Shown here: positions 1-39,892 of the stretch, piece by piece
Position numbering within the stretch: the stretch's first letter is position 1
Layout: every line of letters begins with the position of its first letter
NCBI GenBank assembly: GCA_001769035.1
Contig: MENF01000181.1
Span: 1-39,892 of the forward strand
Direction: 5' to 3'
Source: Bacteroidetes bacterium GWA2_32_17
GTDB taxonomy: Bacteria > Bacteroidota > Bacteroidia > Bacteroidales > GWA2-32-17
Length of the DNA: 39,892 nt
Translations under genes and position numbers: made by a program
Notes under the pieces: model-generated
What the model saw: only the letters and a program-made list of their open reading frames with translations
Told to the model about the DNA's origin: nothing
Database searches by the model: none

Positions 1-70
1 GGATTATTATTAACTTAAATACTTGATAATTAATGCGTTTAATACTTTTTAAGGGACGACTAATTAAGAA

Positions 71-106
71 AATGTTGCAAAAATTAAATTTTGCAACATT
101 TTTTTA
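71..106 (+). terminator. Intrinsic terminator of a gene left of the window
   Basis: A 12-bp perfect inverted repeat (71-82 and 89-100, arm aatgttgcaaaa, 6-nt loop) runs directly into a T tract on the plus strand. This is a classic rho-independent terminator. It probably ends a plus-strand gene that lies outside the window. Confidence 0.7.
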
Positions 107-169
107 TTAGACATCTTTCCAATTAATTTTTATACCGATGCGAAACTAAAATGCAAAAAATCCGAGATG

Positions 170-226
170 TATTGCCACGACCATCTATTGCCACGACCAT
201 TTATTGCCACGACCTTCAGGTCGTGG
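170..226. repeat. Three 16-bp-spaced repeats ending in a palindrome
   Basis: The word tattgccacgacc occurs at 170, 186 and 202, a 16-bp period. The last copy continues into the palindrome 207-226 (ccacgacc, ttca, ggtcgtgg). A related imperfect palindrome, ccacaacc...ggtcgtgg, lies at 430-449. I see no coding potential. These look like copies of a short palindromic intergenic repeat family common in Bacteroidetes genomes. The rest of 107-549 shows nothing I can name. Confidence 0.6.
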
Positions 227-549
227 TTTGAATTGTGAAGAGGGAGTGGCTTTAGCCAAAATTTCTTTTACTAAATCCAAATCCTTATTGATTTATATCC
301 AACATCCGATAGCGAGCGGTTTGAAAAAAGACATCTTGCACATAAGAATTTGCAATCCAAATATTTTTTTTAATTTATACGATGAATTTTATTTGTTTTG
401 GCTAAAGCCGGATTTGTTTTTTTTATATTCCACAACCTAAAGGTCGTGGCAACATACATATTAATTTTTACAACAATTTATTTGGAAAGATATCTATTAT
501 AATTTTAAAGCTAAAAACATTATTTATTTTTGTTTTTATGTAACTATTT

Positions 550-693
550 AGTGTCTGTCTATAATGTCCGATTTTTTCGTTATGCTCGTTTTGAAAACAG
601 TCATTTACTATAGTAAACTCCTTGGTTTTCAAAACTTCGCAAGCCTCAAACTCGAACATTATAAATCAGACACAGAGTTTATAGACAGACTCT
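550..693. mobile_element. MITE-like element, copy 1 (144 bp)
   Basis: The ends are imperfect terminal inverted repeats: agtgtctgtctataa on the left, and the complement of agagtctgtctataa on the right. The four bases attt flank it on both sides (546-549 and 694-697), as expected of a target duplication. There is no transposase inside. The reverse complement of 14487-14631 matches it almost end to end, including the internal words gtcatttac and actcgaacattat. The element abuts the 3' end of the IS66 remnant. Short ORFs across it are not likely to be genes. Confidence 0.7.
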
Positions 694-1270
694 ATTTAGC
701 TTGTAGAAGAGTCAAAAAAGAGGAACCATTGAAAACATTACATAGTTCATTGAAAACATTTTGCTGATTTTTACGTGTAGTTGATATGAAACCTGCTTTT
801 CGAGCATAATGATTTGCCCCATTTATAGTACGAAAACTGCTTGATATTTTTTGTTTTACTTTCACAGGTCTAATATCACGTTCAGCTTGATTATTTGTAA
901 AAGGAACTTCGGAATTAAAAGCAAATGCAAGTACTGGGTCTTTATATTTTTGCAATCGTTCAAAAAGATTTCGACTCTTTGTTCACGGTGGTTTACTACT
1001 ATTTTTGCTGTTTAAGTTCAACCGTAATCTCAATTCAGCATTTTCAGCTTTTAAAGCATCTATTTCGCCTTATAGCTTGTATATTAATTGATGTAATTCT
1101 GGTATTGAATTAGGTAATTCCAAATGCTTTAATTTTTCATTCGCAATTTCTGATTTTTTTTAATGTCAAATTTGTTATAATATTTATTTATCAAATATGA
1201 AATATTAATATCTTTACAAGCTAAATAATTACTCAGAATATTAAATTAATTTTTTGTATTTTGGCTCATC
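692..1270 (-). pseudogene. Degenerate IS66-family transposase
   Basis: The minus strand at 692-955 encodes the C-terminal part of an IS66 (DDE_Tnp_IS66) transposase, recognised by EVPFTNNQAERDIRPVKVKQ followed by the AxHYARxxGFIST region. Further upstream, about 1010-1160, a broken frame encodes the N-terminal coiled coil and the family words NSKNSSKPP, but with in-frame stops: TAA after YKL, and TGA right after SSKPP. The whole middle of the protein, including most of the DDE core, is missing between these parts. A possible original start (MSQNTKN) sits near 1268 and is followed at once by a stop. The gene is therefore an internally deleted relic. A MITE is inserted exactly at its remaining 3' end. 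Confidence 0.85.
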
Positions 1271-1727
1271 TTATTAAGTATAAGAAAGATTGAGAAAATA
1301 AGATTGAGAAAGATTGAAGAAACTAAAATCAATCTCATTCAATCTAATTTAATTAAAAAAGAAAGTTTGACGTTTCGGGTTTTTAAAAACCTCAAACTAA
1401 AAACTCCAAACCTTAAACCAATAAATATGAACTACTTAATAAAATATAAACACATGAAACATCCACTGCCTGCTCCGATTTATCGGAAACTAAATAAAGA
1501 CACACGATTTATCCCGATTGAGCGGGAAGGGAATGATTATATAAGACAATATGCCACATATTGCACAAATTAACACAGATTTAAAACAATCTTTGATTGT
1601 TTTTTGGAAAAAATCTGTGCAAATAATCTGCGATAATCTGTAAATCTTCCGAAAAATCGGAACAAGTTGTGGCAAAAAATAAATTTTTAAATAAGTCAAT
1701 ATCAAATACATATTAAATTTTAAACAC
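1271..1727. other. Gene-free repeat-rich stretch
   Basis: This 457-bp gap holds low-complexity direct repeats (variants of aagattgagaaa, 1285-1345), a hairpin-forming ttttaaaaacctc region near 1379-1392, and an imperfect inverted repeat built on acacagattt/aaaatctgtg (about 1574-1620), followed by ctgcgataatctgt. ORFs here are short and repeat-derived, so I do not call a gene. The last 50 bp should hold the promoter of the next gene, but I see no clear TAnnTTTG box. Confidence 0.5.
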
Positions 1728-2690
1728 ATGAAATATTTTTTGATTGTAATAATGTTTTTACCCTTTATTTCTTTTTCCCAGCCAACTCCTACTGTTGAGG
1801 AGAATATTCCATACTTAGTAACATTTGGGAAGGAAGGTTCGACAAAATGGGGCGATGATGATTTTTGTCAAACGTTTTTCTTTTCTGTTCCCGAAACACA
1901 AAAGGAGCCTATTTTTATTCGGGTATATGATCCTGATACCGGAGGTGAAATAGATGAGCAAAAAGGAGATTTTAACACCAAAACCTCATTTTCCGTATAT
2001 GGCGGAAAAGGATGTATGTCGAATAAAGATGCACGAACCACTCAACCGACAGGAAGTTATAAAAGCGGAAATCTTTTATCATCCAAAACATTCGGAATAA
2101 ACAATACTTATGATAAAAATTGGTATTCCTTTGGGCCTTTTAATCCGACTGAAGGGGAACTTATGCATGAATACGGAGGTTATATTTTTAAAATAATTGC
2201 TGAGGGAATTTCCGGAGATGACGGAAATTTGTACAAATATTATTTAAGTACGGGTAGTGATAAAAACAACCCTGTTGAAGGTGGAAATTCTTTCACTTAT
2301 GAATATACATTCAGATTATATGATGATTTCAAAAACGTTTCTCATATTTATCCATATATTGACGACAAAGTAATCTCATTAAAACAAAGTAATTTTGACT
2401 GGGATAATGACGGAGCAATAAGAATAATATCTGTTGCAAAAAATGGCGAATTATGTAAAGTATCAGGCGATGCAAATTGGGCATCAAGCGAGCACGTCGT
2501 TACTAAAGAAGAAAAAGGTACGTCCTACGATATTCAATTTATTAAGAGTAATTCATTACAAAAAAATAATAATGTTGTTTTATATGTGACAAATCAATAC
2601 GGAGAGTTATTACCATTTTTTAATACTCCAATTGGCGGAGTGCCAAAATATAAATATTCAATAGGTGTAAAAACAAAGAAAAATAAATAG
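1728..2690 (+). CDS. Secreted protein of unknown function
   Basis: This 320-aa protein begins with a clear Sec signal peptide (MKYFLIVIMFLPFISFSQ, likely cleaved after about residue 18). The mature part is rich in Gly, Asp, Tyr and aromatic residues, suggesting a beta-rich extracellular or periplasmic fold, and has three cysteines. There is no lipobox, no T9SS sorting domain and no membrane segment after the signal. I do not recognise the family. It lies 102 bp upstream of the large SpoIIE sensor on the same strand, and the gap holds a heptamer repeat array. One possibility, inferred only from position, is that it acts with the sensor's extracytoplasmic propeller, for example as a ligand-binding partner. 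Confidence 0.75.
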   Translation: MKYFLIVIMFLPFISFSQPTPTVEENIPYLVTFGKEGSTKWGDDDFCQTFFFSVPETQKEPIFIRVYDPDTGGEIDEQKGDFNTKTSFSVYGGKGCMSNKDARTTQPTGSYKSGNLLSSKTFGINNTYDKNWYSFGPFNPTEGELMHEYGGYIFKIIAEGISGDDGNLYKYYLSTGSDKNNPVEGGNSFTYEYTFRLYDDFKNVSHIYPYIDDKVISLKQSNFDWDNDGAIRIISVAKNGELCKVSGDANWASSEHVVTKEEKGTSYDIQFIKSNSLQKNNNVVLYVTNQYGELLPFFNTPIGGVPKYKYSIGVKTKKNK

Positions 2691-2716
2691 TTTCGAGTTT
2701 CGGGTTTAACTACAAA

Positions 2717-2744
2717 CCAGAAACCAGAAACCAGAAACCAGAAA
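2717..2744. repeat. Heptamer tandem repeat (ccagaaa)4
   Basis: Four perfect tandem copies of ccagaaa sit between the secreted protein and the sensor gene, preceded by an aaac partial unit. Such heptamer arrays can change length by slippage. Here the array is in the leader region of the sensor gene, about 50 bp before its ATG. Confidence 0.85.
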
Positions 2745-2792
2745 CTAAAAACAAATTAACCAAAGATTGATATTACAAACAAAAACTAAATA

Positions 2793-5700
2793 ATGTATTT
2801 CAATAAAATTAAAATTATTAGTTGGGTATTTAGTCTTTTGTCTTTATTTTCTGCCACAATTATTCATTCGCAGACTTACAAATTTAAAAATTTTGGCGTA
2901 AATGAAGGACTTTCTCAATCTTTTGTATATTGTATTAATCAGGATAGTAAAGGATATTTATGGGTCGGAACAGGAGAAGGATTATGCAAATTTGACGGTA
3001 TCAATTTTAAAACATTCTTAACAAATGATTCTTTGGCAGAAAATTTCATCACATCCAGCTTTCGGGATAAATCCGGTAATTTATGGTTTGGGCATAGTCA
3101 TGGCGGAATAACTTTATATGATGGCAATCAATTCAAAATAATAAATACTAAAGATAAAATTAATAGCACTATCAATAATATTATTGAAGATGACAAAGGA
3201 AATATCTGGCTTGTAGCTCAAAATGAAGGATTGCTCAAAATAAATAAAAATTTAGAAATGGAATCCTTACGGAAAGAATTAAATGATGTAACATTTTATT
3301 CTGTTTGTTTTATCAATAATAGTGAACTTTTTATCGGAACTTCCAATGGCCTTTTCATGAACACATTAACCGGAAACAATAACAAACTGCTTCGCTCTTT
3401 CCAAATTGATGCTATCCCATCAACAAAAATTCAATGTATTTATAAACAAAAAAATGACAATAGTTATTTGATTGGAACGGAAGACGAAGGATTGTTCCAA
3501 TTATTTACCTATAAAAACAAGGCTCACCAGTTTAGTGCAATAAAAGTAGGTTCGGAGTATCATTTGGAAAATGAAAATATTCAGGATGTATTCGAAGACA
3601 ATGAAGGCAATTTATGGCTCGCTACATTTGGAAATGGTGTTTACAAGTTGTTTGTTTCTAAAATCAACGGCAAGTATGAAGAGATGGTTAACTATTCCGA
3701 AAACAATGGTTTGGGAAATAAATTTGTCAAAGACGTTTTTCAGGACAACCAGGGGAATATTTGGGCGGGAACGTATGGTAATGGCATTGTTCTTTTCACA
3801 AATGATTATTTTAATTTTTATACACTGGAAAATGCAAAATATAGTAGTAATATTTTTTCTGTATTTTTTGACGAGCAAAACGAATGGTACGGAGTAGAAA
3901 ATGGCTTACTCAGAATGGAGTCTGATAAAGATAGAAAAATTACTTTTTATACTGATGTTAATGGATTGCCAAAGGATAAAATCATCGCTTTATTCAAAGA
4001 CATTAACGGACTCTTATGGATTGGGACGGAAAAAAGTGGAATTTATAAAATGAATATTAAGGATGAAAAGTTTGCTAAATTTCATTTATCGGATAATATA
4101 TTGGAAAATTCAATTAATGCTATTACCGGCGACATCAATAAAATATGGATTGCAACAATTAGCGGTGTTTTTTCAATTGATTTAAAAACCAGTTCTAAAC
4201 GACATTACACTAATCGTGATGGACTACCGAATAATAATATAAAACATATTTATAAAGATTCAAAAGGACGGATTTGGATAGCAAGTTATGGGAAGTATCT
4301 CTGTGCTATTACTGAAAATGGTATTTTAAAATATGAAATTTCGACCAGTTCTGAGATATTGGATGTTATTTCAATCACTGAAGATAAGGATAGAAATATA
4401 TGGTTTGCTACTTATGGAAATGGTATTTATAAATATGACACATCATTATCTAAAAATATTTCTACAACTCAGGGATTATTTTCAGATTATTGCTATAGTA
4501 TTATTTCTGATGATTCCGGGTATGTATGGATTGGTCATCAGTTAGGGATTAGCCGGGTTAATACAAATGACTTCTCGGTTAAGACATTTAAAAAAAATGA
4601 AGGGATTGTTCATAATTGTAATTTTAATGCAGTTTTTAAAGACAAGAAAGGAAATATTTGTTTTGGCACTTCTTTAGGAACGATAAAATATGAACCAGCA
4701 AAAAATAAAAAGAATTTTATTCCGCCATGGCTAAATATTACATCGGTAAAATTTTCGGATAAGGATGTAAATTTTTCTAAAGATATTGTTTGTCCTTATA
4801 ATATCTATAAATTAAGGATAGAGTTCATGGGAATAGACTTCAGAGAGCCAGATAAAGTAACCTATCAGTATAAACTTGATGGTTATGATTTGCATTGGTC
4901 CGAATTTACCAATATTAATTATGCACAGTATAACCGGATAGAAGATGGAAATTATACATTCATGATTAAAGCATATAATAATGATGGAGTTTGTACTGAA
5001 AAACTGCTCAAAATAAAAATTAATCCTCCTTTTTGGAAAACATGGTGGTTTATTATTTCGGTTATCATTATTATTATTGCAAGCGTATATCTTTTTTATA
5101 AATCAAGAATTAACAGATTTAAAAAACGACAAATAATACTTGAATCATTGGTTGATGAAAGAACCAAAGAGGTAATGAATCAAAAAGAAGAAATAGAACT
5201 TAAAAATGTCGAACTCGAAAAACTCTCAATTGTCGCAAGCGAAACGGCTAATGCTATAACAATTTATGACAGGGATGGAACGATTGAATATAGGAATAAT
5301 GCTTTTTGGAAACTCTATGGTGATAAGCTTCAGGAAACAGTCTTTAATATTGGCGATAATATTAAAGCATTAGGGGAGCATCATATTGTTCATGGGTACT
5401 TTAACAAATGTGTAAATGATAAAAAATCGGTAGTTTATTCCACGCATAATATGCCTAAATTAGGAGATGTTGTATGGATACAAACAACGCTAACTCCGAT
5501 TTTAAGCAAAGAAAAACAGGTAACGAAAGTAGTATCAATAGATACGGATATTACGGATATTAAACTTTCTGAAGAAAAAATTCGAATTCAGTCAGTTAAG
5601 TTGGAAGAATACAACAAAGAATTAGAAAAACTTTCTATTGTTGCAAGAGAAACAGACAATGCTGTTGCTATTGCCGATGCAACTGGTGAAATTGAATGGG

Positions 5701-6884
5701 TAAATGAAGGATTTACACGGCTTTTTGGATATACATTGGACGATTTAAAACAATTATTTGGAACAAATTTGATAAAAACCAGTTCTAACCCTGAGATAAA
5801 TAATGTTATAAAAAAATGTTTGGAAGAAAAAAAATCTGTCGTATATTCTGTATTAAATACTAAAAAATCAGGAGAACAAATTTGGGTTCAAACAACCTTG
5901 ACACCAATTTTAGATGATTCCAATATAATTAAAAAACTCGTCGCTATAGATTCAGATATCACAGCAATTGAGCAGGAGAAACAGAAAGTAGAAATAGAAA
6001 GGCAAAAAGTTGAAGAAGTGAAGAAAATAATAGAAGAAAAAAACAAGAATATTACGGATAGTATAAACTATGCTTTGAAGATTCAAGAAGCATTAATACC
6101 AAAAGTTAAAACAGTAAGGCAATATTTTAATGATTCGTTTATATTATTTAAACCTCGTGATATTGTAAGTGGAGATTTTTACTGGATTGCCGAAGTTGAA
6201 AATCAAATAATTATTACGGTTGCTGACTGTACAGGGCATGGAGTGCCGGGAGCTTTTATGAGTATGTTAGGAATAGCTATTTTAAAAGAAATTGTTGTTA
6301 AAGAATATATTACACAGCCTGCTTTAATTTTAAAACGATTGCGAAAAGAAATAATAAATGTTTTGCATCAAACAGGAGCCGAGGGAGAGCAAATAGATGG
6401 AATGGATATGGCACTCTGCGCAATTGAACTCACTCCTCTTTCGACTTCGCTCAAGACATGCTTTCCCTCTCCAAATGAAGAGGGGAACTGCTGCAAAATG
6501 CAGTTTGCGGGGGCAAATAACCCGCTTTATATAATCCATACTGACAATTCAGATTTGACAACTTTTCAAAAGTTGTCAAATCTTGATGAAATAAAAGGCG
6601 ACAAAATGCCTATAGCTATACATCGGATAATGGAAAACTTCACAAATAATGAAATACAAATTTATAAAGGCGATACCATTTATTTGTTTTCAGATGGATA
6701 TGCCGATCAATTTGGTGGTGATGAAAATAAAAAAATAACATCAAAAAGATTTAAAATGTTGCTTACAGAAATTCAACAATTAAGTATGGAAAAACAAAAA
6801 GTTGCACTTGAAAAATTTCTTTTTTCCTGGAAGGGAAACAATGAACAAATTGATGATATAACAGTTGTCGGTATCAAATTATAA
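2793..6884 (+). CDS. Membrane sensor with propeller, Y_Y_Y, two PAS and SpoIIE phosphatase domains
   Basis: This is a 1363-aa one-protein signalling receptor. A signal peptide/anchor (residues 1-27) is followed by a two-component-regulator propeller (about 30-640) with repeated words of the type DxxGxLWxGT. A Y_Y_Y-type domain (about 650-745), a TM helix (about 750-770) and a coiled coil come next. Two PAS domains follow (about 812-922 and 945-1055), each introduced by the near-identical LEKLSIVA, which suggests a tandem duplication. A second coiled coil leads to a C-terminal SpoIIE/PP2C-type serine phosphatase (about 1090-1363). Its metal-binding aspartates are present: D1128 in SGDFYW, D1145 in ADCTGHG, FSDGYAD and the final DDITVV. 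There is no histidine kinase. The output is probably dephosphorylation of an anti-sigma-factor antagonist or similar partner, as known for SpoIIE/RsbU proteins. The phosphatase domain carries two repeat-derived inserts (about 1211-1237 and 1253-1264). Confidence 0.9.
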   Translation: MYFNKIKIISWVFSLLSLFSATIIHSQTYKFKNFGVNEGLSQSFVYCINQDSKGYLWVGTGEGLCKFDGINFKTFLTNDSLAENFITSSFRDKSGNLWFGHSHGGITLYDGNQFKIINTKDKINSTINNIIEDDKGNIWLVAQNEGLLKINKNLEMESLRKELNDVTFYSVCFINNSELFIGTSNGLFMNTLTGNNNKLLRSFQIDAIPSTKIQCIYKQKNDNSYLIGTEDEGLFQLFTYKNKAHQFSAIKVGSEYHLENENIQDVFEDNEGNLWLATFGNGVYKLFVSKINGKYEEMVNYSENNGLGNKFVKDVFQDNQGNIWAGTYGNGIVLFTNDYFNFYTLENAKYSSNIFSVFFDEQNEWYGVENGLLRMESDKDRKITFYTDVNGLPKDKIIALFKDINGLLWIGTEKSGIYKMNIKDEKFAKFHLSDNILENSINAITGDINKIWIATISGVFSIDLKTSSKRHYTNRDGLPNNNIKHIYKDSKGRIWIASYGKYLCAITENGILKYEISTSSEILDVISITEDKDRNIWFATYGNGIYKYDTSLSKNISTTQGLFSDYCYSIISDDSGYVWIGHQLGISRVNTNDFSVKTFKKNEGIVHNCNFNAVFKDKKGNICFGTSLGTIKYEPAKNKKNFIPPWLNITSVKFSDKDVNFSKDIVCPYNIYKLRIEFMGIDFREPDKVTYQYKLDGYDLHWSEFTNINYAQYNRIEDGNYTFMIKAYNNDGVCTEKLLKIKINPPFWKTWWFIISVIIIIIASVYLFYKSRINRFKKRQIILESLVDERTKEVMNQKEEIELKNVELEKLSIVASETANAITIYDRDGTIEYRNNAFWKLYGDKLQETVFNIGDNIKALGEHHIVHGYFNKCVNDKKSVVYSTHNMPKLGDVVWIQTTLTPILSKEKQVTKVVSIDTDITDIKLSEEKIRIQSVKLEEYNKELEKLSIVARETDNAVAIADATGEIEWVNEGFTRLFGYTLDDLKQLFGTNLIKTSSNPEINNVIKKCLEEKKSVVYSVLNTKKSGEQIWVQTTLTPILDDSNIIKKLVAIDSDITAIEQEKQKVEIERQKVEEVKKIIEEKNKNITDSINYALKIQEALIPKVKTVRQYFNDSFILFKPRDIVSGDFYWIAEVENQIIITVADCTGHGVPGAFMSMLGIAILKEIVVKEYITQPALILKRLRKEIINVLHQTGAEGEQIDGMDMALCAIELTPLSTSLKTCFPSPNEEGNCCKMQFAGANNPLYIIHTDNSDLTTFQKLSNLDEIKGDKMPIAIHRIMENFTNNEIQIYKGDTIYLFSDGYADQFGGDENKKITSKRFKMLLTEIQQLSMEKQKVALEKFLFSWKGNNEQIDDITVVGIKL
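6425..6505. repeat. Palindromic repeat inside the SpoIIE coding region, insert 1
   Basis: This stretch encodes the residues between ALCAIE and QFAGANNPLY, two motifs that are normally separated by only a short beta turn in this family. The DNA contains the hairpin ccctct (6465-6470) / agaggg (6479-6484) and a second one, aactgc/gcagtt (6486-6505). The word ccctctccaaa also occurs in the repeat at 39788-39816. The insert is in frame and free of stops. Confidence 0.6.
6551..6583. repeat. Perfect 16-bp palindrome inside the SpoIIE coding region, insert 2
   Basis: The arms agatttgacaactttt (6551-6566) and aaaagttgtcaaatct (6568-6583) are exact reverse complements around a single C. It encodes most of DLTTFQKLSNLDE, placed between PLYII and the family motif KGDKMPI. 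Such symmetry is not expected from codon constraint, so it is most likely an inserted repeat. Confidence 0.8.
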
Positions 6885-7009
6885 TTTATCTTGTATGATT
6901 TTTTTTCTTATAATTGTTATATCATAAGTTTTTCCCATTAACAATGTGGTGAAACTTTACGTTTTTAAAAGCGATATTCTAATTTTACAAAATAAAAAAA
7001 TAAAATATT

Positions 7010-9016
7010 ATGACAGTTAATGAGTTTCAAAATGCTATAAGACATGGCATTCCTGATGTATTACCAGAAGTAAAACCATTTGATGAAAATATAAATCACG
7101 CTCCAAAAAGAAAGGATATTTTATCTGTAACTGAAAAAAAACTTGCTTTAAAAAACGCTTTAAGATATTTTCCGCAGAAGCACCATAAAATTCTTGCAAA
7201 GGAATTTTTAGAGGAACTTAATAATTATGGCAGAATATATATGTATCGCTTTCGCCCCGATTATAAAATATTTGCACGAAATATTAATGAATATCCGTAT
7301 AAATCGAAACAGGCATCGGCAATTATGTTAATGATTAGCAATAATTTAGATAATACAGTTGCACAACATCCACACGAACTTATTACTTACGGCGGCAATG
7401 GTGCTGTTTTTCAAAATTGGGCTCAATATTTATTAACTATGCAATATTTAAGCGAAATGACTGCTCAACAAACGCTTGTACTTTATTCTGGTCATCCATT
7501 GGGATTATTTCCGTCATATAAAGAGTCACCAAGAGTTGTTATAACTAATGGCATGGTAGTTCCAAACTATTCGAGTAAAGACCATTACGAAAAATTTAAT
7601 GCTTTAGGTGTATCTCAATACGGGCAAATGACTGCTGGTTCGTTTATGTATATTGGTCCACAGGGAATTGTACACGGGACTACAATTACACTTTTAAATG
7701 CAGGAAGAATTATATCAAAAAACAATGAGGATTTGGCAGGTAAATTATTTGTTTCGAGTGGCTTGGGAGGAATGTCGGGAGCTCAGCCAAAAGCAGCATT
7801 TATTGCAGGTGCAATTGGAGTTATTGCCGAAATAAACCACAAGGCAATTAATACACGTCATTCGCAGGGATGGGTTGATGAAGTTTTTTCCGATTTAACC
7901 CTGCTTATTGAAAGAATTATTAAAGCTAAATTAAACAAAGAACCTGTTTCAATTGCATATCATGGAAATATTGTTGATTTATGGGAGAAACTTGCAGAAA
8001 AAAACATAAAAGTTGAAATAGGCAGCGACCAAACTTCATTACACAATCCTTTTGCTGGTGGATATTATCCTGCCGGATTAAGTTTTGAAGAATCAAATAA
8101 AATGATGGCAAATGAACCAGAAATATTTAAGGAAAAAGTTTATGAATCGCTTCGACGACAAGTAACTGCAATAAATGCTTTAACTTCAAAAGGCATGTAT
8201 TTTTTCGATTATGGAAATGCCTTTCTATTAGAAGCGAGCCGTGCAAAAGCAAATATTTTAAGAACTGATGGAAGTTTTATTTACCCTTCTTACGTTCAGG
8301 ATATTATGGGACCCATTTGCTTCGATTATGGTTTTGGACCATTTCGTTGGATTTGCACCTCATCAAAATCAGAAGACCTTGATTATACTGATGATATTGC
8401 TGTAAATGTATTAGAAAAACTTATCAAAGAATCACCATCAGAAATTAAACTACAAATGCAGGATAATATAAAATGGATTAAGGAAGCCAAGAAAAACAAA
8501 CTTGTTGTTGGTTCGCAAGCGCGTATTTTATATGCAGACACAGAAGGGAGGATTGAAATTGCAAAAGCATTTAACAAGGCTGTAAAAGAAGGAAAGATTT
8601 CTGAACCAATTGTAATTGGTCGCGACCACCACGATGTATCGGGAACAGACTCTCCGTACCGCGAAACCTCAAATATTTATGATGGTTCTCAATTTACAGC
8701 CGATATGGCTATTCAAAATGTAATTGGAGATTCATTCCGCGGAGCAACATGGGTTTCGATTCATAACGGCGGTGGTGTTGGATGGGGAGAAGTTATTAAT
8801 GGTGGTTTTGGAATGGTAATAGATGGTAGTGATGAAGCCTATATTCGCATACAAAGAATGTTGTTTTGGGATGTGAATAATGGAGTAACCCGCCGAAGTT
8901 GGGCAAGAAATAATGGTGCTATATTTTCGATTAAACGGGCTATGGAAAAAGAATCTGATTTAAAAGTAACTTTACCTTATATTACTGATGATAATTTAAT
9001 TAATTCATTATTTTAA
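7010..9016 (+). CDS. hutU: Urocanate hydratase (long form)
   Basis: This 668-aa protein is urocanase, which converts urocanate to imidazolonepropionate in histidine breakdown using tightly bound NAD+. It matches the long, eukaryote-like form of about 670 aa rather than the roughly 555-aa proteobacterial form. Visible family motifs are ITYGGNGAVFQNWAQY, VSSGLGGMSGAQPKAA (NAD binding), GPFRWICTS with the presumed catalytic Cys449, GRDHHDVSGTDSPYRET, and the glycine-rich HNGGGVGWGEVINGG. No other hut gene is nearby, so the pathway is not clustered here. The stop codon overlaps the start of the next gene (apbE) by one base, indicating translational coupling. No strong promoter box is seen in the 125 bp before it. 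Confidence 0.95.
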   Translation: MTVNEFQNAIRHGIPDVLPEVKPFDENINHAPKRKDILSVTEKKLALKNALRYFPQKHHKILAKEFLEELNNYGRIYMYRFRPDYKIFARNINEYPYKSKQASAIMLMISNNLDNTVAQHPHELITYGGNGAVFQNWAQYLLTMQYLSEMTAQQTLVLYSGHPLGLFPSYKESPRVVITNGMVVPNYSSKDHYEKFNALGVSQYGQMTAGSFMYIGPQGIVHGTTITLLNAGRIISKNNEDLAGKLFVSSGLGGMSGAQPKAAFIAGAIGVIAEINHKAINTRHSQGWVDEVFSDLTLLIERIIKAKLNKEPVSIAYHGNIVDLWEKLAEKNIKVEIGSDQTSLHNPFAGGYYPAGLSFEESNKMMANEPEIFKEKVYESLRRQVTAINALTSKGMYFFDYGNAFLLEASRAKANILRTDGSFIYPSYVQDIMGPICFDYGFGPFRWICTSSKSEDLDYTDDIAVNVLEKLIKESPSEIKLQMQDNIKWIKEAKKNKLVVGSQARILYADTEGRIEIAKAFNKAVKEGKISEPIVIGRDHHDVSGTDSPYRETSNIYDGSQFTADMAIQNVIGDSFRGATWVSIHNGGGVGWGEVINGGFGMVIDGSDEAYIRIQRMLFWDVNNGVTRRSWARNNGAIFSIKRAMEKESDLKVTLPYITDDNLINSLF

Positions 9017-10209
9017 TGAATAATTTATTTATTTTTCCTGCCCTTGCTTGCATCTTGCAAGTGAGGCATATAATAGGATGCAATTTTATTGAACGATACG
9101 AGAGCCAGAAAAAATACTCACTTGCGGGACGCAAGCGAGAGCGGGGGAAAAATTTATTTGTTCTTTATTTTGCAAGTTGTTTTTTATTAATATCATGTTC
9201 TAATAACAATGATTTAAAAACTATTAATAGTGATTCTGTAAATAACAATTTGCAAAAATATGATTATATGGAGGGGAATACCCAAGGTAGCACTTTTCAT
9301 ATAAAGTATAAAATTAATGGTGATAGCATTAAAATTTCTGATATATATTCGATTTTTAGTGAAATAGATAACTCTTTATCAATTTACATTGACTCATCTA
9401 TTATTTCCCGAATTAACAACAACGATACATCTGTAACAACCGACAAATATTTTGAAGATGTTTTTGCAATGAGTGATTCGGTTTATAAATTAAGTAATGG
9501 ATTGTTTGATATTACAGTTGGTCAATTAGTTAAAGCATGGGGATTTACACCAGGTGGACATAAAAAATTAGACACAAAACAAATATCAAAATTAAAAGCT
9601 CATGTTGGCTTTAATAAAATAAAACTAATTAACCATAAATTGCTCAAATCAGATTCAAGAATATTATTAGACCCAAATGCAATTGCGCAAGGATACACTT
9701 GTGAAGTTGTTGCCGATTATTTTATTTCAAAAGAAATAAGTGATTATATGATTGAAATTGGTGGCGAAGTTAAAACAAAAGGATTGAACGATAAAGGGAA
9801 ACTCTGGAAAATTGGAATTGATAAACCAATAGATGAAAATCGGGAAAGAGAACTTCAAACAATATTATTAGTTACAAATACTTCGGTATGTACAAGTGGA
9901 AGTTATAGAAAATTTGTTGAAGAAAACGGAATCAAATATTCGCATACAATTAACCCTAAAACAGGTTATCCTACTCACCAGAATTTGCTTAGTGTTACAG
10001 TAGTAACTCAAAATTGCACTTATGCCGATGCAGTAGCAACAGCTTTAATGGTAATGGGTTTAGATGATGCTAAAAAATTTGTAGAAAACCACAAAGAAAT
10101 TGAAGCTTATTTTATTTTTGTAAATAAAAAAGGAGAATATGAAACATGGAACTCTGAAAGGTTAAACTCAATGATTAAGCCATTAGAATATAAAGATTTT
10201 CAAAAATGA
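9016..10209 (+). CDS. apbE: FAD:protein FMN transferase (ApbE family) with N-terminal insertion
   Basis: ApbE proteins are periplasmic lipoproteins that attach FMN to Thr/Ser of partner proteins such as Rnf/Nqr subunits. Family motifs are clear: QGSTFHIKY, a LDxxAIAQGY-type motif (LLDPNAIAQGY), EIGGEV, SHTINPKTGYP, and the Mg-binding TYADAVATALMVMG near the C-terminus. The start ATG overlaps the hutU stop. The N-terminus is odd. Residues 1-5 (MNNLF) continue naturally at residue 46 (NLFVLYFASCFLLISC), giving a perfect lipoprotein signal with its lipobox at Cys61. The roughly 43 residues between them come from a 129-bp in-frame insertion of a palindromic repeat. No replacement start codon lies between the insert and the hydrophobic core, so the present signal peptide has a long basic N-terminal extension. 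Confidence 0.93.
   Translation: MNNLFIFPALACILQVRHIIGCNFIERYESQKKYSLAGRKRERGKNLFVLYFASCFLLISCSNNNDLKTINSDSVNNNLQKYDYMEGNTQGSTFHIKYKINGDSIKISDIYSIFSEIDNSLSIYIDSSIISRINNNDTSVTTDKYFEDVFAMSDSVYKLSNGLFDITVGQLVKAWGFTPGGHKKLDTKQISKLKAHVGFNKIKLINHKLLKSDSRILLDPNAIAQGYTCEVVADYFISKEISDYMIEIGGEVKTKGLNDKGKLWKIGIDKPIDENRERELQTILLVTNTSVCTSGSYRKFVEENGIKYSHTINPKTGYPTHQNLLSVTVVTQNCTYADAVATALMVMGLDDAKKFVENHKEIEAYFIFVNKKGEYETWNSERLNSMIKPLEYKDFQK
9031..9153. mobile_element. 123-bp inverted-repeat element inserted in apbE
   Basis: The arms 9031-9065 and 9117-9153 are imperfect inverted repeats of 35 and 37 bp, both ending in attttt. The element is flanked by the 9-bp direct repeat aatttattt (9022-9030 and 9151-9159), which overlaps the right arm by 3 bp. 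The total insertion of 129 bp equals 43 codons and contains no stop in the apbE frame. Removing it restores a standard lipoprotein signal peptide. Confidence 0.8.
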
Positions 10210-10214
10210 AAGCC

Positions 10215-10300
10215 CAAAACCTCAAGACCCAAGTCTCAAATCCCAAGCCCCAAACTTGGAATTTGGGATTTGGAATTTGGAGCTTGGAATTTGGAGCTTT
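10215..10300. repeat. Inverted/direct repeat cluster between convergent genes
   Basis: The gap between apbE and pfkA, which converge, starts with cccaag-rich words and then continues with their complements. It includes ccccaaacttggaatttggg and a direct repeat of ggaatttggagctt (twice within 10269-10298). The block can fold into a long imperfect hairpin and may end transcription from either side, although no strong T tract follows. Confidence 0.5.
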
Positions 10301-10399
10301 ATACTATTATTACGATATTATAGACAAACTCTTTGGAGAAGGTAGTCAGAAAGGTTGAAAAAAATATTCCCTTTTGATTATAATTTGAGATTTTAAACA

Positions 10400-11440
10400 T
10401 TACGGTATTACATCGCCGAAACAAGTTCCAATTCTACGGGCTTTTCTAATTAACGGGAAATTAACAGGTACCAACCTTGTTTTGTCTTGTACTTCTGAAA
10501 GTTTAATAGAAGTAATATCATTGTTGATAACGCAAACCATTTCGCTATAACGGTCTTCGGCAATTAGGTCAACTGCGTGAGTTCCGTATCTGGTAGCAAG
10601 AATTCTATCTGTTGGTGATGGAGTACCACCACGTTGCAAATAACCTAAAACAGTAACACGGGTTTCGTAATCAAGATTATCTGATATTACTCTGGCAATA
10701 TAATCGCCGGCTTTAATCTTTTTAGGTTTCTCAATTCCTTCGGCAACAACTACAATAGAATACGCTTTTTTTGCAGTAGCTCTATTTTCGAGACATCCAC
10801 AAATAATTTTTTCGTCGTAAGGAATTTCTGGCAATAAAATAATATCACCACCGCCTGCAACACCTGAATATAAAGCTATCCAACCGGCATGATGCCCCAT
10901 TACCTCAATAATCATAATTCTTTTATGGCTGTTGGCTGTTGTATGCAGTCGGTCAATTGATTCTGTGGCAATGTTTACAGCCGAGTCGAAACCAAAAGTA
11001 ACATCAGTTCCCCAAACATCATTGTCTATTGTTTTTGGAATACCAATTATATTAAGACCTGCTTCGGAAAGAAGCGAAGCGGTAAGCATTGTACCATTTC
11101 CTCCAATGCAAACTAAACAATCGAATTTTGCTTGTTCGTAATGCTCTTTAATAAGTTTGGGTTTATTTATTTCGTTTTGTAAAATATCTTTTTTAAATGG
11201 TTTTTCGCGCGATGTTCCTAAAATTGTTCCGCCAAGAGTTAATATATTTGAAATGTTACTTTCTTTAATTTCAAAATATTCTTTGTTAATTAAACCTGTA
11301 TAGCCGTTAGAAATGCCAATTACAGTCATTCCATATTCTAAAATTGCTGTTTTTGCAACTCCACGAATTGCAGCATTAATTCCAGGGCAATCGCCACCGG
11401 CTGTAAGTATTCCTATTCTTTTGTCTATTTTCTTTTGCAT
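10400..11440 (-). CDS. pfkA: 6-phosphofructokinase
   Basis: This 346-aa enzyme phosphorylates fructose 6-phosphate in glycolysis. Motifs include TAGGDCPGINAAIRG at the N-terminus, GGTILGTSREKPF, PKTIDNDVWGTD with the catalytic Asp139 (equivalent to E. coli Asp127), the IDRLHTTANSHKR region, and EVMGHHAGWIAL. The nucleotide-site motif reads GGNGT (Asn115), where ATP-dependent enzymes usually have GGDG and pyrophosphate-dependent ones GGDD. The Lys in PKTIDND is also more typical of mixed or PPi-type clades than the Gly of E. coli PfkA. The phosphoryl donor is therefore uncertain. The gene follows the 212-aa secreted protein after 17 bp and probably shares its transcript. Confidence 0.93.
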   Translation of the reverse strand: MQKKIDKRIGILTAGGDCPGINAAIRGVAKTAILEYGMTVIGISNGYTGLINKEYFEIKESNISNILTLGGTILGTSREKPFKKDILQNEINKPKLIKEHYEQAKFDCLVCIGGNGTMLTASLLSEAGLNIIGIPKTIDNDVWGTDVTFGFDSAVNIATESIDRLHTTANSHKRIMIIEVMGHHAGWIALYSGVAGGGDIILLPEIPYDEKIICGCLENRATAKKAYSIVVVAEGIEKPKKIKAGDYIARVISDNLDYETRVTVLGYLQRGGTPSPTDRILATRYGTHAVDLIAEDRYSEMVCVINNDITSIKLSEVQDKTRLVPVNFPLIRKARRIGTCFGDVIP

Positions 11441-11457
11441 ATTAATTTTATTACAAA

Positions 11458-12096
11458 TTAAAAAACTTTATTTTTAATTAAAAAGCTCGCTAACGATTTT
11501 CCCAATTTAGCATACGACTCTTTTATTCTTTCGCCTGTATCCCATGGAGCTCCCATAGGTTTACCAGGTGAATCGTAAAATAATATTTCCGATAAAACTT
11601 TACTAGAATCGGCAGCTTCGGTAAATGTTATTTTTCCAGAAATTAAAGCTGGTTCTGATGGTATTCCTCCACCGTACCTTGAGTAAAAATAGCTAGCAAA
11701 ATATCCAGGTTCAGTCCATTGTGTATGAATTGTCATAACATAATCTGCATTAGGATAATTTGCATTAACAGAAACGCCTTTGTTTTGAAGAACTTTATTG
11801 AAAAGCTCTTCGAATTTTGGTTCAAATCTTTTTTTACGATCTTCGTACCATTTAACTTTCCAACTATCTCCTCTTCCTGGTTCTTTTTGGTTTAATTCGT
11901 GCGAACGTTTTTCTAAATATGCAATTTCGGACATTTTACCAACCTCCATTCTATCGTACTTATATTTTACAAGAATTTTGGTTGTGTTTTTTAGAAATTC
12001 TAAATTTCCATTTATTACTGTTAATTGTTGAGCAAAAATATTATAAAATGAAAGTTGAAATAATAAAAATAAAGTTAGTGCGAAATGCTTTTTCAT
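11458..12096 (-). CDS. Secreted protein of unknown function
   Basis: This 212-aa protein has a signal peptide (residues 1-22, ending IFAQ). The mature part starts with a segment predicted to form beta strands (ILVKYKYDRMEVGKM). It then has a charged, helix-like middle (EPGRGDSWKVKWYEDRKKRFEPKFEEL) and a C-terminal half with YVMTIHTQWTEPGYF. The overall pattern resembles small conserved periplasmic proteins of Bacteroidetes, but I cannot name a family or function. It sits between dapF (60 bp upstream) and pfkA (17 bp downstream) on the same strand, probably as one operon. This position alone does not prove a metabolic role. Confidence 0.8.
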   Translation of the reverse strand: MKKHFALTLFLLFQLSFYNIFAQQLTVINGNLEFLKNTTKILVKYKYDRMEVGKMSEIAYLEKRSHELNQKEPGRGDSWKVKWYEDRKKRFEPKFEELFNKVLQNKGVSVNANYPNADYVMTIHTQWTEPGYFASYFYSRYGGGIPSEPALISGKITFTEAADSSKVLSEILFYDSPGKPMGAPWDTGERIKESYAKLGKSLASFLIKNKVF

Positions 12097-12155
12097 AAAC
12101 TGATTTATAAAATCTTTGTTACAAATTTAGTTTTTAAAATCGAAAATTAAAAAGA

Positions 12156-12929
12156 TTACAATAAATTTCCTTCAAAAACTTTTACTGCTGGTCCCGAAAG
12201 CCAAATGTTAGTAAATACGTTGTTCTCTTTGTTAAATGAAACTTGCAATTTTCCACCCTTTGCATTTATTTTATAAACATAATGTCCGTCATCATTATTA
12301 AATGTAGTAGCTACAGCAGAAGCAACAGAGCCTGTTCCGCACGAAAGTGTTTCGGTTTCTACACCACGTTCATAAGTTGCAATTTCTATAATGTTGTTTT
12401 TTTCGGAAATAAAATTAATGTTCGCTCCATCGGGCATAAATCTTTTTTGATAACGAATTTCTCTCCCTTTATTATTTATATCTAATTTATGTGGAAATTC
12501 GGTTTTAATAACAAAGTGCGGAGAACCTGTATTTACAAAGTAACCGTCTTCTAATTCTTTAATTTCAGTTACGTCCGACATTTTTAAAAAAATAATTTCT
12601 CCATCAACTTTTGCTTGATGTGGTCCATCGCTTGCATTAAAATTTGTTAAATCGGAAATTAAATTAAGCGATTTTGCAAAAGCAACAATACATCTTCCAC
12701 CATTGCCGCACATTGTTCCTTCTAAACCATTCGAATTATAGTATATCATTTTGAAATCCAATAGCTTATCTTTTTCTAATAACATTAAACCATCAGCACC
12801 AATTCCAAATTGCCGATGACATAATTTTTTTATTAGTTGGTAAGCATTTTTTTTAAAAATATTATTCCTGTTATCAATAATAATAAAGTCATTACCTGCT
12901 CCATGGTACTTATAAAAATGTGTTGACAT
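12156..12929 (-). CDS. dapF: Diaminopimelate epimerase
   Basis: This 257-aa enzyme interconverts LL- and meso-diaminopimelate, the last epimerisation before lysine and peptidoglycan cross-link synthesis. It uses two cysteines as acid and base, and both are visible: Cys74 in MCGNGGRC and Cys197 in SCGTGSVA. The N-terminal KYHGAGNDFIIID and the ERGVETETLSCG motif are typical. The length is slightly short of the usual 270-280 aa but complete. It is the first gene of a probable three-gene minus-strand operon with the secreted unknown and pfkA. Confidence 0.95.
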   Translation of the reverse strand: MSTHFYKYHGAGNDFIIIDNRNNIFKKNAYQLIKKLCHRQFGIGADGLMLLEKDKLLDFKMIYYNSNGLEGTMCGNGGRCIVAFAKSLNLISDLTNFNASDGPHQAKVDGEIIFLKMSDVTEIKELEDGYFVNTGSPHFVIKTEFPHKLDINNKGREIRYQKRFMPDGANINFISEKNNIIEIATYERGVETETLSCGTGSVASAVATTFNNDDGHYVYKINAKGGKLQVSFNKENNVFTNIWLSGPAVKVFEGNLL

Positions 12930-13068
12930 ATATCGTTAAATAGTGTTAAACCTAAATAAAAAACTAACTAAATGAAAAATTCTTGCGTTAAATTTGATAT
13001 AATTTTATTGCAAATTTAATAGTTTGCATTTAATATAAATAAATAACAAATTAAAAAATTTAATTGCT

Positions 13069-14484
13069 ATGAAACGTTATTTTTTAACATTTGCAAGTGC
13101 GGTAGTTGGAGCAACTATTGCAATGCTGGCTTACAACAAAATTTTTCAAAAAAATGAATATGGTAATGATATTTATAATCCAATGCCTATTCATAAAGTA
13201 TCAAATAATAATTTAGAATCACCCGATTTTACTACTGCTGCCGAGCGTTCGGTAAATGCTGTGGTACATGTAAAAACAAAGATGCAGGGACAATATTATT
13301 CTCAAAATTCCATGTTTGATTTTTTCTTCGGGAATGGCTCACAACAATATCAACAACCTCAAATAATGCCAGTTGGTTCAGGGGTTTGTATTTCTTCCGA
13401 TGGGTATATTGTTACAAATAATCATGTTGTAAATAATTCCGATTATATAGAAGTGGTGTTAGATGATAAACGTTCATTTACTGCTAAATTAATTGGTACC
13501 GACGCAACAACTGATATAGCATTATTAAAAATTGATGCCGAAAATTTGCCATTTATTCCTTATGGCAATAGCGATAATTTAAAAATTGGTGAGTGGGTAT
13601 TGGCAGTTGGAAACCCATTTAATCTTACTTCTACTGTTACTGCAGGAATTGTAAGTGCCAAAGCACGAAATATTAATATATCGCAATATTCAATAGAATC
13701 GTTTATTCAAACTGATGCTGCTGTAAATCCAGGAAATAGTGGTGGTGCATTAGTTAATACAAGTGGTGAATTAGTCGGTATAAATACTGCAATTGCTTCA
13801 CAAACAGGAAATTATGTGGGATATTCGTTTGCCGTTCCAGTGAACATTGTTAAAAAAGTTGTTGCCGATTTGCTCGAATTTGGCGAAGTTCAACGTGCAT
13901 ATCTTGGAATAAACATTGCTTCGGTTGACCAAAAATTAGCTGCCGAAAAAGGAATTAGCGAAACTCAAGGTGTTTATATTGATGATGTTTACGATAATGG
14001 TGCTGCTGCAATTGCAGGAATTGTAAAGGGTGATGTAATTATTGGTGTAAACGAATTTATAGTTAAAGATATTCCTCAACTTCAGGGACAATTATCAAAA
14101 TACAGACCCGGCGATAAAATAAAATTAGGCATAATGCGTGGCGATAAAAAATTAATTGTTGATGTTGTTTTAAAAAACAGAGATAATGGTACTGCAGTTG
14201 TTAAGTCGGTTGATGCAACTATTTTGGGTGCAAAATTCCAGTCAATTTCGGGCGATGATAAACAACGTCTTCGTTTAAATTCGGGGTTAAAAGTTTCTGA
14301 CATTGGAAATGGAAAATTAAAAGCCGTTGGAATTAGAAATGGTTTTATAATAACAAGCATTAATCACCAATCAGTTACAAGCATTGACGAAGCAAAAAAT
14401 ATTATCGAACAAGCAAAAGGAGTTGTACTTGTCGAAGGAGTTTACACAAATGGAATGTATGCTTACTTTAGTTTTGCATTGTAA
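13069..14484 (+). CDS. degP: Periplasmic serine protease of the HtrA/DegP family
   Basis: This 471-aa quality-control protease degrades or refolds damaged envelope proteins. An N-terminal signal or anchor (about 1-25) precedes the trypsin-like domain with its full triad: His119 in TNNHVV, Asp149 in TTDIALL and Ser224 in NPGNSGGAL. Two PDZ domains follow (about 285-375 and 385-471), the first with the carboxylate-binding-loop-like RAYLGI. The segment near residues 75-90 (QNSMFDFFFGNGSQQYQQPQ) corresponds to the flexible LA loop of DegP. It is divergently oriented from dapF, and a MITE lies 2 bp after its stop, which could serve as its 3' end. Confidence 0.95.
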   Translation: MKRYFLTFASAVVGATIAMLAYNKIFQKNEYGNDIYNPMPIHKVSNNNLESPDFTTAAERSVNAVVHVKTKMQGQYYSQNSMFDFFFGNGSQQYQQPQIMPVGSGVCISSDGYIVTNNHVVNNSDYIEVVLDDKRSFTAKLIGTDATTDIALLKIDAENLPFIPYGNSDNLKIGEWVLAVGNPFNLTSTVTAGIVSAKARNINISQYSIESFIQTDAAVNPGNSGGALVNTSGELVGINTAIASQTGNYVGYSFAVPVNIVKKVVADLLEFGEVQRAYLGINIASVDQKLAAEKGISETQGVYIDDVYDNGAAAIAGIVKGDVIIGVNEFIVKDIPQLQGQLSKYRPGDKIKLGIMRGDKKLIVDVVLKNRDNGTAVVKSVDATILGAKFQSISGDDKQRLRLNSGLKVSDIGNGKLKAVGIRNGFIITSINHQSVTSIDEAKNIIEQAKGVVLVEGVYTNGMYAYFSFAL

Positions 14485-14486
14485 AT

Positions 14487-14631
14487 AGTGTCTGTCTATA
14501 AAGTCAGTGTCTGATTCATAATGTTCGAGTTCAAGGCATTCGAAGTATTAAAAAATCAGGAGTTTACTGATGTAAATGACTGTTTTTTAATACGAGAATA
14601 ACGCAAAAATCGGACATTATGGACAGACACT
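14487..14631. mobile_element. MITE-like element, copy 2 (145 bp)
   Basis: The ends are agtgtctgtctataa and the complement of agtgtctgtccataa, flanked by aaat on both sides (14483-14486 and 14632-14635). In the opposite orientation it aligns over its whole length with copy 1 at 550-693. There is no transposase gene inside. It lies 2 bp downstream of the degP stop codon. Confidence 0.75.
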
Positions 14632-14635
14632 AAAT

Positions 14636-14813
14636 AGTTTCTGTCTATAAAGCCGAGAAAAATGTAAATTTATGTCATATTTATAATTCTGAACTTATGA
14701 GTATAAGGTATAAAGGTATATGGTATAAGCAACTAGCCGTCATTCCTTATTCCCTTATACCATATACCTCTATACCCTATAAATTAAAAATATTGATATT
14801 ATGGACAAACACA
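14636..14813. mobile_element. MITE-like element, copy 3, in tandem with copy 2
   Basis: The left end agtttctgtctataa and the right end (complement of tgtgtttgtccataa) are diverged versions of the same terminal repeat. It shares the aaat junction with copy 2. Its interior differs and carries a strong inverted repeat: 14707-14729 against 14754-14776, 23 bp with one mismatch (arm ggtataaaggtatatggtat...). The element may therefore have been hit by another repeat. Confidence 0.55.
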
Positions 14814-14836
14814 AATTATATAAAATTGATTGATGC

Positions 14837-15289
14837 TTAAAACAAATCAATAATTTTATTTTTTACTCCATTAAAAATAAATGTCTGTCCTTTTTTTAAC
14901 CCTTTTAAATAATTATAAATAGGGACGTTAGGTGATATTGCAAAATAAACATCTTTACCAAGTTCAATTTTGCCTATGCCAATAGAAATAAAAAACTTTT
15001 GGTTATTTGTAATAACAACGGAACCAAAATCAACAAAAATATATTTTTTTGATAAATCAATTTTTTTTATGGCTAAAAATTCTGCCTCAGCTTTTTGCAA
15101 TTGATGTCCTAACATTTCGTGCTTACTTAATAATTGCATCCTGTATGAGTCATACCTGTCTTTTGGTGGACCATATTCATTTGCACTTTGTTGGGCATCG
15201 TCCATAGCTTTTCTTAATATTTCAAGGCGATTAATTTGCAAGGTGTTACACAAATTGAGTAACTCTTTTTTTATTTCAGGATTTTTCAT
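14837..15289 (-). CDS. GreA/GreB-like protein
   Basis: The first half of this 150-aa protein (residues 1-75) is a predicted helical coiled coil. The second half is beta-rich and ends ISPNVPIYNYLKGLKKGQTF followed by a basic tail. This layout and the C-terminal words resemble the coiled coil plus FKBP-like domain of transcription elongation factors GreA/GreB, where the last part reads like ISPxSPLGxALxGKxxGD. The N-terminal acidic tip is not obvious, so cleavage activity of RNA polymerase is uncertain, and it may be a competitor-type Gre homologue. It is a single gene between the MITE pair and tRNA-Pro. The ATG at 15289 is 80 bp from the tRNA, on the opposite strand. Confidence 0.65.
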   Translation of the reverse strand: MKNPEIKKELLNLCNTLQINRLEILRKAMDDAQQSANEYGPPKDRYDSYRMQLLSKHEMLGHQLQKAEAEFLAIKKIDLSKKYIFVDFGSVVITNNQKFFISIGIGKIELGKDVYFAISPNVPIYNYLKGLKKGQTFIFNGVKNKIIDLF

Positions 15290-15348
15290 AATTTTTCAAA
15301 ATTACAACAATATTTACTTTTCTTCATTCATTTTTCTAAAACAAATAA

Positions 15349-15356
15349 TAACTTTG
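15349..15356 (+). promoter_or_regulatory. -7 box of tRNA-Pro promoter
   Basis: TAACTTTG matches the Bacteroidetes consensus TAnnTTTG exactly and lies 12 bp before the mature tRNA. No clear TTTG is visible at the -33 position. Confidence 0.6.
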
Positions 15357-15368
15357 CAAATGTATATT

Positions 15369-15442
15369 CGGGGTGTAGCACAGTTGGCTAGCGCGCCACG
15401 TTCGGGACGTGGAGGTCGGAAGTTCGAGTCTTCTCACCCCGA
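15369..15442 (+). tRNA. tRNA-Pro (CGG)
   Basis: A 74-nt cloverleaf is visible. The acceptor stem cggggtg pairs with caccccg. The anticodon stem ccacg/cgtgg encloses the loop ttcggga, giving anticodon CGG. The T arm is ggaag-ttcgagt-cttct. Discriminator A is at 15442 and no CCA is encoded. It is a single-gene transcript ended by the hairpin just after it. Confidence 0.95.
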
Positions 15443-15446
15443 CATT

Positions 15447-15489
15447 TAAAAGGATTAAGTTGTTTAAAATCAATTTAATCCTTTTTTTA
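15447..15489 (+). terminator. Intrinsic terminator after tRNA-Pro
   Basis: Arms aaaggattaa and ttaatccttt are followed by a T tract, immediately downstream of the tRNA. Confidence 0.75.
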
Positions 15490-15524
15490 TTGCCCAACAA
15501 TTATAATTTTATCTGTTGTTAAAT

Positions 15525-15699
15525 AGGGTTTGTCCATAATGGCCGATTTACTCATACTTTTTTTATATTTTATAAAAGGTATTCGTGAGAGTGCGGAGTT
15601 TACACTGATCTTTGTGAATGTTATAAGTTCTGCGTTATTCTCGTACTAAAATCAGTTTACAATTTCGATTAAAAATACCTGACATTACCGACAAACTCT
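15525..15699. mobile_element. MITE-like element, copy 4 (diverged, 175 bp)
   Basis: The ends agggtttgtccataatggccgat (left) and the complement of agagtttgtcggtaatgtcagg (right) are diverged forms of the same terminal repeat. The flanks are AT-only (aaat and aatt). The interior words gcgttattctcgtact and ggagtttac recur in copy 2. It ends 2 bp past the miaA stop codon, mirroring the position of copy 2 relative to degP. Confidence 0.6.
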
Positions 15700-15701
15700 A
15701 A

Positions 15702-16622
15702 TTATTGTTTTTCATTTATTTTAGAATTAACAAATTGCAATATTTTATTAAAATCATTTGGCTCAAACCACTTGTACTCGTTGTTGCGATTAAACCACGA
15801 AATTTGTTTTCGGGCGTAGCGGCGTGTGTTTCGTTTAATTAGTTCTTTTGCTTGTTTAAGTTCTATTTTATTATCTAAATAGTCGAAAAGTTCCTTGTAA
15901 CCAACTGTTTTAAGTGCATTTAGATTTTTATACTGATAAAGAGATTTTGCTTCATTTTCTAAACCTGCTTCAAACATTAATTCAACTCGCTCATTTATTT
16001 TGTTATGTAGTTCATTTCTATCAATATTTAAAGCAATTTTAATAATATTAAAAGGGCGTTGTTTAGGAGTTTTTAATAAGAATTGGGAATAAGGTTTTCC
16101 TGTAAGCAGGCACATTTCGAGAGCCCGTACTATTCGGTTTTTATTTCGTAAATCAATTTTATTATATGTTACAACATCAAGTTTTTTTAACTCTATTCTT
16201 AAACTTTCAACACCTTCAGTTTCTAATCGGCTCATTAATTTATTTCGGAGTTCAGTATCGAAATCGGGCATATCATCAATTCCATTGCAAACGGCATCAA
16301 TATAAAGTCCCGAACCACCGCACATTATAACGATATTATTTTTTTTAAATAGTTTCGATAAAAGTGTTATAACATCTTGCTCAAAACAACTGACATTATA
16401 ATATTCGGTAATAGTTTTGAAACCAATAAAATGATGTTTAACCTGATTTAATTTTTCTAAAGTTGGTTGTGCTGCTCCAATTTCAAGTTCTTTATAAAAT
16501 TGTCGGGAATCGGCAGAAATTATTTCACAGCTTAAAAGTTTTGCAAGTTTAATAGCAGTATTTGTTTTGCCTACAGCAGTTGGACCAGCAATTACAATTA
16601 AATATTTATTGTTGTTTGTCAA
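15702..16622 (-). CDS. miaA: tRNA dimethylallyltransferase
   Basis: MiaA adds a dimethylallyl group to N6 of A37 in tRNAs that read codons starting with U. The 306-aa protein has the P-loop GPTAVGKT (13-20), SADSRQFYKELEIGAAQPT with the catalytic Asp of DSRQ, the GGSGLYI motif, and the C-terminal RNTRRYARKQISWFNR tRNA-binding region. It is monocistronic on the minus strand. The 248 bp upstream of it (16623-16870) hold no gene but contain a ttataccatat...ctatacc repeat word like the one in the MITE at 14754-14776. tRNA-Cys, a possible substrate class (UGY codons), lies 2.7 kb away, which I take as coincidence. Confidence 0.95.
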   Translation of the reverse strand: MTNNNKYLIVIAGPTAVGKTNTAIKLAKLLSCEIISADSRQFYKELEIGAAQPTLEKLNQVKHHFIGFKTITEYYNVSCFEQDVITLLSKLFKKNNIVIMCGGSGLYIDAVCNGIDDMPDFDTELRNKLMSRLETEGVESLRIELKKLDVVTYNKIDLRNKNRIVRALEMCLLTGKPYSQFLLKTPKQRPFNIIKIALNIDRNELHNKINERVELMFEAGLENEAKSLYQYKNLNALKTVGYKELFDYLDNKIELKQAKELIKRNTRRYARKQISWFNRNNEYKWFEPNDFNKILQFVNSKINEKQ

Positions 16623-16870
16623 TTAATTTTTACAAATTGATTAAATGCAATATATACTTTGCGGAAGGTAATACATTATTCTTGGTATAGAGCATACTAA
16701 TAACTTTTGTTTCGTTGCTAAATTGTTATTATCAATAATTTCGTAAATTTGTAAAAAAGGTTTAACAATGAGGCAATAGAGCAATGAAACCATTATTCCT
16801 TTATACCATATAACTCTATACCTTTTTGTATTCATTATTTGTTAAAATTGAGCCCGTTTTCAGTGTACAT

Positions 16871-17512
16871 TTACTTTTCGATGTCAGTTTCATCAATATC
16901 TTCGGTGTCGTCAAATTCGTCAGTATCAGTAGATTCAGGCTCGTCTTGTTCTGTTTCTTCTTCAGATTCAAAATTTATATCTTTTTCAAAAGGTTCGGGT
17001 GTAAAATCTTCTTCTTCGTCATCTAATACAGGTGCAGCTTTCTTTGAATGAAAAATATCAATATCATCGTCTTCATCATCAAATACATTTATTTTGTTAT
17101 TCTTTTTACCGAATTGTTGTGGAATTTCTCCTCCAAAATCAGTACAAATAGGATAATACCGACTTGCGGAATCGGAAATTGTTTCGACAAGTTCTATAAA
17201 AAATGTACGGTTGTTTAAAATATCAAATAAATAAATTAATTTCTGATGAGCATCTTTTATAAAATTAGCAAGAACAGCTTTGTCCATTGTTAAAATATTT
17301 TTAACCAATTTTTTATCTACAATAAGTGGAATTTCCTGTTTCCGTTGCAAATTGTGATTAGCAATAAAAAACTTTGCAAGAAAACTGCTGTCGTATTCTA
17401 ACTCTTCTTGTATGAAATTATGAAAATCGTAAAATGTTTGTTCCGACAAAATTTCGACATCCATAAAAAATTTGTCGTCTTCTTCCGATAAAATCTTGAA
17501 TTTGTAAATCAT
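16871..17512 (-). CDS. Plasmid pRiA4b ORF-3-like protein with acidic tail
   Basis: In this 213-aa protein the first 135 residues (YKFKILSEEDDKFFMDVEIL..., TFYDFHNFIQEELEYD..., HQKLIYLFDILNNRTFFIEL) resemble the PRiA4_ORF3/IS1096-passenger family, an alpha/beta domain of unknown function often seen in Bacteroidetes. From about residue 142 it becomes a highly acidic, low-complexity tail of Asp/Glu with FDDEDDD and LDDEEED stretches. The tail is probably disordered and could bind basic partners such as ribosomal or DNA-binding proteins. It is the last gene of a four-gene minus-strand operon, 11 bp after the LuxC-like gene. Function unknown. Confidence 0.75.
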   Translation of the reverse strand: MIYKFKILSEEDDKFFMDVEILSEQTFYDFHNFIQEELEYDSSFLAKFFIANHNLQRKQEIPLIVDKKLVKNILTMDKAVLANFIKDAHQKLIYLFDILNNRTFFIELVETISDSASRYYPICTDFGGEIPQQFGKKNNKINVFDDEDDDIDIFHSKKAAPVLDDEEEDFTPEPFEKDINFESEEETEQDEPESTDTDEFDDTEDIDETDIEK

Positions 17513-17523
17513 ATCTTAATAAA

Positions 17524-18582
17524 TTAAAGATTCAACAAAAATTTCATTGTATCTGCATTATCTGCATAATCGCATAAATGTGGATTTTGCGTAGTGCCAA
17601 AAGGCATCGAATTTTCTATTTCATTTAACTTACTCACAATACATTGAATTTCGTTAATGTTTTTATTTATTTCGGGGGCTAAATTAATAATATCTGAATA
17701 ATACTCATAAAAAATTACAGCAAGTGGCGAATAAATTTGATTATCGTTTTTTAATAACATAAAACCATTATCTAAAAACCCTATTTTATTCATTTGATAT
17801 ACTGATTTATAATAATCGTAATTATTCGCATATTTATTGTGTTTACTAATAAAATTCCATTTATCGAAAGCTATAAAAAATTTATCGAAATCATAATTTT
17901 CTGGTACATAAATTTTTGAAACACTTCTACAACCCAAACCAAAGTACAAAAACACATCGTTTGATAAATTTTCCAAATCTTTATCCGACTCTTTTCCGTT
18001 TAATATAGCAATTGAATTTCGATTTTTGCGGATAAGTGATGGATATTTTGCAAAATAATACTCGAAATAGCGTGCCGAATTATTACTGCCAGTAGCTATT
18101 ACCGCATCAAAATTTTGCAATATGTTATTAGTAAAAATTATATTACCCGAAAAATCAGGTTCAATATCGCAAAGTATTGCTGTCATTAGCTTTAGCAAGC
18201 TATCGTCTTTTGATGAAAGTTTTCCAATAAAATTGTTTCCCGAAATTAATACAGACACAAAATCGTGCATTCCAACTAAAGGAATATTGCCTGCTAAAAT
18301 TACTCCAATGTTTTTAGGTTTTTTTTGTTCATTAATTTTATACTCGCTTAACCATTTTTCAATATTTTTCCTTGTTAATAATTTTGCCCACAATTTTAAT
18401 GCAAATTCAACATTTTCGGGAGTAAACCAAGCATTGAAAAAATGTTGTTCGGCAATTTGTTTTTCAATTTCGGTTTCCCACTTATTTAAAAAGGAATTGT
18501 TTTTCGATTTGTTTTTATCGAAATAATTTCTTAAAATTTCGCCAAGTTTTGAAAATGCTCCTATTCTTTTTTTAAAATTCAT
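17524..18582 (-). CDS. LuxC-like acyl-CoA reductase
   Basis: This 352-aa protein matches the Bacteroidetes branch of the LuxC/acyl-CoA reductase family, aldehyde-dehydrogenase-like enzymes that reduce fatty acyl thioesters to aldehydes with NADPH. Visible features are the cofactor-region words IGVILAGNIPLVGMHDF, the FDAVIATGSNNSARYFEYYF segment, and the putative nucleophile Cys at about residue 218 in FGLGCRSVSKIYVP. The family is usually 340-480 aa, so this is the short form. It is third in an operon with two small membrane proteins upstream (9 bp gap) and the acidic pRiA4b-like protein downstream. The substrate is unknown. Confidence 0.8.
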   Translation of the reverse strand: MNFKKRIGAFSKLGEILRNYFDKNKSKNNSFLNKWETEIEKQIAEQHFFNAWFTPENVEFALKLWAKLLTRKNIEKWLSEYKINEQKKPKNIGVILAGNIPLVGMHDFVSVLISGNNFIGKLSSKDDSLLKLMTAILCDIEPDFSGNIIFTNNILQNFDAVIATGSNNSARYFEYYFAKYPSLIRKNRNSIAILNGKESDKDLENLSNDVFLYFGLGCRSVSKIYVPENYDFDKFFIAFDKWNFISKHNKYANNYDYYKSVYQMNKIGFLDNGFMLLKNDNQIYSPLAVIFYEYYSDIINLAPEINKNINEIQCIVSKLNEIENSMPFGTTQNPHLCDYADNADTMKFLLNL

Positions 18583-18591
18583 TGCTATTTG

Positions 18592-18975
18592 TTAAAAAAG
18601 GTCCCATGGCATTGAACTAAATGCTGTACTTATTGCCGATTTATTTGTAAGCAAGTAAACAAAAATAAACACAAGATATAACAACGAAAGTATTAACCCA
18701 ATCATTGCACAAAAATAACCAGTTTTTAAATTTTTGAATGATTTTAATGAATATTGTTTTGGGTTTAAAAGATATATTTGTTTTGCTTTTTTTGTTAAAA
18801 TTATTGCAATTATTCCATTTACAATTCCAACAAATCCATAACACCAGCAAAAACATATCGAAAGAATTCCTAAAGTTAAAACAATTGAAGAATATTGTAA
18901 ATGCGTATCATCAATAGTTTGTTGACATTGAGAACTTTCAGAATTTCGATTTGTTAAATCACCTATGCTTCCCAT
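18592..18975 (-). CDS. Small membrane protein, DUF4190/CD225-like
   Basis: This 127-aa protein has a short polar N-terminus and two hydrophobic segments (about 30-60 and 88-112). The first contains the cysteine cluster ICFCWCYG. The arrangement, with a loop carrying KKAKQIYLLNPKQYS between the helices, fits the DUF4190/dispanin-like membrane proteins that commonly sit next to DUF2752 proteins. It starts 4 bp after the DUF2752 gene ends. Function unknown. The start at 18975 gives a complete N-terminus. Confidence 0.75.
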   Translation of the reverse strand: MGSIGDLTNRNSESSQCQQTIDDTHLQYSSIVLTLGILSICFCWCYGFVGIVNGIIAIILTKKAKQIYLLNPKQYSLKSFKNLKTGYFCAMIGLILSLLYLVFIFVYLLTNKSAISTAFSSMPWDLF

Positions 18976-18979
18976 GTAA

Positions 18980-19294
18980 TTATTTTTTCATTATCTTTAT
19001 AATATATGATATTATCATAATTAATACTGTAAAAATAAATGATATTTTTAAGATTAACGCTCCATTTTTAAAACGAAAAATAATATGTAAAAAAAGTAAA
19101 ATTAAAGTAAAAATTAAAGGATAAAGTGCAGGGTATAATAAAAAACTTTCTACAAAATTGCCTTTTAATAGTTCAATTATAGAACGTTGCATTCCACAAC
19201 CTGGACATTCAATACCAAATATGTTTTTATAAAAACAAGAGCCTGTATGGCTTTCGAGCCAGTTAACAAAATCGGTATAAAGCGAAATTTTCAT
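18980..19294 (-). CDS. DUF2752 membrane protein
   Basis: This 104-aa protein carries the DUF2752 signature ECPGCGMQRSIIELLKGNF, a CxxCGxxR-like motif at the membrane edge. Two TM helices follow (about 52-71 and 79-99). DUF2752 proteins are small inner-membrane proteins of unknown role. It is the first gene of the operon running to 16871, with its own -7 box directly upstream. It is divergent from tRNA-Cys. Confidence 0.9.
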   Translation of the reverse strand: MKISLYTDFVNWLESHTGSCFYKNIFGIECPGCGMQRSIIELLKGNFVESFLLYPALYPLIFTLILLFLHIIFRFKNGALILKISFIFTVLIMIISYIIKIMKK

Positions 19295-19304
19295 AAAATA
19301 TTTA

Positions 19305-19312
19305 CAAAACTA
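19305..19312 (-). promoter_or_regulatory. -7 box for the DUF2752 operon
   Basis: On the minus strand TAGTTTTG fits TAnnTTTG exactly, 10 bp before the DUF2752 ATG. This implies a very short leader. Confidence 0.55.
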
Positions 19313-19330
19313 ATTTGTTTTCAACTGAAA

Positions 19331-19362
19331 TTTGTCAAATATTTAATTTTTTCGTAAATTTG
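19331..19362 (+). promoter_or_regulatory. Full promoter of tRNA-Cys
   Basis: TTTG (19331-19334), 20 bp, then TAAATTTG (19355-19362). Both boxes match the Bacteroidetes primary-sigma consensus, and the mature tRNA begins 12 bp later. This supports a Bacteroidetes origin. Confidence 0.8.
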
Positions 19363-19374
19363 CAAACCAAAAAC

Positions 19375-19445
19375 GGTCTCTTGGCCGAGTGGCTAGGCAC
19401 CGGTCTGCAAAACCGATTACTCCGGTTCGAATCCGGAAGAGACCT
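19375..19445 (+). tRNA. tRNA-Cys (GCA)
   Basis: This is a 71-nt tRNA. The acceptor stem ggtctct pairs with agagacc. The anticodon loop ctgcaaa lies between cggt and accg and gives anticodon GCA. The T arm is ccggt-tcgaat-ccgg-like. The discriminator is T (U73) at 19445, the usual cysteine identity base. No CCA is encoded. An imperfect hairpin, aaaaaggt...acctttttaa (19449-19497), follows and may terminate transcription. Confidence 0.95.
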
Positions 19446-19497
19446 CAAAAAAAAAGGTTATATTTCATTAATATACAATGATTTATTACCTTTTTAA

Positions 19498-20354
19498 TTT
19501 TAACGGAAATTCTAAAATCCGATATCGGATTGCTTTTTCTTCGTTGAACTTCTCCCGATTATTCGCATACGCGTCAAACTAAAAAATATTTTTTAGCTAA
19601 AAAAACTTATTACACAAGAAATTAACCCTTCCAGGATTTAAAAAATCAAAAATCGTTAATCATTATTCGCTCTTCATTATTGATTATAAAAAAACACCGA
19701 ATAATTCACCCCGTTGAGTAGTATATCTAAATTGGCAATATTGCCCAAAACGATTATTCAACGGAGTGAACATTAAAGAGAGAATGATGAAGTCAGGGAA
19801 ATATACCCGTCAGACCGCTTGGAGCGGTCAGACGGGTACGTGGTATACTTTTGGTGAATATTAACAAAGGAAGGTCGGGGGTTTGAATGCTACATCTGAT
19901 GCGGGCTTTAGCCTATAAATTCAATCCTTAACTTGACGCGTATGCGAATAATCGGGATTAAATGCTCATTTATAATTAAACGGATTGAGTTTGCGAAAAA
20001 AATATTGAAACGGCGAATCGTACTGATGCTGTTTGAGTTTGCAAAATATTTAAAAAGAGACGGGGAATGGACGAAAGGGCGAAACGGTGAATTTTTTTTT
20101 GTTTCCCCGATTCCCCATATCTCCGGTTCGTTAAAATATTTTTGCAAACATGATTTTATTCAGTATGCAACAGTAAACTCAAATTTTAAAATCTTGTTTG
20201 ATTCAGAATATTCCATCCGATAGCTCGAATGCCTTGAATTTGATTTTTTCTTTAACAAACAAGAATTTTCATACAGGTAAGGGTAAAACCCTATTTATGA
20301 CAAAAAGGCATTAATTTCCTCTTTGTTGTTTGTACGAAAATTTAACAAATTTCT
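19498..20354. other. Non-coding patch of nested inverted repeats
   Basis: I see no credible gene in these 857 bp. Instead there are at least five inverted repeats. A perfect 25-bp pair lies at 19553-19577 and 19933-19957, enclosing 355 bp. A 13-bp pair with one mismatch (ttcaccccgttga, 19705-19717 / 19758-19770) sits around the palindrome ggcaatattgcc. A 14-bp pair with one mismatch lies at 19805-19818 / 19824-19837. A roughly 115-bp imperfect hairpin is bounded by gtttgcaaaatattt (from about 20028) and its complement near 20145. The palindrome atccgatatcggat is near 19517-19530. A 97-codon ORF at 19933-20223 begins inside the 25-bp repeat and is judged spurious. Confidence 0.6.
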
Positions 20355-20585
20355 TTAAATATTATACTTATTAAATATTTCTATTCTAACAGGGCATCGG
20401 CAAATTTGACAATTACCAAAAGCCAACTGGTAATTGCAACTCAATTGTTCTTTACTATCGAGAAAAAGGATTTCGCTATTTATGCAACGTTCAACTTTAC
20501 AATAAACAAAATCTTTTTCGAGTAAGCAGTTATGTTCTTTTGAGCATTTATTAGTTTTTTTAGTTATAGATTCATCTATTTCCAT
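20355..20585 (-). CDS. Small cysteine-rich protein of unknown function
   Basis: This 76-aa protein has nine cysteines. They include CSKEHNC near the N-terminus, YCKVERC in the middle, and SCNYQLAFGNCQICRCPVR near the C-terminus. The regular spacing suggests a metal (Zn or Fe-S) binding mini-protein. There is no signal peptide, so it is likely cytoplasmic. It is a lone minus-strand gene divergent from the SDR, with 151 bp between them. I do not recognise the family. The Cys pattern argues against a chance ORF in a 30%-GC genome. Confidence 0.6.
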   Translation of the reverse strand: MEIDESITKKTNKCSKEHNCLLEKDFVYCKVERCINSEILFLDSKEQLSCNYQLAFGNCQICRCPVRIEIFNKYNI

Positions 20586-20736
20586 ATTTCACAGAATTTA
20601 TACAATTATGCAAATATAATTGTTATAATATATCCGATTCAATTATTTATTAATGTTTTACGACATATACAAATATGAGTATTGTCATTCTTATAAATAC
20701 CCAAAAATATTGCAACTTTGCAATTAAAATTTTAAA

Positions 20737-21546
20737 ATGAAAACAGTATTAATCACAGGATGCTCGTCGGGAATTGGTAAAGAAACAGCAATTTATTTTG
20801 CTAAAAATGATTGGAATGTTGCAGCTTCAATGCGAAATGTAAATTTCACCGAATTTGGCGGGTTCGCCAATATTAAAAAAATCGTTCTTGATGTAAGTGA
20901 TTATGAAAGTATTACAGCCGCAATTGATTTTGCCATCAAAACTTTTGGTGCAATTGATGTAATTGTCAATAACGCGGGATATGCTGCTGCCGGAGCTTTT
21001 GAGTGTGCGTCGCCAGAGCAAATAAAAAAACAATTCGATGTAAATGTTTTTGGTTTGATGAATGTTACAAGAGCAATTTTACCATATTTCCGCTCAAAAA
21101 AACATGGAGCAATAATAAATATTGCTTCAATTGCCGGACATATTGCGTTTCCAACTTTTAGTTTATATAATTCCACAAAATTTGCTGTTGAGGGTTATAG
21201 CGAAGCTCTTCAATACGAATTAAACCAGTTTAATGTTAAGGTTAAAATTGTTGAACCCGGACCAATAAAAACTGATTTTTATGGACGCTCTATGGATGTT
21301 CTCGAAAATTCGCAAATTAAAGATTACGACAATTTTATTACTCCTGCTTTACAAAAAATAAATAATTCGGGAAATGGCGGACTTTTACCAATTTCGGTGG
21401 CGAAGGTTATTTTTAAAGCGGCTAACTCGAAATGTAACAAAATGCATTATCCAGTGGGAATTCAGGCAAAAGTATTGTTGCTTTTTAAAAAAGCTATTCC
21501 ATCATGTCTTTTCAGATGGATTATTAAAACATATATGACAACATAA
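20737..21546 (+). CDS. Short-chain dehydrogenase/reductase (SDR)
   Basis: This is a 269-aa classical SDR. It has the nucleotide-binding motif TGCSSGIG (7-14), the structural motif NNAG, the catalytic Tyr144 and Lys148 in YNSTK, and the upstream Ser of the INIASIAG strand. The substrate is not predictable. The C-terminal VGIQAKVLLLFKKAIPSCLFRWIIK has a hydrophobic, basic character that suggests membrane association, as in SDRs acting on lipids or sterol-like compounds. It is monocistronic, with the near-consensus -7 box caactttg upstream (about 20710). Confidence 0.9.
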   Translation: MKTVLITGCSSGIGKETAIYFAKNDWNVAASMRNVNFTEFGGFANIKKIVLDVSDYESITAAIDFAIKTFGAIDVIVNNAGYAAAGAFECASPEQIKKQFDVNVFGLMNVTRAILPYFRSKKHGAIINIASIAGHIAFPTFSLYNSTKFAVEGYSEALQYELNQFNVKVKIVEPGPIKTDFYGRSMDVLENSQIKDYDNFITPALQKINNSGNGGLLPISVAKVIFKAANSKCNKMHYPVGIQAKVLLLFKKAIPSCLFRWIIKTYMTT

Positions 21547-21946
21547 AGCTTTGTTAAAAAAACATTTTTAAGAATTAATTTTGAAAACAATCATTAAAAA
21601 TAATGTAACTATTCAGTATAAGAATTATCACGCAAAGGCGCAGGGAACGCAAAGAAAATAGAAAAAGAAAATATAGAAAACACTCAAAATGATGAAATAC
21701 GAAATAGAATTGTTTATAGTATTTACAAATTGTTAGTTCGCAAATAAAAAAAACATTATACCTTGGTCTGTGGCTCACAGACCTTGAAAAATGTTTTTAA
21801 AAATGGTCTGTGTGCCACAGACCAAGGAAAAAGCGGGCATTGCGTCACTTCGATAAGCTCAGTGCATCACTTTGCGAAAATAATATTTGCGAGAAATATG
21901 GTGCGAGTTAAACGAAAAATCATATTAACTTTGACAAGATTAGAGG
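21547..21946. other. Gene-free gap with repeats and a strong hairpin
   Basis: This 400-bp gap has no gene. It contains cgcaaaggcgcagggaacgc (about 21632-21651), a common Bacteroidetes intergenic repeat word, the hairpin at 21761-21827, and cttcgataagctcagtgc (21848-21865), another frequent repeat word. Confidence 0.5.
21761..21827. repeat. Inverted repeat ccttggtctgtgg...
   Basis: Left half ccttggtctgtggctcacagacc and right half ggtctgtgtgccacagaccaagg form a 23-bp inverted repeat with a few mismatches around a 21-nt A/T-rich loop. Each half is itself palindromic (ggtctgtg...cacagacc), so a cruciform or multi-branched RNA is possible. Confidence 0.75.
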
Positions 21947-22213
21947 TTATGGAAAATATTTATACATATCTTTTCGGTTGAGAAAGCGTGTACAAATTAC
22001 AGTGCGGCTCTCAAAGAAAAACCCAAAGCGGTAATCTCCTATGCGGATGCGATAAGCGGATTTATGCCCTTTCATCTTTTTCAGATTACGCAGCAGGTTC
22101 AAGTGTTCAACTTTTTCAATTTCTGAAATAACGCCTTCAATCTGCAGTTTCAAATATTTATCATTTAACGCCTCAATATCTTTCAGAAATTTTTTTTCAA
22201 AAAGAATTTTCAT
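21947..22213 (-). CDS. RelE/ParE-family toxin
   Basis: This 88-aa protein has the compact RelE/ParE pattern: an N-terminal FEKKFLKDIEAL helix, the middle NLKKMKGHKSAYRIRIGDYRFGF beta hairpin, and the C-terminal RFLNRKDMYKYFP. The basic and aromatic residues used by mRNA-cleaving members (Lys/Arg and Tyr near the C-terminus) are present, but target (mRNA or gyrase) cannot be told from sequence. It overlaps the upstream antitoxin gene by 4 bp (ATGA), the usual arrangement of a type II toxin-antitoxin operon. Confidence 0.9.
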   Translation of the reverse strand: MKILFEKKFLKDIEALNDKYLKLQIEGVISEIEKVEHLNLLRNLKKMKGHKSAYRIRIGDYRFGFFFESRTVICTRFLNRKDMYKYFP

Positions 22214-22407
22214 TTGCGCAATGCCTTCAAAACAGTTTCTTTGTCTATATAGTCTCCTTTTTTTGCTTCCAGCATCGCTTTGAGTAAGCCATAGTCCTCT
22301 TTATCTTCTTCGGTAATGGTTGTTGTTTTAAGGTGCAGGCGTTCAGCCAGTGCATAAAAAAGCGATTTGTCTTTTTCTGATTTAAGATTTATTACAAGTG
22401 TTTCCAT
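22210..22407 (-). CDS. Type II antitoxin
   Basis: I choose the internal ATG at 22407 (METLVINLKSEKDKSLF, 65 aa). An upstream ATG at 22446 would add 13 residues (MNKKDYLWLNNFF) and run into the end of the T9SS gene. The product has an N-terminal beta strand and helix, then an acidic linker (TITEEDKEDYGLL) and a C-terminal helix typical of antitoxins that wrap their RelE partner. It should bind and neutralise the toxin encoded just downstream and may repress its own operon. No palindromic operator is obvious. Confidence 0.8.
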   Translation of the reverse strand: METLVINLKSEKDKSLFYALAERLHLKTTTITEEDKEDYGLLKAMLEAKKGDYIDKETVLKALRK

Positions 22408-22438
22408 GAAAAAATTATTTAGCCAAAGATAATCCTTT

Positions 22439-24883
22439 TTATTCAATAATTATTTTTCTGTTTATTATTTTTTCACCAACTTTTAACTGTACAAAATAAA
22501 TACCTGTACTTATTTTCCCTAATTCAATTTCTTTAAAATATTCATTTTGTGTAATACTTGCTTTTTCAAAATAGACAATTTTACCGAGTACGTTAAGCAC
22601 TTTTATTTCAGCTTCATTGCCCTGAAGGGCAGTAAAATTAAGAGTGAATGAACCAGTGTTGGGATTTGGATAAATATTAATTTCTGTTAACTGATTAGTT
22701 TCATTAATTCCAACAATACAATTTATCGCACTGAAAGCGTTTGATATTGCACTACAGCCAATTGCGTCAGTAATTGTTACATAATAAAAACCGTCCTGAG
22801 GACAGTAACAAAATTGTGAATTGCAACTTGAAACAGTATTTCCGTTAACTGACCACTGATAACTGCTCATTCCGCTTACAGAGCACATCAAAGTAGAACC
22901 GTTTTGAGAAATTGTAGGAGTTGAAGGACTTTGATTTACAGTAATTAGAACAGCATCAGTATTGGTACAACCATTTCCATCGGTTCCTGTTACAGTATAA
23001 GTTGTTGTTGCCAAAGATGTAAAAGGAATTCCATTGGTTACTCCATTATTCCACACATAAGATGTTGCACCGCCTCCCGATAAAGTTACTAATGTCCCTG
23101 AGCAAATTGTGGTGTCAACGCCTGCATTTATGTTTGGTAAAGCATTTACGGATACTACAACCGAATCGGAATTTGAACATCCGTTTGCATCAGTTCCTGT
23201 TACAGTATAAGTAGTTGTTGCCAAAGTTGTAAAAGAAATGCCATTTGTTACTCCATTATCCCAGATGTATGAAATTGCACCACTCCCTGATAAAGTTACT
23301 GGCGAACCTGCACAAACTGTCTGGTTAATTCCTGCACTGATGTTAGGTGCTTGAAAAAAGTAAATATTTACAGTATCAGCATCAACACAACCAGCATTGT
23401 TTTCATTCCAAATATAAGTATATGTACCATAAGCGACTACGGAAACTGCTGAAATTGGGCTATTGGGACTAATAATCCCTATACCTGTCCAAGTTCCCGA
23501 ACCCGGTGTACTTAAAACTGCTGACATATTGTAATTTAATATGCCGCAAATAGTAGTATCGGGACCTCCGTAGGCAATTGGGCTTTGAATAAATGTAACC
23601 GAAACAAAATCGGCAGAGTCGCACAAACCGCTTACTTCACTCCATTGGAAAGTATAAGTTCCATGCAAAGTAACAGTAACAGTTGAATTTGTTAAATGAT
23701 TATCGCCAAAAGACGAACTGCCGGGACCCGTAATTTGAGTCCACGTTCCTCCGTAACTGGGTTCATCTGGTGTTGCAGCTTGTAAATTACCTGTTAATCC
23801 GCAAAATTGCAAGTCGGCACCAGCATCAGGTGTTGGAGATATACAACAATTAGGAGTTCCTGCATTAACAACTTGTATATAGTGTGTTTCAATATTGCTT
23901 ACACAACCACTATCATAAGTAGCTTGAAGTGTAATAGCATAAGATCCTGCCGAATTCCATGTAATCGTAAAAGGTCCTGAAGTACCTGGCGTTCCCGAAA
24001 GTATTGTTGCCCCATTAAAATTCCATGCAAAAGCTGCACTATCTGTTCCTGTATAAACAATTGAAGCAGGATCGTTGGCGCAAATAGGACTTTGTGCAGT
24101 AAATGTTGCGGGTGGAGCAGAATTTACCGTTATAGTTGTTATTGGTGTATTAACCGTTACACATAAGGTATCGGATATTGCACAGTAATATCCTGTAGTA
24201 TATGTTATATTTCCAGGATTATAAGTCGAATTTGTCGCTCCACTAATAATACCGGAGATAGTATTATACCATTGGTAAGTATATAAACCTGTACCTCCGC
24301 CACCTATGGCAGTAAATGTACCAGGCGAGGTATTAGAACATATTGGTGAAGTTCCGCCGCTGATATTAGCAGTTATAGGATTTACGTATGTGAAAACAAG
24401 TTCAACTCTATTAATACAAACAGATGTTCCGGTGCATAATTGTAAAGAGTTTAAACCTCCATATATATATCCGGGCATATTACAAGTATAATTATTAGAT
24501 GATGTTGCAGCAACAACACATGGACTACTTGAGCATAAACAGCCCGTATTGGCATCATTTACAGTAGGTACCGTATCACCATTTATTGAACCCGAAATAA
24601 AACTCCCAGCGCAACCTCCTGAATAATAATTTACAGTAACATTTGTGATAATTTTTCCAGCAGGAACAGGGTCAAAAAATGTTTTAGTTAAACAATTAGC
24701 AGTTGCTCCACAATAGCTTGGATTAGTGTTAATACACCAATAATCCCCCCCACATAATAAACAACCGCCACATGCAATAAATCCTGTATAATTAACAGTT
24801 GCAGTGGCAGTTTGAGAAAAACTCTGGAAATTAAATAACAATGCCAATAATACTGTAAAAATCGCAAATCTTAACTTTTTCAT
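22439..24883 (-). CDS. T9SS-secreted surface protein with Ig/PKD-like repeats
   Basis: This 814-aa protein has a signal peptide (1-23, ending SFSQ). Next comes a cysteine-rich N-terminal domain (about 24-165, with CGGCLLCGGDYWC and several other Cys pairs). A series of Ig/PKD-like beta domains follows, including two near-identical 70-residue units (about 513-582 and 583-652) sharing ATTTYTVTGTD and NGVTNGI. The C-terminal 80 residues are a type A T9SS sorting domain (INIYPNPNTGSFTLNF ... GIYFVQLKVGEKIINRKIIIE). It should be exported through the Sec system, then through the T9SS, and anchored at the cell surface. A role in adhesion or binding is likely but no enzyme domain is visible. The -7 box TACTTTTG lies upstream. 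Confidence 0.93.
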   Translation of the reverse strand: MKKLRFAIFTVLLALLFNFQSFSQTATATVNYTGFIACGGCLLCGGDYWCINTNPSYCGATANCLTKTFFDPVPAGKIITNVTVNYYSGGCAGSFISGSINGDTVPTVNDANTGCLCSSSPCVVAATSSNNYTCNMPGYIYGGLNSLQLCTGTSVCINRVELVFTYVNPITANISGGTSPICSNTSPGTFTAIGGGGTGLYTYQWYNTISGIISGATNSTYNPGNITYTTGYYCAISDTLCVTVNTPITTITVNSAPPATFTAQSPICANDPASIVYTGTDSAAFAWNFNGATILSGTPGTSGPFTITWNSAGSYAITLQATYDSGCVSNIETHYIQVVNAGTPNCCISPTPDAGADLQFCGLTGNLQAATPDEPSYGGTWTQITGPGSSSFGDNHLTNSTVTVTLHGTYTFQWSEVSGLCDSADFVSVTFIQSPIAYGGPDTTICGILNYNMSAVLSTPGSGTWTGIGIISPNSPISAVSVVAYGTYTYIWNENNAGCVDADTVNIYFFQAPNISAGINQTVCAGSPVTLSGSGAISYIWDNGVTNGISFTTLATTTYTVTGTDANGCSNSDSVVVSVNALPNINAGVDTTICSGTLVTLSGGGATSYVWNNGVTNGIPFTSLATTTYTVTGTDGNGCTNTDAVLITVNQSPSTPTISQNGSTLMCSVSGMSSYQWSVNGNTVSSCNSQFCYCPQDGFYYVTITDAIGCSAISNAFSAINCIVGINETNQLTEINIYPNPNTGSFTLNFTALQGNEAEIKVLNVLGKIVYFEKASITQNEYFKEIELGKISTGIYFVQLKVGEKIINRKIIIE

Positions 24884-24906
24884 GTTTTTTAGTTTTATTA
24901 TTTAAT

Positions 24907-24914
24907 CAAAAGTA
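24907..24914 (-). promoter_or_regulatory. -7 box for the T9SS protein gene
   Basis: On the minus strand TACTTTTG fits TAnnTTTG, 23 bp before the ATG. The rest of the 331-bp divergent gap to ssb (24884-25214) holds the inverted repeat cgtgt/acacg (about 25089-25110) and no gene. Confidence 0.5.
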
Positions 24915-25161
24915 ATATTTTTTTTATAAATAAAAAATGAATTAATGAAACATTTTAAAGCAAATTAGTTTTATTTGATTCTTAAAAAAATGATTACAAC
25001 CATGTTCATTTGCTATTATTTTACAATTTTCATATTTCATTAAAAAATTCAACAATATTATAATTGTCTGTATTTGTGTTATATATCCGTGTATAACCGT
25101 TTACACACGACTATAAACGAATATACTTAATTAACAGACGAATAAGGATTTTTCGTCGCCT

Positions 25162-25169
25162 TACCTTTG
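25162..25169 (+). promoter_or_regulatory. -7 box for ssb
   Basis: TACCTTTG matches TAnnTTTG, 45 bp before the ssb ATG. I do not see a good TTTG at -33. Confidence 0.5.
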
Positions 25170-25214
25170 TCTCAAATTAAAATTCATTTTTATTATTAAC
25201 TAAATTTTTTTATT

Positions 25215-25565
25215 ATGGAAAAGATGATTAACAAAGTCGAACTTAGCGGATTTGCAGGATTAAATCCCGAAGTTAAAACATTACCAAACGGTAATAAAGT
25301 ATTAAAAATGTCGCTTGCAACAAGCTCAAGTTACAAAGACCGCGATGGCAACTGGGTACGCGATACTACATGGCATAATATTGTAATGTGGAATAAGCTT
25401 GCCGAAGCTGCAAACAATACAATTAAAAAAGGCAGCAGAGTTTCTTTAATTGGTAAATTAACAAATCGTCAATATACCGATAAAGATGGTAACAAACACT
25501 ATATAACAGAAGTAATAGCTAATAGTTACGAAATAGTTGCCAGCGAAACTGCAAAAGCAGTATAG
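25215..25565 (+). CDS. ssb: Single-stranded DNA-binding protein, short form
   Basis: This 116-aa OB-fold protein has typical SSB words: NKVELSGFAGLNPEVKTLPNG, ATSSSYKDRDGNWV, TTWHNIVMWNKLAE, KKGSRVSLIGKLTNRQYTDKDG and EVIANSYEIV. It ends right after the OB fold (ASETAKAV) and lacks the acidic DDxIPF-type tip that recruits repair and replication proteins. The main housekeeping SSB normally carries that tail, so this may be a second, specialised SSB. The gene is monocistronic, with its own -7 box and an intrinsic terminator. Confidence 0.93.
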   Translation: MEKMINKVELSGFAGLNPEVKTLPNGNKVLKMSLATSSSYKDRDGNWVRDTTWHNIVMWNKLAEAANNTIKKGSRVSLIGKLTNRQYTDKDGNKHYITEVIANSYEIVASETAKAV

Positions 25566-25582
25566 AGATTTATAATTAATTT

Positions 25583-25622
25583 TAAAAAGCCCATCAAGAA
25601 ATATCTTGTTGGGCTTTTTTTA
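25583..25622 (+). terminator. Intrinsic terminator of ssb
   Basis: The arms aaaagcccatcaaga and tcttgttgggctttt form a 15-bp stem with one G-T pair and a short aata loop, followed by T residues. It lies 18 bp after the ssb stop. Confidence 0.9.
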
Positions 25623-25656
25623 TTTGTATCTTTCGGCTAAAAATTTAAAAATATAA

Positions 25657-26748
25657 ATGACAAGTCAATATATTATTAATAAATACAATAACAAAGTTTA
25701 CATTTCTTTGAAAGAGGGATTAGACATTTATAAAAACATGCCGCTTACCGATTTAATGTTTGCTGCAAATGAAATTCGCGAAAGTTTACATAACAAAAAA
25801 ATAGTTACATGGCAAATTGATAGAAACGTAAATATTTCAAACATTTGTTTTGTGCAATGCGAATTTTGCAACTTCTGCAGAAAAAAAGATTCTACAGACG
25901 CTCACACAACATCAATTGAAGAATACCGAATTAAAATAAAAGAACTTTTTGAGTTAGGTGGCGACCAACTTTTATTACAGGGAGGGATGAATCCGGCACT
26001 TGGATTAAATTTTTATGTTGCTCTATTTAAAACTTTAAAACAAGAATTTCCAAAATTAAAACTTCATGCACTTGGTCCGCCCGAGATTGCATATCTCGCA
26101 AAAAAAGAAAAATTAACTTATTTGCAAGTTCTTGAAACACTTATAAATGTTGGATTAGACAGCTTACCAGGTGCAGGTGCTGAAATATTAAACAACCGCG
26201 TAAGAACCAAATTATCAAAAGGAAAATGTTCAGTAGAAGAATGGCTCAATGTAATGCGTGCTGCTCATAAAATGGGACTATACACTTCGGCAACAATGAT
26301 GTTTGGTCATATTGAAACTATTGAAGAACGTTTGCAACATTTAATTTACATTCGTGATGTGCAAAGCGAAAAACCCAAAAATGCTCCCGGTTTTAATGCT
26401 TTTATTCCTTGGCCTGTTCAGTTACAAGACACAAAACTACAAAATAAAATTAGCATACAAAATGTTACAGGTTCCGAATATTTACGACTGCTTGCAATAA
26501 GTCGAATAATGTTACCAAACATTCCAAACATACAGGCATCGTGGTTAACAGTTGGTAAAAATATTGCACAAATAGCTCTTCATGCAGGAGCTAATGATTT
26601 AGGCTCTATAATGATTGAGGAAAATGTTGTATCGGCAGCCGGTGCAACATTTACAATTACTGCCAACGAAATGAAACAATTAATTATTGATGCAGGATTT
26701 GAACCAAAACAGAGAAATCAGAAGTATCAGATAGTAGAAAGTTTATAA
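25657..26748 (+). CDS. mqnC: Cyclic dehypoxanthine futalosine synthase
   Basis: This is a 363-aa radical SAM enzyme of the futalosine route to menaquinone. MqnC cyclises dehypoxanthine futalosine. The 4Fe-4S cysteines are Cys64, Cys68 and Cys71 (CFVQCEFC). Further MqnC words are QLLLQGGMNP, GLDSLPGAGAEIL, TSATMMFGHIET, FIPWPVQ, and NIPNIQASW followed by GSIMIEENVVSAAGA. The closely related MqnE lacks several of these, so MqnC is the better call. It shows that the organism likely makes menaquinone by the futalosine pathway. No other mqn gene lies nearby. The following 298 bp contain no gene. Confidence 0.93.
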   Translation: MTSQYIINKYNNKVYISLKEGLDIYKNMPLTDLMFAANEIRESLHNKKIVTWQIDRNVNISNICFVQCEFCNFCRKKDSTDAHTTSIEEYRIKIKELFELGGDQLLLQGGMNPALGLNFYVALFKTLKQEFPKLKLHALGPPEIAYLAKKEKLTYLQVLETLINVGLDSLPGAGAEILNNRVRTKLSKGKCSVEEWLNVMRAAHKMGLYTSATMMFGHIETIEERLQHLIYIRDVQSEKPKNAPGFNAFIPWPVQLQDTKLQNKISIQNVTGSEYLRLLAISRIMLPNIPNIQASWLTVGKNIAQIALHAGANDLGSIMIEENVVSAAGATFTITANEMKQLIIDAGFEPKQRNQKYQIVESL

Positions 26749-27022
26749 AGTGGTAAAGAACTTAAATAATTTGATTCTATTTTGTTAATTTTACACTGAA
26801 ATTGAAATCCTTTTAATAATTAATCTTAACAAATTAGGAAAAACAATAAATTAATAAAAATAGAACGCCAACTCCAGTGAACACTTAATACAGTTTTTAC
26901 TGAATCTATTAAAAAGGATTTAAAAAGAAATATTAAAAAACTTTTTTAAAAGTCATTTAATGTAAAAGAAATAGCAGGCGAAGGGCAATTAAAAATGTTT
27001 TAGATATAATTAATTTTTAAAC

Positions 27023-27030
27023 TATTTTTG
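27023..27030 (+). promoter_or_regulatory. -7 box for the first ATPase gene
   Basis: TATTTTTG matches TAnnTTTG, 16 bp before the ATG at 27047. This suggests the ATPase/Toprim-like pair has its own promoter. Confidence 0.5.
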
Positions 27031-27046
27031 TAAAAACATAATATTT

Positions 27047-28024
27047 ATGATACAACAGTTAAGTATTAAAAACTTTAAATCTGTAAAAGATTTGCAGGTA
27101 TCTTGTAAAAAACTTAATGTTTTTATAGGTGAGCCAAACAGCGGAAAAAGTAATATTATTGAAGCTTTATCACTACAAAGCCAAAATGCAATTGGTGGAG
27201 TTTTAAATAAAGAAATGTTTCGTTACAAAACTATTGGAAATTTGTTTTACGATTTCAATATTAACACACCAATAGAAGTAAATACCGGTGAAATTTGCAC
27301 AGTGTTAAAATATGCTATTCGTGAAAATGGCGTAGTTGAAAATCTATTCGATTATTTTTTTGATACAAACAAAGAAAAAGAAAAACCTGAGAGTATTTCT
27401 CATGAAGGGATAGTTTTGCAACGTGGTAATGTGGGAAGTACAAACGTTCATTTTTATGAATATAAGAGGTTGTATAAATTTCAAAATTCATTTATGCCTC
27501 ATTTGTCGGTTCCTTTTGGCGAAAATATCCCTACACTTTTACTTTCTAATCCAGATTTAAAAAAATGGGTTTCTGAATTGTTTCGCTCATTTGGCTATAA
27601 ATTAATGCTTAAACCGGTAGAAGGAGATATGAGCATGACAAAAGAAGTAAACGAAGAATTATATGAATATCCGTTTTTCAGTATTTCCGAAACTTTACAA
27701 AGGTTAATTTTTTATTCGCTTGCAATAAAGAGCAACAATAACTGTATATTGTTATTTGACGAACCCGAAAGCAATATGTTTCCATTTTACATAAAAGATA
27801 TTGCCGAACGAATAACCGAAGATAAAACTAACCAGTTTTTTATTTCAACACACAATCCATATATGTTAGGTTCCTTACTCGAAAAGAGTAATAAAAACGA
27901 TATTGCTGTTTATATTGTAAAAATGGAGAATTATCAAACGGTTGCAAAATTATGCACTCAAAAACAAATTGAAGAACTTATTTCGTTGGGTAGTGGTTTG
28001 TTTTTTAATCTCGATAATTTGTAG
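27047..28024 (+). CDS. AAA/OLD-like ATPase of a putative defence pair
   Basis: This 325-aa ATPase has an SMC/RecF/OLD-type nucleotide-binding fold. The N-terminal IKNFKSVKDLQV strand leads to Walker A GEPNSGKS (28-35). Later come a SISETLQRLIFYSL signature-like segment, Walker B ILLFDEPESNMFP (about 235-247) and the switch-histidine motif FFISTHNPYM (about 265-274). There is no fused Toprim or nuclease domain, and the protein is shorter than a classic OLD nuclease. The next gene starts 2 bp after the stop and probably provides the nuclease part. Such ATPases usually serve phage defence or DNA repair. Context here (a Septu pair 0.9 kb downstream) favours defence. Confidence 0.85.
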   Translation: MIQQLSIKNFKSVKDLQVSCKKLNVFIGEPNSGKSNIIEALSLQSQNAIGGVLNKEMFRYKTIGNLFYDFNINTPIEVNTGEICTVLKYAIRENGVVENLFDYFFDTNKEKEKPESISHEGIVLQRGNVGSTNVHFYEYKRLYKFQNSFMPHLSVPFGENIPTLLLSNPDLKKWVSELFRSFGYKLMLKPVEGDMSMTKEVNEELYEYPFFSISETLQRLIFYSLAIKSNNNCILLFDEPESNMFPFYIKDIAERITEDKTNQFFISTHNPYMLGSLLEKSNKNDIAVYIVKMENYQTVAKLCTQKQIEELISLGSGLFFNLDNL

Positions 28025-28026
28025 AA

Positions 28027-28530
28027 ATGTTAAGTTCCAAAAAAATTATCGTTGAATGTAAACCCGACGAAATTTTGGCAAAATCATTAGGTTTAGCAAA
28101 AAAAGAAATAGCACATCAGCCAAATAAAGGTGAAGTTTGTAATTTGTTAAAGAAAACAGAAATTTCTTTAGCAATAGTTGACGAAGACCCTAATTCCAGT
28201 CAACCAAAATATTTAAGTAATTTTACTATAGTAGAAGACAAACACGATGTTATTAATCTTCATTCAAAATCAGAAAATAAAACTATTTTAGTTCTCAAGC
28301 CGCGCTTGGAAGAGGGGATATTAAAACGATGCAAAGAATCGGCAGTTAATCCCAAAAAGTATTTTTTACCATCTAACAACAAACAATTTAAAGATACAAT
28401 TAACTATCATTTATTAAATTTCAGCAATCTTCTTGAAGAATTAATTAAAAAAAATGATGGTGGATTAGTTTATTTAAAAGAACAAATAGGAATAGTAAAA
28501 AGTAAACGCAATAAAAATAATAGAAAATAA
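28027..28530 (+). CDS. Small Toprim-like partner protein
   Basis: This 167-aa protein has no signal or membrane segment. The N-terminal KKIIVECKPDE places Glu10 (with Asp14) at the end of a hydrophobic strand, and LAIVDEDPNS places Asp52 and Asp54 at the end of a second strand. This E...DxD layout is what a Toprim catalytic site looks like, as in the VEGxxDE and DxD motifs of OLD nucleases. A charged C-terminal tail ends in SKRNKNNRK. Directly following the ATPase by 2 bp, it is likely the nuclease or RNA-cleaving half of a split OLD-like module. The Toprim assignment rests on motif reading only. It could instead be an unrelated partner fold. Confidence 0.6.
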   Translation: MLSSKKIIVECKPDEILAKSLGLAKKEIAHQPNKGEVCNLLKKTEISLAIVDEDPNSSQPKYLSNFTIVEDKHDVINLHSKSENKTILVLKPRLEEGILKRCKESAVNPKKYFLPSNNKQFKDTINYHLLNFSNLLEELIKKNDGGLVYLKEQIGIVKSKRNKNNRK

Positions 28531-28887
28531 AATTGCTAATGAAAGCCAGTTGAAAATGTTTTGATTTGTTTTATATAAAGTTGTTCATTATATTACTTTT
28601 ACTTTGGTATTGAAAATGTATGAAGATTCCAAAATACTAAACTAACAATTATAAATATTCATGATTTTAGAAAAGCATAGACACGGTTTTAGTTACGATA
28701 GCTAATACACATTTGTAAGTCCCACAATGCCGATTAAACTTGCCAACTCTTACAAAAAAGCATGATTTTGTCTTTCTCAAACATGTTTATTGATTATAAT
28801 TATTAAGTATGCCATTGATTTATAAAATATTATTTATAAAGAGAAAATTAATATAAAACACTAACTTTGCAAAAGATATTGTAAAAA
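28531..28887. other. Gap between the two defence modules
   Basis: These 357 bp hold no ORF of note and no clear terminator. The words cacatttgtaagtccca and ttgccaactcttac appear, but I cannot assign them. The last 30 bp contain the promoter box of the Septu-type operon. Confidence 0.4.
28862..28869 (+). promoter_or_regulatory. -7 box for the Septu-type operon
   Basis: TAACTTTG matches TAnnTTTG, 18 bp before the ptuA-like ATG. It is the only good box I noticed ahead of the four-gene operon 28888-32666. Confidence 0.6.
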
Positions 28888-30162
28888 ATGAAAATCAAAA
28901 AAATAATAATTGAAAATATTAGGTGTTTCAAGAACCTTGAAATTGATCTTTCAAATAAAGAAGGAATAAGTGATTGGGTTGTATTTCTTGGCAATAATGG
29001 TGTTGGCAAAACCACCTTAATGAGAAGTATTGCACTATGCTTATGTGAAGAATCCGGTGCAGCCGGGCTACTTGATGAATTACATGGTGATTGGATACGA
29101 AAAGAAGATACAAATAAAAAGGCTAAAATACGGATTGAATTTGAAAAACTAAACGGTTACAGTAAGACCCCATCCATTGAAACACAAATAAAACTATCAA
29201 AGTTTGGAGAAGTTGAAGTAACTCAAACAACAGAGCCAAAAAGTTCTAAAATTTGGAACGAACTTTTTGTATGTGCATATGGCGCAAACAGACGCTCATA
29301 TGGAACGGTTTCTTATTCTGAATATACCGTTGTGGATGCGGTTTACTCGTTGTTCAATTATGAATCAGTATTACAAAATGTAGAACTCAATATAAGAAGA
29401 CTGCAACTTGAAATTGATTTAAATGAATTATTTAAAAAATTAGAAGATATTCTACTGCTTGAAAAAAAATCCATTAAATTAGAAAGAAATGGAATTTCCA
29501 TTAAAGGGCCTTGGGGTAGTTATATCCCGATGGGAGCATTATCTGACGGTTATGCGGCAACTATTGCATGGATTATGGATATGTATGGGTGGAAAATGCT
29601 TTATGAGAAAAAAATGAAAGATGTCGAAATTAACGGAATAGTAATATTAGATGAAATTGAACAACATTTACATCCTTTATGGCAGAAAGAAATAGTTAAT
29701 AGACTTTCGAGGCAATTCAAAAATGTTCAATTTTTTGTTTCAACTCATTCTCCAATAGTTGCAATTAATGCTCTAAAGACAATGCATGATGATCCTAATT
29801 CGAAACTTTATCATATAGATTGGAATAATGAAATTAAAGAGGCTAATGCATCTATATCTGTAGTACAAGAGCCTATCAATGATTTAGAATATAATCAGCT
29901 ATTAGAGTCAGAAGCCTTTGGACACATATTAAATACTAATTCGAAAGTTGATAAATTATTGAAGGAAATGTCTGAATTAGCAAGTATTGATAAACCAACC
30001 CAGAAACAAAAGTTAATTTTGGAAACCATTAAGAAAGAATTAAAACCATTGATGTTTCCTGAAGGTAAAACCCTAATCGAAAGAGAGGTGGAGCGAGAAT
30101 ATTATAAAGAATTAGAAGCAAAAGCCGATTATCTTTCCAAAATTTTATCCAAGAAAAAATGA
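28888..30162 (+). CDS. ptuA: Septu-type ATPase PtuA
   Basis: In this 424-aa ATPase, Walker A is GNNGVGKT (35-42). A GALSDGYAATIAWIMDM segment corresponds to the ABC signature region. Walker B is IVILDEIEQHLHP (about 251-263), and the histidine switch is FFVSTHSPIVAIN (about 283-295). The C-terminal 100 residues are a charged helical region. It overlaps the next gene, an HNH nuclease, by 4 bp. ATPase plus TIGR02646-like HNH is the definition of the Septu anti-phage system (PtuA/PtuB), where PtuA forms an oligomeric ATPase scaffold and PtuB cuts DNA. I name it on that pairing and not on ATPase sequence alone. No reverse transcriptase is present, so this is not the retron-linked form. Confidence 0.8.
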   Translation: MKIKKIIIENIRCFKNLEIDLSNKEGISDWVVFLGNNGVGKTTLMRSIALCLCEESGAAGLLDELHGDWIRKEDTNKKAKIRIEFEKLNGYSKTPSIETQIKLSKFGEVEVTQTTEPKSSKIWNELFVCAYGANRRSYGTVSYSEYTVVDAVYSLFNYESVLQNVELNIRRLQLEIDLNELFKKLEDILLLEKKSIKLERNGISIKGPWGSYIPMGALSDGYAATIAWIMDMYGWKMLYEKKMKDVEINGIVILDEIEQHLHPLWQKEIVNRLSRQFKNVQFFVSTHSPIVAINALKTMHDDPNSKLYHIDWNNEIKEANASISVVQEPINDLEYNQLLESEAFGHILNTNSKVDKLLKEMSELASIDKPTQKQKLILETIKKELKPLMFPEGKTLIEREVEREYYKELEAKADYLSKILSKKK

Positions 30163-30929
30163 TTAGTATTGAAAGAGGCGCTTGCCCAGACAAACTTGAC
30201 ACAACCCGAAAAAAAATTGCTGCAAATGATTATCAACATGATACTGTAGTAAGTGCTCTTTTAGTTATGCAACATAACAAATGTTGTTATTGCGAAACAG
30301 ATATACTTAAAGTAGGTGCAACAGCAAGATGGGTGGACCATTTTATAGCCAAAACAGATGTTTCTTTTAAGGATTGTGATGGAAAAACCAATTGGAAATT
30401 AGCAAATGCATGGAGTAATCTTTTGATGTCATGCAGTACTTGTAACAGAAGTAAAGGCACAGAAGAACCTTTCGATTCTAAAACAGGGAAAAGAAGATTA
30501 ATTGACCCAAGTGATCCTAAAATTGATCCTGAAAACCATATTGAGTTTATGATTGAAGATGTATTTATAGTTTATAAATCACGAAATGGAAGTACATTAG
30601 GAAAAAATACGATAGAGAACTTGAAGCTAAAGGCTCGAAATGATATTTATTCTCTTCTTCGAAAAAGGAAAGCCGAAATTGACAGTATTTTTAATGACTT
30701 GGTAAATGCTTTAACCGAAAATAATTTGATTATGGCCAAATCTAAGCAAAATGATTTGAGAAAAATGACGAGCGCGCACCAGCCTCATGCTTCTTTTTGC
30801 AGGAAATACATCATTCAGGTAGCACAAAAATTCAACAATGATAATTTGAAGAAAATAAATAAATACTATGGTTTAAAAATAGAGCCTTTAGAAATTAATA
30901 TTGCTTCAGGTTTTCAAAAAATTGTCTGA
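30159..30929 (+). CDS. ptuB: Septu-type HNH nuclease PtuB
   Basis: This 256-aa protein has a zinc-supported HNH core. CCYCE (42-46) forms the first Cys pair, WVDHFIAK (58-65) carries the catalytic His61, NAWSNLLMSCSTCNRSKG (83-100) gives the Asn and the second Cys pair (92, 95), and Lys99 follows in the NxxK part. This matches the TIGR02646/PtuB family known from Septu and from the effector of retron Ec78. The C-terminal 110 residues are helical and probably contact PtuA. The start overlaps the ptuA stop (ATGA), ensuring coupled translation. All expected catalytic residues are present, so the nuclease should be active. Confidence 0.82.
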   Translation: MISIERGACPDKLDTTRKKIAANDYQHDTVVSALLVMQHNKCCYCETDILKVGATARWVDHFIAKTDVSFKDCDGKTNWKLANAWSNLLMSCSTCNRSKGTEEPFDSKTGKRRLIDPSDPKIDPENHIEFMIEDVFIVYKSRNGSTLGKNTIENLKLKARNDIYSLLRKRKAEIDSIFNDLVNALTENNLIMAKSKQNDLRKMTSAHQPHASFCRKYIIQVAQKFNNDNLKKINKYYGLKIEPLEINIASGFQKIV

Positions 30930-30945
30930 TTTAAAAACAAAGAAA

Positions 30946-31314
30946 ATGCCTTACGGTAAAGAACTAATTTTAGATATTCATAAATGTGATACAACCACTT
31001 TTAATCGCAAATCTCTAAAAAAATATTTTGTGAAAATTTGCAAATTAATTGACATGGAAAGGGCGAAACTATGCTGGTGGGATGACCATGGAGTACCTGA
31101 AGATGAAAAACAAACCTTTGCTCATACGAAGGGAACAACTGCTGTGCAATTTATATTAACAAGTAATATAACTATTCACACACTTGATATTCTGAAAAAT
31201 GTTTATATTAACATTTTTTCCTGTAAGGAATTTGATGAAATTGCAGCAGAAAAATTCACTAAAGAATGGTTTAAAGGAGAAGTAGTAAATTCATTAACAA
31301 TAAATAGAATATAA
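30946..31314 (+). CDS. S-adenosylmethionine decarboxylase-related protein
   Basis: I choose the ATG at 30946 (MPYGKELILDIHKCD, 122 aa). An earlier ATG at 30901 would overlap ptuB and adds residues unlike the family. The AdoMetDC fold is recognisable from GKELILDIHKCD, TAVQFILTSNITIHTL and NVYINIFSCKEFD. In true class 1 enzymes, the pyruvoyl serine lies in an Glu-Ser-His motif (ESHIxxHT). Here the same place reads T72-S73-N74-I-T-I-H-T, so the serine is kept while the Glu and the processing His are lost. The proton-donor Cys93 (FSC) is present. Self-cleavage and decarboxylation are therefore doubtful. It starts 16 bp after ptuB and ends 2 bp before the DUF3326 gene. Confidence 0.75.
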   Translation: MPYGKELILDIHKCDTTTFNRKSLKKYFVKICKLIDMERAKLCWWDDHGVPEDEKQTFAHTKGTTAVQFILTSNITIHTLDILKNVYINIFSCKEFDEIAAEKFTKEWFKGEVVNSLTINRI

Positions 31315-31316
31315 TT

Positions 31317-32666
31317 ATGAAACTGATAGAAAAAGAATTTTTTATACCCTATGATGCTAATAGTAGCACAAGTTTAATTGATTATATAGCTGCTAAAGTA
31401 AAAGAAGAATTATCACCTTCTGAAATTCCAGTTAGGTTCGTAATTACAAATACAAATGATGCTGGCTACCTTTGTGAGTTAGGTGTTTTAATAAATATTG
31501 ATAATATTGAAAACCAAAATGAAAGATCTATATTTTCATTCAAAAAAAGAGAACATGAAAATACAGAAAAATTCAATGTAGTATTATTAATTCCAACAGG
31601 AATAGGTGCTGAAATTGGTGGTCATTGTGGTGATGGCAATGTTGTAGCCAGATTAATAGCATCAGCTTGTGATATATTAATAACTCATCCAAATGTTGTT
31701 AACGCATCCGATATTAACGAAATGACCGAAAATACTCTCTATGTGGAAGGAAGCATTATTACCCGATTATTAATGGGTCAAATCGGACTGCAAAAGTCCC
31801 GTTCTAACAGAATACTAATGTTGATGGATAAACACAAAGATAAATTGTTTAACGATGAAATCGTTAATGCAGTATCTTCAGCAAGGATTTCTCTTGGTAT
31901 TGATTGTGATGTATATGAAATGGATAATATTATTAATAGTGAATCCATGTATTCAAAATCAGGCAGGGCTATTGGGAAAATCGAAAAACTTGAGTACTTA
32001 TTTGAAATTATAGATAAATATTACGAAAAATATGATGCAATAGGCTTATCTACATTTATTAATGTTCCTGAATACTATCATAAAAATTATTTTAGCAATG
32101 ATGATTTGATAAACCCTTGGGGGGGAATTGAAGCGATGCTAACACATAGTGTTGCTGAAAAATACAATATTCCTTGTGCTCATTCACCTATGATGGCATC
32201 ACGTGAAATAATGGAGTTAGAAGTGGGAATTGTTGACCCACGTAAAGCTCCGGAATCAGCTTCCCTTACTTATTTACATTGCATACTTAAGGGATTACAT
32301 AAAAGTCCAAGAATAACTTCACCAGATAAGGGAATAAATATTGAAGACATTTCTTGTCTGATTATCCCTTATGGATGTATCGGATTACCAACACTTTCAG
32401 CATTAGAAAATGGAATACCGGTAATTGCAGTAAAAGAAAACAGAAACCGGATGGAAAACAAATTAGAAGAATTTCCATTTAAGCATAACAAACTATTTAT
32501 AGTTGAAAATTATTTGGAAGCTGTGGGTGTTATTAATGCAATCAAAAGTGGAGTTAATATTGACACCATAAAACGGCCTATTGCATACACAAATATTATA
32601 AACGCGAAAGATGATGGCTACCGGGTTTACACATCAGAAATTATATCTAAAAATCAAAGATATTAG
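31317..32666 (+). CDS. DUF3326 protein
   Basis: This is a 449-aa cytoplasmic protein. The middle contains the DUF3326 hallmark VVLLIPTGIGAEIGGHCGDG (about 97-116) followed by ARLIASACDILITHPNVVNASDINEM and LYVEGSIITRLLMG. The C-terminal third has PYGCIGLPTLSALENGIPVI followed by AVKENRNRM, which looks like a nucleotide- or cofactor-binding loop. The family is known mainly from cyanobacteria and has no established function as far as I know. It follows the AdoMetDC-like gene by 2 bp, so the two are very likely co-translated and may act on the same metabolite. Linkage to ptuAB is the novel point. There is no clear terminator after it. Confidence 0.8.
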   Translation: MKLIEKEFFIPYDANSSTSLIDYIAAKVKEELSPSEIPVRFVITNTNDAGYLCELGVLINIDNIENQNERSIFSFKKREHENTEKFNVVLLIPTGIGAEIGGHCGDGNVVARLIASACDILITHPNVVNASDINEMTENTLYVEGSIITRLLMGQIGLQKSRSNRILMLMDKHKDKLFNDEIVNAVSSARISLGIDCDVYEMDNIINSESMYSKSGRAIGKIEKLEYLFEIIDKYYEKYDAIGLSTFINVPEYYHKNYFSNDDLINPWGGIEAMLTHSVAEKYNIPCAHSPMMASREIMELEVGIVDPRKAPESASLTYLHCILKGLHKSPRITSPDKGINIEDISCLIIPYGCIGLPTLSALENGIPVIAVKENRNRMENKLEEFPFKHNKLFIVENYLEAVGVINAIKSGVNIDTIKRPIAYTNIINAKDDGYRVYTSEIISKNQRY

Positions 32667-33090
32667 AAAATAAAACCACCTATTAAACATATTTTATTAT
32701 TCGAAAATAGAAATACTTTTCCCTATACCAAACCTTCCATTTTTCTTTATTTTCCACTTTGTTACAACTAAATAAATATTTTTATTCTTGCTTCTATTTC
32801 ACAATATTTATACATATACTAATATTGATGACTATTAAAATATATTTTTAACAATATAATGTTAAGAAATTGTTAAATCAAAGTACGACAGGCAAATAGC
32901 TATGTTAAACAATAAATTTATTTATTTAGACAAAATCATATATTGCACAAATAGAGCAACATAAGCGAATAGCCATTAAAATGTTAATAATACTGTTGAA
33001 AAGTAGATTGGTGAAAAGCCAAAGAGTGATGTAACTTTGTGAAAAATAAATTTTTATTAAGTTCTGGTTTTAATATCAAAATTACCACAT
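32667..33090. other. Gene-free gap after the operon
   Basis: This gap has no ORF worth calling. A plus-strand promoter-like pair, attg (33007-33010) with 21 bp to TAACTTTG (33032-33039), points at the candidate RNA region from the other side, but I see no gene for it to drive. Confidence 0.4.
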
Positions 33091-33118
33091 AAAAAAAACA
33101 GCCTTTTTGTAGGCTGTT
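33091..33118 (-). terminator. Terminator of the candidate RNA
   Basis: Read on the minus strand, aacagcctacaaaaaggctgtt forms an 8-bp stem with a 6-nt loop and is followed by eight T residues (plus-strand A tract 33091-33098). Confidence 0.85.
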
Positions 33119-33257
33119 AACTTGTAAATCGGCCGATTCATTAATCAGTTAAGACAGAAAAAGCGTAAGTAAATACGCAGATTATGTTTATTCGTCTCAT
33201 TAGCGAAAAAACATAATCTCACTGCCGGGGAGGGAGAGTTACAGCTCTCCTTTCTTC
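33091..33257 (-). ncRNA. Candidate free-standing structured RNA
   Basis: On the minus strand a perfect promoter (see 33263-33293) is followed by an RNA of about 165 nt with no ORF. In transcript order the hairpins are ggagag/ctctcc (33250-33245 / 33238-33233), agattatgttt/aaacataatct (11 bp, 33219-33209 / 33189-33179) and gcgta/tacgc (33178-33174 / 33167-33163). The palindrome atcggccgat follows (33137-33128), then the terminator stem aacagcct/aggctgtt with a T8 tract ending at 33091. No minus-strand gene follows, so it is not a leader. It could be a 6S-like, antisense or novel sRNA. The family is not recognised. Confidence 0.65.
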
Positions 33258-33262
33258 ATTTA

Positions 33263-33293
33263 CAAAATTAGTTAAATTGATATTTAATACAAA
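33263..33293 (-). promoter_or_regulatory. Consensus promoter of the candidate RNA
   Basis: On the minus strand TTTG (33293-33290), 19 bp, then TAATTTTG (33270-33263). This is a full match to the Bacteroidetes promoter consensus, and transcription should begin near 33257. Confidence 0.75.
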
Positions 33294-33523
33294 CACTTTT
33301 TCTATTTCTTCCTTTCTTTTTATTAACACTTATTCAAAGAATAATAATATCACTTTATACACTTTTTTAATTTATGTATTAATTTGATTTTGCTTGATTT
33401 GTCTTATAAAACAAAGAACAGAATATTTATAAAGAATTTACTTAATCTATTTCTGTTAATTAACAATTTGAAAGCTTCTTAATTCCCAACTTCAAACTTT
33501 CAACCTCAAACTTTCAACTTTTT

Positions 33524-34435
33524 TTACTTCAACGCAAAAGTAGCTGTTCCAATTAGTTTGCCTTCGCTAAAAAGGTCAACTGTATAAACGCCTTCAGTAA
33601 GGTCACCGGTATTAGCCCAATAAATGCACATTTCAACATCTTTGTTTTCGTAATCAATTTCGCGTTTTGCAGAAAATAATATTTGATTTCCTTCAAAGTC
33701 GAACATTGTGCCATCGGGGTTAGGTAAAATTTCTTTATCGGGACGGGCAATGCGTAAATAAATAATACGATTACCGGGTTTAGCAATAGAATTTTCGGTT
33801 AATGTAAAACATACTTTTATTTTTGTAACTTTTTTGGCTTTTGTTACTTCTTTTGCTTTATCGTTTACAGGTGTTGGCGAAATGCTTATTGCACGTAAAG
33901 TCATTGCTACATCAACCTTTTGCGAAAGGTCATCAGTTTTTACCTGAAGAGTTTCTTTTTCGGTTTTTACTTTCTGAAAATCAGTTTTTACCTGTTTGTT
34001 TTCTTCTGCGAGCAATTTGTTACGAGTATTAAGAGAGTCAATTTGAACAATATAATTCCGCATTATTTCGCGAAGTGTTCCTAATTCTTTTTTGTATTGA
34101 CCAATTTGATATGAGTTTGCATTTTTAAGTCCTTTAATTTCATCGAGCATTTCTTTAATTTTTGTTTTTTCCTGCTCAAGTTCGCTAGATATTTGTGAGT
34201 TGTCGGTTTTTAAAGAATTATATTGAGCTAACATATCGGTATATTCTTTTTCTAAATTCGCCTTTTCGGCTCCGGTATCTTTAAGTTCTACTTCAACAAA
34301 AATCTTTTCTTTTCGAACAGTATAAAATTTGTATGCAAAGTATCCGTTAGAAACCAACAAAATGAGAATAACTATAAAATATAAAAGGTCAAATTTTTTT
34401 CGTATTTCGGTCGAAGGAATTGTTTGTTCGCTCAT
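33524..34435 (-). CDS. Single-pass membrane coiled-coil protein
   Basis: I start at 34435 (MSEQTIPSTEIRK, 303 aa). The ATG at 34459 overlaps the -7 box and would precede the transcription start. A TM helix (about residues 15-37, LLYFIVILILLVSNGYFAYKF) is followed by a long coiled coil (about 45-180, many Glu/Lys/Leu heptads). A C-terminal beta domain (about 205-303) has IKVCFTLTEN, RIIYLRIARPDKEILP and a final YTVDLFSEGKLIGTATFAL. The layout suggests an inner-membrane protein with a periplasmic coiled coil and a C-terminal Ig-like or binding domain. The same pattern is common in Bacteroidetes but has no known function. It is monocistronic. Confidence 0.8.
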   Translation of the reverse strand: MSEQTIPSTEIRKKFDLLYFIVILILLVSNGYFAYKFYTVRKEKIFVEVELKDTGAEKANLEKEYTDMLAQYNSLKTDNSQISSELEQEKTKIKEMLDEIKGLKNANSYQIGQYKKELGTLREIMRNYIVQIDSLNTRNKLLAEENKQVKTDFQKVKTEKETLQVKTDDLSQKVDVAMTLRAISISPTPVNDKAKEVTKAKKVTKIKVCFTLTENSIAKPGNRIIYLRIARPDKEILPNPDGTMFDFEGNQILFSAKREIDYENKDVEMCIYWANTGDLTEGVYTVDLFSEGKLIGTATFALK

Positions 34436-34458
34436 AATTTTAATTTCGCAATTTTTCA

Positions 34459-34466
34459 CAAATATA
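34459..34466 (-). promoter_or_regulatory. -7 box deciding the start of the coiled-coil gene
   Basis: Minus strand TATATTTG matches TAnnTTTG. Since the first ATG (34459-34457) falls at the box itself, translation should begin at the next one, 34435. Confidence 0.55.
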
Positions 34467-34558
34467 ATTCCAAAATCGAAAACATTGTTATTATTAAATC
34501 ATATTTAACAAACTTTGTATATTTTATAACATCATTAATTATTCTTCAATTTTTATGG

Positions 34559-34566
34559 TAAATTTG
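34559..34566 (+). promoter_or_regulatory. -7 box for the GT2/MMPL operon
   Basis: TAAATTTG fits TAnnTTTG, 30 bp before the TTG start codon of the glycosyltransferase. No good TTTG at -33 is seen. Confidence 0.45.
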
Positions 34567-34596
34567 TCATATTTTATTAAAAAGCAGATTTAAATA

Positions 34597-35778
34597 TTGA
34601 CTTATATTCAATTACATACAGATTATTGGGAAAATAAATTTTGTGTAATAATACCATCTTATAATAATGCTACTAAAATAGAAGCCGTTATAAACGATGT
34701 GTTATTACAAACTAATAATGTTATTGTTATAAACGATGGTGCTACTGATAATACAGCTCAACTACTTGCTCATTTTAAAAATATAACTGTAATTTCAAAT
34801 CCAAAAAACAAAGGAAAAGGGTATGCAATAAAAAATGGGTTTAAAAAAGCTCGTGAGATGGGTTACGAATATGCAATAACAATTGATTCTGACGGTCAGC
34901 ATTGTGCAGAAGATATATCGAAATTTATAAATGCGTGTGTTACTAATCAAAATGCAATAATAATAGGGAATCGCTCAATTATTAAAGGAAAGATTTCGCG
35001 TAAAAGTGAATTTGCTAATAATCTGTCAAACTTTTGGTTTTTGGTTATTACAGGAATAAAATTAGACGATACTCAATCGGGGTTTAGACTTTATCCTATC
35101 AAAAAAATGCATCATATTAAAACTCTAACACGTCGCTATGAGTTTGAAATAGAAATTTTAGTAAAAGCATCGTGGCAAAATATTCCTATTGAATCTATTC
35201 CAATTTCGGTGATATATCCACCGGCAAATGAACGGATTACACATTTTCGTCCTGTTGTCGATTTTATTAGAATTAGTTTGTTAAACTCATGGCTGGTTTT
35301 TTTAAGCCTTACGTTTTTTAGGCCATTTGCTTTTATAAAAAAGTTAAACAAAAAAAATATTGTCGATTTTTTTAATCAAAATTTAGTAAAAACGAATGAC
35401 AATAATTTTAAAATTGTTGGTTCTATAATGTTCGGGGTTTTTATGGGTATAATACCACTTTGGGGTTATCAGTTAATTACTGCAATTGCTCTTGCTTATG
35501 TTTTTAAGTTAAATAAGTTAATTGTAGGCGTAGCTGCTAATATTAGCATAACTCCAATGATCCCGGTAATAATTTATTTAAGCTACTTAACCGGTGGCAT
35601 TGTTTTGGGAACAGATATTTCAAAACTACCGTTTAATGCCGGCTTAAGCATCGAATTGTTTACATTAAACATAAAACAATATCTTATTGGCAGCTTTGTT
35701 CTTGCAAGTATTGCCTCATCATTAATTGGAACATTTTTTTATGTTTTGTTGTTATTTGTTAGGAAAGACCATAGATAG
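34597..35778 (+). CDS. Glycosyltransferase family 2 fused to DUF2062
   Basis: In this 393-aa protein, residues 10-225 form a dolichol-phosphate-mannose-synthase-like GT2 domain: CVIIPSYNNATKIEAVI, VINDGATDNT, KGKGYAIKNGF, and the metal-binding DxD as Asp97-Ser-Asp99 in IDSDGQH. Residues about 270-390 are a DUF2062 membrane domain (GVFMGIIPLWGYQ and the AANISITPMIPVIIYLSYLTGG segment). The start is TTG at 34597, because an in-frame stop lies two codons upstream and no ATG precedes the GT2 core. It should transfer a sugar from a nucleotide to a lipid at the inner membrane. The next gene follows after 11 bp, so they work together. Confidence 0.88.
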   Translation: MTYIQLHTDYWENKFCVIIPSYNNATKIEAVINDVLLQTNNVIVINDGATDNTAQLLAHFKNITVISNPKNKGKGYAIKNGFKKAREMGYEYAITIDSDGQHCAEDISKFINACVTNQNAIIIGNRSIIKGKISRKSEFANNLSNFWFLVITGIKLDDTQSGFRLYPIKKMHHIKTLTRRYEFEIEILVKASWQNIPIESIPISVIYPPANERITHFRPVVDFIRISLLNSWLVFLSLTFFRPFAFIKKLNKKNIVDFFNQNLVKTNDNNFKIVGSIMFGVFMGIIPLWGYQLITAIALAYVFKLNKLIVGVAANISITPMIPVIIYLSYLTGGIVLGTDISKLPFNAGLSIELFTLNIKQYLIGSFVLASIASSLIGTFFYVLLLFVRKDHR

Positions 35779-35789
35779 CTTAAAAACAA

Positions 35790-38700
35790 ATGTCACATTT
35801 TTTTTTAATAACATACCAACTCTTTAAAAAACACAAATTATTTTTCTTGTTTTTTCTGATATTAATTACTGTTTCGGCAGTATCTTTTGTTTATAATATT
35901 AAAATTGAAGAAGATATTAATAAAGCAATTCCTGGCAAAGAAACAAAAGACAAAATAAATATTGCTTTTCAAAACACAGGTATAGCCGATAAATTAATAA
36001 TTAACATAAGTTTATCCGATAGTACCAGCGAACCTTTACCCGACTCGTTAATTGTTTATGCCGAAGATCTTGCAAATGAATTAAAATCGAAACAATTTTC
36101 TGCATATTTAAAAAATATATTTTATAAAATAAACGATTCGTTATTTACATCAATAATAAATGTTTTTTACGAAAATTATCCTTTGTTTTTATCGCAAAGT
36201 GATTTGTTAAAACTCGATAGTATAATTTCTTATAACAATATTCAGAATACTATTAACAAAGATTACGAATCGCTTATATCTCCGGCAAGTTTTGCCTTTA
36301 AAGAAAATATAACACGCGACCCGCTTGGGATTGCAGCTATAGCACTTAAAAAACTTAAAAACATAGCAATTAATGACAATTACGACACATACAATGGTTT
36401 TATTTTTTCGAAAAACAGAAAAAATCTATTAATGTTTGCCAATACCGTTAACGCATCAAATAAAACTTCGAAAAATATAAAAATGTCCGATTTGCTTGAG
36501 CAAATAATTAGCAAAATAAATATAAAGCATAAAAATTTAATAAAAACCGAAACTTTTGGTTCGTCGTTAATTGCTGTTGCAAATGCCAAAACACTTAAAA
36601 ATGATATTATTCTAACATTATCTATTGCAACAGTTTTATTGATTTTAATAATCAGCTTTTCGGTAAAAGATAAACGTGTTTTTTTTATAATTTTTATTCC
36701 CACAATATTAGCTGGTGGAATTGCGTTATCGGCTTTGGCATGTTTAACATCTGCAATATCTGTTATAACATTAAGCATGGCTCCAATTATTCTGGCAATT
36801 ACAGTTGATTATTCGTTGCATATTATTTCGCATCAAAAGCATAAGAAAGATATTGTTGCAACTATAAAGGATGTTGCTTTTCCAATTATGGTATGCGGAA
36901 TTGCAACTGCTTTCGAGTTTATTAGTTTATTTTTTGTATCATCGAAAGTTTTGCAGGAATTAGGAATTTTTGCATCTATAAGTGTTTTTGTTTCGGCTGT
37001 TCTTACTTTAATTATTCTTCCACAATTTATTGATAAAAAGGATATTTCTCATAATTCTGAAATGAATTTATTGGAAAATATGCTCGATAAAATTACACGT
37101 TTTGAATTTGATAGATATAAACCTATAATAATTTCGTTTTCTATACTTACGATTGTTTTTGCATACTATGCCTTTAAAGTTGAGTTTGAAGGCGATATGC
37201 TCAAAATGAACTACATGTCTGATGAATTAAAGTCGGCAGAAAACAGTTTAAAAAAGATTAACGATTTTACCGAAAACACTGCTTACGTAGTTTCTTATGG
37301 CAAAAATATTGAAGAAGCATTAAAAAACAACGAAAAAGTAAATGTAAAATTCGATGAATTAAAATCCCAAAAACAAATAACCAATTATACCGCAGTTTCT
37401 GAAATTTTAATGTCAGATTTAACACAAATTGAACGAGCTAAGGCATGGAAAAATTACTGGACATCTGCCAAAAAAGATTCGTTAAAAGCGAATGTTAAAA
37501 AAGTTGCTGTTGAGGTTGGATTTAACGAAAATGCTTTTAATGAATTTCTTTCATCACTCGATAAAGAGTACAATCCTTTATCAAAAGCTTCGTTTACCTT
37601 GCTTAAGGAAAATTTATTTAAAGAAAATTTTAACGAAAAAGATAACATAGTTAACATTGTAAACATTTTAAAAACCGACAAAAAATATCGTTCAGAATTA
37701 AAAACTCAATTTTCTGAATTTTCTAATTCAACATTAATTGACCGGCAATCCATACTAATGAAATATGTAGAATATCTTAATAAAGATTTTAATTTTATTG
37801 CAAACATTAGTCTTTTGCTGGTTCTTATAATTTTAATACTGGCATTTGGTCGTATTGAAATTGGTTTCATAACATTTTTCCCTATATTTATAAGTTGGGT
37901 GTGGACGCTTGGAATAATGGGTTTGTTTGGAATTAAATTTAATATTTTTAATATTATTATTTCATCGTTTATAACTGGAATGGGAGTCGATTATAGTACT
38001 TATATAATGCAAGGATTAATACAAGGATATTCAACAAGTAACAAAACACTAATATCATTTAAGTCTAACATTTTAGTTTCGGCAATGATAACAATATCGG
38101 GTACGGGTGTTCTTATTTTTGCAAAACATCCAGCATTAAATTCAATAGCATTAATTTCCATAATTGGTTTATTGTCTGTTGTTTTAATATCATATACATT
38201 CGAACCTTTACTTTTTAAACTGTTAGTTTCAAAAAATGGTAAAAATAGAGTAGTGCCAGTAACCTTGTCGAATTTATTGTTAACAATTGCTGCGTTTACT
38301 ATATTTGTAACAGGTTCAATATTTTTGAATTTGTGTTTATTGTTAGCAATATTGTTGCCAGTAAAACTAAAATTGAAAAAACTTTTTGTTCATTATTGCA
38401 TGATGTATTCATGCAGGGGTTTAGTGTACCTTTTGTTTCCAATAACAAAAAAACGAATAAATGTTTCTAGCGAGAACTTTAAAAAACCTTCCATAATTAT
38501 TAGTAACCATCAGTCGCATATCGATTTGGTAATACTTTTATCTTTAAATCCTAAAATGGTTGTGTTAACTACAAATTGGGTATGGGAAAGTCCGTTTTAT
38601 GGTTTTGTAATTCGTTTTATCGATTTTTATAATGTAAATGATGGTAATGAGTCAATAATTAACAACCTTAAACCAAAAATTGATGAAGGGTATTCTGTTC

Positions 38701-39641
38701 TTGTTTTTCCAGAAGGTAGCCGTTCTAAAGACCAAAATGTTACACGTTTTCATAAAGGTGCGTTTTATTTAGCAAAGCAATTAAATTTAGATATTGTTCC
38801 AATAATTATTCATGGTGCCGGCGATTGCATGCGTAAAGGCGAAAATTATGTTCGTTCGGGTAAAATAACTTTAAAGGTTTTCGCTCGAATTAATGCTCCT
38901 CATGTTGATTTTGGTAATGATTATCACGAACTCACAAAATCGCTTCAAACTTTTTACCGTTCGAATTATAAATCACTAAAAAAAGAAATTGAAACGGTTG
39001 ATTATTATGCCGATACACTTATTAAAAATCATGTTTTTAAAGGACCTATTTTAGAGTGGTATTGCAGAATTAAAATAAAACTCGAAGATAATTACAGATA
39101 CTTTAACGAAATAATTTCACCAAAAGCAGATATAATGGATATTGGCTGCGGTTATGGATTTATGTCGTATATGCTTGGTTTTTTATCAGACGAACGTAAA
39201 ATATTTGGAGTTGATTACGATGCCGATAAAATTGAAATTGCTCAAAACTGCATTTCGAAAAACGAAAATGTAAAATTCGAATATGCCGATGCCACACAGT
39301 TTCCTTTTGTTAATAAAGACGTTTTTATTCTTTCAGATATTTTACATTATATTAGCGAAGAACAGCAAGAACAACTAATAAGTAATTGCATTAAACATTT
39401 GAATAACAACGGACTAATAATTATACGTGATGCAAATAAAAATTTAAAAGCAAGGCATTGGGGAACGCGTTACACCGAGTTTTTCTCTACAAAAACTGGC
39501 TTTAACAAACTCGAAGGAAATAAACTTCATTTTACAAATGTTGATACATTTATTAATATTGCAAATAAATTTAATTTAAAGTACGAGGTTATTGATAACA
39601 CAAAATTAACATCGAATATTTTGTTTATAATTAGAAAATAA
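35790..39641 (+). CDS. MMPL exporter fused to acyltransferase and methyltransferase
   Basis: This 1283-aa protein combines three activities. Residues 1-860 are an MMPL/RND-type exporter with two membrane bundles (about 273-417 and 667-813), each with the usual sterol-sensing-like helices and the conserved Asp-containing ITVDYSLH and GMGVDYSTY motifs. Residues 870-1080 are a PlsC-type acyltransferase with H907-x4-D912 in NHQSHID and FPEGSR (973-978). Residues 1110-1283 are a class I SAM methyltransferase with motif I MDIGCGYGF and the acidic loop VDYDADKIEIA. This combination is found near aryl-polyene/flexirubin-type or lipid export genes in Bacteroidetes. The partner genes would lie to the right of the window. 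Confidence 0.88.
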   Translation: MSHFFLITYQLFKKHKLFFLFFLILITVSAVSFVYNIKIEEDINKAIPGKETKDKINIAFQNTGIADKLIINISLSDSTSEPLPDSLIVYAEDLANELKSKQFSAYLKNIFYKINDSLFTSIINVFYENYPLFLSQSDLLKLDSIISYNNIQNTINKDYESLISPASFAFKENITRDPLGIAAIALKKLKNIAINDNYDTYNGFIFSKNRKNLLMFANTVNASNKTSKNIKMSDLLEQIISKINIKHKNLIKTETFGSSLIAVANAKTLKNDIILTLSIATVLLILIISFSVKDKRVFFIIFIPTILAGGIALSALACLTSAISVITLSMAPIILAITVDYSLHIISHQKHKKDIVATIKDVAFPIMVCGIATAFEFISLFFVSSKVLQELGIFASISVFVSAVLTLIILPQFIDKKDISHNSEMNLLENMLDKITRFEFDRYKPIIISFSILTIVFAYYAFKVEFEGDMLKMNYMSDELKSAENSLKKINDFTENTAYVVSYGKNIEEALKNNEKVNVKFDELKSQKQITNYTAVSEILMSDLTQIERAKAWKNYWTSAKKDSLKANVKKVAVEVGFNENAFNEFLSSLDKEYNPLSKASFTLLKENLFKENFNEKDNIVNIVNILKTDKKYRSELKTQFSEFSNSTLIDRQSILMKYVEYLNKDFNFIANISLLLVLIILILAFGRIEIGFITFFPIFISWVWTLGIMGLFGIKFNIFNIIISSFITGMGVDYSTYIMQGLIQGYSTSNKTLISFKSNILVSAMITISGTGVLIFAKHPALNSIALISIIGLLSVVLISYTFEPLLFKLLVSKNGKNRVVPVTLSNLLLTIAAFTIFVTGSIFLNLCLLLAILLPVKLKLKKLFVHYCMMYSCRGLVYLLFPITKKRINVSSENFKKPSIIISNHQSHIDLVILLSLNPKMVVLTTNWVWESPFYGFVIRFIDFYNVNDGNESIINNLKPKIDEGYSVLVFPEGSRSKDQNVTRFHKGAFYLAKQLNLDIVPIIIHGAGDCMRKGENYVRSGKITLKVFARINAPHVDFGNDYHELTKSLQTFYRSNYKSLKKEIETVDYYADTLIKNHVFKGPILEWYCRIKIKLEDNYRYFNEIISPKADIMDIGCGYGFMSYMLGFLSDERKIFGVDYDADKIEIAQNCISKNENVKFEYADATQFPFVNKDVFILSDILHYISEEQQEQLISNCIKHLNNNGLIIIRDANKNLKARHWGTRYTEFFSTKTGFNKLEGNKLHFTNVDTFINIANKFNLKYEVIDNTKLTSNILFIIRK

Positions 39642-39761
39642 TAATAACTGTATAATATATTATAACAATGTATTTATTTGAATAAAATTTTTTAATGAAG
39701 GAACTATAACGCTATGTATTAACTTATGTTAAACTAAGTATAATTTTTAGACAAGACAAGT

Positions 39762-39892
39762 TTAAATTGAAATAAATTTTGCTTCAACCTCACCCCCAGC
39801 CCCTCTCCAAAGGAGCTTGTCTATGCACACATCTTTTTTAGCAATTTCATATCCTTCATAAGTGGCGTCAAATCTATCTAATCCCCATTTAA
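39762..39892 (-). CDS. Partial ORF at the right edge with repeat-derived C-terminus
   Basis: The frame enters from the right edge and ends at 39762. The readable part starts KWGLDRFDATYEGYEIAKKD and ends KLLWRGAGGEVEAKFISI. The last 18 or so residues are encoded by a palindromic repeat (39788-39816, cctcacccccagcccctctc...), so the natural C-terminus has probably been replaced or extended by the insertion. Family not recognised from this short piece. The gene could equally be a remnant. Confidence 0.35.
   Translation of the reverse strand, partial: KWGLDRFDATYEGYEIAKKDVCIDKLLWRGAGGEVEAKFISI
39788..39816. repeat. Palindromic repeat inside the edge ORF
   Basis: This stretch carries the core cccctctccaaaggag. 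The word ccctctccaaa is shared with the insert in the SpoIIE gene at 6465-6475. The inverted completion (ggagagggg) is missing, so this copy is truncated. Confidence 0.6.

What the first reader, a model, noticed from the sequence alone, without database searches (positions are those of the whole stretch)
33091..33293. Free-standing minus-strand RNA with perfect promoter, stems and terminator
TTTG-N19-TAATTTTG, about 165 nt with three clean hairpins (one 11 bp), a palindrome and a T8 terminator form a complete transcription unit with no ORF and no downstream minus-strand gene. It is not tmRNA, RNase P RNA or SRP RNA by the motifs I know. A 6S-type or novel sRNA is possible, as is a regulator of the nearby defence genes.
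Basis: partly seen in the sequence, partly recalled or inferred. Interest (0 to 1): 0.65.

Follow-up and report, generated by a model that had tools for sequence, protein, structure and literature searches.

The report
Orphan small RNA beside defence genes
A short stretch of this bacterial genome looks like a gene for a small non-coding RNA of an ordinary kind; no convincing relative turned up in the searches made, so its job remains unknown.

Summary
On the minus strand a Bacteroidota-type promoter motif (33293-33263) precedes about 168 nt that fold unusually well (z -6.6), carry no ATG ORF of 20 aa or more, and end in an intrinsic terminator with T8 (33118-33091). The promoter motif alone is weak evidence (7 in the window, 5.6 expected); promoter plus strong terminator occurs once, against 0.007 per shuffled window. 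No Rfam family matches credibly. The RNA is single copy. No convincing relative was found by blastn or a one-sequence covariance model in draws of 10-395 genomes, nor beside 80 DUF3326 genes, so covariation cannot be tested. The RNA lies in 6.8 kb (AAA ATPase, PtuA/PtuB, SAM decarboxylase-like, DUF3326) between mqnC and a coiled-coil gene that are directly convergent in 4 of 8 relatives, so it came with, or arose in, acquired DNA. Best reading: a lineage-specific intergenic sRNA, probably base-pairing through an exposed CUCCCC. 6S RNA is not supported. Regulation of the neighbouring defence genes has no support: of 27 gene starts tested for pairing, PtuA and AAA are the two weakest, and PtuB, third by energy, is no better than its shuffles. 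Ordinary kind, new orphan member.

The parts
33290..33293 (-). -33 box TTTG
   Evidence: sequence; motif scan
33263..33270 (-). -7 box TAATTTTG, 19 nt from the -33 box
   Evidence: consensus from a passage of PMC7366714
33091..33258 (-). candidate small RNA, about 168 nt; start placed by the -12 to -5 position of the -7 box
   Evidence: fold z -6.6; spacing from a passage of PMC9723704; start site inferred
33233..33250 (-). hairpin 1, GGAGAG-CUGUAA-CUCUCC
   Evidence: pair probability 0.99
33227..33232 (-). exposed CUCCCC, possible pairing seed
   Evidence: unpaired probability above 0.7; function inferred
33153..33226 (-). closing stem GGCAG/CUGUC around two hairpins
   Evidence: mean pair probability 0.76
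33179..33219 (-). long hairpin, 17 bp, 11 of them unbroken
   Evidence: inverted repeat I5
33163..33178 (-). 5-bp hairpin GCGUA/UACGC
33118..33147 (-). hairpin with palindrome AATCGGCCGATT (33127-33138), weakly predicted
   Evidence: pair probabilities 0.55 and 0.26
33091..33118 (-). intrinsic terminator, stem plus T8
26749..33523 (.). acquired stretch between mqnC and the coiled-coil gene that contains the RNA; exact edges unknown
   Evidence: mqnC and coiled-coil gene directly convergent in 4 of 8 relatives' loci; matches of the relatives' intergenic DNA beyond the gene ends are chance-level; DUF3326 in 1 of 10 family genomes, this one

Best explanation
It is the gene of a lineage-specific intergenic small RNA. 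Shown by sequence: promoter motif, structured non-coding body, strong terminator, single copy, setting in acquired DNA. Inferred: transcription by the main sigma factor from about 33258, termination at about 33091, and action in trans by base pairing of the exposed C-rich stretch (CUCCCC) or loop 1 with mRNAs encoded elsewhere in the genome.
For: Promoter plus terminator unit 1 found, 0.007 expected. The strict terminator scan gives three sites in 39.9 kb; the other two lie inside long ORFs. Fold z -6.6. GC 37% in a 20-22.5% surround. Single copy in a genome estimated 95% complete. A TTTG/TAnnTTTG match also ends 12 nt before tRNA-Cys at 19375. Passages seen: B. thetaiotaomicron has 49 high-confidence intergenic sRNAs (start site plus terminator), 27 of them strain-specific; its intergenic sRNAs have a GC content of 35% and 76% have the canonical promoter (PMC7366714); independent RNAs of F. 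psychrophilum have a median length of 176 (PMC9723704).
Against: No transcript data. No homologue, so no covariation and no sign of selection on the structure. The promoter motif alone is not enriched in the window (7 against 5.6). Targets are a guess; the target scan covered 27 genes of this window only.
Confidence: 0.6

Rival explanations
1. It is the 3' untranslated end and terminator of the coiled-coil gene's mRNA (33524-34459, same strand), perhaps released by processing.
For: Same strand; about 270 nt between the stop codon and the RNA start; no terminator listed in between.
Against: In the 8 relatives' loci no RNA model match lies near the same gene, and the intergenic DNA read there differs. 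A promoter motif sits at the right distance.
Confidence: 0.2
2. It is a working part of the neighbouring defence operon, for example an RNA that restrains PtuA/PtuB.
For: It ends 0.4 kb from the operon end, inside the same acquired stretch. PtuAB acts on tRNA-Tyr in retron-Eco7 and in one Septu (passages), and loop 1 reads CUGUAA, most of the recalled tRNA-Tyr anticodon loop. Changing the anticodon of a phage tRNA-Tyr abolished its rescue from Eco7.
Against: No model match beside 80 DUF3326 loci, including 7 with the full operon. Convergent with the operon and apparently transcribed apart from it. Such a loop arises in 0.35% of shuffles and at 4 other places in this window. The cut is reported in the variable loop. 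PtuAB of retron-Eco4 seems not to target tRNA, and another Septu is reported to target nicked DNA.
Confidence: 0.07
3. It is a leader or attenuator left behind after its downstream gene was lost.
For: Promoter, structured RNA and terminator in the order of a leader. The downstream 420 nt hold no convincing gene.
Against: No credible riboswitch or leader family in Rfam. No relative found that still has a downstream gene.
Confidence: 0.08
4. It is a repeat or the end of a mobile element that happens to fold.
For: Several other strongly folding intergenic stretches of this window are palindromic, and one is repeated. An AT-rich inverted pair, 22 nt at 86%, lies near both ends of the acquired stretch (26840-26861, 33050-33071).
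Against: Single copy in the genome and the window. No recombinase among the ten proteins scanned from 25.7 to 39.6 kb. The inverted pair is AT-rich and one of 7 pairs listed.
Confidence: 0.05

Closest known systems
Intergenic sRNAs of Bacteroidota (for example GibS of B. thetaiotaomicron, 145 nt; passages of PMC7366714)
   Same: TTTG/TAnnTTTG promoter pattern, intrinsic terminator, similar length and GC, often strain-specific
   Different: No sequence relation tested or shown. GibS has a long single-stranded 5' region; this RNA has a hairpin near its 5' end and only short exposed stretches. Target unknown
6S RNA / 6S-Flavo (RF01685)
   Same: Similar size class (recalled)
   Different: No match; string of hairpins instead of a rod with a central bubble
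Type I-A retron ncRNA (works with PtuAB effectors)
   Same: A structured RNA in a locus with PtuA/PtuB relatives
   Different: No reverse transcriptase among the 20 window proteins scanned; RNA on the other strand beyond the far end of the operon
MicX sRNA (RF01808), lowest Rfam E-value (0.083)
   Same: Weak overall layout
   Different: 18.9 bits against a gathering score of 75, taken as chance

Membership tests
Bacteroidota intergenic sRNA (kind) | Canonical promoter motif upstream | tested here: met
   the motif alone is not rare
Bacteroidota intergenic sRNA (kind) | Intrinsic terminator at the 3' end | tested here: met
Bacteroidota intergenic sRNA (kind) | Non-coding | tested here: met
   only GTG ORFs of 25 and 36 aa overlap it on its strand at a 20-aa limit
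Bacteroidota intergenic sRNA (kind) | Independent transcript with its own 5' end | not testable with these tools
   needs RNA-seq
6S RNA | Match to a 6S covariance model | tested here: not met
   no 6S family among the 10 matches up to E 10
6S RNA | Long rod with central bubble | tested here: not met
   multi-hairpin MFE with unpaired ends and linkers; a prediction only
Retron ncRNA (type I-A) | Reverse transcriptase gene adjacent | tested here: not met
   none in the Pfam scans of 20 window proteins, of which ten lie at 25.7-39.6 kb
Type III antitoxin RNA | Tandem repeats in the RNA, upstream of a toxin gene | tested here: not met
   no tandem array within 33091-33258; no downstream gene
tmRNA / RNase P / SRP RNA | Rfam or ARAGORN match | tested here: not met

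The most novel reading that the evidence does not exclude
The RNA takes the place of the retron msDNA as the restraint of a PtuA/PtuB effector that lacks a reverse transcriptase: a free-standing decoy whose first loop (CUGUAA) imitates the tRNA-Tyr anticodon loop and holds the nuclease inactive until a phage disturbs it.
Probability: 0.03. Interest if true: 0.75.

Novelty: new member of a known kind. Interest (0 to 1): 0.22.

Why it matters
As an orphan sRNA it adds one more unexplained candidate in a phylum where few sRNAs have known targets (recalled). It would matter much more if it proved to be tied to the PtuAB operon, which the evidence here does not favour.

Tried and rejected
Rfam at gathering and at E up to 10: nothing credible. 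Distant blastn in plasmids and phages: none. Blastn in genomes: all 10 family genomes reach E <= 1, but apart from the RNA itself only with pieces of up to 44 nt; 13 of 295 order genomes at E <= 0.01, own included, the others pieces of at most 42 nt; 6 of 395 phylum genomes at E <= 0.001, own included, the others pieces of at most 56 nt: two on the terminator, two on the palindrome region, one in the middle. The RNA model on ten of these loci gives at most 21.1 bits; the two alignments shown rest mainly on the terminator.

One-sequence covariance model R1: 6 of 393 order genomes at E <= 0.1, own included, best other 26.8 bits beside a gene that looks like enolase by eye; 6 of 31 relatives at E <= 1, own included, best other 21.5 bits, which I read and rejected: no promoter or terminator seen by eye, fold z -2.7; the other weak matches were not all inspected. 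1 of 395 class genomes at E <= 0.01, the own one. 0 matches in 80 DUF3326 loci and in three short DUF3326 loci; best 11.1 bits in three longer DUF3326 stretches with filters off. The window's complementary strand scores 25.2 bits, so scores in the 20s mean little. The genome draws overlap and cannot be added; in the two large draws the tool scored at most 7 candidates per genome in the rows shown.

Exact RNA patterns: 0 in genome contigs for one, 0 in viral contigs for three. 6S-Flavo in the own genome: none, but the 14 controls gave none either, so this says nothing. Pairing with start regions of 27 window genes: strongest a 150-aa ORF, MMPL and PtuB (z -2.3, -2.5, -0.7); weakest AAA and PtuA. 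The method ignores competing structure. The tRNA-Tyr of this genome or genus was sought in 40 stretches and not found, nor in the loci held, so its anticodon loop is recalled. Rfam on four own-genome stretches: none. One paper search for sRNAs in defence islands gave nothing used (listing).

In one search I printed the wrong side of the gene for L042; corrected.

Full report
What is there. Read on the minus strand, 33293-33263 is TTTG-N19-TAATTTTG, the main-promoter pattern of Bacteroidota (consensus seen in a passage of PMC7366714). From the reported position of that box (-12 to -5, passage of PMC9723704) the RNA should start near 33258; its first hairpin begins at 33250 and it ends in a stem followed by T8 at 33098-33091. 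The fold of the 172-nt stretch is -54.4 kcal/mol with z -6.6, 0 of 200 shuffles as good; without the terminator z is -4.9. Four hairpins, the terminator included, are firmly predicted (mean pair probability 0.96-0.99), the closing stem fairly (0.76), the palindrome hairpin weakly (0.55 and 0.26).

More than chance? Each part alone is modest. The promoter pattern occurs 7 times in the window against 5.6 in shuffles, and in 2-3% of shuffles of this intergenic stretch. Good folds also occur elsewhere in the window: 11 of 994 scanned segments have a lower z, 9 of them at three palindromic places. The combination is rare: promoter followed by a strong terminator once here, in 2 of 300 shuffled windows. 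The GC content of 37% stands out of flanks of 20% and 22.5%.

Setting. The region holds mqnC (25657-26748, +), an AAA ATPase and a 167-aa protein, PtuA- and PtuB-like proteins (PADLOC E 2.6e-53 and 1.2e-25), a SAM decarboxylase-like protein and DUF3326, then the RNA (-), then a coiled-coil gene (-). In 4 of 8 relatives' loci mqnC lies directly convergent with the coiled-coil gene (in one of the four only about the last 42 residues of mqnC are on the contig); in the other 4 mqnC is not within the stretch held. In the two of the same genus about 165 nt separate the two genes. DUF3326 is in 1 of 10 family genomes, this one. The matches of the relatives' intergenic DNA to 26.7-33.6 kb are at the gene ends or chance-level. 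So the RNA lies in acquired DNA; whether it came with the defence genes or arose at the junction cannot be told. The phylum is inferred: the genome G536, called same phylum, has a contig of the same length and DUF3326 identity as a record titled Bacteroidetes.

Relatives of the RNA. None convincing: Rfam, phages and plasmids, blastn in 10, 295 and 395 genomes, covariance model in 393, 31 and 395 genomes, exact patterns in genome and viral collections. It is single copy in its genome. The sub-threshold matches are told in Tried and rejected. A one-sequence model has limited reach, so 'no relative found' is not 'none exists'.

Link to the defence operon. Of 80 DUF3326 loci from genome contigs (the best 80 of 181), 44 have the SAM decarboxylase-like gene next to DUF3326 and 7 have PtuA, PtuB, SAM decarboxylase-like and DUF3326 in that order; only 55 of the 80 hold more than 3 kb upstream, so 7 is a lower bound. 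The 80 give no R1 match up to E 10, and six loci of the same phylum (L080, L081, L089, L105, L117, L125) show no promoter-terminator unit like this one. Predicted pairing with the operon's start regions is unremarkable: PtuB is third of 27 by energy but z -0.7, PtuA is last. These operons do not appear to need the RNA.

Function. The most likely reading is an ordinary lineage-specific intergenic sRNA. In B. thetaiotaomicron 49 intergenic sRNAs have start site plus terminator, and 27 of these are strain-specific (passages of PMC7366714); independent RNAs of F. psychrophilum have a median length of 176 (passages of PMC9723704). The exposed CUCCCC between hairpin 1 and the closing stem is the natural pairing seed; this is inference. 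The main rival is the 3' end of the coiled-coil mRNA, which only a transcript map can exclude.

Bold reading. PtuAB of retron-Eco7 depletes tRNA-Tyr, and msDNA with reverse transcriptase is its antitoxin (passages of PMC11555353); a Septu PtuAB cuts tRNA-Tyr in the variable loop (passages of PMC13096335). Loop 1 of this RNA is CUGUAA, six letters of the recalled tRNA-Tyr anticodon loop. Against it: such a loop appears in 0.35% of shuffles and at 4 other places in the window; the idea was formed after seeing the sequence; other PtuAB are reported not to act on tRNA-Tyr (Eco4; a Septu on nicked DNA); and the RNA was not found beside sister operons. I give it 3%.

Noticed in passing
window 28888-32666 (+): PtuA-PtuB-SAM decarboxylase-like-DUF3326 operon; the same four genes are collinear in 7 of 80 DUF3326 loci, among them records titled Bacteroidetes, Planctomycetota and Proteobacteria. 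A possible extended Septu variant; DUF3326 was found in two papers of the library, judged from the search listing alone.
   Followed up: partly
L062 2250-3622, L063 7630-8987: The SAM decarboxylase-like and DUF3326 pair also occurs in viral contigs, among genes that look phage-like by eye.
   Followed up: partly
L080 4329-8876: In one genome of the same phylum the operon has a protein resembling a PLP-dependent decarboxylase (by eye, not searched) in place of the SAM decarboxylase-like one.
   Followed up: no
window 14484-14639 and 542-696: A strongly folding palindromic stretch with a second, inverted copy 86% identical over 156 nt.
   Followed up: no
window 21756-21832 and 19553-19957: Further long inverted repeats with very low folding energies.
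   Followed up: no
window 27047-28530: AAA ATPase (best PADLOC match AbiLi, E 5.4e-19) followed by a 167-aa protein without family match, a possible second defence pair in the same acquired stretch.
   Followed up: no
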